Of a DNA stretch of 47,462 nt, positions 1 through 47,462 are shown one piece after another; within the stretch, counting starts at the first letter, position 1, and every line of letters starts with the position of its first letter. The stretch spans positions 1 through 47,462 of IMG/VR virus record IMGVR_UViG_3300050821_008598; one strand, 5' to 3'. The DNA is from a virus. The notes beneath the pieces were generated by a model, which ran no database searches, was not told where the DNA came from, and was given only the letters and a program-made list of their open reading frames with translations. The position numbers and the translations under genes were made by a program.

Positions 1-13
1 GCATGGAAATCGA
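1..13. repeat. terminal 13-base overlap with 47450-47462
   Basis: The bases GCATGGAAATCGA occur at the very start and the very end of the window. Overlapping them restores a continuous frame, whereas joining the ends without overlap shifts it. This shows that the contig is circular or comes from a circularly permuted genome. The copy is too short to be a packaged terminal repeat and lies inside a gene, so it is most likely an assembly overlap. Confidence 0.8.
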
Positions 14-140
14 TCTGCAAGCTCAGCAAGCTGCTGATCTGGCTCTCGCTTTAGTCGCTGCTCAGTTCCCGTCTCTCTCTTCGGAGATCGCTTTCGTAAA
101 AGCCGCGATGGACGCTGAACTCGCGAAGATTTCCGTCTAA
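1..140 (+). CDS. 3' part of a gene that wraps around the contig junction
   Basis: This is the C-terminal half of the gene starting at 47317. The first whole codon is at 3 and the stop TAA is at 138-140. When the 13-base terminal overlap is collapsed the two parts form one frame of about 91 residues. The product is Ala/Ser/Leu-rich with no transmembrane segment or known motif. The C-terminal half is predicted mostly helical from its pattern of Ala, Leu and Gln. It follows the DUF5675 gene, so a lysis-linked or structural role is possible. I do not recognise the family. Confidence 0.7.
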   Translation, partial: MEIDLQAQQAADLALALVAAQFPSLSSEIAFVKAAMDAELAKISV

Positions 141-149
141 AAACATGCT

Positions 150-210
150 GGCGGCGTGGATTCATCTTCACTGGGTAGAACTCAAATTCTACGTCATTGG
201 GCACGCCGCC
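150..210 (+). terminator. nested stem-loop after the wrapped gene, possible terminator
   Basis: GGCGGCGTG (150-158) pairs perfectly with CACGCCGCC (202-210). The enclosed 43 bases hold a second perfect hairpin, GTAGAA/TTCTAC. A T-rich stretch follows after two G and one A. The outer loop is large for a simple intrinsic terminator, so this could instead be a stable RNA processing or regulatory element. It lies between the stop at 140 and the GTG start at 245. Confidence 0.35.
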
Positions 211-244
211 GGATTTGTTTTTCATCACCTAGTAAGGAAATTCA

Positions 245-703
245 GTGACCACGTTAGAAGCCTTCCAAAAAAGGGTCTCAAAGGACAGTAATTCAGATTG
301 CTGGAACTGGACTGGAGCCACAAAAAACGGATATGGGCGAATGCCTCTGGGCAAGCGTGGAACGTGGACTTACGCGCATATTTTTTCATACGAAAAATTC
401 AAAGGGCCTCATCAAAAAGGAATGCATCTTGACCATTTGTGTCGAAATACTTTGTGCGTAAATTCTGCGCATTTAGAACTCGTCACTCCCAGAGTAAATA
501 TTTTGAGAGGAGTCGGACCATCGGCAAAGCATGCAGCTCAAACTCATTGTGCTCATGGTCATGAATTCACTGTAGAGAATACTTATTTAGGGAAGAAAGG
601 GAACAGGGTATGTAAAGCTTGTCGATTGCAGAATAGTCGAGATTTTTACGCTGAAAACAAAGAATATTATCAGAAGAGATATCAAGAAAGTAAGGCTATA
701 TGA
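245..703 (+). CDS. HNH endonuclease, homing-type
   Basis: This 152-residue protein has the HNH_3-type core: HLDH at 61-64 followed by Cys66, then CVNSAH at 71-76 with the conserved Asn and His. A C-terminal zinc motif follows, HC..GH near 101-106 and C..C at 123-126. Such proteins nick or cut DNA and are often free-standing selfish genes in phages. The GTG start at 245 has an upstream AAGGAA. The stop overlaps the next start (ATGA at 700). Its C-terminal zinc motif reappears as a stand-alone 50-residue gene at 8555-8707. The biological target is unknown. Confidence 0.85.
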   Translation: MTTLEAFQKRVSKDSNSDCWNWTGATKNGYGRMPLGKRGTWTYAHIFSYEKFKGPHQKGMHLDHLCRNTLCVNSAHLELVTPRVNILRGVGPSAKHAAQTHCAHGHEFTVENTYLGKKGNRVCKACRLQNSRDFYAENKEYYQKRYQESKAI

Positions 704-1071
704 CCACTTCTGTTAACCAGTCTCTGACTTCAGCCGAGACAATATTTTACAACTTAATTTGGACGCCGATGATCACGGCTGGAGAGAACTATATCGAAGG
801 GGAAATCCCCTTTTTGGATCTCCCCGTCATCAAGCAATTGGACGAGGCCACGATCACGCTGATCACTGACGCGATTTTCAATCAGATCATTTTGCTCATC
901 GATGTGAGCGCCATTCAACTGATCAACGCCGAACATCAATCGGCCTATGACGCTGCTTCTGAGCAGCTCGTGATCATTGCTCAAGAAAAGGGGATCACTT
1001 CAAGTGAATTTCTTCAAGCTCAAGCCGCTGCTCTCGTTGCTATGTCTCAGTTTACTCGCTTCTCTCATTAG
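700..1071 (+). CDS. hypothetical protein, late region
   Basis: This 123-residue protein overlaps the HNH gene by ATGA, so it is probably translationally coupled to it. It contains alternating hydrophobic stretches (around residues 15-35 and 45-75) rich in Ile, Leu and acidic residues, and an Ala/Gln-rich C-terminal helix. No signal peptide or convincing transmembrane helix is visible. The family is not recognised. Its end overlaps the lipoprotein gene at 1004 in another frame. Confidence 0.7.
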   Translation: MTTSVNQSLTSAETIFYNLIWTPMITAGENYIEGEIPFLDLPVIKQLDEATITLITDAIFNQIILLIDVSAIQLINAEHQSAYDAASEQLVIIAQEKGITSSEFLQAQAAALVAMSQFTRFSH

Positions 1072-1480
1072 CAGTTGCGTCACGATTCAAGAAGCGCACG
1101 TTTGCTCGGCCGCAGGATTGATCTCTAGCGGCGGAATCTGCTCGCACTTAATCAGCTCAGAAACTGAGACTCTCTCATTCCATGAACTCCTTGATTTTTT
1201 GGATGCACAACCCGTCGCTCGGAATTGCATTCCCGTAGGATATTGGGGCGTCGTGAATAAGCAGACTGTCTGGGTCCAGACATTCCCCGTCTGTGCTGAC
1301 GATCAGACTCAAGGGACACTCACCGTTCTTCCTACGCGCGGAGCGGCGATGATCATGTCGTCAGACGACTGGGGAACTTTAAAGACAGAACTCGAAACGG
1401 CTTGCAGATACCTGGGGAATCAATGTAGCCTAGCTACACAAGCGATAATTGCGCGGATGAATAGCGCGGGGAACAAATGA
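1004..1480 (+). CDS. predicted lipoprotein, Cys-rich
   Basis: From the GTG at 1004 the product has 158 residues. It begins with a signal peptide: Lys5 and Lys7, a Leu-rich core, then a lipobox-like LISSC with Cys25 as the lipidated residue. At least six further cysteines follow, suggesting disulfides in the periplasm. A longer start at TTG 977 is possible, but AAAGGGGA lies about 10 bases before 1004. The gene overlaps the previous one by 68 bases and is coupled to the next by ATGA at 1477. Possible roles are superinfection exclusion, an outer spanin or a surface receptor mask. No family is recognised. Confidence 0.75.
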   Translation: MNFFKLKPLLSLLCLSLLASLISSCVTIQEAHVCSAAGLISSGGICSHLISSETETLSFHELLDFLDAQPVARNCIPVGYWGVVNKQTVWVQTFPVCADDQTQGTLTVLPTRGAAMIMSSDDWGTLKTELETACRYLGNQCSLATQAIIARMNSAGNK

Positions 1481-3711
1481 AAAAACTTCTAGCCATTTTT
1501 GCGCTTTTAACTCTCACGGCTCACGCTGACACGATCAATAGCTCTGTCGTCATCAAAGACCAATCTGGAAATAAAGTCACCACGACAGCCGTAGGAGGCA
1601 AACAAGGTCTCGACGTTAATGTGATCACTCCTGGCGGATCGTCCACGGTTAATCAAGGTACGCCAAATACAGCCTCAAACGCTTGGCCAATGTATCTCTG
1701 CAACGCTGGCGGCGTGCATTGCATGGCGATCAATTCAGACGGATCGATCAATGTCGATGCCACGATCACGGGATCGGTCACGATCGCCAATCCATCCACA
1801 AATTATTCACTTGAGACGGGGGGAAATCTCGCTTCGATTTTAGCGAAGTTGAATTCTTCAGTCGCAGTGACGGGCGTTTTTTTCCAATCCACTCAGTCGG
1901 TCTCAGCCGCAGCTCTTCCTCTTCCGACCAATGCCGCCCAGGAAACTGGCGGGCATCTAGCGTCGATCGACACAAAATTGACGAATCCTCTTCCTGTTTC
2001 TGGAACGATCACGACAAGTCCCAATGTTAATTTGCACGATGGAGCAGGAAATGCGATTACTTCTCAGGTATCTGGTTCACAGCGGCCTCTTGATACTGGG
2101 ATTAATGTGGCTGGCGTCCAAGTCGATCCTCGCAGTATTCGTGCTCTTACCTCTTCCGATGTAGTGAGCGTTCAAGGCGGCAATTCTACAGCGGTGAAAG
2201 TCGACGGCTCAGCGGTGACTCAACCTGTGAGCGCTGCGAGCCTTCCATTGCCATCTAACGCTGCTCAAGAAACGGGCGGACACCTAGCTTCGATTGATAC
2301 GAAGCTGACTTCACCGATCGCGATTCAAGGCGGTAACTCTACAGCCGTGAAGGTCGACGGATCTGGCGTCACGCAGCCCGTGAGCGGTTCAGTCACAGCG
2401 CTTGGACCAGCCGACGTTACTCCAGCGACTCAGGCGATCACGGTCGTCGACAGCGGGACGACTTCAACGACGGTAGCCAATGGTCAAGTTTTGATCACTG
2501 GCACTTGTACAGCCGGAGCTTGCGCGACTTTTAGTTTGTCGTCTGTCGAAGCTGCTGAGCTATTGAGCAGTGGATCTTGGACAGGAACTCTTGCGACAGA
2601 AGTCAGTCAAGACTGTGCGACCTATACCTCTCGCGGAGTGAAACAATCGGGCGTTTCGTACATCGCTAATTCTTTTACTGGAAATTTCCAAGGTGGGATG
2701 AATACGGGAGCAATTGGCTGTGTCCGTGTTCGTGCTACCGCCGCGATGACGGGTACCGCAACGATCAAAGCGACCTCTTCTTTGAATCCAGCGTCAGTGA
2801 TCGTTTCGAATCCACAGATGCTTCGAGATGGGACTACTCAGTCAGTGACGAATACGATCAAGGCTGCGAGCACAGCAGCGGTCGCCACAGATACAGCCAT
2901 CGTAGTAGCTGTATCGCCAAATAATACTCCTGTTCTTCCATCCAATGCCGCGCAAGAGACGGGCGGTCATCTGGCTTCGATTGATACGAAATTGACTTCT
3001 CCGATCTCCATTCAAGGGGGGAACTCAACTGCTGTTAAAACGGATGGCTCTGCGGTGACTCAGCCGATCAGTGCCGCGAGTCTTCCACTCCCCGCTCTTG
3101 CTGCTACTTCTACAAAGCAAAGCGATGGATCTCAAAAATCTCAAGTCGTAGATGGAGCTAACGCCACAGTAGGGCCAGTGACAACGATTTCTGGGACTAA
3201 CTATTTGCCTGTGATTCAGGCTTCGAGTGGAACGCCGGGAAGCGCTACTCCAGCTAGGTCAATGGTCATTGCTGGTTCTGACGGTACGAACACGCGTACT
3301 TTGTCTACAAACACAAATGGGGATTTGAATGCTAGCTTAGGCAATACGGCTGGTAAAACCGTTGTGATGAAAGCTGGGAATATTCAGACGACAGCTACCA
3401 CTTCGAATCAAGTCATTCTCACTTACACAGTCACAGCAGCAAAGACTTTTTATCTTCAGTACTTTGATTGCACTGCTGAAACAAATGCAGCGGCGGCGAC
3501 TGCTTCTCAATTCGGAACGTGCTCTCTTTCGATCAATGGAACAATCGTGTACACGAGTTATCAAAAGGGTTCCGGAGAATCAAATACTGCGACAGTCTAT
3601 CTGGCTGAGCCTATTCCTGTGGCGGCTGGTCAAATCATTCTCTGGGAAACGACTCCTGCTGCGGCTACCGCTTATAACTGGTACACAAATTTTGGAGGAT
3701 ATGAAAAGTGA
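1477..3711 (+). CDS. large secreted repeat-containing fibre/adhesin-like protein
   Basis: This 744-residue protein begins with a clear Sec signal peptide (Lys2-Lys3, hydrophobic core, AHA cleavage site near residue 17). The rest is Ser/Thr/Gly/Ala-rich and beta-prone, as in phage fibres. A module containing NAAQETGGHLASIDTKLT recurs near residues 150, 260 and 490. It alternates with GGNSTAVK.DGS near 235, 285 and 515. The C-terminal 130 residues have a jelly-roll-like composition. A signal peptide on a fibre-like phage protein is unusual, because tails assemble in the cytoplasm. It starts by ATGA overlap with the lipoprotein gene. Host-surface display is an inference. Confidence 0.8.
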   Translation: MKKLLAIFALLTLTAHADTINSSVVIKDQSGNKVTTTAVGGKQGLDVNVITPGGSSTVNQGTPNTASNAWPMYLCNAGGVHCMAINSDGSINVDATITGSVTIANPSTNYSLETGGNLASILAKLNSSVAVTGVFFQSTQSVSAAALPLPTNAAQETGGHLASIDTKLTNPLPVSGTITTSPNVNLHDGAGNAITSQVSGSQRPLDTGINVAGVQVDPRSIRALTSSDVVSVQGGNSTAVKVDGSAVTQPVSAASLPLPSNAAQETGGHLASIDTKLTSPIAIQGGNSTAVKVDGSGVTQPVSGSVTALGPADVTPATQAITVVDSGTTSTTVANGQVLITGTCTAGACATFSLSSVEAAELLSSGSWTGTLATEVSQDCATYTSRGVKQSGVSYIANSFTGNFQGGMNTGAIGCVRVRATAAMTGTATIKATSSLNPASVIVSNPQMLRDGTTQSVTNTIKAASTAAVATDTAIVVAVSPNNTPVLPSNAAQETGGHLASIDTKLTSPISIQGGNSTAVKTDGSAVTQPISAASLPLPALAATSTKQSDGSQKSQVVDGANATVGPVTTISGTNYLPVIQASSGTPGSATPARSMVIAGSDGTNTRTLSTNTNGDLNASLGNTAGKTVVMKAGNIQTTATTSNQVILTYTVTAAKTFYLQYFDCTAETNAAAATASQFGTCSLSINGTIVYTSYQKGSGESNTATVYLAEPIPVAAGQIILWETTPAAATAYNWYTNFGGYEK
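1920..3010 (+). repeat. three diverged coding repeats inside the secreted fibre-like gene
   Basis: Units of about 60-65 bases at roughly 1929-1985, 2255-2320 and 2939-3005 encode the NAAQETGGHLASIDTKLT module. Flanking GGNSTAVK units are repeated as well. Codon-level divergence shows that the duplications are old. A weaker relative, LETGGNLASILAKL, lies near 1811. Confidence 0.8.
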
Positions 3712-4130
3712 GAATTTTCATTCTTTTTCTACTGCTTTTCAATCTGCACGCGGCTTTCGCGGATGATGGATCAGGGGTTCCTGTTTTCGGAGCGATTGCC
3801 ACTAATCCTGCTTCAGGTGCAACGCTTGTTCAAACGGCTGGACTTAACTCTGGGAGTGCTGCTGGGACTCCTAGCGCTAACTGGCAAGTTTACGTCTATG
3901 CCACGAGTACGGCGGCAGCCTCAACCGTTTTAGAAATCGAACTCATGAACGGCGCGTCTGTGGTTGGGAATCCTTTATATTTCACAGTACCAGCGACAGG
4001 TTCAGCGATGGTTTCTCCTCCGATGAGTTTTAATATTCAAAATGGATTTACTCTTCGCGTGATCACTTCTGCTGCGGTTACTGGAAACGTTCAGGCAAAT
4101 ATCATCACTGCTTTAAAGACGGTGAACTAA
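3708..4130 (+). CDS. small exported beta-rich protein
   Basis: This 140-residue protein starts at GTG 3708, overlapping the previous stop (GTGA). The N-terminus is a typical Sec signal peptide with Arg2, a Phe/Leu core and an AFA cleavage site near residue 18. The mature part is about 120 residues, Ala/Thr/Val-rich and probably a beta-sandwich. It is coupled to the large secreted protein and shares its export signal, so the two probably act together at the cell envelope or after lysis. The family is not recognised. Confidence 0.75.
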   Translation: MRIFILFLLLFNLHAAFADDGSGVPVFGAIATNPASGATLVQTAGLNSGSAAGTPSANWQVYVYATSTAAASTVLEIELMNGASVVGNPLYFTVPATGSAMVSPPMSFNIQNGFTLRVITSAAVTGNVQANIITALKTVN

Positions 4131-4141
4131 GGGGGGAATGC

Positions 4142-4402
4142 ATGGCAGTTTCAGGAATTTTAGTCACAAATAATGGAACCAACGCTGTCACAATCAATGG
4201 TCAGTCCATTGCCGGTCTAGGCGGTACTCATACTTTTGCCGCATCAACCGCAGCAGCAACTTGTGCAGATATCGCGCTTCGTACTGGATTTTTAGATGGG
4301 TCAATCACGGTTGCTATTAGCGGAAACGTTCTTAATCCGTCAAATATGGGCTCAGAAGATTTACTCGATGAAGTTGTTTCCGGCGCGATCACAGTAACCT
4401 AA
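4142..4402 (+). CDS. small hypothetical structural-like protein
   Basis: This 86-residue protein has an ATG at 4142 behind a strong GGGGGGAA ribosome-binding site. It is Gly/Thr/Ala/Val-rich with a repeated hydrophobic-polar beta pattern and no signal peptide. It sits in a run of short late genes after the exported proteins, so a virion-decoration or fibre-associated role is plausible but unproven. Confidence 0.7.
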   Translation: MAVSGILVTNNGTNAVTINGQSIAGLGGTHTFAASTAAATCADIALRTGFLDGSITVAISGNVLNPSNMGSEDLLDEVVSGAITVT

Positions 4403-4412
4403 AAGGAAATCT

Positions 4413-4763
4413 ATGATTCAGACTGGCATTCCATTCATGATCGGAGTGACATTTGACCAGGCAGGTCTATTTGTCGCTGCTCGAATTTTCAGTACTTCTG
4501 GTCCAGTTACAGGCTGGATCGGAATGACCAATTTTGATGGAAACAGCTATAATCTGGCTCAGACTCTTTTCACCGCTGGAGCTTATAGCATTAAAAAAGT
4601 CGTATTCACTGACGGAACATTCACTGTCAGAAATACGAACTACTCTGAAGCCGACGACGCGATTCAAATTGCGAGTGCTGGCGGAGGAGGAGGCGGAGCG
4701 ACGGTTCTTGGAACAACTCTAGAAGGTGAAGTCGTCCCACCTGACATGCTGGTCATCGGATAA
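4413..4763 (+). CDS. hypothetical protein with Gly-rich linker
   Basis: This 116-residue protein is beta-prone (repeated aromatic/hydrophobic strands up to residue 85), followed by a run of six glycines and a short acidic tail. The AAGGAAA ribosome-binding site stands a few bases before ATG 4413. Together with its neighbours it looks like a small fibre or tail-accessory protein. No family is recognised. Confidence 0.7.
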   Translation: MIQTGIPFMIGVTFDQAGLFVAARIFSTSGPVTGWIGMTNFDGNSYNLAQTLFTAGAYSIKKVVFTDGTFTVRNTNYSEADDAIQIASAGGGGGGATVLGTTLEGEVVPPDMLVIG

Positions 4764-4782
4764 CGGGATAAAAGGGGGAACT

Positions 4783-5154
4783 ATGCAGCCGCAAGTACGT
4801 GGAAAAGCGATCATTATCACAGGCGGGCAAGCCTCTTTTCTCGTGCGCCTCCGCAACGCGATCACTGGCGATCCTTACGATTTGACTACCGTCTACGACA
4901 TCAAGACTTGTTTTTTGAACGCAGACGGAACTGAACTCATGCTAGGGATTCAAGCGCCGAATTCTGGCATCACGATTGTTGGAGCCGCCATCGGAAAAAT
5001 CCAAATTGCACTTACAGCGTTGCAGACTTCGCTCCTTCTTCCGATTCGAGGGCAAGCTTTGGATATTTCGATTTATCCAACGAATGCGACGCCAGTTGAG
5101 CCGATTCCAGTTCGGATTTATGACGCGTATTCTGTTCTTTTGTCTGAGTGCTGA
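4783..5154 (+). CDS. hypothetical beta-sandwich protein, BppU-like N-terminal fold possible
   Basis: From ATG 4783 (GGGGGAA just upstream) the product has 123 residues. An in-frame upstream start would extend it into the previous gene, but the ribosome-binding site decides for 4783. Its pattern, alternating hydrophobic strands with a DLTTV..IK motif in the middle, resembles the N-terminal baseplate/receptor-binding domain seen in BppU-type proteins. This is fold intuition only. It is the last rightward gene before the convergent recombination operon. Confidence 0.65.
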   Translation: MQPQVRGKAIIITGGQASFLVRLRNAITGDPYDLTTVYDIKTCFLNADGTELMLGIQAPNSGITIVGAAIGKIQIALTALQTSLLLPIRGQALDISIYPTNATPVEPIPVRIYDAYSVLLSEC

Positions 5155-5214
5155 GTTCTTTTCGCTCGATGGATTTGCAGGTGCAAACGTAAACCAGGCA
5201 TTTTCTGTGGTGCA

Positions 5215-6189
5215 TTATTTTGCCCTCTTAAAATAGAACGCTTTGACTTCACCTTTTCTGTACGGCTCAAGATCGATTGTTTCGAGCGCTGGGATCTTCC
5301 CGTAGTCGACTGATCCTTTTCTGATCTGCCAGCCGAAAATAGCCTCTCCGCACTGCATCTTTTCCCGATCGCCCAAAACCTTTTTAAGCTTCTCTTTGGC
5401 GGCGTCAAAGCGGGCCTCGGCCGCGTTCATCTCCTCTTGAAACTTGAGAGCTTCAGCGACGAGAGCTTCGGTCTCTTGCTCTGCTACTTGCTCTTCAGAA
5501 CCAGAGAGATCCAGTGGAGCCTTGAGAGGGTAGATCCAGTATGGAAAATCAACATCGGTGGGCTCAGTTTTTTCCTCGATACACTTCCACAAGAGCTTTG
5601 CTCTTTTTAAAAGCTCTTCTTGAATCAACGGGTCAGCTTTGAGAGTCACGCGCTCGTAAGTTCCGTCAGAGCCGTAAGACACGTAATCAAACCAAGAGAT
5701 GCCTGCGACGAGACCCATCCAATTGAGTTGAGTCAAATATTTGAGAGGAACTTCTCCAGCCTTCGCCATCGCGTGATCTTTTTGATTTGCCGTTTTAATC
5801 TCAAGGATTCGACCTACTGAGCCGTCCTCGTTTTTAAAAGTCCGATGGATTCCGTCATAACTTGCCCGGATAAACGAGAACTCTTTGTGCTCCTCGGTCT
5901 TTTCAGTAAACGGAACTCCGACGATTTCCTCAAACCGCTTTCTGATAATCGGCTCAAGTCTCTTACCACGATCCATCGCCGCTTGCTGAAATGGCCCGAA
6001 CACTGGAACGGTGCGACCGAGTTTCTCTGACCAGAGTTGCTTCACTGTTTTATAAGGCGACCATCCAAAAAGCGCAGCGCTATCTGATCCCCCTAGACCT
6101 TTTGAGCGCCATTTTTTCCAAGCTTCAGAGCCTTGAACACTCTCAGATTCTTTTCTTGCATCATTTTGAGAAAGCCAATCCAACGTCAT
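5215..6189 (-). CDS. YqaJ/lambda-type 5'-3' exonuclease
   Basis: This 324-residue nuclease belongs to the PD-(D/E)XK YqaJ/lambda exonuclease family. The hallmarks are GGSD at 33-36, SYDG with Asp112, and LEIKT with Glu130 and Lys132. Such enzymes resect dsDNA ends to give 3' single strands for a recombinase, here most likely the Sak4-type ATPase of the same operon. A helical tail with many Glu/Lys (about 225-270) follows. GGAGG lies just upstream of ATG 6189. The gene overlaps the endonuclease VII gene by 29 bases and is the last gene of the leftward operon. Confidence 0.9.
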   Translation of the reverse strand: MTLDWLSQNDARKESESVQGSEAWKKWRSKGLGGSDSAALFGWSPYKTVKQLWSEKLGRTVPVFGPFQQAAMDRGKRLEPIIRKRFEEIVGVPFTEKTEEHKEFSFIRASYDGIHRTFKNEDGSVGRILEIKTANQKDHAMAKAGEVPLKYLTQLNWMGLVAGISWFDYVSYGSDGTYERVTLKADPLIQEELLKRAKLLWKCIEEKTEPTDVDFPYWIYPLKAPLDLSGSEEQVAEQETEALVAEALKFQEEMNAAEARFDAAKEKLKKVLGDREKMQCGEAIFGWQIRKGSVDYGKIPALETIDLEPYRKGEVKAFYFKRAK

Positions 6190-6535
6190 ACCATTCCTCC
6201 AGATATTCTATTGCGTGTTTAAGAATTTTTGAGTCGTCTTTAAAGTGACCTATTGCTGCGTTACATCGGACACACAAAAGTCCTCGTATTTGCCCAGTTT
6301 CGTGACAGTGATCGACAGAAAGATGCCTTCGATGAACTTCATCGCCTTTGCAAATTGCACATTTTCCATTTTGGCTATTTAAAATGTCATTATATCTTTC
6401 AGTTGTAATCCCATAGAGGGATTTCAGGTAGGTCGAAAAATTTTGCTCCGGAGTCTTTTTTCTCCAGTTTTTACGAAGTTTGCTTTCAAGCAGTAATCTT
6501 TCTCGATGTTTTTTATAAAAAGCTGCATTTGGCAT
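6161..6535 (-). CDS. endonuclease VII-like (HNH) recombination endonuclease
   Basis: This 124-residue protein carries the zinc and His-Me core of the endonuclease VII family: C..C at 59-62, DHCH at 75-78, GLLC..CN at 86-92. In T4 the enzyme cleaves branched DNA; short free-standing relatives can also be homing endonucleases. It sits between the helicase (one base after its stop) and the exonuclease gene, whose start it overlaps. A RuvC-type resolvase is also encoded at 15986, so the resolvase role may be redundant. Confidence 0.85.
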   Translation of the reverse strand: MPNAAFYKKHRERLLLESKLRKNWRKKTPEQNFSTYLKSLYGITTERYNDILNSQNGKCAICKGDEVHRRHLSVDHCHETGQIRGLLCVRCNAAIGHFKDDSKILKHAIEYLEEWYDVGLAFSK

Positions 6536-6536
6536 T

Positions 6537-8213
6537 TTAAAATCCTATGTCCATCGGGCTATTTGCCCGTGGTTCATTAAATCCGAAGTCGAATGAAGTG
6601 TCGTCTTTCACGAGCACTGGCTCAGGTGCCGCAGTCCGCTTCACCGAGAGGATGCGGTCATAAGCGCCGTCTTTTGTTTTGACAACTTCAAAAGTGCCGG
6701 GAACGCAGATCTCGTCTTCAAATGGAATCCCAGGCAGATCGACGTCCAGATCCGTGAGTCGCCGTTCTAACCGCTCCATTGCCCAAGGTGACGTCGTCAC
6801 AAAGAACTCGGTATCCCCAAAATGCGCTCCCCATGGGCTTTTCACGTCATGAGTCGCATAGGTAATCTTCACGCAAAGATTGCCGTTTTTGCTCTCGTGC
6901 ATCGCTAAAAATGCGAAGTTATTGATCTTTGTTTCAGGCTTTAGAGCCTTGGATAAAATCTCAGTTTCAGAATCGGCTTTTCGATCGAGTTTTTCGATGG
7001 TCGGCTTTGGTTCCGGAAAAGCGAATCCGCACTCTGGACAAGACCGCACACCAGCAAAAACAAACGTGAAGCAATCAGGGCACTCTTTGACGGGAGCCTC
7101 TCCGCTTTCGCTTTTTTTGTTTTTTACATTGGGCTCATCCAAAGGGCCTAGAGTCTTCACGACCTGGCCATAATCAAGCACGAGACAGTCTTCTTTGCCT
7201 GGATAAGGTCGCAGTCCTCTTCCGCATGTCTGGACATAGAGCACGGGCGAACGCGTCGGCCGCATGAGCACGACGCAGTCAATCGGAGGGTGATCAAACC
7301 CTTCGGAGAGGATCGAAACAAAGCTCATGTGTCTGATTGCCCCTCCGATGAACGCTCCCAAATTTTGCGCACGTGCATCGGAATTGAGTTTAGAGTGAAC
7401 TGTGGTGACTCGCTCTCCGAGTTGCATGAGTTCATTGGCGACCAAGTTACAGTGCTCGATATTTGCGCAGGCCCAGACACATGATACTCGACCGTCCATT
7501 CGCCCGAGAGCGTCGGCGACTTGCTCGTGGACGATGTCTTTGTTAGAGACCAGTTCATTGACGTCTTCTTGGCGGTAATCTCCAGCTCGTAACCGAAGCC
7601 TTGAAACGTCAAACGCATGGGCACTTCCTTTCAGTTTTGGCTCGCAAAGGTATCCCATCGCGATCATTTCTTTGATCGATTTTCTATAGGCGATTTTTTT
7701 AAACAGCATTTTTTCGCCGTAAATCAGCCCTTTTGAGCGAAATGGCGTCGCTGTGAAGCCTACGATCTTGAGATTCGGATTTTTGGCCTGAGCTTTTTCA
7801 ATGAACTTTAGATAACGCCCGTCGTCTTGATCTTCATCGAGGTTATGAACCTCATCGACGACGAGGAGATCCACAAAAGGCATCTGGATATCGCCGATGG
7901 ATTGAATCGACGCCACGGTGATCGGACGAGACAACTCACGCCGTTTTAGGCTTCCACAATAGACGCCGATCTGCCTACGATCCAGCACACGCGCCAGAGC
8001 CTGCTCGTTTTGTTTCACGAGATCCACTCTTCCCATGAGCATCATGATTCTGATGTTGTGCTTGACTGCCATCGATTTTCGCATGAGTTCTGCGATGCAG
8101 ACTGTCTTGCCTCCGCCGGTCGGGAGTACAGCAAGTGCTGTCGGAGCTTGGCAGATCTCAGCCCACGCAGCCCCTACGAGTTCAATCTGGTAATCTCTGG
8201 CGACTACGGTCAC
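6537..8213 (-). CDS. SF2 DNA helicase (DEAD/DEAH, res-subunit type) with zinc ribbon
   Basis: This 558-residue protein has SF2 motifs in order: Walker A PTGGGKT 31-37, DEVH 120-123, FTATP 153-157, and motif VI QTCGRGLRP 328-336. A four-cysteine zinc ribbon follows (C378, C381, C392, C395). The C-terminal 150 residues match no motif I recognise. It resembles the ATP-dependent helicases of restriction-subunit type found in phage replication modules. The likely role is unwinding forks or recombination intermediates. The GTG start overlaps the stop of the 44-residue membrane gene (GTGA), implying coupled translation. Confidence 0.9.
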   Translation of the reverse strand: MTVVARDYQIELVGAAWAEICQAPTALAVLPTGGGKTVCIAELMRKSMAVKHNIRIMMLMGRVDLVKQNEQALARVLDRRQIGVYCGSLKRRELSRPITVASIQSIGDIQMPFVDLLVVDEVHNLDEDQDDGRYLKFIEKAQAKNPNLKIVGFTATPFRSKGLIYGEKMLFKKIAYRKSIKEMIAMGYLCEPKLKGSAHAFDVSRLRLRAGDYRQEDVNELVSNKDIVHEQVADALGRMDGRVSCVWACANIEHCNLVANELMQLGERVTTVHSKLNSDARAQNLGAFIGGAIRHMSFVSILSEGFDHPPIDCVVLMRPTRSPVLYVQTCGRGLRPYPGKEDCLVLDYGQVVKTLGPLDEPNVKNKKSESGEAPVKECPDCFTFVFAGVRSCPECGFAFPEPKPTIEKLDRKADSETEILSKALKPETKINNFAFLAMHESKNGNLCVKITYATHDVKSPWGAHFGDTEFFVTTSPWAMERLERRLTDLDVDLPGIPFEDEICVPGTFEVVKTKDGAYDRILSVKRTAAPEPVLVKDDTSFDFGFNEPRANSPMDIGF

Positions 8214-8344
8214 ACATGCCCCTGATCGTGGTCGCTCTCCGGGTACTGAGGTAACGGTTTACTGGCACCACGCACGAACGCAAGAATCAAAGCAGCGCTT
8301 ATGATATAAGTTGTAATACAAAGAAAAAAGTAAAACCAGTGCAT
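8210..8344 (-). CDS. 44-residue single-TM protein
   Basis: This short frame runs from ATG 8344 to TGA 8210. It has one hydrophobic segment (about residues 3-24, rich in Phe, Ile and Leu), then a positively charged and polar tail. It overlaps the upstream gene by one base (TGATG) and the helicase GTG by four (GTGA), so it fills the gap exactly. Such placement argues that it is translated. The function is unknown; it could anchor replication proteins to the membrane. Confidence 0.6.
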   Translation of the reverse strand: MHWFYFFLCITTYIISAALILAFVRGASKPLPQYPESDHDQGHV

Positions 8345-8574
8345 CAGTTCATGCTCCATTTCTTCGGCAAATCAGGCTGTTTCATCTTCTCGTAGCGCAG
8401 GATTTGCCCGGTCTTTGCGCAAGAAAAAGTAATCTCAGTGATCTCAAATTTAATATGAATCGTCGTGATGTGGCCTTTGTCGCAGCCGATGGACATCCCC
8501 ACTTCTTGAGTTTGCAAGAAGTGATTTTGCCCTTGGACTGAGCACTGCGGGCAATTAACGGCTGGGACAGACAC
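8344..8574 (-). CDS. 76-residue Cys-containing hypothetical protein
   Basis: I choose GTG 8574, preceded by AAAGGAAAAA; a longer TTG start at 8649 would run across the zinc-finger gene in another frame. The product has CPQC near the N-terminus and later Cys-Asp-Lys-Gly-His, giving a possible zinc site, then a beta-rich segment. It overlaps its upstream neighbour by 20 bases and its downstream neighbour by one. The family is not recognised. Confidence 0.6.
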   Translation of the reverse strand: MSVPAVNCPQCSVQGQNHFLQTQEVGMSIGCDKGHITTIHIKFEITEITFSCAKTGQILRYEKMKQPDLPKKWSMN

Positions 8575-8707
8575 GCTTTTTCCTTTTTCGATAGGCGGCT
8601 TGATTGATCGCGCAGCACTTGCGACAGTACCTTTTGCGTCGGTACACAAAGAGATTCTTTGCGTCGTAGGGGTGCCCGCGTCCGCAATGAGTGGTCTTCT
8701 CTTTCAC
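8555..8707 (-). CDS. 50-residue basic zinc-finger protein, like an HNH tail
   Basis: The frame runs from GTG 8707 to TAA 8555. It has HC..GH (residues 7-12), an Asn-Leu-Phe segment, then R.YCRKCC near 26-32 and a strongly basic tail. The same spacing, HC..GH...N......R.C..C, is seen in the C-terminal part of the HNH endonuclease at 245-703. GTGA overlap with the 66-residue gene upstream supports translation. It is probably a nucleic-acid binding zinc knuckle left over from, or independent of, an HNH enzyme. Confidence 0.6.
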   Translation of the reverse strand: MKEKTTHCGRGHPYDAKNLFVYRRKRYCRKCCAINQAAYRKRKKRVCPSR

Positions 8708-8904
8708 TCAACCCTCACCTGTTCTATGGGAACTGTGCGCTCGACGATATCGCCCGCGATGTCTTTCACTTTGATCACGAACTGCTTGCCGCCTGGCTTG
8801 CGATAGAAAAAGACTCCAGGAATAGCCTTTTCCACGGGCTTTCTAGATGATTTATCGGTGCGATACCAGATGACTGGATCGCCTGGAGTGAGAGTCGTGA
8901 TCAT
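8704..8904 (-). CDS. 66-residue hypothetical protein, SH3-like pattern
   Basis: I choose ATG 8904, which overlaps the stop of the 48-residue gene (ATGA). A longer frame is open upstream to 9135, but that would run through the tRNA at 9066-9167, so I reject it. The product is a compact beta-rich domain with TPGDPVIWY near the start and many Lys/Val. The pattern suggests a small SH3-like barrel. The function is unknown. It lies within the chain of coupled small genes before the helicase. Confidence 0.6.
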   Translation of the reverse strand: MITTLTPGDPVIWYRTDKSSRKPVEKAIPGVFFYRKPGGKQFVIKVKDIAGDIVERTVPIEQVRVE

Positions 8905-9047
8905 CCTTCGTGCTTTCGACGGATACGTCTTGCGAGCTTTTGATACTTCGCTTTTTTCTTTCGACGAGCGATCGACGGTATCGGTTTTGTCGTTGGACGC
9001 GCCTCTAAAAACCTGGGATTCTCTGCTCTTGTTCGTCTGCGTGCCAT
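8901..9047 (-). CDS. 48-residue highly basic protein
   Basis: ATG 9047 follows an excellent GAAAGGAACCT ribosome-binding site and the frame ends at TGA 8901. The protein has about 20 Arg/Lys and only three acidic residues, with Arg-rich runs at both ends. That suggests binding to DNA or RNA. It is the first gene after the tRNA and is coupled to the next by ATGA. It is too short for standard gene calling but is supported by its ribosome-binding site and both overlaps. Confidence 0.55.
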   Translation of the reverse strand: MARRRTRAENPRFLEARPTTKPIPSIARRKKKAKYQKLARRIRRKHEG

Positions 9048-9065
9048 AGGTTCCTTTCAAAAATT

Positions 9066-9167
9066 TGGCTCTAGGGGTAGGATTCGGACCTACACACCCA
9101 TCGTTAAAAAGTCTCGACAGGCACACGGTAGACAACCGCGCGCGTTTGCCAATTTCGCCACCCTAGA
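9066..9167 (-). tRNA. tRNA-like gene with long variable arm and GUC anticodon loop
   Basis: The minus strand folds into a full cloverleaf. The acceptor is TCTAGGG/CCCTAGA, then discriminator G and an encoded CCA (9066-9068). The D arm is GCG/CGC with GG in the loop. The anticodon stem is CGCGG/CCGTG with loop TTGTCTA. The variable arm has a 7-bp stem (9121-9115 with 9103-9097). The T stem is GTAGG/CCTAC with loop TCCGAAT. A long variable arm belongs to Leu/Ser/Tyr tRNAs, and the D-arm sequence is Leu-like, but the loop reads GUC (Asp). Position 37 is U and position 55 is C, both unusual. It may be degenerate, or a specialised tRNA or decoy. Confidence 0.7.
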
Positions 9168-9210
9168 ATTTTAAAAACGATGGGCAAGGATTTGTTCAAT
9201 TCCCCGAATT

Positions 9211-9342
9211 TTAACCAGCGCTGCCCCAGTTCTTGCAAATACTTTCTAGAATTTCTTTGCATAAATGCAGCCTTCGTTTCCTATTGTCCTCGGGGTTAGC
9301 GGGACACCCATCGTCATCTTCCTCGGAGATAGATTCAGGCCA
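9211..9342 (-). pseudogene. 43-codon protein-like frame without a start codon
   Basis: Directly after the TGA (9345-9343) of the 59-residue membrane gene, the same frame stays open for 43 codons. It encodes an acidic then Cys-containing segment that looks like real protein, with DDDG..AN..D followed by a basic and Cys-rich helix. No ATG, GTG or TTG lies in this frame. An ATG at 9340 in the preceding frame would enter it if one base were skipped at GCC-TGA-A. It may be a readthrough extension, a frameshifted gene, or an assembly error. Confidence 0.35.
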
Positions 9343-9522
9343 TCACGAGGAAGGTTTATTAATCACGCCAATCACTAGGCATCCGACAACGCCGAGACCA
9401 AAGAGGCCGCCGCCAGCGAAAGCCAGTTGCCACTGCTTAAATATGAAAAAGGCTCCAATGCCAAGCGCGCAAAGGATCAAGCTCACAATCAACCAAGGAA
9501 CTAGATTGGACTGAAGTTTCAT
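9343..9522 (-). CDS. 59-residue two-TM protein, holin-like
   Basis: ATG 9522 lies behind AAGGGG and the frame ends at TGA 9343. Two hydrophobic helices (about 9-28 and 34-54) are separated by a short turn (KQWQ). This is the topology of class II holins, but the position in the early leftward operon, far from the late genes, argues for another membrane role. The frame continues open past the stop (see 9211-9342). Confidence 0.65.
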   Translation of the reverse strand: MKLQSNLVPWLIVSLILCALGIGAFFIFKQWQLAFAGGGLFGLGVVGCLVIGVINKPSS

Positions 9523-9531
9523 AAAATCCCC

Positions 9532-9666
9532 TTAAAAAGTGGTGGGATGTGGATGCTCCGCGACCTGCGTCCACATGTTACCCTCCGGGCAAGCCAACCA
9601 CTCATCCCCCCGACTGATGCAGCAGCCGAAGTGAACTTGAAAAAAGAGCGGACAGGTTAAGTCAAT
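9532..9666 (-). pseudogene. 44-codon protein-like frame with no canonical start (ATT?)
   Basis: The frame ends at TAA 9532, just before the membrane gene, and encodes a convincing small Cys-containing protein. Motifs are GCCISRGDEWLACPEG, then a Trp-Thr-Gln and a His-Pro-His-Pro end. No ATG, GTG or TTG occurs in frame; ATT at 9666 has GGGGAG about nine bases upstream. Alternatively the ATG at 9694, behind CCGGAG, would read straight into it if the four-G run (9678-9681) were three G or if a +1 shift occurred. Either way a product is likely. Confidence 0.45.
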
Positions 9667-9708
9667 AACAGCCAGCTCCCCGACCGAAGCTCATAATCTC
9701 CGGTCTAT

Positions 9709-10161
9709 TTAAGCAAACGGATTGGAAGCTTTTGCAGCCGGAGCAGCACCAGCAGTTGCCGTAGTCGCAGCAGCTAGAGGCTTGTACGCACGCACGCGGG
9801 TTTGAGGGCCGTAAGCGCCGCCGTCGTCAATCGTTTTCACGGCGACAGTACCTTTAAGTCCGAGCATCTCATCAGTGGATTTGAGCATATTCGGATTTGG
9901 ATGTCCAAAAGACTTTAAAAGTCCTTTCAACTGGCCTAAGCCGATTTGGACGGCTTGAGGATTCGCGTTTTCGATATTGAACTGGTCAAAGACTACGCGA
10001 CCGGCTTGAGGCTGGCCATCGGTGATTTTCATCTGGACCTTGATCATCGTGCCGCCCGATTTCGTCGGACTGACTTCAGACTTGTTCACGATCACATTGT
10101 ACGATCCATCTGGGATCGGTGTGTTTTCCTGCGCGCCTTCGAGATTTAAATTCAGACTCAT
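9709..10161 (-). CDS. DUF669-type ssDNA-binding protein
   Basis: This 150-residue protein matches the DUF669 pattern: an N-terminal IPDGSYNV, an SEV.PTKSGG..I segment, and an Ala-rich flexible tail ending SNPFA. DUF669 proteins accompany Sak4-type ATPases and are regarded as phage single-strand DNA-binding proteins. It should coat the 3' strands produced by the exonuclease. It lies downstream of the Sak4 gene in the same operon, separated by two small genes. Confidence 0.85.
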   Translation of the reverse strand: MSLNLNLEGAQENTPIPDGSYNVIVNKSEVSPTKSGGTMIKVQMKITDGQPQAGRVVFDQFNIENANPQAVQIGLGQLKGLLKSFGHPNPNMLKSTDEMLGLKGTVAVKTIDDGGAYGPQTRVRAYKPLAAATTATAGAAPAAKASNPFA

Positions 10162-10185
10162 ATTTCTCCCCTTTTAAAATCGACA

Positions 10186-10398
10186 TCATCCGATGTCGAA
10201 AGTTGCTATGATTTTATCGATGGACATTTTTTGACGATCCGAGATGAAATCCTTATCTTGAATCTGATGAAGAATATTTTCTACAAACGTTGTGTCAAAA
10301 TCAATCCGTCGCGTTGAGTTTGCCCATTCAATGATAGAATCGCACTTCTCAGAGTACGTGATCAAATCGTCTTCACTCAAGTCAAGATTTAGAGTCAT
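10186..10398 (-). CDS. 70-residue acidic hypothetical protein
   Basis: I choose ATG 10398 because GGGAG lies six bases upstream and it overlaps the stop of the 49-residue gene (ATGA). ATG 10413 would add five residues. The product is helical and acidic (EDD, DKD) with no known motif. It sits between the Sak4 and DUF669 genes, so a recombination-accessory role is possible. Confidence 0.65.
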   Translation of the reverse strand: MTLNLDLSEDDLITYSEKCDSIIEWANSTRRIDFDTTFVENILHQIQDKDFISDRQKMSIDKIIATFDIG

Positions 10399-10544
10399 CC
10401 GCCGCTCCCACATTTTTCACATTTCGACGTATCAGTTGTCAACTGACCAGCCCGAAGAAGTAGGAGTAAGAACGCACGATTTAACTCTGGATTTTGTCTG
10501 CCAAGCTCATCGATTGCTCGCAGAATTGCGTCGTCCCATCTCAT
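10395..10544 (-). CDS. 49-residue helical protein with CEKC motif
   Basis: The frame runs from ATG 10544, overlapping the Sak4 stop (ATGA), to TGA 10395, overlapping the next ATG. It has a Leu-rich helix around residues 24-31 and ends in KCEKCGSGG, a half zinc knuckle that might pair in a dimer. Both overlaps support it as a real coupled gene. The function is unknown. Confidence 0.6.
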   Translation of the reverse strand: MRWDDAILRAIDELGRQNPELNRAFLLLLLRAGQLTTDTSKCEKCGSGG

Positions 10545-11362
10545 ACCGATTTTGCAGCCTTCGCTTCTTGAGCAGCCTGTTTGCCCTTAGCTGAGATATC
10601 AGCGAGGATCGGAGCTTGTCGAATCTTTTTTACGACAATCGAAAGATCAGCGTCTTCTAAATTTGCAAGACGACCTGAGCGATCTTTTGGGAAGTCTATT
10701 TTATCCGTTTTCTGAGTGAGAAGCTTCCGGATATTGGTCCCAGTTTTCTCGTCTTTTTCAGCGGTCACGCCCAAGTAGAGGATCTCGTCAAACAAAGCGG
10801 GCAAGCGGTCAGCAAATGATCCGATCATCGCCACTTTCATTTTTGAGATGCCGTCCGAGTCTGATTCATTTTTCACGAGCGACGTGAAAACCACATTGTA
10901 ATGGCTTAAATCTCGAAACGCTTTTGAGATCGACATCATTTGAGTCGATAGCTCACCGTACTTCTTGATCGTATTCTTCGGGCCTTGATACTCTTCTAGA
11001 CTCTCTAGCCATTCGAGCACGTTTTGTTGAACTTCAGTGAGTGAATCGATGAAAAGCCAATTATAGCGTTTCATTTGCGCAGGCTCTTTGACCCAAGCCA
11101 AGATCTGACCCAGACGCCTTACGCGCGCGACCTTGGGAACTTCAACCATCTTGCCTTCGATTTCTTCTTGCTGAAGCTCGACATAATCGATGTCTGATCC
11201 GCGCAAAGAGAGAAGTCCTGCTTCAGCGGAGATCACGAGAACTTTTTCGCCTAAGCCCGCTTGCAAAGTGCGCGCAAGTGAAGTCTTCCCATTTCCCGCC
11301 TCACCAGCGACGACCAGTTTGATGGTTTCACTTTCAGTGACGCGCGTATTCATAATTTTCAT
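10541..11362 (-). CDS. Sak4-type RecA-like ATPase (AAA_24)
   Basis: This 273-residue P-loop protein has Walker A GEAGNGKT at 20-27 and Walker B-like LFIDSL around 103-108. It also has the early Ala-Glu-Ala-Gly segment typical of phage nucleotide-binding Sak4 proteins. Sak4 acts with a phage SSB to anneal or pair single strands; the DUF669 gene downstream fits. The C-terminus is Ala/Lys-rich. CAGGAG precedes ATG 11362. It is the first gene of the leftward operon, directly after the divergent control region. Confidence 0.88.
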   Translation of the reverse strand: MKIMNTRVTESETIKLVVAGEAGNGKTSLARTLQAGLGEKVLVISAEAGLLSLRGSDIDYVELQQEEIEGKMVEVPKVARVRRLGQILAWVKEPAQMKRYNWLFIDSLTEVQQNVLEWLESLEEYQGPKNTIKKYGELSTQMMSISKAFRDLSHYNVVFTSLVKNESDSDGISKMKVAMIGSFADRLPALFDEILYLGVTAEKDEKTGTNIRKLLTQKTDKIDFPKDRSGRLANLEDADLSIVVKKIRQAPILADISAKGKQAAQEAKAAKSV

Positions 11363-11460
11363 TGAGTGCTCCTGAATTTTAATTTTGATTTGTGCCCCGA
11401 AAGAGTTATTACTAGAAAACTTTTAAAACGCAATAACAAATTTTTGAATCTAGAAAACAA
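11363..11460 (-). promoter_or_regulatory. probable early promoter/operator region of the leftward operon
   Basis: This AT-rich intergenic stretch holds the direct repeat CTAGAAAAC at 11413-11421 and 11451-11459, and an inverted pair GTTATT (11406-11411)/AATAAC (11433-11438). On the minus strand a TTGCGT and a TAATAA lie 16 bases apart, a possible -35/-10 pair. The repeats could bind a regulator. No second promoter box for the rightward gene is clear. Confidence 0.35.
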
Positions 11461-11494
11461 AAAAGGGAAGCAGGTTTTCACCGACTTCCCTTTT
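11461..11494. terminator. hairpin with A and T flanks, bidirectional-terminator-like
   Basis: AAAAGGGAAG (11461-11470) pairs with CTTCCCTTTT (11485-11494) around a 14-base loop, with A-rich sequence before and T-rich sequence after. This is the shape of a bidirectional intrinsic terminator. It lies between divergent genes, where it would insulate the two operons or attenuate the rightward transcript. Confidence 0.55.
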
Positions 11495-11545
11495 TCCGGG
11501 CACTCTCAAAACCAGTCTCGTGAGAGATAGAGATGGAGTAATTCG

Positions 11546-13636
11546 TTGTTTAGCAAATACCGGGAGCTGGGTCTAGCCTTAATTCCTTTAAAGCCGGAAT
11601 CTAAAGCGCCTTTGCTTGACGCCTGGACACAGTTCTGCGACCGGCTCCCCACCGAAGAAGAGTGCGAAAAGTGGGAGAAATACTATCCGGATCGCTATGG
11701 ACAAGTTTGCGGACCCGCGTCCGGTGTCATGTGGGTTGATATCGACTCGGACGATCCCGCAATCCTCAACGCCGTCAAACCGTCGCCTGTGAGAAAGCGG
11801 GGACGCAAAGGAGAATCTCGTGCTTTTAAATTTGATCCGGACGTCCTGTCCTGCAAAGTGGCTGGCATCATCGATATTCTGGCTTACGGTCATCAAACTG
11901 TTTTACCTCCCACGCTTCACCCTGAGACAGAAAAGCCTTACGTTTGGATCACGCCAGATACGCTTGAGAATTTTTCCATCACCGACCTCCCGACGTTCAC
12001 GCAAGACGATCTCAATGACATCCGACGAATTCTGGAGCCAGCTAAGTTTGAATCTGGCGAAACCTCGGGCGTGTCGCTTCAGGGTCCATTTTTCAACGAC
12101 GACACAAAGCGGTTATCCCCTCATGGTTCGCATGACCGGCTCAAGAGAATCGTGTCTGCGATCATTGCGCGCGGTGCTTCGCCTGACGAAGCCGTTCGAG
12201 AACTTCTAAGATACGATGAAGAGAATCATAAACCGACTGGATACTTTGCCGATGGAACGCGCTCGGATTGTTTTGCCGATCCAGTCTCAAACGCCCTCTT
12301 TTTCTATGCATCAAACGTCAGAACTTTCAATCGACGGCAAGTCAAAACTGGTCAGATCCCAGCGATACCACTTGTCTCAGGATCTGAGCTGATCGATGTC
12401 TCCCAGCTCATGCCTCAAACCGGAAAAGCTTTCGAGTCAAAAAAATGGCCTGAGCCAACTGGGACTTTAAAAGATCTGCGTGATCTGATTTTGCAGTCGT
12501 CCAAACGTCACCAGCCAGGTCTAGCGCTCGGCGGTGCTATCGCCATCGGATCAGTCGTGATCGCGAACCGCTTCAAATTTGGAAATACATGGCCAAATCT
12601 TTTCATCATCAACGTGGCGAATACGGGAGCCGGGAAAAGTTTTCCTTACACAGCGGCTAAAAAACTTTTGAATGCAGAGAACGAGTTGGATCTTCTTGGA
12701 GCTGGCGGCTATCGCTCTAGCACGGCGATATTGAAAGACCTCGTCGGACGTCGTGAGCGCTTGGATTTAATCGATGAGTGCTCGTCACTTTTTAAAACGA
12801 TGCGCGACGGCGGGATTTTTCAAAGCGACATGATGGACATCCTCAATCAACTTTGGTCAGACTCCAGCTCCCTCTTCATCGGACCTGAAGCGGCCGGACG
12901 CGAGAAGATTCAAGTTTGGCATCCATGCATCACGGCGCTTCTGTCGACGACTCCGGACGGTTTGAAAAATTCGATCTCACGCGAATTCGTGACCCAAGGG
13001 TTCTTGCCGCGTTGCCTCATTTTCAATGATGTAGGGTACGGGGAGATCACGAAAGACACTTGGGATGACGCGCTTGCTCAAAAGATTGTTCGCAAGTTTC
13101 AAGAGATGCAAGCCTACGGTGCGGTCGACAAGCGCAATCTTGCCGGACCTCGACCTGGACCAGAAGAGATCGAGTCCACGCTGGAGGCTCGGACGCGGCT
13201 TGACTCTTACGCGCTGGAGTGTGCGGAAAAGTTGGCTGAACCGAGTCGTGACGAAGTCGAGCGACATTTCTTTTCACGAGCAGCTCAGCAAGCGGCGAAA
13301 CTCGCTCTCATTCATGGCGCGTTGAGCCAGCTTCGTATAGGCCTCTCAGACGTCGAATGGGCAATCGATGTGCTGGAAGCCCTATCCTACAACGCTTCGG
13401 CCCTCCTGCCTCAAATGGGAGCGGAGAACAACCAAGAATCCAACGTCATGAGAATCCTTCAGATCATTCAGGTCGCGGGCAAGATCGCGCACGGTGCTCT
13501 CGTGGCAAAGACCCGGTTCCTCAAAACGCCGGAGCGGACAGAAATGCTGACTTCGCTTGAGGTTGAGGGACGGATTCAGTCAAGCGTTGAAATAACTGTA
13601 ACCCGACCCGCGAAAATTTACAGCTATTTGCGGTGA
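11546..13636 (+). CDS. primase-polymerase with C-terminal helicase/ATPase domain
   Basis: This 696-residue protein starts with a bifunctional primase/polymerase (Prim-Pol) domain: LALIPL..ESKAP near 10-22, Gly-rich loop, and the catalytic VDIDSDD around 64-70. A DUF3987-like P-loop domain follows with Walker A NTGAGKS about 358-364. Such fused proteins prime and unwind at phage and plasmid origins. The start is TTG 11546 with ATGGAG upstream; no ATG fits. An AT-rich iteron region follows directly. No other replicative polymerase is encoded, so this protein probably directs host enzymes. Confidence 0.85.
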   Translation: MFSKYRELGLALIPLKPESKAPLLDAWTQFCDRLPTEEECEKWEKYYPDRYGQVCGPASGVMWVDIDSDDPAILNAVKPSPVRKRGRKGESRAFKFDPDVLSCKVAGIIDILAYGHQTVLPPTLHPETEKPYVWITPDTLENFSITDLPTFTQDDLNDIRRILEPAKFESGETSGVSLQGPFFNDDTKRLSPHGSHDRLKRIVSAIIARGASPDEAVRELLRYDEENHKPTGYFADGTRSDCFADPVSNALFFYASNVRTFNRRQVKTGQIPAIPLVSGSELIDVSQLMPQTGKAFESKKWPEPTGTLKDLRDLILQSSKRHQPGLALGGAIAIGSVVIANRFKFGNTWPNLFIINVANTGAGKSFPYTAAKKLLNAENELDLLGAGGYRSSTAILKDLVGRRERLDLIDECSSLFKTMRDGGIFQSDMMDILNQLWSDSSSLFIGPEAAGREKIQVWHPCITALLSTTPDGLKNSISREFVTQGFLPRCLIFNDVGYGEITKDTWDDALAQKIVRKFQEMQAYGAVDKRNLAGPRPGPEEIESTLEARTRLDSYALECAEKLAEPSRDEVERHFFSRAAQQAAKLALIHGALSQLRIGLSDVEWAIDVLEALSYNASALLPQMGAENNQESNVMRILQIIQVAGKIAHGALVAKTRFLKTPERTEMLTSLEVEGRIQSSVEITVTRPAKIYSYLR

Positions 13637-13690
13637 TCCAACTTTGGACCCAAGGTGGTGCAAAACGCACCTGCAAAAACACCCTAATAC

Positions 13691-13718
13691 TTGACTATTT
13701 ATCTAATACATGTAAAAA
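13691..13718 (+). promoter_or_regulatory. possible sigma-70-like promoter
   Basis: TTGACT at 13691-13696 is followed after 16 bases by TAAAAA. The -35 box is good and the -10 box weak. It points rightwards into the repeat-rich origin region and the structured leader of the Topo VI-A-like gene. Confidence 0.3.
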
Positions 13719-13723
13719 CTGAA

Positions 13724-13934
13724 TACAGTCATTTAGTAACCATTTAAAACGGTTAATGCCTATAATATATAATAATAATATATATATATATAATATATTA
13801 TAATAACTGAATAAATGAATGACTGTACGAGGGGGTATAAAAAAAGACTCTATATAAAGAGACTCATCGCGTTAAGAACGCCCGGACACCGCCTGAGAGA
13901 CACCCCCTACAGTTATTCAGTTATTACAGTAATT
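13724..13934. other. probable replication origin: iterons, AT block and dyad symmetry
   Basis: The ten-base motif (T)ACAGTNATT or TTCAGTTATT occurs at 13724-13733 (+), 13802-13811 (-), 13818-13827 (-), 13908-13917 (+), 13916-13925 (+) and 13925-13934 (+). Between the first copies lies a block of almost pure A/T with alternating TA (about 13761-13806). AGGGGGT (13830-13836) pairs with ACCCCCT (13902-13908), placing the two iteron groups on the arms of a large dyad. CGCGTTAAG (13868-13876) also pairs with CTTAACGCG (13959-13967). No gene is present. Position beside prim-pol supports an origin. Confidence 0.65.
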
Positions 13935-13990
13935 CATTGCGTCATTGTTTTTACTGGCCTTAACGCGTATGCTTTGGTATGGTATTATTA

Positions 13991-14118
13991 GACTTGGCGA
14001 TCCTCATCCATTTTTATTTTCGCGTTCTCTCCGCCAGGTCTGAACGCGAGCCAAGTCCGAAAGGTAAATCTCCGTTCAACTGGAACCTTTCGGACTTGGA
14101 TTTTAAAGGAGACCTGGC
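13991..14118 (+). promoter_or_regulatory. structured leader with mutually exclusive hairpins, switch-like
   Basis: Fold I has GACTTGGC (13991-13998) with GCCAAGTC (14050-14057), enclosing TCGCGTTC (14020-14027) with GAACGCGA (14042-14049). Fold II has CCAAGTCCGAAAGGT (14051-14065) with ACCTTTCGGACTTGG (14085-14099), enclosed by GCCAGGTCT (14033-14041) with AGACCTGGC (14110-14118). The folds share bases and cannot coexist. In fold II the outer stem overlaps the 3' end of AAAGGAG, the ribosome-binding site of the gene at 14121. This resembles a riboswitch, attenuator or protein-controlled leader. All pairings are exact. Confidence 0.55.
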
Positions 14119-14120
14119 AA

Positions 14121-15005
14121 ATGAAAATTGAGTACGTCAAAAAAACTTTTGGAACAGCTTCACTCAAATTGATTGAGATCGCTAATCAGATCATTGTCGA
14201 GTATCAAGCTCAAGGATTTGATCTCACTCTGCGTCAGCTTTACTATCAGTTTGTCTCTCGTGACATCATCGCCAATAAGCAAAGCGAATATAAAAGGCTC
14301 GGTTCGATCATCAACGACGCACGGCTTGCCGGGATGATCGATTGGGATGCTATCGTAGACCGAACACGAGAACTTAGAAAAAACGCTCACTGGGATTCCC
14401 CAGGCGAGATTGTAGCCGCGTGTGCAAAACAGTACCAAGTCGATAAGTGGGAAGGGCAAGAGTACCGGGTGGAAGTCTGGATTGAAAAAGATGCACTCGT
14501 CGGAGTGATCGAAAAGATTTGCCAGAAATTAGACGTCCCTTATTTCTCTTGCCGTGGCTATACAAGCCAAAGTGAAATGCACGGAGCTGCAAAACGTCTG
14601 GAAGCTTGGAGCGACGATTACGATCAAAAAATTGTCATCATTCATCTAGGGGATCACGATCCTAGCGGTAAAGACATGAGTCGCGATATCCAAGATCGGA
14701 TGGACCTTTTCACAAATCAAAATCGAATTATCGAAGTTGAGCGGATCGCTTTGAATATGGATCAGGTTAGAAAGTACAATCCTCCGCCTAATCCTGCCAA
14801 ACTCACGGACAGTCGATGCGCTGGATACATCAAAGAATTTGGAAATAAAAGCTGGGAACTCGATGCACTTGATCCAAAAGTCATTGCAAATTTGATCACA
14901 AAAACAGTGAACAAGTATTTAGATATGGATCTTTTTTCGAAAAAACTTACACTCGAAGAAAAGCATAAAGCTTCTCTATTAACAGCGGCAAAAAAACTCA
15001 GTTGA
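14121..15005 (+). CDS. Spo11/Topo VI-A-like protein with Toprim domain
   Basis: In this 294-residue protein the N-terminal part has TLRQLYYQFV (36-45). This resembles the winged-helix tyrosine motif of Topo VI A and Spo11, with Tyr41 or Tyr42 as candidate nucleophile. A Toprim domain follows: VWIEKDAL with Glu122 and HLGDHDPSG with Asp178/Asp180, the Mg-binding residues. It is shorter than Topo VI A (about 370 residues) and no B subunit is encoded, as in stand-alone Mini-A proteins. It might nick or break DNA at the adjacent origin. The ATG follows AAAGGAG inside a structured leader. Confidence 0.75.
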   Translation: MKIEYVKKTFGTASLKLIEIANQIIVEYQAQGFDLTLRQLYYQFVSRDIIANKQSEYKRLGSIINDARLAGMIDWDAIVDRTRELRKNAHWDSPGEIVAACAKQYQVDKWEGQEYRVEVWIEKDALVGVIEKICQKLDVPYFSCRGYTSQSEMHGAAKRLEAWSDDYDQKIVIIHLGDHDPSGKDMSRDIQDRMDLFTNQNRIIEVERIALNMDQVRKYNPPPNPAKLTDSRCAGYIKEFGNKSWELDALDPKVIANLITKTVNKYLDMDLFSKKLTLEEKHKASLLTAAKKLS

Positions 15006-15053
15006 CTCTCTCTCTTTCCTCCGTTATTACCCCCTGCACGGAGGCACTCAAAA

Positions 15054-15398
15054 ATGAAAAAATCAAAAGCGCACTTACGCGCTGTACAGAACGTCCAGAC
15101 TCTCGCCAATCAAATGAAAGAATCCAATCTCGCCATGCATCACCTTCTCGATCAACGGGACGGACTCAAGATGCAAGTCGATGCCCATCTCGCCAAAGTC
15201 AACGGGCAAGGTCGACTCATTGATCAACTCAAAAAAGAACGTGCTGTCGCTGTCGCTAAGGCTCAAGCGTACAAAGAAATCACCGAAGATCTCATCTCTC
15301 AGCTTCGGGAACTCGCGCCTCGTGCTGAAATGCATTTTCAAGCAGATGAAGATGGCGATTGGAAAAATACCCATGACTCCAGCAAACCACTGTCTTAA
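15054..15398 (+). CDS. coiled-coil hypothetical protein
   Basis: This 114-residue, strongly helical protein has heptad-like Leu/Ala spacing and many Lys/Gln/Glu between about residues 10 and 85, then an acidic tail. ACGGAGG stands upstream of ATG 15054. It opens the small-gene cassette. No family is recognised; an accessory or structural helical role is possible. Confidence 0.7.
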   Translation: MKKSKAHLRAVQNVQTLANQMKESNLAMHHLLDQRDGLKMQVDAHLAKVNGQGRLIDQLKKERAVAVAKAQAYKEITEDLISQLRELAPRAEMHFQADEDGDWKNTHDSSKPLS

Positions 15399-15729
15399 GT
15401 GCCAAGAATTTGACGAGAAGACAAAAGACCTCCTCGCTCAAATCCTAGGCCCAGATGAAATTTCGCACATCACGATGTTGCTCTCTGCTTCGATTAAGAT
15501 CGCGCACATCACCCTCAAAGCGAACGAGAACAATGTCCCCATGCGTGTGAAGTGCAAAAGGGACATGGATTTCTCAGCCGCCATTGCGGGCAAGCTGCTC
15601 ATTGGGATTGAGCCTGAGCCACGCCAGGCTCTGATTCAGGCGATCATCAAGCACCACGGCATCGCTTTGCGAGTGAATCACGAGCAGTGTCCGCATCAGG
15701 AAAAGAAGAAGCTTGAGGCTGTGCCGTGA
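15373..15729 (+). CDS. hypothetical protein with N-terminal CLKC
   Basis: I choose ATG 15373, giving 118 residues beginning near a C..C pair. Longer in-frame starts exist inside the previous gene. The protein is helical, with Lys-rich basic patches and a late Cys-Pro-His. Its layout (C..C at the start, a helical middle, CPH near the end) is shared with the gene at 19661, which has CAQC and CPHG, so the two may be paralogues. The function is unknown. Confidence 0.65.
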   Translation: MTPANHCLKCQEFDEKTKDLLAQILGPDEISHITMLLSASIKIAHITLKANENNVPMRVKCKRDMDFSAAIAGKLLIGIEPEPRQALIQAIIKHHGIALRVNHEQCPHQEKKKLEAVP

Positions 15730-15992
15730 GACCTGTCCTAATGTGCCTAGCAGTTTTAGGTTCTGATTTTTCTAGGATTCCGCCTGGGAGTACAAAAGCA
15801 GAGTGCGAAGATTGTATCTGTGAAGTTTGGCTTGCTCCTAGTGCGGTCAGTATTCAGAAGCAGCACTCTGATATTAAACTTCTTTGTATGGATTGCACAG
15901 TACACGGCGGCTATTTAAAAGAAGCTGAGATCCCGCCTCCTAATGCCGAACAAAGGCGTGAGCTTGAAAAAATGGGAGTGATCTTATGCTAG
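15726..15992 (+). CDS. small zinc-binding-type hypothetical protein
   Basis: This 88-residue protein starts at GTG 15726 overlapping the previous stop (GTGA). CEDC and CMDC lie about 27 residues apart and could form one four-Cys zinc site. A Pro-rich, acidic C-terminus follows. It overlaps the RuvC gene by seven bases. No family is recognised. Confidence 0.65.
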   Translation: MRPVLMCLAVLGSDFSRIPPGSTKAECEDCICEVWLAPSAVSIQKQHSDIKLLCMDCTVHGGYLKEAEIPPPNAEQRRELEKMGVILC

Positions 15993-16501
15993 TCCTCGGA
16001 ATTGACCCAGGTATTCAAGGCGCGTTCGTCCTAACCGATGGTAAAACTTTTCGTCACTGGGATATGCCGCTCAAAGTTGAGGGTAAAAACAAAAGTGTGA
16101 ATTTCGATGGCGTCTACGATATTTTAAAGAGTCATATCTATGAAAATGAAGAAGTAACCGCTCATGGGAGTCTCCATATTTTCTTAGAGCGTGCTGTCTC
16201 TTTTGGAATGGGCACAAATAGCGCTTTTACTTACGGCCGTGGCTTCGGATTCCTTGAAATCGCTATTAAACTCGCTGGTTTGCCAGTCACTCAGGTCTCT
16301 CCAAAAGAATGGACAAAAGTGATGCACGAAGGGATTTCGGCTGATTTAAAGCCTAAAGTGAAGTCCCTGATCGCTATCGAACGCCTTTATCCGCAGCTCC
16401 ATTCTCAACTCCCTCGAAAGCCTAAAGGTGGACTCATGGAAGGGCCTGTCGATGCCTTACTGATAGCCGGATTTGGACTCAGAAAGATGGGAGCCGTCTG
16501 A
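15986..16501 (+). CDS. RuvC-like Holliday junction resolvase
   Basis: This 171-residue RNase H-fold nuclease has GIDPG with Asp7 at the start of strand 1, FLERA with Glu68, and a late acidic pair in EGPVDALLI (Glu152, Asp156). This layout matches RuvC-type resolvases of phages. It would resolve four-way junctions and trim branches before packaging. It overlaps its neighbours on both sides (15986-15992 and TGATG at 16499-16503). Confidence 0.88.
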   Translation: MLVLGIDPGIQGAFVLTDGKTFRHWDMPLKVEGKNKSVNFDGVYDILKSHIYENEEVTAHGSLHIFLERAVSFGMGTNSAFTYGRGFGFLEIAIKLAGLPVTQVSPKEWTKVMHEGISADLKPKVKSLIAIERLYPQLHSQLPRKPKGGLMEGPVDALLIAGFGLRKMGAV

Positions 16502-16710
16502 TGCCTTACGAAACTGGCAGAGTCATCGAGCTACTTGTCGTCACTCAGAAAAACGAGCGGGGACTTCCTATCGGGCACGTACTCGCCGTTGATCCAGATG
16601 ATGAACGGCTTGTCGGGCTCAAAAAAGTTCTACGCTCGATCACAAAGCCAATTGAGATCGTCGATTTCAACCAGCTTGTTGTCGGCGAATGGCCCAAGGA
16701 GAAGTCATGA
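16501..16710 (+). CDS. 69-residue hypothetical protein
   Basis: ATG 16501 overlaps the RuvC stop by one base. The product has alternating strands and charged loops (VIELLVV, HVLAVD, IEIVDF), suggesting a small alpha/beta fold. No motif is recognised. It ends by ATGA overlap with a tiny membrane gene. Confidence 0.6.
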   Translation: MPYETGRVIELLVVTQKNERGLPIGHVLAVDPDDERLVGLKKVLRSITKPIEIVDFNQLVVGEWPKEKS

Positions 16711-16799
16711 GTTCAGGTATTGACGTCGCTGTTTTATTTCTAGTTTTTGGATCACTCGGCTCAGTCCTCTACGGTTTTGGGCTTCTTTTAGGGGGATAA
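16707..16799 (+). CDS. 30-residue single-TM peptide
   Basis: The frame runs from ATG 16707, overlapping the previous stop (ATGA), to TAA 16797-16799. Almost the whole product is one hydrophobic, Gly-rich helix. Its position between coupled genes and the coupled start suggest real translation. The function is unknown; tiny phage membrane peptides often act on host membrane targets. Confidence 0.45.
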   Translation: MSSGIDVAVLFLVFGSLGSVLYGFGLLLGG

Positions 16800-16800
16800 A

Positions 16801-16932
16801 ATGAAACTTTTAGAAACTCTCATAGCACTTCTCATCACGGCCGCTGCAATGGTCGGAGTCGGTATCTGGGCTGCTCAGGTTGTTTTAAAGGACAAGGCCG
16901 GTTGCGCTTATTGTGACTGTCGGAGTCAGTGA
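16801..16932 (+). CDS. 43-residue membrane protein with C-terminal Cys cluster
   Basis: ATG 16801 follows AGGGGGATAAA. One long hydrophobic helix (about 4-28) is followed by a short tail with CAYCDC, a possible metal or disulfide site. It is coupled to the next gene by TGATG at 16930-16934. The family is not recognised. An N-terminal membrane anchor with a periplasmic Cys tail, or a lipoprotein-like role, is conceivable. Confidence 0.5.
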   Translation: MKLLETLIALLITAAAMVGVGIWAAQVVLKDKAGCAYCDCRSQ

Positions 16933-17342
16933 TGACCAAAGAACGTGAAGCAGAGTTACGGAAAAGCATGGAAAAAGTTAGAAATGCTCATCCCGCCGCA
17001 GTGAGTATACTTGATGAATTATTTACTGCGTTAGATCAATGCCGATTAGAATTTACAAATGTTCAAGGGCTAGTAAATCATCTTGATGAAGTCAAAACTA
17101 CTCTTCAGATTCGTTTGAGAAATCGAGAAAAACAGCGCGACGCTTTCTTTGATGCTCTTAAAAAAATTCAAATTATTGAAATCGCTGATAAACTCTCTCA
17201 TCCAGATGAAAATAGACAAGGCTTGATTCTAGCAGTTAATACTGCACGATGGGCATTAGAAGAAGCCATCGAAAACGATGGCACTCCTTGTTCGTGTAAA
17301 AACATGAATTGCCAGCGAAAGCACTACGAGACCAACTCATGA
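16932..17342 (+). CDS. helical hypothetical protein, Cys-rich tail
   Basis: I choose ATG 16932 (one-base overlap with the previous stop), giving 136 residues. The first 110 residues are strongly helical with coiled-coil spacing, and the end carries C.CK..NC, a possible zinc site. The next gene starts by ATGA overlap. No family is recognised. Confidence 0.65.
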   Translation: MTKEREAELRKSMEKVRNAHPAAVSILDELFTALDQCRLEFTNVQGLVNHLDEVKTTLQIRLRNREKQRDAFFDALKKIQIIEIADKLSHPDENRQGLILAVNTARWALEEAIENDGTPCSCKNMNCQRKHYETNS

Positions 17343-17899
17343 CAAAAAAGCGCCTAGCGGAAATTCGAGCGAGAGATAAGGACTGTCGAAGTGGCACTGT
17401 AACTGGTCGCTCAATAGAAGAAATAGACAGAATGGTCCTCTGGGCTCTGCGTGATCGAGCCGCAATACTTGTCGCGCTGGATGAGTGCCGGGCTGAGAGG
17501 GATGAGGATCGGAGAAATTTCGCTCTAATGTGGAAAGAGCGCGACGCCCTCCTCGCAGCGTGCAGGGAGATTGTTGGGAATGGTGATAGAGAGATGTTCT
17601 TGGTTTCCTTGTGTGGTGACGGGACTTACAATTCTGATTTTGTATTCGGACTAGAAAATGCTCGCAGAAAAGTATGTGAACATTTTCACAGTGGAGACTA
17701 CGAAGAAGCTCAAGAAGACCCGATGGTCAAAGCTTATTTAGAAGAGTTTGACGATCATGAAATGCATTGGGGGATGGACGACGGAACGTGGCGGGCTGAT
17801 GGAGAACAATTTTGGATAGAAGTTGCGAGAGTCATAAACTTTGAAGCCATCGCCTCCACGCGCAAGCTGCTTTCGGATGCGGGAGTGTCATTTGAGTGA
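17339..17899 (+). CDS. acidic helical hypothetical protein
   Basis: I choose ATG 17339, overlapping the previous stop; the frame is open a little upstream. The 186-residue product has a charged N-terminal helix (ECRAERDEDRR) and an acidic central region with EEAQEDPM and DDHEMHWGMDDG. Strong negative charge can signal DNA mimicry, but this is only a guess. No known motif is present. Confidence 0.65.
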   Translation: MTKKRLAEIRARDKDCRSGTVTGRSIEEIDRMVLWALRDRAAILVALDECRAERDEDRRNFALMWKERDALLAACREIVGNGDREMFLVSLCGDGTYNSDFVFGLENARRKVCEHFHSGDYEEAQEDPMVKAYLEEFDDHEMHWGMDDGTWRADGEQFWIEVARVINFEAIASTRKLLSDAGVSFE

Positions 17900-18074
17900 A
17901 GCTCAGAAAAAAGCCATGAAAGTGCTCAATGACTGGGTGGATGATTTCATGCCGAAGTTCAATCCGATTGAGGTTGCTGCTCTCAGAGAGAGACTCACGG
18001 CGGCTTTTCAGGAGTATGAGACTGAGATCGCGGAGCTGAAAATACAGATCAATAAGGAATGTGCTAATGGATGA
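17892..18074 (+). CDS. 60-residue helical hypothetical protein
   Basis: I choose TTG 17892, which has GGGAG upstream and overlaps the end of the previous gene; earlier in-frame starts fall inside that gene. The product is amphipathic-helical with one Trp and many Glu/Lys. No family is recognised. Confidence 0.55.
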   Translation: MSEAQKKAMKVLNDWVDDFMPKFNPIEVAALRERLTAAFQEYETEIAELKIQINKECANG

Positions 18075-18261
18075 ACGAACGCTAGACCAAAAAATACACG
18101 ACTCTGAAGTGAAATGGCATTGTTACATGCGAGTATTAGCGTGGGGCAAGTCGGATGCGATTACGAAAGAAACTTTGATGTGGTTTCTTGAACAAAAGAA
18201 AATCGGGCATGAAAAATTGCTCGAATCACTTCGCGCTGAAAAAGCGAAAGAACAGTCTTGA
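18067..18261 (+). CDS. 64-residue helical hypothetical protein
   Basis: ATG 18067 lies eight bases after AAGGA; GTG 18061 is an alternative two codons earlier. The product is short, charged and helical with a conserved-looking WHCYMR and WFLEQKK. No family is recognised. Confidence 0.6.
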   Translation: MDERTLDQKIHDSEVKWHCYMRVLAWGKSDAITKETLMWFLEQKKIGHEKLLESLRAEKAKEQS

Positions 18262-18271
18262 GAGGCGTGTG

Positions 18272-18484
18272 ATGAAAGTTGAAACACTTCCAAATAAAGT
18301 TTCTTGGTTTAAATATCTTTTCTGTGCGCATGAATTTGCTTCCGATCCGTTGCAAATTTATAAAGTCTGTCAACTTTGCGGTTGGCCCAGTTGCGGAGTA
18401 CATCCGGACATGATTCATCGGATGCTATATAGAATTGACAAACGCGGTAAAATTGTTGGTGATCTGTTTCACAAAACAGAATAG
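18272..18484 (+). CDS. small zinc-ribbon-type protein
   Basis: I choose ATG 18272 behind GAGAGGCGTGTG, giving 70 residues. CAHEF and CQLCG..SCG place Cys and His residues for one zinc site, as in small host-interacting phage proteins. The gene ends in HKTE, and its 3' end is shared at DNA level with the gene ending at 19232 (an 18-base repeat). The function is unknown. Confidence 0.6.
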   Translation: MKVETLPNKVSWFKYLFCAHEFASDPLQIYKVCQLCGWPSCGVHPDMIHRMLYRIDKRGKIVGDLFHKTE

Positions 18485-18487
18485 ACC
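18470..18487 (+). repeat. 18-base direct repeat, copy 1 (copy 2 at 19218-19235)
   Basis: CACAAAACAGAATAGACC is identical at 18470-18487 and 19218-19235. Each copy covers the last codons (HKTE), the stop and the first intergenic bases of an unrelated small gene. It may mark cassette shuffling by short homology. Confidence 0.8.
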
Positions 18488-18504
18488 AATAAGGACAGTG
18501 CTGA

Positions 18505-18729
18505 ATGAAGTATGTAAGTATTACAAGTTGTGACGGTGTGAAGTCGGGCGCGGTGTTTCCTGATTTGGAAATGTGCCTTCAACATGCGGCAGAAGATATT
18601 TTCGGGGAAGTGCCCGACGCAGATTCAGACCACGCCGAAGAATGGGGGGCGATCGAAAAGACTTTGATCGAAGATAACTATATCGCGTTTGAAGATGGTT
18701 CAATTTCAATCGCAGAAATACGTGCTTGA
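18505..18729 (+). CDS. 74-residue acidic hypothetical protein
   Basis: ATG 18505 lies downstream of AAGGACAG. The product begins with a short strand pair (KYVSITSC) and becomes very acidic, with runs of Asp/Glu in residues 30-60. Its net charge is strongly negative, as in DNA-mimic or anti-nuclease proteins, although no family is recognised. Confidence 0.65.
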   Translation: MKYVSITSCDGVKSGAVFPDLEMCLQHAAEDIFGEVPDADSDHAEEWGAIEKTLIEDNYIAFEDGSISIAEIRA

Positions 18730-18736
18730 GAGGCAT

Positions 18737-18961
18737 ATGCTGAACAGAAAACAAAAGGCCGAAGTTAAACGCCGTTCGGGCAAGTTGAGCTATCAAGGGA
18801 AAGCGATCGACCGACGAATTAAGAATCAAATGCTTTTGGTCGAATCATTCAAAAATGATGAGAGACAAATAAAGGGCGCTTGGTTCGCGGCACAACTTAA
18901 TGTGATGAAAGCTGAAGATGAACTAGAAGCCCTTTGCGCTATCAAGCTTGAAAACCAATGA
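18737..18961 (+). CDS. 74-residue basic helical protein
   Basis: ATG 18737 is preceded by GAGAGGCAT. The N-terminal half is rich in Lys/Arg and the C-terminal half is a mixed-charge helix. It could bind nucleic acid. It is the charge opposite of the acidic protein before it. No family is recognised. Confidence 0.55.
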   Translation: MLNRKQKAEVKRRSGKLSYQGKAIDRRIKNQMLLVESFKNDERQIKGAWFAAQLNVMKAEDELEALCAIKLENQ

Positions 18962-18983
18962 ACAATACATGCCCGGAGAGAAG

Positions 18984-19232
18984 ATGCTGATTTTGTTGTT
19001 CCTTGCAATTTTTACCATGTACTTAGGTGTCGCGCCCAGACAGCAAGGGATTGTTCGTGTTCGTAGAAAAACCGCACGCGAAGAGGCCCTACATGACCAA
19101 ATTCAAGCCGCAATGAATTGGCGTCCAGAAATGTTCCATCAGCGTGAAGATGGGCGTTGGTTCAATTCCTACGGGCAGGAGGGCGTATGTCTGTCCTTGA
19201 ATCAGTTGTTTGAAAAACACAAAACAGAATAG
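18984..19232 (+). CDS. 82-residue protein with N-terminal membrane anchor
   Basis: I choose ATG 18984 after CGGAGAGAAG. Residues 1-17 form a hydrophobic helix, followed by a basic segment (RVRRK) and a mostly polar cytoplasmic-type domain. The 3' end carries the HKTE-coding 18-base repeat. The function is unknown. Confidence 0.6.
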   Translation: MLILLFLAIFTMYLGVAPRQQGIVRVRRKTAREEALHDQIQAAMNWRPEMFHQREDGRWFNSYGQEGVCLSLNQLFEKHKTE

Positions 19233-19235
19233 ACC
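19218..19235 (+). repeat. 18-base direct repeat, copy 2
   Basis: Identical to 18470-18487. It spans the HKTE codons and stop of the gene ending at 19232. The ribosome-binding site of the next gene follows immediately. Confidence 0.8.
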
Positions 19236-19248
19236 CGGAGAGACTGAA

Positions 19249-19659
19249 ATGAAGGCAATTTTTAAAACAGAAAAAGAATTTCTCGATATGGGTTTTAAGC
19301 CTGATTATCGATCTTACTACGACGGTGACAAAAAGAGTCCACGAGCTACAGTGAGAACTCACCTTATTGAAAACCTCGGAGGTCAAGAAGTAGAAATAAC
19401 CCACGTCGAGAACGTGGACCGGGGCCACATCTGTATTCGCTTCAAGTCCAGTCAGTATCAGGTAGAGACTTGGATGCTTCGTGGGAAAATTCTTTTTAAA
19501 GAGATTCACGTTCCAAAAGAGCTAAAAATGCGTGGCAAAAAAGCAGTATTTTTTGGGATAGGATTTTCTTTTCCATGTGATTTTTCTGATCTCAGAACTC
19601 AAGAAGCGGTCAAAGTGGCCAAGTGGATTTTAAAAGTGTCTCGCTCAAAGGGGAAATAA
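19249..19659 (+). CDS. 136-residue hypothetical protein
   Basis: I choose ATG 19249 behind CGGAGAGACTGAA. The protein is mixed alpha/beta with a Phe-rich central hairpin (KAVFFGIGFSF) and a basic C-terminus. No known catalytic motif is seen. It is one of the larger members of the small-gene cassette. Confidence 0.65.
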   Translation: MKAIFKTEKEFLDMGFKPDYRSYYDGDKKSPRATVRTHLIENLGGQEVEITHVENVDRGHICIRFKSSQYQVETWMLRGKILFKEIHVPKELKMRGKKAVFFGIGFSFPCDFSDLRTQEAVKVAKWILKVSRSKGK

Positions 19660-19660
19660 A

Positions 19661-19948
19661 ATGGTCTGCGCACAGTGCTCAAAAGCGTCTGAAAAACTCA
19701 AGGACTCATTCACAAAGTTAGAACGCGTTCATCTGCTCGCTGCGGCTTCAACGCTCGGCGGAATCATTCATAGAGGTTCTGGGCGAGCTAAGGAAGAGGA
19801 CCGAATCATCAATTCGTCGGTCGTCACAAAGCTCATCTTGTCGCTAGAGCCAGCGCTCAGGGCTCCCCTTTTACAGCAGTTCCGTGAAGTCTCAGGCGCT
19901 CAGATCACTCTTGACTCGTGTCCGCATGGTTCTCTAGTATTGGTTTAA
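19661..19948 (+). CDS. 95-residue helical protein with CAQC
   Basis: ATG 19661 follows AAGGGGAAATAAA. The product has C..C at residues 3-6, a long helical middle (LERVHLLAAAS, VVTKLILSLEPALRAPLLQQF) and a late CPHGS. The layout matches the gene at 15373 (CLKC, helical middle, CPH), so the two are probable paralogues. The function is unknown. Confidence 0.65.
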   Translation: MVCAQCSKASEKLKDSFTKLERVHLLAAASTLGGIIHRGSGRAKEEDRIINSSVVTKLILSLEPALRAPLLQQFREVSGAQITLDSCPHGSLVLV

Positions 19949-20076
19949 TGCCCATGTACCGAGAGCACTCCAGCGACGACGTTAAACCGTGGCCATTGAC
20001 TCGTAACCGAGTCTGGATCAAGCGACTCGCTTTAGCTATTGCCATCATCTCGTTCATCGTGCTTTACAATCAATAA
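19948..20076 (+). CDS. 42-residue C-terminally anchored membrane protein
   Basis: ATG 19948 overlaps the previous stop by one base (TAATG). A polar, basic N-terminal half is followed by one hydrophobic helix (about 28-40). The gene is too short for normal calling, but its start is coupled. The function is unknown. Confidence 0.5.
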   Translation: MPMYREHSSDDVKPWPLTRNRVWIKRLALAIAIISFIVLYNQ

Positions 20077-20098
20077 AGATTGTGTAATAAGATCGCCT

Positions 20099-20185
20099 AT
20101 GAAAATAGCTCTCATCTGGGCCTCTTTAATCGCCGTTCTTGTCCTTTGTATTTACAGGTTTTTCAAGCGCACGGGTCCGACTTGA
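20099..20185 (+). CDS. 28-residue single-TM peptide
   Basis: ATG 20099 starts a frame of one hydrophobic helix (about 3-21) with a basic tail (RFFKR). The ribosome-binding site is weak (TAAGAT). It is the last certain gene-like frame of the cassette before the startless frame at 20225. Confidence 0.35.
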   Translation: MKIALIWASLIAVLVLCIYRFFKRTGPT

Positions 20186-20224
20186 CACATTCCAAACAGT
20201 CATCAGCTCTGGTAAAATTGAGCT

Positions 20225-20416
20225 ATAGAACTAAAAAATATCAAGACTTGTAAGTGTTGTGGACGGGCCTTTCGCTGGATTCCTTATGGCGCGAAAAAGC
20301 TGGAGAACGATCCCGCTGCGGGCTTCTATTGGAATTGCCCCTGCCACGCTACTTTGTTTGTGAAATTTGATGCCGTGGAAGAAGTTGATCTGCTGGAATC
20401 CATGGATCTTCTGTGA
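20225..20416 (+). pseudogene. zinc-ribbon-like frame without a canonical start
   Basis: About 60 open codons encode a convincing zinc protein: TCKCCG, then WIPYGAK, then NCPCHA and an acidic end, with stop TGA 20414-20416. The frame has no ATG, GTG or TTG after the TGA that closes it upstream; only ATA 20225 and ATC 20240 are available. TTG 20217 in the neighbouring frame would read straight in if the A6 run before 20239 were one base shorter, or by a +1 shift. Confidence 0.4.
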
Positions 20417-20443
20417 AATTCAAAATAGCCATTTAACTCACTG

Positions 20444-20460
20444 CGTCTTGCAATAAGACG
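20444..20460 (+). terminator. short hairpin, weak terminator
   Basis: CGTCTT (20444-20449) pairs with AAGACG (20455-20460) around a five-base loop, and TTT follows directly. It lies between the accessory cassette and the terminase small subunit, a sensible place for partial termination. The T run is short. Confidence 0.4.
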
Positions 20461-20484
20461 TTTCTCCGCCTATTTTATCAGGTT

Positions 20485-21009
20485 GTGGCACGCTCAAAAC
20501 TCACCGCGAAACAGCTCAAGTTCGTTCAGGAATATCTCGTCGATCTCAATGCGACCCAGGCCGCGATCCGCGCCGGGTACTCCAAAAAAACTGCTGAAAT
20601 TATAGGCTATGAAAACCTAAGGAAACCTGGGCTGTCAGCCATTTTGAAAGAAGAAATGGACAAACGCGCCAAGAAAACTGAGATCACCGCAGAGTATGTG
20701 CTCAATACGATTCGCGAGACCATTGAACGCTGTGCGCAAAAAGAGCCGGTCATGGAATGGGACGCCGAGGCAAAATGCATGGTCGAGACTGGTGAGTGGC
20801 AGTTTAAAGAGAACGGCGTGCTCAAAGGCTGCGAGCTTTTAGGGAAGCATCTTGGACTTTATCTTGACCGCGTGGACCATTCGGGCAAGATTGGCGTTCA
20901 ATCGCTACTTTCAATTGAAGAGAAAGAAAAAATCGCGCAAGATAAAAACGCGATCCAAAAACTACGAGACGCCAATGACGCCGTTCTCGTGGTGACGAAG
21001 GGGAAATAA
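20485..21009 (+). CDS. terS: terminase small subunit
   Basis: This 174-residue protein has the terminase_2 signature: LTAKQLKFVQEYLVDLNATQAAIRAGYSKKTA at the start, a helix-turn-helix DNA-binding domain that recognises the packaging site. I name it from this pattern. The middle is charged and helical (oligomerisation), and the C-terminus contacts TerL. The start is GTG 20485 with a weak ribosome-binding site. A packaging site (pac or cos) was not identified. Confidence 0.9.
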   Translation: MARSKLTAKQLKFVQEYLVDLNATQAAIRAGYSKKTAEIIGYENLRKPGLSAILKEEMDKRAKKTEITAEYVLNTIRETIERCAQKEPVMEWDAEAKCMVETGEWQFKENGVLKGCELLGKHLGLYLDRVDHSGKIGVQSLLSIEEKEKIAQDKNAIQKLRDANDAVLVVTKGK

Positions 21010-21011
21010 CC

Positions 21012-21557
21012 ATGAGCCAATTTAAAAAAGCCTCCCGCCGAGCCGATAGCTTCGAGGAGCATGTCCACAAACTTCCTGATGGCTCTCTCACGAAGGGCTC
21101 GCTTCACAAGCCGACCAAAGATCAATTCGACATGCACACGCACCTGTACGAATTTAACGAAGACATCGCCGAGACTGAGCCGATGCACAATTTCGGTGAT
21201 CACACCCACATGACCAAATATGGCGAATCGTCAGGCCCGATGAAGCCGCAGAAAATGCCAGGCGAGCCTTGGAAGAAGATGGACTCTTTGCAACGTGAAG
21301 GCGTTGACTACGTTCTGCGCTCTGAAACTGGCCATGTCATCGGCAAAGGCAAGACGGCCGCTGAAGCGTGCCGCCACTATGACGCTTTTGATGCGGATGA
21401 AACTCACGCGAAAGCTTCGTTCTCTCACGCGATCGGCGAAGACGTCGATGAAGCCAAGTGGGAGCACGCCAAGAAAGCTTCCACAAAAGCGGTCGGCGCT
21501 GTGAAGTGGCCACTCGTTCAGCACATCTATCAGCAAATGCATGGCGATTGCCCGTAG
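21012..21557 (+). CDS. His-rich protein with three HxH motifs between terS and terL
   Basis: This 181-residue protein has HVH (17-19), HTH (42-44) and HTH (64-66) pairs, each preceded by polar and followed by hydrophobic residues. This looks like a metal-binding, YmaF-like repeat. The second half is helical and has HAKASFSH. It is tightly linked to TerS (two bases) and precedes TerL. The role could be packaging accessory or a virion metal-binding protein. I am not sure of the family. Confidence 0.65.
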   Translation: MSQFKKASRRADSFEEHVHKLPDGSLTKGSLHKPTKDQFDMHTHLYEFNEDIAETEPMHNFGDHTHMTKYGESSGPMKPQKMPGEPWKKMDSLQREGVDYVLRSETGHVIGKGKTAAEACRHYDAFDADETHAKASFSHAIGEDVDEAKWEHAKKASTKAVGAVKWPLVQHIYQQMHGDCP

Positions 21558-21565
21558 GTTAAAGT

Positions 21566-21609
21566 CCCCCAGTCAGAGCTGAGTTCATGCAAGCGGTAAC
21601 TACTGGGGG
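21566..21609 (+). promoter_or_regulatory. hairpin covering the terL ribosome-binding site
   Basis: CCCCCAGT (21566-21573) pairs perfectly with ACTGGGGG (21602-21609). The G run is the only Shine-Dalgarno-like sequence before the terL ATG at 21618, followed by CGGTTTTT. The stem would hide it and could also act as a weak terminator. TerL translation may thus need melting of the stem. Confidence 0.5.
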
Positions 21610-21617
21610 CGGTTTTT

Positions 21618-22964
21618 ATGTTCGATTCCACTCTCGAAGCCTTCTCAGTAACACCTGATCTTTTCATGCAGGCCGCGAGCAACGGTCGATGGAAGCGCTA
21701 CAAATGGATCGAGTACATCTCTGACCGCATCACGCCTGCGCTCTACGCAGGCGGCGCGCGTCTCCTAATCACTGCTCCCCCCCAGCACGGGAAATCCAAA
21801 TTCTTTTCAGAAGGAGTGCCGACATGGTTCCTGTACACGTTCCGGGATCGGAAGGTGATTCTTTGCTCTTACGCCCAGAGCTACGCGGAGAAGTGGGGAG
21901 CTGTGGTGAGGGACAACCTGATGTCAGAGAGAGTGGGAGTGGGTTTGAAGCAAGGATCACAAGCCAAGCGCCGATTCATTCTGAACGAGGGGGGCCAGAT
22001 GATCACGGCTGGTATTGGCGGGCCTGTTACTGGGGAAGGGGCCGACTTATTTATTGTGGATGACCCCTTCAAAAACTACGAGGAGGCGATGTCCCCTCGC
22101 ATTCGCGAGCGCAACTTGGAGTGGTTTCGCACTGTCGCAACGACTCGTATGCAGCCAGGCGGCTCCATCATCGTCATGCATACTCGCTGGCACGACGAAG
22201 ACCTGATCGGCACACTCGCCAAAGAAGAAGGCTGGACACTCATCAATCTCCCCGCCGCTGCTGAGAAAGACGATCCGATGGGCCGCGAGATCGGGCAAGC
22301 CCTTTGCCCTGAGCGGTACGACGAGACCGAACTCATTCGCATCAGGCGTGAAGTCAAAGAGATCCCGTGGACCGCGCTCTACCAGGGCAATCCGATTCAG
22401 CAAGGCGGGAACATCATCAGGGGTGCTTGGATTCAGCGCTATAGTGAACTCCCCAAGATGGACGAGGTCGCGATCTTCGCCGATCTCTCGTACAAGGACG
22501 GCGAAGAGAACGATTACACCGTCATCGAAGCGTGGGGCCGCACCGGAGCAAATATTTACCTCATGGCCCAGATCCGCGATCAGATGGGATTCTCTGATCA
22601 ACTTGACGCTCTGAGCCGCATGTTTGAGACTTACCCTGAAGCCTTCCACAAAGAGATTGAAGAGAAGGCGAACGGCGCGGCTATTATTCAGAGCATCAAA
22701 GACATCTATCCAGGCGTCGAAGCCAATAACCCGCGCACCGAGAAATCTGCTCGCCTCATGAACGTGCAGCCGCTTTACCACGCAAAAAACGTCTGGTATC
22801 CGACTGACCAAAAAGAACCGTGGATAAAAGTGAACATCGATGAGATCACGAGATTTCCAAAAGCCAAAAATGACGACACGGTTGACGTCGCGTCGATGGC
22901 TGTGGCTTACTTCGGACGGATGGCGTCCAGCATGAAAGCACTTGAGGCACTGGGGAGCCGATGA
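21618..22964 (+). CDS. terL: terminase large subunit
   Basis: In this 448-residue packaging motor, Walker A is APPQHGKS (53-60), Walker B DLFIVDDP (143-150) and the coupling motif lies near MHTRWHD (187-193). The nuclease domain starts with ADLSYKDG around 288-294 (catalytic Asp289) and has a late acidic pair in DDTVD. The protein cuts concatemers and pumps DNA into proheads via the portal. It overlaps the methyltransferase gene by ATGA. Confidence 0.93.
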   Translation: MFDSTLEAFSVTPDLFMQAASNGRWKRYKWIEYISDRITPALYAGGARLLITAPPQHGKSKFFSEGVPTWFLYTFRDRKVILCSYAQSYAEKWGAVVRDNLMSERVGVGLKQGSQAKRRFILNEGGQMITAGIGGPVTGEGADLFIVDDPFKNYEEAMSPRIRERNLEWFRTVATTRMQPGGSIIVMHTRWHDEDLIGTLAKEEGWTLINLPAAAEKDDPMGREIGQALCPERYDETELIRIRREVKEIPWTALYQGNPIQQGGNIIRGAWIQRYSELPKMDEVAIFADLSYKDGEENDYTVIEAWGRTGANIYLMAQIRDQMGFSDQLDALSRMFETYPEAFHKEIEEKANGAAIIQSIKDIYPGVEANNPRTEKSARLMNVQPLYHAKNVWYPTDQKEPWIKVNIDEITRFPKAKNDDTVDVASMAVAYFGRMASSMKALEALGSR

Positions 22965-23704
22965 TTTTTCACGGGGATTGTTTAGAAAAACTTCGCGAAG
23001 TTGAAGATAGATCAGTGGACATGGTCCTAGCCGACCTTCCCTATGGAACTACCGCATGTAAGTGGGACACACGCATCCCGTTTGAACCGCTCTGGGAACA
23101 ATTGCATCGCGTATGTAAACCCAATGCGGCGATGTGCATGTTTGGGAGTGAGCCGTTTTCGAGTCTGATGCGGATGAGTAACTTGAAGCGGTTTAAATAT
23201 GATTGGGTTTGGGATAAAAAGAAGGTGTCAGGATGGTTGAACGCCAAAAAAAGGCCATTAGTTCAACACGAAATCATCAGCGTCTTTTACTCCGAACAAC
23301 CAACTTATTTCCCCCAAATGCATTCAAACAAATTGAAGCGCGATTTTCGAGGGGTTTTGAAACCGTTTGATATTACAACAACTGTAGGAAGCCAGCGGAG
23401 GTATATCTCAGAAGTTGGACCGGACAGAAGTTACCCGCGTTCAATTGTTGAGCAGACGGCGGTTGTGGGAAACTCAAAAGAAAAAGTAGCTCACGGCACC
23501 CAAAAACCCGTCGCACTGCTTGAATATCTCATCAAGACTTACACGAATGAAGGCGACACGGTGCTTGACCCGACAATGGGAAGCGGTTCAACGGGTGTCG
23601 CCTGTAATAACTTAAAGCGTCAATTTATCGGTATAGAAAAAGAACTCAACTATTTTGAAATCGCTCAAAAGCGGATAGGATCAATTCAATGGCAAAGAAA
23701 ATAA
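22961..23704 (+). CDS. N4/N6 DNA methyltransferase, beta class
   Basis: This 247-residue SAM-dependent methyltransferase has catalytic ADLPYG (24-29; motif IV) before the SAM-binding VLDPTMGSGSTG (201-212; motif I), the beta arrangement. It could methylate adenine or cytosine N4 in phage DNA, protecting it from restriction, or mark DNA for packaging. It overlaps both terL and the portal gene. No partner restriction gene is encoded. Confidence 0.9.
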   Translation: MIFHGDCLEKLREVEDRSVDMVLADLPYGTTACKWDTRIPFEPLWEQLHRVCKPNAAMCMFGSEPFSSLMRMSNLKRFKYDWVWDKKKVSGWLNAKKRPLVQHEIISVFYSEQPTYFPQMHSNKLKRDFRGVLKPFDITTTVGSQRRYISEVGPDRSYPRSIVEQTAVVGNSKEKVAHGTQKPVALLEYLIKTYTNEGDTVLDPTMGSGSTGVACNNLKRQFIGIEKELNYFEIAQKRIGSIQWQRK

Positions 23705-26022
23705 TCACGGGCGGTCGCAGCATCGTGCGCGAATCCAGAACTGACGGCTGGTCCAATCTCGTCACTCTCCTCGGTACAAACGCCGACAAGCGCACTCAGT
23801 CTCAGCTCACCTGGGATTACCATCCGCCTGAGTTCTACGAGCAGATGTACGCGGGCGGCGGAATTCCCGCGCGCATCGTGGATCTCGTGCCAGAAGAAGC
23901 TTTGCGCGAGTGGGTTGATTGGACAGGGATTGAGAAAAATGAATCCGAAGAGATCAATGATCGCTGTGAAGAACTGGATGCTCGCGGTGCGTTCCTCAAG
24001 ACTTGGAAGTGGGCTCGCGCGTATGGCGGAGCTTGCCTCTACATTGTTACTGACACTGATGACCCCTCCTCTCCTCTACGTGTGGGTGAGCGGGTTATTG
24101 GTCTACGAGATCTTAGTCGGTGGGATCTGCGAATCCTCACTACAGATGTCGAGTTCGATTTTGGCTCTCCTAATTGGGGCCATCCTCGTATTTACTATTT
24201 GAACGTCCAAATGGGCTCAGCTTACAAAGGCTACCCGATCCACTGGTCACGCATGATCCGATTCGATGGCCAGCTTGTGCCTCGCCGGACCTTTATCCGA
24301 AACAACTACTGGCACGATTCGATCTTGAATCGGCTGCACAATACGATCCGGAACTACGAGACCGCGAACGATTCCGTCGCTTCGATGCTCATGGATTTCA
24401 ACGTCGACGTCTTCAAGCTCAAGAACCTGGCGAACCTGATCGCATCTGGCAAAGAACAGATTGTCAGAAACCGCATCGAGATGGTTAACTATGTAAAGTC
24501 AGTCATCAACGCGATTATTATCGACTCTGATCAGGAGGAGTATGAAAATAAATCGAGGTCAGTTGAAGGGGTTGCTGAGCTGCTTTCTCATCAAGCTAAT
24601 CGTCTGGTTGCAGAGACCGATATTCCACATACGAAGCTTCTTGGGGAGAGTCCTGATGGCTCTAACGCTACGGGAAATTCGACTTCGCAGCAGTGGTACA
24701 ACTTCGTCTCGGCCGAACAAAAAAACTACGCGCTCCCCAAACTCAGACGCCTGATCTCTGCTATCCAAGGCGGTAAAAAGATTGTGCCGAAATTCAGATC
24801 GCTCCGCATTCTGGATGACATGGAAAAGGCAGATCTGCGGCTCAAGACAGCGCAGACCGATGACATTTACATGGAAAAGAACGTGGTCGATCCGACTGAG
24901 ATCGCGACTTCGCGATTCGGAGGCGACGAGTATTCCATTGACACGACGTTGGACTGGGAAGGGCGAGCGAGTGGCGAGCTTGTACCAGGACAGCAGGATC
25001 TTCCTGAAGGCGAGGGCGTTGAAGGGGAGGGCTCGCTGGGTGGGCCAGAGGAGTCTTTTCACACAACCGGCAACCCCGCGTCCCAGGAGGGTCATTCGCC
25101 TGTGAGCGTGAAGCCGTCTGAACCTGAAACTGAGAACGATGTTCCTCCGCGAGTCAAAGGCGGACGTGACATCACAGGTCGACCCGGCGGAGCACCGAAT
25201 CCAAAGAAAGACGCTGAGCCTGTCGAGACCAAAAAGCAGCCTAAAGAAGGCACCGGCCTCAAAGAGCTGTTCACGACTCCTCACGACTCTGGGCTTCAAT
25301 ACGAGCCAAAGCATCAAGAGATTGTGATGAAAGATCCACAGCCGAAAGATTCGTCATTCATCTCTCAAACGATGAGCGAACCGTTTCGAGATCCGCGAAC
25401 TGATCCGCAAATGAAAGGCCCTGGCATTCCAAATCGGGCACGCACTTACTTGCCGACTCGCGGCAACGGCGTGACGGCTCCATCGGGCTTTGATTTTGAG
25501 AAAGATGCCGGAGTCAAAGGCGTGGCGCGCGAGGGCTTGGCAGTCGATAAGCCTGAAGGCACTGCGATCAAAAACAAATACGATACAGCGGACCCGCAAA
25601 AAATAGCAAAATCGGCTACTCGGCGCGCAGCAACTATCATTGTCCGTGACGGTGATCGATTCTTGATGGGAAAAACCAATGAAGACGGACGATATACGCT
25701 CCCTGGAGGCGTTGTGGAAGACGGGGAGTCCATGCATCAAGGCGGAGTTCGTGAACTCGCTGAAGAGACTGGACTCGAAGCGGGGAGGCTTAAATTCCTC
25801 GGTTCTCGTCTTGTCGAAAGCAAGCAAGGCGATCCTACGCAAGTTTCGATTTACGAACACAACCTTGCTGACGGAGCCAAGCCCACGAGCAAGAAAGATC
25901 CGGACAAAGAAGTCAGCAAATGGGAGTGGTTCAGTTCGAAAGAGCCGCTCTCGGATGAAGTGATGGGAAATCTGAAGCATCCAAATAACGTGGCTCTCCA
26001 GCATATGAAGTTGCTCAAATGA
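23689..26022 (+). CDS. portal protein (DUF1073-like) fused to a C-terminal Nudix hydrolase
   Basis: This protein has 777 residues. Residues about 20-430 form a DUF1073-type portal, the ring through which DNA enters (ALREWVDW, RWARAYGG-like and GESPDGSNATGN motifs). A Pro/Gly/Lys-rich linker (about 440-635) follows. Residues about 640-777 are a Nudix domain with a full box: GG at 673-674, REL.EE in 688-694 and Gly696. The frame is unbroken, so this is a true fusion. The Nudix part may hydrolyse nucleotide signals or NAD derivatives. Confidence 0.85.
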   Translation: MAKKIITGGRSIVRESRTDGWSNLVTLLGTNADKRTQSQLTWDYHPPEFYEQMYAGGGIPARIVDLVPEEALREWVDWTGIEKNESEEINDRCEELDARGAFLKTWKWARAYGGACLYIVTDTDDPSSPLRVGERVIGLRDLSRWDLRILTTDVEFDFGSPNWGHPRIYYLNVQMGSAYKGYPIHWSRMIRFDGQLVPRRTFIRNNYWHDSILNRLHNTIRNYETANDSVASMLMDFNVDVFKLKNLANLIASGKEQIVRNRIEMVNYVKSVINAIIIDSDQEEYENKSRSVEGVAELLSHQANRLVAETDIPHTKLLGESPDGSNATGNSTSQQWYNFVSAEQKNYALPKLRRLISAIQGGKKIVPKFRSLRILDDMEKADLRLKTAQTDDIYMEKNVVDPTEIATSRFGGDEYSIDTTLDWEGRASGELVPGQQDLPEGEGVEGEGSLGGPEESFHTTGNPASQEGHSPVSVKPSEPETENDVPPRVKGGRDITGRPGGAPNPKKDAEPVETKKQPKEGTGLKELFTTPHDSGLQYEPKHQEIVMKDPQPKDSSFISQTMSEPFRDPRTDPQMKGPGIPNRARTYLPTRGNGVTAPSGFDFEKDAGVKGVAREGLAVDKPEGTAIKNKYDTADPQKIAKSATRRAATIIVRDGDRFLMGKTNEDGRYTLPGGVVEDGESMHQGGVRELAEETGLEAGRLKFLGSRLVESKQGDPTQVSIYEHNLADGAKPTSKKDPDKEVSKWEWFSSKEPLSDEVMGNLKHPNNVALQHMKLLK

Positions 26023-26243
26023 GAAATCTCAGAAAATGCTGGAGATACGAGCTGGTCGAGTGCGAATCCTTGGCAGAGATCAAGAAGGGAGACCTTTTTA
26101 GACTCATGCCGTTTGACGAGACCGATATCGAATGTCCTAAAGATGAACTTCTTATTGCAACGGACGACGCCAAGCCAAAGCCTGATGGAGAACCTGGATC
26201 GGTCGTCATGACTGCGAGGTATATTCTCGATCCAGATTACTGA
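26019..26243 (+). CDS. 74-residue hypothetical protein
   Basis: ATG 26019 overlaps the portal stop (ATGA). The product is a small beta-rich domain with GDLFRLMPFDE and ends with Tyr/Ile strands. Similar short proteins often lie beside portal genes, with no known role. About 95 bases without a gene follow. Confidence 0.65.
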   Translation: MRNLRKCWRYELVECESLAEIKKGDLFRLMPFDETDIECPKDELLIATDDAKPKPDGEPGSVVMTARYILDPDY

Positions 26244-26340
26244 TTCGGGTGACACCTGAAAGCGGGATTCCTCGACCTTGACCGCGAGTAAACCGTCAGT
26301 ACCTCCGGCTCCGTGAGCGCCTGGGACGGGCATAAAAACT

Positions 26341-26646
26341 ATGATTCATCACGATAGAACAGAGTTTGAAGAGCGGCATCCCTACCACGGCAGAGTGACC
26401 TACGTGACTTACCATTGTGGCAAAACCATGATCAAAGGTCAGGAGGTTCCGTTCGAGCAGCTCACCACTCAAGAGAAGGTTGCCTTCACCGCTGAGCGCG
26501 CAAATCACTGCAAGCGCTGTCTCTACGGCAAGCGAAAAGAGAAAGGCGATCAATACATGATCGAGCACGGATATCCGCTCGTGAAGCGCGAGCGGAGAAA
26601 TTCTGGCGGAGAGTGGCCACATTCTTGGATACTGGTGATCGAATGA
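26341..26646 (+). CDS. hypothetical protein with CxxC-type Cys pairs
   Basis: This 101-residue protein has an N-terminal His/Tyr-rich strand, CGKT and later CKRC, and a basic C-terminus. The ribosome-binding site is weak (GGGACGGG). It overlaps the next gene by ATGA. The family is not recognised. Confidence 0.55.
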   Translation: MIHHDRTEFEERHPYHGRVTYVTYHCGKTMIKGQEVPFEQLTTQEKVAFTAERANHCKRCLYGKRKEKGDQYMIEHGYPLVKRERRNSGGEWPHSWILVIE

Positions 26647-27491
26647 AGCGACGAATCCCAGAACCCATTCATCCGGAGAGCGCAGAGCGAGAGTATCAGA
26701 AATTTCTCATGCTCTACGCGAAGACCTATGCGAGGCTTGTGCGCGAAGGCGTCACAAACACTGTGCCTGACCTCAAAAAAACCGCAGCGATTGAGCAGCC
26801 TCGCATGGATACAAATATCGAGGACAAGTTTAAGTTTTTATTCAACGCTGTCGATGCGGTGATGGCCCGACTGTTCCCTGATTACCTGCTTCGCAAATGG
26901 GTGAAGGTGATGATCGGCGGAGTGAATCAGAACTCAAAAAAGAATATCGGTCGCCAGGTGAAGAAGGCTTTTAAAAAGAGCGAGGAGCCGCCAACGTTTG
27001 AGCCTTTCATGAAAGACAACCATCTCTCGCCTTATTTCCAGAACATCGTGGACGAGAACGTGGGCCTGATTCGCTCGATCACGACGATGGGAATCCCCGC
27101 GCTCAAGAACGAACTCGTCGCTTTGATCACTGCGGACGCGCCTTCTAAGATGATTTCTGACGCCTTGCGAAAGCATTTAAGCCCAGAAGCGGGCGGAAAA
27201 AAAGTGAACGTCTACGCGCGCGCGAGACTCATCGCTGTAGATCAGGTCGGAAAACTCAACGGCGCACTAGAGCAATACCGTCAAGAACAACTTGGCTTGA
27301 AGCGTTATCGATGGCGGACATCTGGAGACTCGCGAGTCCGCAAGGATCATCGCGCGCTCGAAGGTCGCATCTTTACCTGGAAAAACCCGCCCATTGTCGA
27401 CAAACGCACAGGCCGCCGTGCGCATCCTAAACGTGATTTTCGGTGCCGCTGCTGGGCTGAACCGTTGCTCGATGACATCATCGACGCTTGA
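26643..27491 (+). CDS. phage head morphogenesis protein (SPP1 gp7/MuF type)
   Basis: I choose ATG 26643, coupled to the previous stop, giving 282 residues. The C-terminal 90 residues carry the MuF/gp7 signature: ARLIAVDQVGK, WRTSGDSRVRKDHRALEG, HPKRDFRCRCWAEP. Such proteins sit at the portal in the prohead and can be ejected with DNA. The N-terminal helical part fits portal-binding function. Confidence 0.88.
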   Translation: MKRRIPEPIHPESAEREYQKFLMLYAKTYARLVREGVTNTVPDLKKTAAIEQPRMDTNIEDKFKFLFNAVDAVMARLFPDYLLRKWVKVMIGGVNQNSKKNIGRQVKKAFKKSEEPPTFEPFMKDNHLSPYFQNIVDENVGLIRSITTMGIPALKNELVALITADAPSKMISDALRKHLSPEAGGKKVNVYARARLIAVDQVGKLNGALEQYRQEQLGLKRYRWRTSGDSRVRKDHRALEGRIFTWKNPPIVDKRTGRRAHPKRDFRCRCWAEPLLDDIIDA

Positions 27492-27581
27492 CTTAGCAAC
27501 TCAGCTACCTGACATTTATCTTGCGAGCTGATCAAGGATGATTCATCGCTAGGGGGCGAGCGCGAGGTCTCCCGCGTTCGA

Positions 27582-27626
27582 GGGCGGAGAATGATTTCTA
27601 CCTCTCATTGTTCTCCGCCCGCTTTT
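27582..27626 (+). terminator. strong GC-rich hairpin with T tract
   Basis: GGGCGGAGAA (27582-27591) pairs perfectly with TTCTCCGCCC (27611-27620), followed by GCTTTT. A second 8-bp GC-rich hairpin lies just before (about 27557-27578). It probably tunes the ratio between portal-region and capsid transcripts. The gene-free space is 27492-27672. Confidence 0.65.
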
Positions 27627-27672
27627 CACTTGTGCGTGCCCTAAACTTTTGACAAGCTTGAGCGATATTCAC

Positions 27673-29274
27673 ATGAGCAGCGTGGAAAAAAACGTCAGAC
27701 GATTTGATCTGGGGGAACTTGGCAAGGCTTCAATGACGCCTCAAGGCTTTCTCATGTGCCCAGGTTTCGCCACTCGCGTCGGAGTCTTCCCGTACATCGA
27801 CGGTGAAGGAAAACTCCGACGAGAACTCCGTCATCCAGACGATGTTTTTGCGCCTGAATCCCTCATCACGCTGAAATATGCGCCAGTGACCATCGAGCAT
27901 CCGCCTGAGATGATCACTCCTGATAACGTCGCCAAATATGGCAAAGGTCACACTACTGAGCGAGTCGAAGTGAATCGCGAATTGGTTGACGTGGATCTCA
28001 TTATCGAGCACCAGGACGCGATCGACGCTGTTCAAAAAGAGGGCATCCGCGAACTCTCTTCCGGATACTTCGCTGACATCGTCGAAGAAGAAGGCAAGTA
28101 CAACGGCGCACCGTATAATTATCGTCAAAAAAACATTCGCTATAACCATCTCGCGATGGTCAAGCGCGGGCGAGCAGGCCCGGAGGTTAGAATGAGACTT
28201 GACAGCGCGGACGCCGTGATGCGTACTGATAAATTATCTATTCCAGGGGGATCTGAATTTGGAACCGAGGGCGCGGTTTCTGATTCCGAAGAGAGCACAA
28301 AAAAAGTTGTCGCGGGAGGCAAGGAGTGGGATTTGCCCGCTGAACTTGCCGACATCGTTCAGGACTACACTGACCGATTCGACGAAATGCGGGCAAAATT
28401 AGCACAATTGGAGGAAAGCATGGCAAAAAGAACTGATAAAAAAGACGTGGACATCAGCCAGCCTGGTGTCTCGCCACAAGTGAAAGTGGAGCAGCAAACT
28501 CCAGACGGTCGAAAGGCCCCTGGAAAAACTCCTGCGAAGCCCGGCACGATCACTGGTCCCGTTGGCAAAGCCGACGATGAAGGTGAAGAAAACGACGATG
28601 AAGACGAGCACGGTGTCATCGGCGGCGTGAAGTCCAATTCTCAAAAAGAAGGCGGCAAAGAGCTGGCTGACGAAGATGAGAAAGATCCAGGCGACGACAA
28701 AGCCGGTCACGAAGATTTCGAAGCGGGTTCTGCTGGAGCTGGCGGCGGCGCTGCGATGTCACCTGTCGATCAGCTCAAGAAGGATTTCGCTGAGATGAAA
28801 GACAAGTACGACGCTGCGATGGGCAAGCTTGATGCAATGGCTGCTTCCTCGATGAGTTCGGGTGAAGCTAAGCCAGATCGTCAAGACTCTGTAGCCAAGA
28901 CGATCCGCGCTCGCGTGAAGCTTGAACGTCAAGCCGAGAAGCTTGTTCCGTTTGAGACTGCTAAGAAGTTTGATTCCATGAGCGACGACGAAATTCGCGC
29001 CACGGCAATCAAGCACAGCAATCCAAAAGCGGATCTCGCTGGCAAATCTTCTGTGTATCTTGAAAGCCGTTTCGACGGCCTTCTTGAACTCGCCGAAGAT
29101 CGCAGTTCTGAATCTCGTTCGAAGATTGGTCGCGCGATGCTGGGTCTTGAAGCTCAAGGTGAGCGTCTTGACTCTGCTGATGCTCCGGTCATCGACATTG
29201 ATGGTGCTCGCAAGAAAGCCATGAGTGAGAGTCGGAATCTCTGGAAGCAAAACCTCTCGGCAGTTAAAAAGTAA
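27673..29274 (+). CDS. prohead protease-scaffold (DUF2213)
   Basis: I choose ATG 27673 with GAGCG upstream; the frame is open to TTG 27649. The 533-residue protein begins with a DUF2213-type protease domain (YAPVTIEHPPE, SSGYFADI, YNHLAMVKRGRAGP). A long acidic, Lys/Glu-rich region follows (about 210-370) that could act as internal scaffold. A helical C-terminus completes it. The protease and scaffold are thus one chain, as in some myoviruses. It is followed closely by decoration and capsid genes. Confidence 0.85.
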   Translation: MSSVEKNVRRFDLGELGKASMTPQGFLMCPGFATRVGVFPYIDGEGKLRRELRHPDDVFAPESLITLKYAPVTIEHPPEMITPDNVAKYGKGHTTERVEVNRELVDVDLIIEHQDAIDAVQKEGIRELSSGYFADIVEEEGKYNGAPYNYRQKNIRYNHLAMVKRGRAGPEVRMRLDSADAVMRTDKLSIPGGSEFGTEGAVSDSEESTKKVVAGGKEWDLPAELADIVQDYTDRFDEMRAKLAQLEESMAKRTDKKDVDISQPGVSPQVKVEQQTPDGRKAPGKTPAKPGTITGPVGKADDEGEENDDEDEHGVIGGVKSNSQKEGGKELADEDEKDPGDDKAGHEDFEAGSAGAGGGAAMSPVDQLKKDFAEMKDKYDAAMGKLDAMAASSMSSGEAKPDRQDSVAKTIRARVKLERQAEKLVPFETAKKFDSMSDDEIRATAIKHSNPKADLAGKSSVYLESRFDGLLELAEDRSSESRSKIGRAMLGLEAQGERLDSADAPVIDIDGARKKAMSESRNLWKQNLSAVKK

Positions 29275-29289
29275 GAAAGGAACAATCAA

Positions 29290-29814
29290 ATGGCACAAAC
29301 TTCATATGCGATCAATATTCCGGCGGTCTCGTACCCCGGACAGATCGCTGACAATACTTGGGTGAAGGACGTTTTGTCCGCCGCCGCTTATGCCGCTGCT
29401 CTTGCATACGGCATTCTCGTGGTGACTGATGAAACGAACACTCTGGGCTTTGACCAGCTCACAGCCCGCGCTCCATCGGCTTCCGGTGACATCACCGTAG
29501 TCGGTGCACAGCTCGGCGTTGTTCTAGCTGACCAGGCACGGGCTCAAAACCCTGCTTTCTCGGTTCCCACCTATCCACAGTTCGCGTCCGTGCCCTGCAT
29601 GCGACTCGGCCGTGTCTGGGTTTTGGCTGAGACTGCGATGGCTGACGGCGCGAATCCATTCGTCCGTTTCGCTGCTGGTACTGGCACTCAGCTCGGAGCA
29701 TTCCGAAATAGTGCTGATACTGCAACGGCTGTCCAGATGGCTGCTGGTCAGGCTGTCGTTCGTGGAACCACGAGCGCCGCTGGTTATGCAGTAATTGAAC
29801 TCAACATCGCTTAA
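29290..29814 (+). CDS. capsid decoration/cement-like structural protein
   Basis: This 174-residue, Ala/Gly/Val-rich beta protein lies between the scaffold and the major capsid gene, the standard position for a head decoration or stabilisation protein. It has ANPFVRFAAGTGTQLGAFR and a repeated Ala-rich C-terminus. AAAGGAAC precedes ATG 29290. The assignment is by position and composition, not a precise motif. Confidence 0.75.
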   Translation: MAQTSYAINIPAVSYPGQIADNTWVKDVLSAAAYAAALAYGILVVTDETNTLGFDQLTARAPSASGDITVVGAQLGVVLADQARAQNPAFSVPTYPQFASVPCMRLGRVWVLAETAMADGANPFVRFAAGTGTQLGAFRNSADTATAVQMAAGQAVVRGTTSAAGYAVIELNIA

Positions 29815-29833
29815 TCGAAGAAAGGAAACGAAA

Positions 29834-30781
29834 ATGAAATCGATGAATAGACTTCCTCACTTCGACTCTGGCGAATCACTCTTCTTGAATCGTCAGCTCG
29901 ATTACATCAAGCAGCAAACTTACGACATTAAGTATGCTGAGTTGAAGGCTCGTAAACTGATCCCCGTGAGTTCCGAAGCTGATCCAGGGGCGGAGAATAT
30001 TTTCTACCGTCAGTACGATCAGTCCGGTATCGCGAAGATCGTCAGCAACTATGCGGATGACCTTCCTGACGCCGACGTGAGCGGTAAAGAGTTCTCGGCT
30101 ACGGTCAAGACTCTTGGAGCGTCCTATAAATACAACGTGCAGGAAATGCGCGCTGCTGTTTATGGCAACGTCCCACTCGAACAGCGCCGTGCAAACGCCG
30201 CTCGCCGAGCCATCGCTCAGAAGGAAAACACGATTGCATTCAAGGGTGATGCTCTCACTGGCTTGATCGGCTTGTTCAATGCACCGAACGTGACCTCCGT
30301 CACGATCCCTGCCACTGGAACTGGCTCGACGACTCAGTGGGTGAACAAAACCCCTGACCAGATTCTCTACGACATGAACCTCGTAGCGAACACGGTCGTC
30401 AGCGTCTCTCTTGGCGTTGAAAATCCGGACACCATGCTTCTTCCGTTGGCGCAGTACAACTACGTTGCAAGCACGGCCCGTTCGAGTTTCAGCGACAAGA
30501 CGATCCTCAACTACTTCCTCGAAAACAACCCGTACATCAAGCAGGTTGAATGGGTGAATGAGTTGGCGACCGCTGGCGTCAGCGGCTCAGGCTCGGCTCC
30601 TTACGCGCGCATGTACGCGTATCGCCGCAGTCCTGAAGTCTTGACTCTCGAAATCCCATCGGACTTCGAACAGCTTGAGCTTCAGATCCGCAATCTGGTC
30701 TATCGAGTGCCTTGTATCGAACGATGCGGCGGTGTGCTGGTTTATTACCCGCTCGCCCTTGCATTCGGCGACGGGATCTGA
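29834..30781 (+). CDS. major capsid protein (DUF2184-like, HK97 fold)
   Basis: I choose ATG 29834 after GAAAGGAAAC, giving 315 residues. The protein has the DUF2184 capsid features: an N-terminal arm with QLDYIKQQTYD, the RRANAARRAIAQKEN helix, and a C-terminal PSDFEQLELQIRN..Y..PCIERCGGV. Such proteins form the icosahedral head. It follows the decoration protein and precedes a strong terminator, so its expression is probably high. Confidence 0.9.
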   Translation: MKSMNRLPHFDSGESLFLNRQLDYIKQQTYDIKYAELKARKLIPVSSEADPGAENIFYRQYDQSGIAKIVSNYADDLPDADVSGKEFSATVKTLGASYKYNVQEMRAAVYGNVPLEQRRANAARRAIAQKENTIAFKGDALTGLIGLFNAPNVTSVTIPATGTGSTTQWVNKTPDQILYDMNLVANTVVSVSLGVENPDTMLLPLAQYNYVASTARSSFSDKTILNYFLENNPYIKQVEWVNELATAGVSGSGSAPYARMYAYRRSPEVLTLEIPSDFEQLELQIRNLVYRVPCIERCGGVLVYYPLALAFGDGI

Positions 30782-30782
30782 T

Positions 30783-30800
30783 TTGTTACTTCGGTAACAA
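30783..30800 (+). other. UUCG-capped hairpin after the capsid gene
   Basis: TTGTTAC-TTCG-GTAACAA is a seven-base-pair stem closed by the very stable C(UUCG)G tetraloop, immediately after the capsid stop. It could protect the 3' end of the capsid mRNA from exonucleases. Confidence 0.7.
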
Positions 30801-30817
30801 TCACATCATGAGAGCTA

Positions 30818-30854
30818 GGGCTGGCGCATTCCACGAGAGCGCGTCAGCCCTTTT
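30818..30854 (+). terminator. intrinsic terminator downstream of the major capsid gene
   Basis: GGGCTGGCGC (30818-30827) pairs with GCGCGTCAGCCC (30839-30850) with a small bulge, followed by TTTTCTC. This is a standard terminator. Together with the UUCG hairpin it forms a double stem at the end of the head operon. Confidence 0.75.
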
Positions 30855-30880
30855 CTCAATCAAAATTTTAGGAGACAGTC

Positions 30881-31282
30881 ATGGCTAAAGATAAGCGTTA
30901 TCCTTCTCCCGCAAATGTCGCGGTTGACAAGTCCGGCAAACCCGTCGCAGTACGCGGTCCCGCTGGTCCAATGCCTGAGCGCAAAGTTGAAGGCAAAAAA
31001 GTGGATCTGGTTGAAGTGACCCATTCTGGTAAAGGTACGATCGTTTTGCACAACGGAACTCATTCGCTGGTTCCCGGTGTGAATCAGATCGCTCGTGATG
31101 TGATGGATGAAGCCAAAGGCCATCCTCATATTGCCAAGCTCTTGAAAGATGGCGTCCTAAAAATTGCGGGGGAGAAAGCCGCTCCCGCTGAAGAAGAGTC
31201 CAAAGACGAATCCGAAGAAGAGTCCAAAAAGGGCGATTCCAAGGATGAATCTGAAGATTCTTTGGAAGAAACCTCGGCATAA
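30881..31282 (+). CDS. structural protein with acidic tail, paralogue 1
   Basis: In this 133-residue protein the middle has HSLVPGVNQI..D...EAKGHPHIAKLLKDG. The corresponding pattern HSLKPGWNQ...SIQQMLKK recurs in the next gene, so the two are tandem paralogues. The last 35 residues are almost all Glu, Ser, Lys and Asp. AGGAGACA stands before ATG 30881. Probable head-tail or tail structural component; the exact role is unknown. Confidence 0.7.
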   Translation: MAKDKRYPSPANVAVDKSGKPVAVRGPAGPMPERKVEGKKVDLVEVTHSGKGTIVLHNGTHSLVPGVNQIARDVMDEAKGHPHIAKLLKDGVLKIAGEKAAPAEEESKDESEEESKKGDSKDESEDSLEETSA

Positions 31283-31309
31283 CGAATAAATCGGAAGGAG
31301 ACCCCGATC

Positions 31310-31840
31310 ATGTTCATTAATTACAAGGGCACGAACGTTCATGCCTTACCCTTTGTCACGTACAAAGAGGTCAGGCTGAAAAACAAGAAGACCGGCAAAG
31401 TCCGAGTCATTCAGCAAGTGGATAACAGCCAAAATCCGCGAGAAATCCACTCGCTCAAGCCAGGCTGGAATCAATTCCCGACTCATATCTGGAAACAGAA
31501 CGAGGGAAGTCCGAGCATTCAGCAGATGCTTAAAAAGAAAGTCATCGAGCTGATGGCTGTTCAAGTTGAGATCAAGCAGCGCACTCCATCAGGCAAGATC
31601 AAAAAGATCGTGAAGTTGGTGGGTCAAGACGACAAGCCTGTGAAGTTGAAATATTTCAACGAAGTGGATTCAGTCAAGATCGTGAAAAGCACGTTCAATC
31701 GCGAGATGCTCCAAGAATGGCTCGATGAAGAGCGTCGCCATCGCGTGAAAAAGGTTCTCGCAAAGCAGCTTGAACCGCTTTTGTCGAAAACAGGCACAGA
31801 AGATGACGATGACGACGAAGGGTTCTCAGACGTCGGTTAA
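31310..31840 (+). CDS. structural protein with acidic tail, paralogue 2
   Basis: This 176-residue protein is related to the previous gene by the HSL.PG.NQ core, followed by a basic Lys-rich middle and an Asp-rich end (EDDDDDEG). The N-terminus has three strands. AGGAGACCC precedes ATG 31310. It lies just before the neck genes. Confidence 0.7.
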   Translation: MFINYKGTNVHALPFVTYKEVRLKNKKTGKVRVIQQVDNSQNPREIHSLKPGWNQFPTHIWKQNEGSPSIQQMLKKKVIELMAVQVEIKQRTPSGKIKKIVKLVGQDDKPVKLKYFNEVDSVKIVKSTFNREMLQEWLDEERRHRVKKVLAKQLEPLLSKTGTEDDDDDEGFSDVG

Positions 31841-31861
31841 TCAGGCTATTAGGGGGCGGGG

Positions 31862-32260
31862 ATGAATACAAATGCGACCATCGAGTATTTCCTGACACTC
31901 TTTGATGAGTTCAGTAAAATTGCCCCGCCCAAAATTTTAGCCTATCTCAATATCGCGATCGGACGCGCGCCGCTCACGATCTGGACAACCAATGCTCAAT
32001 ACGCGCAGTCTCTTCTGACAGCTCATATGCTGACCGCATCCGGACGCCAAGGTGCGGGGTCATCGGGCGGTCCGACTACGGCGGAACAAGTCGGCGATCT
32101 CTCACGGTCCTACCAGTACATCGGAGAAGTTGGATCTGGCGACGCTTGGTTAGCTACGACGCGGTACGGCATTGATTTCATCGAGCTGCGCAATTCCACG
32201 ATTGTGCCCATGATGTCGACTCGGAGTCCGATACTTCCTGGACCTTGCGGGCCATACTGA
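31862..32260 (+). CDS. head-tail connector (DUF4054-like)
   Basis: This 132-residue helical protein has F.KI...KI..YL..A......W, then YAQSLLTAHMLT, matching the DUF4054 connector pattern (adaptor between portal and neck). GGGGCGGGG precedes ATG 31862. It starts the neck cluster. Confidence 0.8.
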   Translation: MNTNATIEYFLTLFDEFSKIAPPKILAYLNIAIGRAPLTIWTTNAQYAQSLLTAHMLTASGRQGAGSSGGPTTAEQVGDLSRSYQYIGEVGSGDAWLATTRYGIDFIELRNSTIVPMMSTRSPILPGPCGPY

Positions 32261-32263
32261 GCC

Positions 32264-32752
32264 GTGGGGATCTTCAGCGACAAAGACAAGGGCTGGCGCG
32301 AGTTCATGGCGACCATGAAAAAGGAAGCCGGAGCAGAGCATGTCTCTGTCGGATTCCTGCGCTCAAGCGGAGAGTACAAACCCAAAGAAGGCGAAACTCC
32401 AGCGACTCCCATCAGCATTGCTAAACTCGGCATGATTCACGAGTTCGGGAGCAAAGACGGAAGTATTCCTGAGAGATCCTATCTTCGATCCACGATGACG
32501 GAAGTCGATAAAAAGCTGAAGCGGATGCTGAAAAAGTTTTCAACCAGCATCGCTTTAGGTAGGATGGATAAACATAGAGCACTGGGGATCGTAGGGGAGT
32601 TTTTGGTTACGGCGTTCAAGAACAAAATTCAAGACGGCGTGCCGCCTCCTCTCAAGACCAAAACTGTGAAACGTAAGGGGTCCGATCATACTTTGATCGA
32701 CACGGGCCAGTTACGTGATTCATTGGATTATGAAGTGGTGAAGGGTAAATAA
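32264..32752 (+). CDS. neck/head-closure protein, HK97 gp10-like
   Basis: This 162-residue protein starts at GTG 32264, three bases after the previous stop. It contains IAKLGMIHEFGSKDGSIPERSYLR, then TLIDTGQLRDSLDYEVV at the end, the pattern of phage virion morphogenesis (gp10/GpV-like) proteins that complete the tail end. It overlaps the next gene by ATG at its stop. Confidence 0.8.
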   Translation: MGIFSDKDKGWREFMATMKKEAGAEHVSVGFLRSSGEYKPKEGETPATPISIAKLGMIHEFGSKDGSIPERSYLRSTMTEVDKKLKRMLKKFSTSIALGRMDKHRALGIVGEFLVTAFKNKIQDGVPPPLKTKTVKRKGSDHTLIDTGQLRDSLDYEVVKGK

Positions 32753-33063
32753 TGGCGAAATGCACGCATCCACGCTGTCGATCGCTGAAGCCAGGGCTCT
32801 GGGAGCCGATTGTATTGCTCTGGCCTGCAAAGCCTTCAGCGATACTGTGTGAGCCTGCCAGCGTCACGATGCTCAGACATCGCATCTGTGACGAGTGCGT
32901 GAAGATCTCCAGGCCTCTAGATTTCATCCCGACGTTGATTGAATGGGGTAAGATCTGCCAGCACTTCGAAGAGAACAAAAAGGCGCGGCCGACTCTACAC
33001 AACGCAAAAATGTCGTTTATGATTCCTGAGACCACAAAACTCATCCGGGGGGACGTGGTATGA
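32752..33063 (+). CDS. Cys-containing hypothetical protein in the neck cluster
   Basis: This 103-residue protein has CTHPRC at 4-9 and CDEC around 46-49, possibly binding zinc. It overlaps its neighbours by one base (32752) and by GTATGA (33060). The family is not recognised. Its place suggests an accessory tail-assembly role. Confidence 0.65.
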   Translation: MAKCTHPRCRSLKPGLWEPIVLLWPAKPSAILCEPASVTMLRHRICDECVKISRPLDFIPTLIEWGKICQHFEENKKARPTLHNAKMSFMIPETTKLIRGDVV

Positions 33064-33437
33064 CGCTCATTGGCAGATTCCTGACCGGAGATTATCTGGT
33101 CAAGAGAACGGCGTCGGGGCACTACGTCAAAGGCCGGTATTATCCCGGACCCCAAGAAGAGATCAGGGTTTGTGGATCTCTTCAACCCACGAGCGCGCGC
33201 GAGCTAAAACTTCCTGAAGAAGGCAATCGGCTCAAGCAGTACTGGAAATTTTATACCGACGAACCTATCCTCACTGACAGCATGAAAACGCTCGGAACGG
33301 CGGACAAGATCTTCGTGAACGGCGATGAGTACAAAGCGATGGCTCCTTTGCGATGGGAAGGCACGAATCTCGACTATTTCATGACGATCATTTGGCGTGA
33401 GCCTGAGCAGTCGAGTGACGGGAAGGCATCCGGATGA
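33060..33437 (+). CDS. head-tail joining protein, hypothetical
   Basis: This 125-residue beta-rich protein has a basic, Tyr-rich N-terminal hairpin (GHYVKGRYYPG) and a middle with KIFVNGDEYKAMAPLRWEG, the layout seen in many neck proteins. It overlaps the next gene by ATGA. I infer the role from position. Confidence 0.7.
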   Translation: MTLIGRFLTGDYLVKRTASGHYVKGRYYPGPQEEIRVCGSLQPTSARELKLPEEGNRLKQYWKFYTDEPILTDSMKTLGTADKIFVNGDEYKAMAPLRWEGTNLDYFMTIIWREPEQSSDGKASG

Positions 33438-34000
33438 GTTACCCCGCAGGCTCATTAAATCTTGAACTTATCCAAGATGCGCTTTACGATTGGGTTGCAA
33501 CCGTAACTGAAGGCGTCTTTCAAGACGACGAGGAGCATATTCTCTGGCGAAATCAATCGCAGCCATTGCTTGCACGCCCGTGCATCACGCTCAAGATCAT
33601 CGATGGTCCGCGTCCAGTTGGCAGAAATGCAAACGAGTTCTCGGCCGCTTCAGGAAACATAATGAAGCTCGGAGTGGGGATTCAGCAAGAAATGACTCTC
33701 TCCGTCCAAGTTTTCGGGAACGTGAATATTCATCGCCCGATGGCTCACCAGCTCGCAATAGACTTGAACTCTTCTTTGATTCGTCAGAGTATCCTGGATC
33801 AACTGAAGATCGGTGGGGTCTCTGTTCAAGAAGTGGGAAAACCACGGAACCTAACTGCGCTCGAAGAAACCGAATACGAGGAGCGCGCAGGATTCGAGTT
33901 GTCTCTCGGCTTGACTCAAAACATGACGGATACTGCGTCGACAATTGGGACGGTCAACGCAGATATCGTGGGGAACTCGAAAACAATTGTCTTACCGTAA
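33434..34000 (+). CDS. tail terminator-like protein (gp12/LIC_12616 type)
   Basis: In this 188-residue protein, helix-strand motifs include IQDALYDWVATVT, ITLKIIDGPRPVG, MTLSVQVFG and a final ERAGFELSLGLTQNM. This matches phage neck terminator proteins placed just before the sheath gene. It would cap the tail tube and contact the head. Confidence 0.78.
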   Translation: MSYPAGSLNLELIQDALYDWVATVTEGVFQDDEEHILWRNQSQPLLARPCITLKIIDGPRPVGRNANEFSAASGNIMKLGVGIQQEMTLSVQVFGNVNIHRPMAHQLAIDLNSSLIRQSILDQLKIGGVSVQEVGKPRNLTALEETEYEERAGFELSLGLTQNMTDTASTIGTVNADIVGNSKTIVLP

Positions 34001-34012
34001 GGGGGAAGAAAC

Positions 34013-35347
34013 ATGGCATCGCCAGCACTTATCGTTAATGTAGTCGTCACAAAATCTACGAGGACGGTCTCGCTTGCCTCCTTCAGTATCCCGATTATCT
34101 TCGGGCCATCGGATCGTTTCGGTGAGCTGTACCGTGTCTACACGGGCACGGCCGGAATGGTCGCAGACGGTTTCATGCCTTCTGATCCTGAGTTGATCGA
34201 AGCGACTTCTCTCATGGCTCAAGCGATCAAGCCTTCTCAGTTCTTGATCGGAAAATTCACCGCAGCCGTCGAGCAAGTCGACACTTTCATGGTCAATACT
34301 TTGACCCCATCGCATCAGTACAAGTTCACTCTGAATAGCGTGATCATCAGCTACACTGCGACCGGCGGAGATACTCAGCAATCGATCTTGGCTGCACTCC
34401 TTTCTGCGATCGCAACCGCATTCCCAAGTGGTTCTCCGGTCACTGGCGCAGTCGTTGGAACAGGTCCGAGCGCGACCTTGACTCTGACTTCAGCCACTCC
34501 GGGCCTTGGCGTGAGCTACACGGCGGTCGATTCTCTGCTCACTCAGGCGAATCTGACTCCGAATCATACGATCGTTCAGGACATCGAGGCTCTTTACCTC
34601 GGCGTTGCTGCAAACGTCTCGCCTTACGGCGTGATCGTGACCAGCCACGTAGCGTCCGACATCATTCAGATCGCGACCTACATCGAGAGCCAGCTTCTCG
34701 TGTATTTGACTGCGACTCTGGATTCCAACGTGCTGACCAACGGCACTGGAAACGTCATGGCGGTTCTCAAGGGCTTGTCTCTTGACCGAACGATGATCAT
34801 GTACTCGGCCGGAGCGAACACTCAGGGTCCAGATGGAGCTTGGATGGGATACTTGCTCCCGACCACTCCTGGAAGCGCAAACTGGGCGATGAAGGTTCTT
34901 GCTCTGGTCACTCCGGACAACTTGAATCCGACTCAGATCGCAAACGTATTGTTCAATAACGGCAATATTTACGTCAACATCGGCGGAGGCGGAACGACTC
35001 TTTATGGGACGACTCCTGCTGGAGAGTACTTTGACGTGACGATTTTCTTGGATTGGCTCGCTTCGACGACTCAGTCCAATATCATCGCCATTGAGACGGA
35101 CCCTTTGAATCTGAAGATCCCGTACACAAATGGCGGGATTGCTCAGATCGAATCTGGGATCTCAGCAGCGATGCGCCAAGGTCAGGACAACGGGGGTCTT
35201 GCTCCAGGCTGGTCGGTGTTTGGTCCAGACATCAGTACCGTTTCTCCGTCTGACAAAGCTTCGCGTACACTCAACGGTGTCGGAGGAAGCGGGACTCTAG
35301 CAGGTGCGATCGATAAAATTAACGTTCAGATTTTTGCGAGCACCTAA
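34013..35347 (+). CDS. contractile tail sheath protein (DUF3383)
   Basis: This 444-residue sheath protein is of the DUF3383 family: SFSIPIIFGPSD at the start, the Ser/Thr-rich insertion domain in the middle, and a C-terminal SGISAAMRQGQDNGG...GWSVFGPDI. Sheath subunits contract to drive the tube through the envelope. Its presence defines the phage as a myovirus. GGGGGAAGAAAC precedes ATG 34013. Confidence 0.92.
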   Translation: MASPALIVNVVVTKSTRTVSLASFSIPIIFGPSDRFGELYRVYTGTAGMVADGFMPSDPELIEATSLMAQAIKPSQFLIGKFTAAVEQVDTFMVNTLTPSHQYKFTLNSVIISYTATGGDTQQSILAALLSAIATAFPSGSPVTGAVVGTGPSATLTLTSATPGLGVSYTAVDSLLTQANLTPNHTIVQDIEALYLGVAANVSPYGVIVTSHVASDIIQIATYIESQLLVYLTATLDSNVLTNGTGNVMAVLKGLSLDRTMIMYSAGANTQGPDGAWMGYLLPTTPGSANWAMKVLALVTPDNLNPTQIANVLFNNGNIYVNIGGGGTTLYGTTPAGEYFDVTIFLDWLASTTQSNIIAIETDPLNLKIPYTNGGIAQIESGISAAMRQGQDNGGLAPGWSVFGPDISTVSPSDKASRTLNGVGGSGTLAGAIDKINVQIFAST

Positions 35348-35376
35348 GCTCAGAAGGGACATAGGGGGTATCAAAT

Positions 35377-35823
35377 ATGCCAAGCGGGATCACAAGAAAA
35401 TATGCGCCGGATGATGTCATCACCACGGTGGGGACTCAAAAGGTGTCAGGTCTTCAAGAAGGAACTTTCTTTGAAGCCGAACGTGACAACGACACAGGTG
35501 AGATGAGTTCTGGATCTGACGGTGAAGTCACTCTCGTCATCAGTCCAGTTCAAAAGGGCAAAGTGAAAATCACTCTTCAGCAGGCCAGCCCGCTGAATGA
35601 TTATTTCAATACCCTTTTCCAAGCTCTCCAGCAAAAGAACATGGCTGTCGCCGTGGTTCCGCTTTATATGACTGACAAAAACGGTACTTCCGTTGTTCAG
35701 TCTAAACAAGGCGTGTTTAATAAGCCGGTAAAGATCACCTTTGCCGACAAAACCGAAGGGCGTGAGTGGACGTATATCTCTGGCTACCTCGATATCGAGG
35801 CGGGCGGGGAATCTTCCGTTTAA
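35377..35823 (+). CDS. tail tube protein (DUF3277)
   Basis: This 148-residue beta-barrel-type protein carries GSDGEVTLVISPVQKGKVKITLQ and a C-terminal KTEGREWTYISGYLDIEAGGE, typical of DUF3277 tubes that follow DUF3383 sheaths. It forms the inner DNA channel of the tail. The gene follows the sheath gene by 30 bases with AGGGGG upstream. Confidence 0.9.
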   Translation: MPSGITRKYAPDDVITTVGTQKVSGLQEGTFFEAERDNDTGEMSSGSDGEVTLVISPVQKGKVKITLQQASPLNDYFNTLFQALQQKNMAVAVVPLYMTDKNGTSVVQSKQGVFNKPVKITFADKTEGREWTYISGYLDIEAGGESSV

Positions 35824-35856
35824 GCTTTTTCTTTTTGAGATTAGGAGACCATCTCA

Positions 35857-36315
35857 ATGGAAAATAACAAAGAAGTGATTGTCGATGGCTGTAGATACCT
35901 GATCAGCCATCATCCCGTTGAAACGGCATGGGACATCGGAGTCGAACTCGTCAAAATGACTGGCGCATCGGCGGCTTCGATGGCCCAAGTCGGTGACGAT
36001 GGGGATAAGATTGCATCGGCGCTGACTCAAGCGGTGACGATGCTTCTTCAGAAACTGGATTCAAAATCGTCGATGGCGTTGATGAAAAAGATTCTATCAA
36101 CCGTTGAATTCCAGGGCGAAGAAGGAGGAGCTGGTAAAAAGTTCCTTCTCAATGAAACTTCGATCAAAGCGCATTTCTTGGGCCGTATTGGTTCGATGAT
36201 GAGGCTGACGGGGGAAGTGATCGCTTTCACTCATGCTGATTTTTTCGACGCTATTGCGGACGGGGTAGCGACGATGATGAAGAAGGCGTCAGACAAGATG
36301 GAGGTAGCGTCGTAA
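35857..36315 (+). CDS. tail assembly chaperone, short form
   Basis: This 152-residue, mostly helical protein sits between tube and tape measure genes, the usual place of the tail assembly chaperone (lambda gpG equivalent). The start ATG 35857 follows TTAGGAGACC. A slippery T-TTT-TTC at 36240-36246 allows a -1 shift into a further open frame (see the next entry). Both forms wrap the tape measure during tail assembly. Confidence 0.85.
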   Translation: MENNKEVIVDGCRYLISHHPVETAWDIGVELVKMTGASAASMAQVGDDGDKIASALTQAVTMLLQKLDSKSSMALMKKILSTVEFQGEEGGAGKKFLLNETSIKAHFLGRIGSMMRLTGEVIAFTHADFFDAIADGVATMMKKASDKMEVAS

Positions 36316-36503
36316 CCGTTCCAGTTCCAGAAGGAATGTGCTGGCCAGTCATGCGGCTTGTTCTTGCGGGACACGATTATTATAGGGTTGGGACTTACTG
36401 GAATTTGCCCATGGTCATGAAGGCAAACGATGCGATGGATCTCCAGGAGGAAGCCAACGCAAAAGCAATGAGGAAGGCGAGAGAACAGAATGGGGATGGG
36501 TGA
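35857..36503 (+). CDS. tail assembly chaperone, -1 frameshift long form (gpGT-like)
   Basis: The second frame is open from 36240 to TGA 36501-36503, with a zero-base TGA just before the slip (36237-36239). Slippage would give about 130 residues of the short form plus 85 more. The extra part begins with a basic-acidic linker, then a Trp/Tyr-rich segment (GMCWPVM, YYRVGTYWN) and a charged helix. This two-frame layout is standard for long-tailed phages. No ORF caller would see it. The end overlaps the tape measure start at 36490. Confidence 0.78.
36240..36246 (+). promoter_or_regulatory. -1 ribosomal frameshift slippery heptamer
   Basis: The heptamer T TTT TTC is in the exact X XXY YYZ register of the chaperone frame. 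It follows a TGA of the -1 frame by one base, so all downstream -1 frame codons depend on slippage. No stimulatory structure was proven, although the downstream CGACGCTATTGCGGACGG may fold. Confidence 0.8.
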
Positions 36504-38022
36504 AGTTCTCAGAGAGTTTGGAGTCAAAGTCTCTCTGAATTTTGACTCCAAAAAGATCGACGCCGCCGAAACCAAGATCAAGAAATTTGGCTCGGAGATG
36601 CGGAGCTTTGCGCTTGAAATCGCAGGGATGACCGCCGCAGTCTTCGAGTCCCAAAACCTCTTCACGTCCAACGCCAGATCCCTTCAAAACCAGGCCGACA
36701 TGCTTGGCATCAATACCGAAGCACTGCAAGAGTACGAATACGCAGCCAAGGTCGCAGCTAATATGAATCGCGAAGATCTCGTCAGTTCGATGGAGACTCT
36801 TGCGACTACGATGGATAAGGCGCGCGCGGGAGATGTGGAAGCCAGACAAGCCCTTGAGAATATCGGCGGCGCGATGGGGAACCAGTCCGCCATCATCGGG
36901 AAGTTGAACGACAAAAATTATACCGCTGCTCAGGCGATGCTCGATGTCTCAGGGGGGATTGAAAAGATCTCAAAAAGCTCTCCCATAGCGGCTAAACGGC
37001 TGCTTGAAATGGCGATGGGGTCCGACAAGCTCTACAACATGATGAGGCAAGGCCCGAAAGCGATCCAAGCGCTGACGGAGGAGGGGAAGAAAAACTTCGC
37101 TCTCTCTGCCAAAACCATCAAACAAGGCTACGAGATGGACATCCAGATGTCCAAGCTCTGGCTGATGTTCCGGAAGATGGGCTATGAAATCGGATTCAGC
37201 GTGATGAAGCATCTCACGCCGATGATCAATGCCTTCACGAAGTGGTTTGTCCTCAATAAAAAGGTGATTGCTTCGGGAATTAACGCATTTTTGGACGCAC
37301 TCGCAAACGGTCTTGAGATTGTTTTCACTGGAGCGACGGCCGTCTGGAAGGTGATGGAACCTTTGATCGAAGCGATGGGCGGAATGAAAACCGCGATGTC
37401 GGTTCTGATCTCGACGTTTTTGGTCTTCAAGGCGATTAACATCGTCGGTGCTTTCGTCGGAATGATCGGGCCGATCTTGGGGCTTTTGCCGTCATTGACC
37501 GCTCTTGGCGGAGTCTTAAGCGGGCTAGGGGAGGCGTTCGCTGTATTCACTGAAATCGGCGCACTCGCTGATATTTTGCCTGCGATCACGTTGTTCGGAG
37601 AAGGTGCGCTCGCGGCACTCGCGCCGCTCTTACCAGTGATGCTGGGCATCGGAGCGGCGGCGGTCGGGATTCACGATCTGGCTGTCATCTTGAGCGGCGG
37701 TGCTTTCAAAGATACCTGGACCGGCAAAGGATTTGATAAGGCGAAAACAGCATTCAGTAGCGTCTCTGGAATCGGAGCAGGGTTAGCCGGAAAAGCGGGT
37801 TCAGTCGCGCCAAGTGGTTACGCAGCTTTCGGAGGCGGGGGAGCAGCTAATCCAGCGCCAGTGACTCAGGAGAATCATTTCCACACGGAAAATAATATCT
37901 CAGTTCCTCCTGGAACGACTCCGCACGCGGCTGCGCACATGATTTCAAAAGCCAACGTCGATAGCCACGAGAACATGATGGTCAAAGCTAAAATGGACGC
38001 GGCAAGGAGCAAGGTGTACTAG
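36490..38022 (+). CDS. tail tape measure protein
   Basis: In this 510-residue protein, the first 250 residues are long amphipathic helices with coiled-coil repeats. Two or three hydrophobic segments follow (about 290-400), then a Gly-rich region (FGGGGAANPA) and a helical tail. This is the pattern of tape measure proteins that set tail length and enter the membrane. At 510 residues the tail should be short. The ATG overlaps the frameshifted chaperone frame. Confidence 0.85.
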   Translation: MGMGEVLREFGVKVSLNFDSKKIDAAETKIKKFGSEMRSFALEIAGMTAAVFESQNLFTSNARSLQNQADMLGINTEALQEYEYAAKVAANMNREDLVSSMETLATTMDKARAGDVEARQALENIGGAMGNQSAIIGKLNDKNYTAAQAMLDVSGGIEKISKSSPIAAKRLLEMAMGSDKLYNMMRQGPKAIQALTEEGKKNFALSAKTIKQGYEMDIQMSKLWLMFRKMGYEIGFSVMKHLTPMINAFTKWFVLNKKVIASGINAFLDALANGLEIVFTGATAVWKVMEPLIEAMGGMKTAMSVLISTFLVFKAINIVGAFVGMIGPILGLLPSLTALGGVLSGLGEAFAVFTEIGALADILPAITLFGEGALAALAPLLPVMLGIGAAAVGIHDLAVILSGGAFKDTWTGKGFDKAKTAFSSVSGIGAGLAGKAGSVAPSGYAAFGGGGAANPAPVTQENHFHTENNISVPPGTTPHAAAHMISKANVDSHENMMVKAKMDAARSKVY

Positions 38023-38763
38023 ATGGCATCACTACTCCAACTTTCAAACGGTGCAGGACAAATTCTAGGTCGAACGATGCTTCTTCAGCCCAATACGGCG
38101 ACAGGTATCCCGGTTCCCTTGGCAGTGCTTGACGTCGTGAAAGATGAGGCAGTCGACTACGACGCAGATGTCACTGAGCATCCAGTTGAAGAAGGCCCTG
38201 AAGTCGGCGATCATATCCAGCTTTTGAATCCTATTGTGAGGCTCAAGGGAACGATCTCTAGCACGCCGCTTGATTTGTCCGTGGCGATCGCCAATGTCGC
38301 TGCTGGAGCGCTTTCTGCGATCACGAGTTCTCAAGCCAGATCCAATTTACTCAACTCCGGTTTTTCTCAAGGAGTGGGGCTCATTGGCGCGGCCTTGCAA
38401 GGGAACGCTGGAAATCTGGCTGCAAACGCTTTTTCTGGAGCAGTGGATGCCGTGTCTCGAACGATTCTGATTGCGGTTTATCAGAACAAAGTTCCTTTTA
38501 CGCTCGTGACAAAACGACAAACCTATCCGAACGTCGTGATCAAAAAGCTCAGATTTCCACGTAACGAAGAGACGGGTTACGCGCTTGATTTTGAAATGGA
38601 CATCAAGCAGATCAAAATTGTCAGTACGCTCACCGTCCAAAAACAGTCGCTCGCTGAAAGCATCATCAGCACGGCTTCTTCTATTATTGGTCTTGGCAGT
38701 CAATCGACTCAAGCCGCGAGTCCGCAGATCGCTTCCGCAGTGGCTGGATCGGGGACATTTTAA
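38023..38763 (+). CDS. baseplate distal-tail protein (Dit-like)
   Basis: This 246-residue protein has an N-terminal Dit-like fold with VPLAVLDVVKDEAVDYDADVTEHPVEEG, then a helical Ala-rich middle and a beta C-terminal TLVTKRQTYPNVVIKKLRFPRNEETGYALDFEMDIKQI. This matches the Dit-like N-terminal family of myovirus baseplates. It directly follows the tape measure stop. Confidence 0.82.
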   Translation: MASLLQLSNGAGQILGRTMLLQPNTATGIPVPLAVLDVVKDEAVDYDADVTEHPVEEGPEVGDHIQLLNPIVRLKGTISSTPLDLSVAIANVAAGALSAITSSQARSNLLNSGFSQGVGLIGAALQGNAGNLAANAFSGAVDAVSRTILIAVYQNKVPFTLVTKRQTYPNVVIKKLRFPRNEETGYALDFEMDIKQIKIVSTLTVQKQSLAESIISTASSIIGLGSQSTQAASPQIASAVAGSGTF

Positions 38764-39105
38764 ATGGCACTTCTTGAAATTCATACCGACAATACTCTCC
38801 CTACTTACGAGCAAGCGGTCATCTTAGATAAGACGCAGTACATAATAACGCTTTACTTTAATCCGAGAATTAACAACGGTGCAGGGAAGTGGTTCATCTC
38901 CTTAGCTGACCAAAACAGAAATCTTCTATGCGCTCCAGTCCCAGTCAACGTGAATTGGAAGCTCTTTAATCGATTCACGGATCTCACGACACTACCAGGA
39001 ACTATCTTTGCTTTTGATACGAGCGGGCAAAGCACTGACCCAGGTCAGTTTGATCTTGGCGCGAGGGTGAGGCTTTATTATCTAGAAGCAGGAACTGTCC
39101 TATGA
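38764..39105 (+). CDS. baseplate plug protein (Pam3 gp18-like)
   Basis: This 113-residue beta protein with EQAVILDKTQYIITLYFNPR and GKWFISLADQNR is the pattern of the small baseplate plug protein of cyanophage Pam3 and relatives. It starts one base after the previous stop and overlaps the hub gene by ATGA. Confidence 0.8.
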   Translation: MALLEIHTDNTLPTYEQAVILDKTQYIITLYFNPRINNGAGKWFISLADQNRNLLCAPVPVNVNWKLFNRFTDLTTLPGTIFAFDTSGQSTDPGQFDLGARVRLYYLEAGTVL

Positions 39106-40067
39106 CGATGACAGGTCAGAGCTTCGGACGCGTCGTTAAAGTCAGAGTTTTTGCGACGATTTTGGGTCAATCCGCAGGCGTGCCGACGATCAGTTATAAT
39201 AATGGGTACACCGAATTTAGCTCAGTTTTGCCGGACGGCTCTTCTGGATTTAGGATCAAAGGCAAAGTGACGATGGTTCAGCCGACCGTCCAGTTTAATA
39301 CGAATCAGGTGAATCTGTCACTCTACAATCTAGGCCCGAATTCTCGCGCTTTGATTCAGTCGAAAGTCGGAACTCGAATCGGAATCATTGCAGGCTACGG
39401 CTCAGGTCCAAAACAGATCGCGCTTGCCGACATCCTGTGGGCGAGGACTCATAAAGAAGGCCCTGATTACATCACAGAGATCATCGCAGGAGACGCTCAT
39501 TTCGGATTAACGAATGGAACGATCAATCAAAGTTTCTCTGGTGCGGTGACGAACCAGCAAATCGTGAATGCGCTTTTGACGGCGCTCGAAGAACAGCAGA
39601 TCTTCTCAGGCGTGATCACTGGAATCCCAGCCGGGAACTACGCGAATAACGGTTTTGTGCTCAGTGGAAGCCCGCTCGTGATCCTCTCTGACGTCTGTCG
39701 CAAGATGGGCCTTTCGATGAACGTGGTGGGGAGCATGGTCAATATTTTGCCCATCGGTCAAGATAGTGGAGCGCCGCTCATTGAATTGTCAGTAGCAACT
39801 GGTCTCATTGGCATCCCTGAAGTCGCGCCTCCAGGGATCATCGGAGTTCAAGATCTCTCAAAATCCATCGAAGTCAGCCCTTCTAACGATATTTCGTTTA
39901 AAACGCTCTTACGACCTGAGATTTCGCTCTCCCAGAAAGTGCGGATCACGAGCAAATTTGTCAACGGAGAGTACATCGTCGGCCGCGCGGTTCATGATTT
40001 CGATTCCTGGGAAGGCCCTTTTTATACTGAGTGTCAGGCTTTTAAAGTGGTGACCACAAGTGGCTAA
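39102..40067 (+). CDS. baseplate hub protein (gpD/XkdQ-like)
   Basis: This 321-residue hub protein contains FRIKGKVTMVQPTVQFNTNQVNLSLYNL, the usual N-terminal strand set, and a C-terminal barrel with SQKVRITSKFVNGEYIVGRAVHDFDS. Such proteins form the central baseplate ring that holds the spike. It overlaps both neighbours. Confidence 0.83.
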   Translation: MTMTGQSFGRVVKVRVFATILGQSAGVPTISYNNGYTEFSSVLPDGSSGFRIKGKVTMVQPTVQFNTNQVNLSLYNLGPNSRALIQSKVGTRIGIIAGYGSGPKQIALADILWARTHKEGPDYITEIIAGDAHFGLTNGTINQSFSGAVTNQQIVNALLTALEEQQIFSGVITGIPAGNYANNGFVLSGSPLVILSDVCRKMGLSMNVVGSMVNILPIGQDSGAPLIELSVATGLIGIPEVAPPGIIGVQDLSKSIEVSPSNDISFKTLLRPEISLSQKVRITSKFVNGEYIVGRAVHDFDSWEGPFYTECQAFKVVTTSG

Positions 40068-40710
40068 TTTATCGACTTACAAACCGCATTTTTCGGACGT
40101 CGTCAGGTCCATCGTCGATTCGATGATGCTCGACATGTACTTCTGCTTGCCCGCGAAGATCGTCAAATACAATAAGGCCACGCAGTACGCGGACGTCCAG
40201 ATTCAACTCTACGAGAGATTCAACGACGGCACGCTCAAACTTCCGCCAGTGATCCCCATGGTCCCCGTGAAGCATCCTCGCGCGCGCGGGGGGGAATGTT
40301 TCATTCATATGCCGCTTGTGCCTGGCGATGACGTGACTCTCGTTTTTTCGCAAAGATCACTCGACGTCTGGAAATCTCAAGGCGGTGCGTCAGACCCAGG
40401 AGATCCCAGAAAGAATCATATCACCGATGCCTATGCTCTGATCGGCGGTTCTGCGATCCCGGACGCCTTTACTCCTGCGACTGATGACGCACTTGAGATC
40501 GTGAACGGGGAAGCGACGATTCAGGTTTTTCCAGGCGGAACATTTAAGATTTCAAATGGGACCAATGAGCTGATATCGTTGCTTCAAGAAGCACTTTCGA
40601 CGCTTGCAGGGGACACGACCAATACGGGTATCGGTCCGCAGCCCTTGAACGCATTTTCGACTTATAGTGAACTTGCGGGTAAAGTCGCGACGCTTCAGGG
40701 GGAATCCTAA
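40060..40710 (+). CDS. baseplate spike protein, Gp138-like N-terminal domain
   Basis: This 216-residue protein starts at GTG 40060. Its OB-fold domain, MYFCLPAKIVKYNKATQYADVQIQ and PLVPGDDVTLVFSQRSLDVW, matches the gp138 membrane-piercing spike family. A beta-helical tip (VNGEATIQVFPGGTFKISN) follows. It should puncture the outer membrane when the sheath contracts. Confidence 0.87.
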   Translation: MANLSTYKPHFSDVVRSIVDSMMLDMYFCLPAKIVKYNKATQYADVQIQLYERFNDGTLKLPPVIPMVPVKHPRARGGECFIHMPLVPGDDVTLVFSQRSLDVWKSQGGASDPGDPRKNHITDAYALIGGSAIPDAFTPATDDALEIVNGEATIQVFPGGTFKISNGTNELISLLQEALSTLAGDTTNTGIGPQPLNAFSTYSELAGKVATLQGES

Positions 40711-40953
40711 GTGGCACTCAATCCAACGCCGACAGGAAAAGCGATTGCTGATCTTTTTTTCGGCGCAGGTACGCCTGGAACTCCCATCACAAAAGCAGAT
40801 CTTGAAGCTCTCTGGGAGCAAGCCATCACAGTCATTTACAATGACCTCAAAGCGAACATGGGCGTACAGCCTGGATCTTTTGAAGTTGTAGTACCTCCAG
40901 GGGGATCAGGCGGAACATTCCCTGTTCTTGGAAGCGGGGGACCAGCGACATGA
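40711..40953 (+). CDS. small hypothetical baseplate-associated protein
   Basis: This 80-residue protein starts at GTG 40711 immediately after the spike stop. It is helical at the start and Pro/Gly-rich at the end (PPGGSGGTF). It overlaps gp25 by ATGA. The function is unknown; it may be a small baseplate component. Confidence 0.65.
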   Translation: MALNPTPTGKAIADLFFGAGTPGTPITKADLEALWEQAITVIYNDLKANMGVQPGSFEVVVPPGGSGGTFPVLGSGGPAT

Positions 40954-41348
40954 GTGATTTGCTGATGGACCTCTCGACTAACGACATCAAGATCATCAAT
41001 GGGGATCTCTCGATCGTGAGTGGAACTGACGCGATTGCTCAGGATCTTCAGCAGACTCTTCAAGTGTGGCTAGGGGAATGGTTTTTAGACACTTCAAAAG
41101 GAGTGCCGTTTAAGCAGGACATCTTGATCAAAAATCCGAATGTCGATCTTGTGCAAGCCGACATCGTTAACGCGGCTGCTAACGTTCCAGGAATCACGCA
41201 AATTTTGAATGTCAGTTTCACTTATTCTAACGCAAATCGCACCTTTTCAATTACTGTGATAGCTCAAGAAAGCACGGGACAAACGATCACGGCACAGGCG
41301 CAAGTGACCTTGCCCGTGAATGCAACCATACAGGGGACACCTACATGA
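40950..41348 (+). CDS. baseplate wedge protein, gpW/gp25-like
   Basis: This 132-residue protein begins SDLLMDL.TNDIKIINGDLSIVSG and has GEWFLDTSKGVPFKQDIL, the hallmark of gp25/GpW-type wedge proteins that nucleate the sheath. It overlaps the baseplate J gene by ATGA. Confidence 0.88.
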   Translation: MSDLLMDLSTNDIKIINGDLSIVSGTDAIAQDLQQTLQVWLGEWFLDTSKGVPFKQDILIKNPNVDLVQADIVNAAANVPGITQILNVSFTYSNANRTFSITVIAQESTGQTITAQAQVTLPVNATIQGTPT

Positions 41349-42847
41349 GCGGAGGAACAGGATTCGGAGTTACTCCTCAAGGTTTTGTGATGCCGCAACT
41401 CATCGACATTCAAACGGGGATCAATCAAGGTCTCCAGGCGAATCTCGGCGCAGGAATCAACGTTCAGCCACAATCTTTCTTCTCTCAGCTCTCTGGTCCA
41501 TTTGCTGAAGCGCTCTCTCTTGCCTGGCAAGCGATGCAAGACACGTACAGCTCTCAGACTCCAGACACCGCTTTTGGAGCGAGTCTAGATAACGTTGGAG
41601 CGCTCCGGGGCATCCCTCGAAAGCCAGCGTCTGCTTCCGTCATTTCAAATGTGAAGCTTTTCGGTACGGCTGGTACACCGATTCCCACAGGTACGACTCA
41701 ATTTTCTGTTTTGAATTCTCCGACGAGCGTTTTTGCTCTGAGCGGTGCAGTTACTTTGGGAGCGGGTCAAAGCTCGATTCAGACGATCATGTTTCCCACT
41801 GTGCCCGTCAGTGGTCAGTGGGAACTTGGGATCAACGGAAGTGGTACTGTAGAGCTTGCTTATAATATTTCAGCGGCGATGCTTCAGGCGGCGATTCAGG
41901 GTTTGAATTTCTGCTCCGGCTGTACTGTCACAGGAAGCGTCGGAGCTGGCTTTACGATTCATTTTAATGGCCCAGGCACTGGCGGACTGATGGTCCAGCC
42001 GCAGTTTCAGATTTTGCAGACGACGCTGATGAACAGTGTTCCGACTCTCGTGACGCCTGTCACGGCGATCACTCAAGCGGGGATCGACCAGGCAAATGTG
42101 ACCGTGATTGCGACAGTCACAGGTCCGGTCATCGCTAATGCTGGAACGCTCACGAACATCGTAACTCCGATTTCTGGCTTAACCAACGTGCTCAATATCC
42201 AAGATGCAGTCGTGGGCACGAACGTCGAAACCGACAATGCCTATCGCGCGCGCATGAACGAAGAGCTTCAGATCGCAGGAGCTGGAACCGTCGAAGCGAT
42301 TCGTTCGAAACTTCTTGCCGTGACTGGCGTGACTTCAGCTCTCGTGTACGAAAACACGGGCGATGTGCCTGATGCTCAGGGACGTCCTCCTCATAGTTTT
42401 GAAGCGGTTGTCAATGGCGGATCTGATGCCGATATCGCTGAAGCCATCTGGCTTGCAAAACCTGCTGGGATCGCGACTGATGGGACGTCTAATTACACGA
42501 TCACCGATTCTCAAGGGAACACTCACGTCATCCATTTTTCTCGCCCGACAAACATCGACATCTACATTATCGCAAATCTACTGGTGAATGATGCCTATCC
42601 AGCGGGTGGGGACGCTTTGGTCAATCAGATCTTGGATAATTATATCAATGGTCTAGGTCAGGGCGTGAACGTGATCGTCGATCCTTACCTGACAGCTCAG
42701 CTCGCCTCTATCCCTGGGATTGACGGTGCAACCTTGCTTGTCGGAACTGCTCCTGATCCTACGATGTCAGCGAATATTCCGATCGCAGCTTTTCAGCAGG
42801 CTTTTACTGAAACCATTTTCATCGTCGTGAATTCGACTCCGGGGTGA
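41345..42847 (+). CDS. baseplate J-like protein
   Basis: This 500-residue protein follows gp25, as usual. It contains GFVMPQLIDIQTGINQGLQ near the N-terminus and the Baseplate_J motif ETDNAYRARMNEELQIAGAGTVEAIRSKL around residues 295-325, with a helical C-terminus. It forms the baseplate wedge arms holding the fibres. Confidence 0.9.
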   Translation: MSGGTGFGVTPQGFVMPQLIDIQTGINQGLQANLGAGINVQPQSFFSQLSGPFAEALSLAWQAMQDTYSSQTPDTAFGASLDNVGALRGIPRKPASASVISNVKLFGTAGTPIPTGTTQFSVLNSPTSVFALSGAVTLGAGQSSIQTIMFPTVPVSGQWELGINGSGTVELAYNISAAMLQAAIQGLNFCSGCTVTGSVGAGFTIHFNGPGTGGLMVQPQFQILQTTLMNSVPTLVTPVTAITQAGIDQANVTVIATVTGPVIANAGTLTNIVTPISGLTNVLNIQDAVVGTNVETDNAYRARMNEELQIAGAGTVEAIRSKLLAVTGVTSALVYENTGDVPDAQGRPPHSFEAVVNGGSDADIAEAIWLAKPAGIATDGTSNYTITDSQGNTHVIHFSRPTNIDIYIIANLLVNDAYPAGGDALVNQILDNYINGLGQGVNVIVDPYLTAQLASIPGIDGATLLVGTAPDPTMSANIPIAAFQQAFTETIFIVVNSTPG

Positions 42848-42850
42848 TGA

Positions 42851-43537
42851 TTGTTTACTGAGATCACGACTTACCAGCAAAATGCTCTTGCAAGGCTCCT
42901 GACTGAATATCAGCAGTCGCCTGTTTTGCAGGGAGTTTTGAGTGCTTTTATCACGCAAGTGCAGTTGATCGAAGACGCGCTTGTGGGGATGAATACACTT
43001 CGGTATTTGGGGAATGCATCCGGTCAGCAGCTCGATAATATCGGTCAGATCGTCGGGATCGCGCGTCCTCCTGGTGCTTCAGACGCTCAGTACCTTCTTG
43101 ACATCTATGGCCAGATCAAGATCAATACTTCCCAAGGACAACCCGAACAAGCGATTCAGACCTTCCTGCTTTTCACGCAGGTGAGTCAGGTGCGAATGTT
43201 CGAGTTTTTTCCTGGCGATGTCTTGATGGAATCAGTCTACAACCCGCCTGATTTAATGGCGTTTGAATCCATCATACACATCTTGGATGAAGTTTTGCCC
43301 GCTGGAGTTCGCTCGATCGGGCTTGTGGTTTATGATCCAGTTTCGCCTTTTTGCTACGCGGGGACGATGCTTCCTGCGGCCGGATACGGGAGTGTCAGCA
43401 CTCCTGGAGTCGGTGGGAAATACGGGACTCTTTTGCGTCCATTTAATGGACCTTTTGGGTACGCGGGGAATAACACGATCATCCGAGGATACGGGACCAG
43501 ACGAGATCCTATTGTCGGGGGAGCCTATGCGGGTTAA
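42851..43537 (+). CDS. baseplate/tail protein gpI-like (DUF2612)
   Basis: This 228-residue protein starts at TTG 42851. It has NTLRYLGNASGQQLDNIGQIVGIARPPGASDAQYLLD, the DUF2612/gpI pattern. A Gly/Tyr-rich end could contact the fibre. It follows baseplate J and precedes the fibre gene. Confidence 0.8.
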   Translation: MFTEITTYQQNALARLLTEYQQSPVLQGVLSAFITQVQLIEDALVGMNTLRYLGNASGQQLDNIGQIVGIARPPGASDAQYLLDIYGQIKINTSQGQPEQAIQTFLLFTQVSQVRMFEFFPGDVLMESVYNPPDLMAFESIIHILDEVLPAGVRSIGLVVYDPVSPFCYAGTMLPAAGYGSVSTPGVGGKYGTLLRPFNGPFGYAGNNTIIRGYGTRRDPIVGGAYAG

Positions 43538-43554
43538 ATTGAGGAGAGAATCAA

Positions 43555-44163
43555 ATGCCATATTCAAGACCGTCTAATTATCCAGATTTTTGCACCACTG
43601 GGACACGCGACGCGCCGACATCGGGTGAGATTTTATCAGGCTATTTGCCCAATCAAATTCCTCCCTGCGAAGAGCACAATTACCTTTTCGGGACGACAGG
43701 CGACTGGGTTCGTTGGCTGGACCAGCAAGAGCAACTCAACTCTTCTCAGCTTGCCTTTGATGCCACAGTGGGCACGGGCGGGACTTATCCGGACATCAAT
43801 TCATTGGTCGCTGCAATCACAGGCGGCGCTCAAATCAATCGAGTCCTAGTTACGACTCTTCAGACCTTGGCTGCAACGCAGCTCATCACAAGCGGGATCA
43901 CTGATCTTGAGCTTGTGTTTAAGCCGCAGGCGTTTTACTCCAAGGGCGGAGCGGTCACTCCAGGCTTGTCCATTGCGGGCCAGCGGATTACTATCCGAGG
44001 CGGGAGATGGATGAACTTTAGCGGCGGCTCTGACGTGGCCATCGCTGTGCAGTCGACGGCGAGAAATTGCCGCATTGCAGATGTGAATTTTTTCACTTGT
44101 ACGAAAGCAATCAACGATGCTGGTGTCAACACTGTCATCGAAGGCACTATCGAAGAGGTCTAA
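43555..44163 (+). CDS. tail fibre protein with right-handed beta-helix
   Basis: In this 202-residue protein the N-terminal part (1-70) is a baseplate-binding domain with EEHNYLFGTTGDWVRWLDQQEQ. Residues 75-200 carry the pattern of a parallel beta-helix: ITDLELVFKPQ, SIAGQRITIRGGRWMNF, RNCRIADVNFF. It is short for a receptor-binding protein. The next, exported protein may add to host binding. Confidence 0.8.
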   Translation: MPYSRPSNYPDFCTTGTRDAPTSGEILSGYLPNQIPPCEEHNYLFGTTGDWVRWLDQQEQLNSSQLAFDATVGTGGTYPDINSLVAAITGGAQINRVLVTTLQTLAATQLITSGITDLELVFKPQAFYSKGGAVTPGLSIAGQRITIRGGRWMNFSGGSDVAIAVQSTARNCRIADVNFFTCTKAINDAGVNTVIEGTIEEV

Positions 44164-44164
44164 A

Positions 44165-46351
44165 ATGAAATTTAACTTTATCGCTTTACTGGCTCTTATT
44201 TCGAGCACCGCATTTGCCGCGAGCACGATCCCGACCAAATTTAGGACGGATCAGCTTCAGATCGGTCAATCCGGATCAACCGCAAATAAAAGCTACATTT
44301 TTGATTTCGGACTTGGACTCTCCAATCCAAATTTGGGAGTCGATAATTCCACACACACTCTCCAGTACAATTTGAACAATTTTCAAATCGGGGACGGAAC
44401 CACTTCGCTGAAGTCATGGTTTGCGAATAACGGGATAGCTCCATTTCCAGCCATCCAATATAGCTCAACTGATCAGCAGTGGGAATTTTCCAACGATGGA
44501 ACTAATTTCAGCGGCTTTGGGTCTGGAAGTGGATCTGGATCTGGAATCAATTTTCTGGTTAACCCAGGATTTGAAACAGGCGTCACTCAAGATTGGACCA
44601 ATACTGGCGGAACGTTTGCTGCTGTCAGCGGCGGATCTAATCTTCTGATCGGAAAAAAATCTGCGCTTTTCACAGCAAGTTCAACGGGTCAGTCTTTTCA
44701 AAGCGGGATTCATACTGTTCCCAATGGCCTTCAAGGGTCTTCGTGCTCGGCGTCTATTCTCTACCTGGGAGGAGATGCGAATCTTACCCTCCATGCGACT
44801 GACGGCTCAGGGCATGACCTTGGAATTCCTGTAGTTTTGACTCCAGTGTCTTTTCCACAGTTCTCAAACCCAGTGCAATTTCCTTGCGTAGCTGGTGCGC
44901 CTGTCCAGTTTAATGTCGAATCCACGGGCACCGCTGCGGCGACTGCTTTTGATACGGCTTTCTTGGGTCAGAATACTTTGACTCAAGTGTCTCAGGCTCA
45001 ATATTTCGGAGGAATTTCAATGCAGGGTTCTCCCTGCTCTTGGGGCAACTCTGCTGTTAGCTCCTACTCTGACTTTTCAGTCACTACGGGATGCTCTTAT
45101 GCCACGAAGGGGAATGCGTTGGCTCCATCGACTCAGCTCCCAGCCATTCGATTTGCATCTATGCCAGCAGGAGAATATTTCTTTTCGGTTCGAGGGAAGA
45201 TTTACACGAACCAAGCATCTTCAAGCGCAAATTGTAACGTCAGACTTTTTGATGGGACAAATGATCTTGGGCCGAATCGAATTCGAATCACTGCGACTGG
45301 TGCTAGCAATACTTATGTAAATGGAGGGGTAGAAACAGGTCATCTTTCTCTCTCTACTGCATCCGCATCTAAAACCATTTCAATTCAGATGAATGATGCT
45401 GGAACTGGGTCCGGATGTAACATCGATACGGCTTCGGATACGCCACTTCAAGTTGACGTGTATTACTACCCGTCTCAGTCACAGACAGCTTTCACTCCAT
45501 CTAACTCTGCGATGAGTTGGTCGGGACAGATCTCTGGATGCTCTTGGAGCACTGGCGCGGGTTCTACACCTACTGATTTTCCTGCCACGACCGGATGTAC
45601 TCTGACTCAATTAACGAACAGAAATTTCGGGACAGTCACTGAACCGACCAATCTCCCGCAAATTCAGTTCACTCCAAGTCGCGTCGGAAGATACAGAGTG
45701 TGCGCCTCTTATTCTACCCAAAGCGTCACTGGCGGTGCTCAGTACTCGACGTTTTTGGCTGATGAGGGAAATGTCATTTTTGCCACATCAAACGTGATCA
45801 ATGCAGGCAGTCCTTATCCATCTTTGCCTGTGCAAAATTGTGGGATCTTGAATGTCGGTGCTATTTCTACAAAAACAATCAAGCTTCAAGGTTCGGAGAT
45901 TTCAGGCTCTATTTCCGTTCAAGATTTTAGCGCCAATGGATCAAATTCCATGCTCTGGACCATTGATGCTCTGGATACTCCGTTCCCGGCTCCGGTTGTC
46001 GTAGGTCAAGTTACTTCTCCAAGCACTGGAGTTGAAGTCATGACTAGGGCTCTTATAGCTGGTTGCTCTTCAGATCCTTGTACGATTCAAAGTCAAAGCG
46101 GAAGCTGGCTGACGGCTGTTAATTGGCTTGGAACAGGAGATCTTGCTTTGCATATTGCTCCTGGGACTTTTTCGGCCATTCCTTCTTGCTTTGGTCTGAG
46201 CGGTGACAATGGTGGGCAAACTCTTAGCTATAGTAAAGCCACTGCCACTTCTACATATATCGAGGTAACTAATTACTTTGTGAGCGGAGGAGTCTCAACT
46301 CCTCAAAATTCATCAAATGGAATTTCTTTCGCCTGCATCGGCCCAAAATAA
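44165..46351 (+). CDS. large secreted adhesin/fibre-like protein
   Basis: I choose ATG 44165, giving 728 residues; the frame is open slightly upstream. Residues 1-18 are a Sec signal peptide with an AFA cleavage site. The mature protein has repeated jelly-roll-like units with paired cysteines: a GSPCSWGNS...VTTGCS unit near 300 and an ISGCSWSTG...ATTGCT unit near 475. These look like duplicated receptor-binding domains. A signal peptide is unexpected for a tail fibre, suggesting envelope display. It directly follows the fibre gene. Confidence 0.8.
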   Translation: MKFNFIALLALISSTAFAASTIPTKFRTDQLQIGQSGSTANKSYIFDFGLGLSNPNLGVDNSTHTLQYNLNNFQIGDGTTSLKSWFANNGIAPFPAIQYSSTDQQWEFSNDGTNFSGFGSGSGSGSGINFLVNPGFETGVTQDWTNTGGTFAAVSGGSNLLIGKKSALFTASSTGQSFQSGIHTVPNGLQGSSCSASILYLGGDANLTLHATDGSGHDLGIPVVLTPVSFPQFSNPVQFPCVAGAPVQFNVESTGTAAATAFDTAFLGQNTLTQVSQAQYFGGISMQGSPCSWGNSAVSSYSDFSVTTGCSYATKGNALAPSTQLPAIRFASMPAGEYFFSVRGKIYTNQASSSANCNVRLFDGTNDLGPNRIRITATGASNTYVNGGVETGHLSLSTASASKTISIQMNDAGTGSGCNIDTASDTPLQVDVYYYPSQSQTAFTPSNSAMSWSGQISGCSWSTGAGSTPTDFPATTGCTLTQLTNRNFGTVTEPTNLPQIQFTPSRVGRYRVCASYSTQSVTGGAQYSTFLADEGNVIFATSNVINAGSPYPSLPVQNCGILNVGAISTKTIKLQGSEISGSISVQDFSANGSNSMLWTIDALDTPFPAPVVVGQVTSPSTGVEVMTRALIAGCSSDPCTIQSQSGSWLTAVNWLGTGDLALHIAPGTFSAIPSCFGLSGDNGGQTLSYSKATATSTYIEVTNYFVSGGVSTPQNSSNGISFACIGPK

Positions 46352-46405
46352 GAAAAATCATAGAGAATCGATAAGAAAAATCATAGAGAATCGATAAGGA
46401 AAATC
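46348..46405 (+). repeat. tandem 23-base repeat, 2.5 copies, before the lipoprotein gene
   Basis: A 23-base unit beginning ATAAGAAAAATCATAGAG occurs at 46348-46370 and again, identical, at 46371-46393. A partial copy, ATAAGGAAAATC, at 46394-46405 supplies the ribosome-binding site of the lipoprotein gene. The copies look like a duplicated initiation region (AAGAAAAATCATA resembles AAGGAAAATCTTATG). Confidence 0.9.
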
Positions 46406-46407
46406 TT

Positions 46408-46647
46408 ATGAAAAAGCTTAAAGAATTTTGGAAGCGCGTAGTCGAGAAGTTCGCTGGTCAGTGGACACCAGTGGCGGCGGCTGTCGCACTGGCTCTTTTG
46501 CCAGCGTGCAGTTCAACGAAGCTCATGCGCTGCGATGGTCCGATGGTTGATCCCGTGAAGCTTCTATGCAAGACTCAGATCAGTGGAAAATATCGGTTGT
46601 GCGAGAAGGCCGACGACGTGTATGACGGATGTGTAGCACCACAATAG
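46408..46647 (+). CDS. small lipoprotein, candidate outer spanin
   Basis: In this 79-residue protein a basic start (KKLKEFWKRVVEK) leads to a hydrophobic stretch and the lipobox LLPAC with Cys34. The mature 46 residues contain four further cysteines. A small lipoprotein just before a one-TM coiled-coil protein fits a two-part spanin, joining inner and outer membranes at lysis. It could also be a host-exclusion lipoprotein. Confidence 0.65.
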   Translation: MKKLKEFWKRVVEKFAGQWTPVAAAVALALLPACSSTKLMRCDGPMVDPVKLLCKTQISGKYRLCEKADDVYDGCVAPQ

Positions 46648-46663
46648 TCAAAAAGGAATTTTG

Positions 46664-46894
46664 ATGACCACGATCAGGGAAAATACGAAAGTCACCGTAG
46701 GAGTCCTGATCGCTCTTCTTGCGTTTGCCGCGTGGCTCACGAAGCAGGACTTTCAAAATACCGCAAACGCCGCTGCAATTGATGAGCTTCGCACGGCGCA
46801 GGCCCAAAAAGAAAACCGCGACGAGCAGATCATGACGGACATCGCCGTGATCAAATCGCAGGTTTTCGAAATCAATAAGAAGCTTGATCGATGA
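46664..46894 (+). CDS. 76-residue one-TM coiled-coil protein, candidate inner spanin
   Basis: I choose ATG 46664 with AAGGAAT upstream; TTG 46661 is directly before it. A short basic N-terminus is followed by one TM helix (about 10-25) and a helical tail with coiled-coil spacing to the end. This is the inner-spanin topology, although shorter than most. A holin or antiholin is an alternative. It overlaps the DUF5675 gene by ATGA. Confidence 0.6.
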   Translation: MTTIRENTKVTVGVLIALLAFAAWLTKQDFQNTANAAAIDELRTAQAQKENRDEQIMTDIAVIKSQVFEINKKLDR

Positions 46895-47295
46895 ACTGGA
46901 ATCTCAAACATAACGAGTTTCGCTCTGACGGTATTTTTAGCGTACTCTCTGGATCGTGCTTAGGCGGAACGTTCTCATACGTGACCATCGAGCATGCATT
47001 TCAGCAGCCTGACGGCTTGTGGGCTCCGAAGCTCAAGCCTGGGACGTATACCTGCAAGCGGAGACTCTCGCCGCATTTCGGCGTGGATGTTTTTCAGATC
47101 ATGGATGTCCCCAATTGCGACTACATCGAGATCCATCCAGGAAACTGGAATAAAGACACAAATGGATGCGTTTGTCCGGGCAAAGCGGAAGTTCCCTCGG
47201 CTTTGGGACAAATGGTCACGGCAAGTGACGCGACGTTTCAAGCATTCATGAATCTGCAATCTGGAGTTGATTCTTTTCAGCTCGTAGTGGAATAG
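46891..47295 (+). CDS. DUF5675 family protein, possible lysis enzyme
   Basis: This 134-residue protein matches DUF5675: CKRRLSPHFGVDVFQI, DVPNCDYIEIHPGNWNKDTNGCVCPG. The order His...GN..D..GC recalls the catalytic His-Cys of L,D-transpeptidase (YkuD) enzymes. DUF5675 genes often stand beside holins. No other lysozyme, amidase or transglycosylase is visible in the genome, so it is the best endolysin candidate. That is inference. Confidence 0.7.
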   Translation: MNWNLKHNEFRSDGIFSVLSGSCLGGTFSYVTIEHAFQQPDGLWAPKLKPGTYTCKRRLSPHFGVDVFQIMDVPNCDYIEIHPGNWNKDTNGCVCPGKAEVPSALGQMVTASDATFQAFMNLQSGVDSFQLVVE

Positions 47296-47316
47296 TGAAA
47301 TCTAGGAGATAATTAT

Positions 47317-47462
47317 ATGAGTCAAAAAGTTCAAGCTGGTCCTGTATCTTTGGAAGTCGCCGTTGCTAACGGTGCAGTGAGCCTCAAAGCCTCTCTCTCT
47401 GCCTCTCTGGGCGGCGGCGTGGCTGCTGGCGTTGCTTCGGCAAGCGCAAGCATGGAAATCGA
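47317..47462 (+). CDS. 5' part of the gene that wraps to 1-140
   Basis: ATG 47317 follows AGGAGATAATT. The frame runs off the end and, after collapsing the 13-base overlap, continues at 1-140 to give about 91 residues. The N-terminal part is Ala/Ser/Val/Gly-rich with no signal peptide. It is probably the last gene of the late operon. The function is unknown. Confidence 0.7.
   Translation, partial: MSQKVQAGPVSLEVAVANGAVSLKASLSASLGGGVAAGVASASASMEI

Follow-up and report, generated by a model that had tools for sequence, protein, structure and literature searches.

A structured leader overlapping the ribosome-binding site of a phage Mini-A topoisomerase-like gene, next to an origin-like region

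Introduction

Phage leaders that hide the translation start site are on record for T4 genes e, soc, 49 and I-TevI (PMC3014915). For e and I-TevI, a late promoter within the DNA for the 5' strand of the structure gives rise to short, active transcripts (PMC3014915). T4 gene 32 represents another arrangement, as its autoregulatory pseudoknot is located outside the ribosome-binding site (RBS), 67 nt before the start codon, and nucleates protein binding (PMC3014915). Mini-A proteins are phage type IIB topoisomerase-like proteins, exemplified by that of phage NP1 (PMC7614492); homologues are found in many phages, and the cited literature says little about their role.

Here we analyze the DNA preceding a Mini-A-type gene in the viral record IMGVR_UViG_3300050821_008598, using "the window" for the entire stretch of 47,462 nucleotides. 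With moderate confidence, we favor the reading that this DNA specifies a 5' leader that occludes the RBS, is specific to the lineage, arrived together with an accessory Mini-A gene beside a candidate origin and holds down translation of that gene.

Results

A Mini-A-type gene is preceded by four perfect inverted repeats

The gene product shares about 47% identity with the homologue of Pseudomonas phage NP1, annotated as a DNA topoisomerase. In an alignment of ten homologues, invariant residues fall within RQLYYQ, WIEKDAL and GDHDPSG, which fits the catalytic-tyrosine and Toprim motifs known from Topo VI-A. The AlphaFold model has a fair pLDDT of 85, and a PDB fold search returned no match at E <= 0.001. 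Homology to NP1, a catalytic-Tyr motif and Toprim motifs together place the protein in the Mini-A family. The likeness to phage Mini-A comprises protein homology and conserved RQLYYQ, WIEK and GDHDPSG motifs, whereas the family as such does not have the structured leader described here.

Exact inverted repeats of at least 8 bp in the range 13985-14125 are limited to four (Table 1), the same four listed in a preliminary description of this DNA. When arms up to 150 nt apart are considered, the window has only one perfect 15-bp repeat, and 2000 dinucleotide-preserving shuffles produced neither a repeat of that length nor a set of four that reach 8 bp. Among 677 segments of 140 nt, the folding z-score is lowest at 14001-14140 (-7.8); the second-lowest value (-7.2) belongs to 13791-13930, within the same 484-bp intergenic region. 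The initial judgment that the array is very unlikely by chance is hence borne out. All 40 base pairs of the four repeats are of the Watson-Crick type, and folding of the minus strand is nearly as strong as that of the plus strand (-59.6 vs -61.4), so the sequence is silent as to whether RNA or DNA is the functional form, a point that speaks for the DNA-level role discussed below.

Table 1 Features of the origin-like region, the leader and the flanking genes
Feature	Position	Strand	Evidence
Prim-Pol / DUF3987 primase gene	11546-13636	+	Domain/PHROG match; directly upstream of origin-like region
Iteron-like direct and inverted repeats around A/T run	13711-13936		Repeat search; fold z -7.2 at 13791-13930
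Iteron-like repeat TGTAAAAACTGAATA / TATTCAGTTATTACA	13711-13725 / 13914-13928		
Iteron-like repeat TACAGTCATT / AATGACTGTA	13724-13733 / 13818-13827		
46-bp pure A/T run	13761-13806		Longest in window; next 13 bp
Long inverted repeat in origin-like region	13796-13832 with 13903-13931		
Promoter-like TTAACG-17-TATTAT	13960-13988	+	Predicted; counterpart in L133
8-bp repeat, GACTTGGC / GCCAAGTC	13991-13998 with 14050-14057	+	Exact inverted-repeat search
8-bp hairpin, TCGCGTTC / GAACGCGA, 14-nt loop	14020-14027 with 14042-14049	+	Exact inverted-repeat search
9-bp outer stem, GCCAGGTCT / AGACCTGGC	14033-14041 with 14110-14118	+	Repeat search, folding
Perfect 15-bp hairpin, CCAAGTCCGAAAGGT / ACCTTTCGGACTTGG, 19-nt loop	14051-14065 with 14085-14099	+	0/2000 shuffles
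Shine-Dalgarno AGGAG	14107-14111	+	Sequence
Start codon ATG	14121-14123	+	Sequence
Topo VI-A-like (Mini-A type) gene, 294 aa	14121-15005	+	PHROG 6247 (phrog_6247) DNA topoisomerase match

The predicted structure covers the translation start

The preliminary description combined the four repeats into two folds, fold 1 consisting of the 8-bp repeat 13991-13998/14050-14057 plus the 8-bp hairpin, and fold 2 of the 15-bp hairpin enclosed by the outer stem. Fold 2 does overlap the RBS as described there, with the 3' arm of the outer stem covering the last two AGGAG bases and the spacer before the ATG. For a transcript beginning at 13996, the start-codon bases are predicted to be unpaired with a probability of at most 0.01, compared with about 0.27 in the 3' half of the Shine-Dalgarno sequence. 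Pairing of the start region with an upstream arm is thus predicted as in T4 gene e-type RBS-sequestering leaders, the feature in common with e, soc, 49 and I-TevI being a Shine-Dalgarno sequence and/or start codon held in a helix with an upstream arm. For five other genes in the window, the start region scores as more strongly occluded than for the topoisomerase gene; occlusion by itself is therefore not diagnostic.

An origin-like region shared with relatives lies directly upstream

Judged by sequence, positions 13637-13960 resemble a replication origin and constitute a candidate for one. The adjoining primase is common to four other records, with identities of 77% (L133), 61% (L138 and L140, nearly identical to each other in sequence) and 56% (L139); one of these records is 50.8 kb long and the remainder are fragments. 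The longest A/T run lies just past the primase in L133 (34 bp), L140 (43 bp) and L139 (31 bp), the next longest being 11-13 bp, and the L138 record stops at the A/T run. Iteron-like repeats also follow the primase, with two copies of TTACAGCCGCAATGCGT in L133 and three of TACAATCG in L139. As in iteron-type origins, an A/T-rich run is thus combined with repeated sites, at a conserved position by a replication gene. The topoisomerase gene has no match in the L133, L138, L139 and L140 records, and the repeats at 14020-14118 are absent from the origin-like regions of L133, L139 and L140. As relatives with the origin-like region have neither, leader and topoisomerase gene look like an accessory cassette.

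These data bear on the main rival explanation, that the repeats act as DNA, as binding sites or cruciform-forming repeats for a replication initiator, the Mini-A protein or a phage resolvase, and in this way extend the neighboring origin. The region abuts the origin-like element common to relatives, copies of GACTTGG are located at 13991 and 14093, and AGACTTGGCGA is also present within the origin-like region of L133. However, the leader lies outside the shared part, and since three relatives do without the 14020-14118 repeats, these are not needed for origin function there; hence, of the earlier suggestion that the leader is part of the origin, only the proximity holds up. Moreover, a role at the DNA level does not predict that the repeats end exactly over the RBS. 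We consider it unlikely, though a serious competitor of the RBS-occluding leader.

Another record, L043 (IMGVR_UViG_3300014839_000014), has structural genes collinear with those of the window (portal 62%, another ORF 82%), but neither the primase nor the topoisomerase gene has a match in it, a pattern that suggests modular exchange of the replication region. The portal protein encoded in the window (23689-26022) carries a C-terminal NUDIX domain (Pfam PF00293, residues 644-753). Elsewhere in the window, a 102-nt tRNA gene with a long variable arm is located on the minus strand (9066-9167); ARAGORN calls it Gly(acc), whereas its body looks Leu/Ser-like and the folded anticodon loop differs from that call. 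A perfect 23-bp tandem duplication (46348-46393) lies at the end of ORF 44117-46351, and a 128-nt repeat (2251-2378 and 2938-3065, 77% identical) is found within ORF 1477-3711, whose 744-aa product has no Pfam or PHROG match.

A promoter-like site positions the putative transcript start

Transcription usually starts 6-8 bp past the -10 box, and the promoter-like site at 13960-13988 would most likely yield a transcript start at about 13995-13997. Sites of such quality with 17-bp spacing number five on the plus strand of the window. L133 has CTGACG-17-TATTAT at the corresponding position; there, a different small ORF begins within about 8 bp, without such a leader. With a start at about 13995-13996, most of the arm 13991-13998 would be missing from the transcript.

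Several modes of control can be set aside. An intrinsic terminator or attenuator is rejected, as no terminator-like site with a U-run was found at the leader and the stem is followed only by ATTTTAAA. ATG and GTG codons are lacking between 13989 and 14120, and the leader is therefore not opened by an ATG- or GTG-initiated leader peptide. Leader-peptide attenuation via the ORFs 13969-14043 and 13979-14131 was rejected because the start codon of either ORF precedes the predicted transcript start; both ORFs lack an obvious Shine-Dalgarno sequence, and no phage homologue of the longer one was found. Plasmid repZ-like leader-peptide control was dropped on the same grounds.

The predicted start also bears on timing of the T4 gene e type, in which long transcripts would be folded and silent and a leader-internal promoter would supply short, translated ones, as T4 genes e and I-TevI do (PMC3014915). 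Consistent with this, loss of the outer stem is predicted only if transcription begins at about 14042 or further downstream, which would free much of the start region. In contrast to e and I-TevI, the structure is larger and no such late promoter was recognized here: a search of 13990-14110 on the plus strand for sigma-70-like promoters found none, although a promoter of a phage-specific late type may be present. We regard this timing as improbable.

The leader is confined to one lineage

Leaders were scanned for about 90 homologues (40-63% identical) taken from viral contigs and genomes, as well as for five named phages. None of these about 95 topoisomerase genes is preceded by a comparable leader (z of -5.1 in the window, followed by -3.2 and -3.1), most z-scores being near 0, and in several named phages the topoisomerase gene overlaps the preceding gene by 4 bp. 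Conservation of the leader across the topoisomerase family is thus rejected, and protein autoregulation via the leader is not a family trait. An exact search of viral contigs with the 15-bp arm gave 29 matches, none with the whole element; DNA searches with the region returned no match in plasmids and only short matches in phages, the best of them to the A/T-rich part. A hairpin in L139 (CCGAAAG..CTTTCGG), located before the first gene past the origin-like region, resembles part of the leader; its homology was rejected as not significant, because 27 of 500 shuffles reach its local alignment score. Rfam yielded no family match for the leader, even at a relaxed threshold. The leader is known from one sequence only, and the riboswitch considered initially finds no support.

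A functionless origin of the element, as a small hairpin insertion or duplication remnant arriving with the accessory gene, would fit its absence from all relatives and homologues examined and the GACTTGG direct repeat flanking 13998-14092. It has a small chance of being correct, given that four nested perfect repeats end over the RBS and that the DNA searches found no trace of the element elsewhere.

One fold is predicted to dominate

The folds were originally described as mutually exclusive, which is mostly wrong. One helix of fold 1, 13991-13998/14050-14057, does conflict with the 15-bp stem, with which it has seven bases in common (14051-14057), and it is the sole pairing to do so, whereas the other (14020-14027/14042-14049) shares no base with fold 2. 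In addition, fold 1 (-22.5 kcal/mol) is 21 kcal/mol weaker than fold 2 (-43.5 kcal/mol); the two inner hairpins together amount to -36.9 kcal/mol. The loop of the 8-bp hairpin includes the 5' arm of the outer stem, giving the two stems the geometry of an H-type pseudoknot, and from this pairing geometry its formation appears possible, with the 15-bp hairpin placed in the long third loop. The locus is similar to the T4 gene 32 operator in that a DNA-metabolism protein is preceded by a leader for which an H-type pseudoknot can be drawn (a prediction here), yet the second stem itself covers the RBS in the present case.

There is accordingly little sign of two-state switching, that is, of a riboswitch or attenuator with fold 1 as ON and fold 2 as OFF state, selected by ligand, protein or ribosome binding. 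GACTTGG is contained in both 13991-13998 and 14093-14099, which are rivals for 14051-14057, and both copies would be present in read-through transcripts from upstream. However, besides the weakness of fold 1 and its single competing helix, the 5' arm of that helix lies at or before the predicted transcript start, since it needs 13991-13995, and no Rfam match, U-run terminator-like site or homologous leader was found. The switch is therefore unsupported and, in our view, very improbable.

Discussion

The structure upstream of the Mini-A gene is real, statistically strong, lineage-specific and of a familiar kind, whereas the claim of a switch fails. In the RBS-occluding reading that we favor, the repeats would form a stable structured leader at about 14020-14118, 5' of the gene. 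If it folds in vivo as predicted, one structure would dominate, an outer 9-bp stem around the 15-bp hairpin, perhaps with the 8-bp hairpin joined to it in a pseudoknot. The start codon and the end of the Shine-Dalgarno sequence would be tied up, resulting in low default translation, and the enzyme is probably kept scarce by a leader folding over its own translation start. Release might come from an outside event; we can only guess at a double-strand RNase cutting the long stem, a bound protein or a transcript without the 5' arms. Cleavage of the long stem would part the two strands of the outer stem. Leader and gene would together form an accessory cassette just downstream of the conserved origin-like region and promoter. 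Several findings weigh against this reading: the leader occurs in one sequence only, about 95 homologues lack it, five other genes in the window score as more occluded at their start, and the two strands fold nearly equally well.

It is highly improbable that the Mini-A protein binds the perfect hairpin RNA as a mimic of a DNA duplex or crossover and thereby shuts off its own translation; if true, the topoisomerase-like enzyme would be autoregulated by means of an RNA decoy located at its start site, beside the origin on which it acts.

If the leader does throttle Mini-A, its place next to an origin-like region would suggest that the enzyme has a dose-sensitive role in phage DNA replication. 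Comparison with relatives also helps to place a candidate origin of this group of phages, and the origin-like region, with its comparative support, may be a more useful result than the leader.
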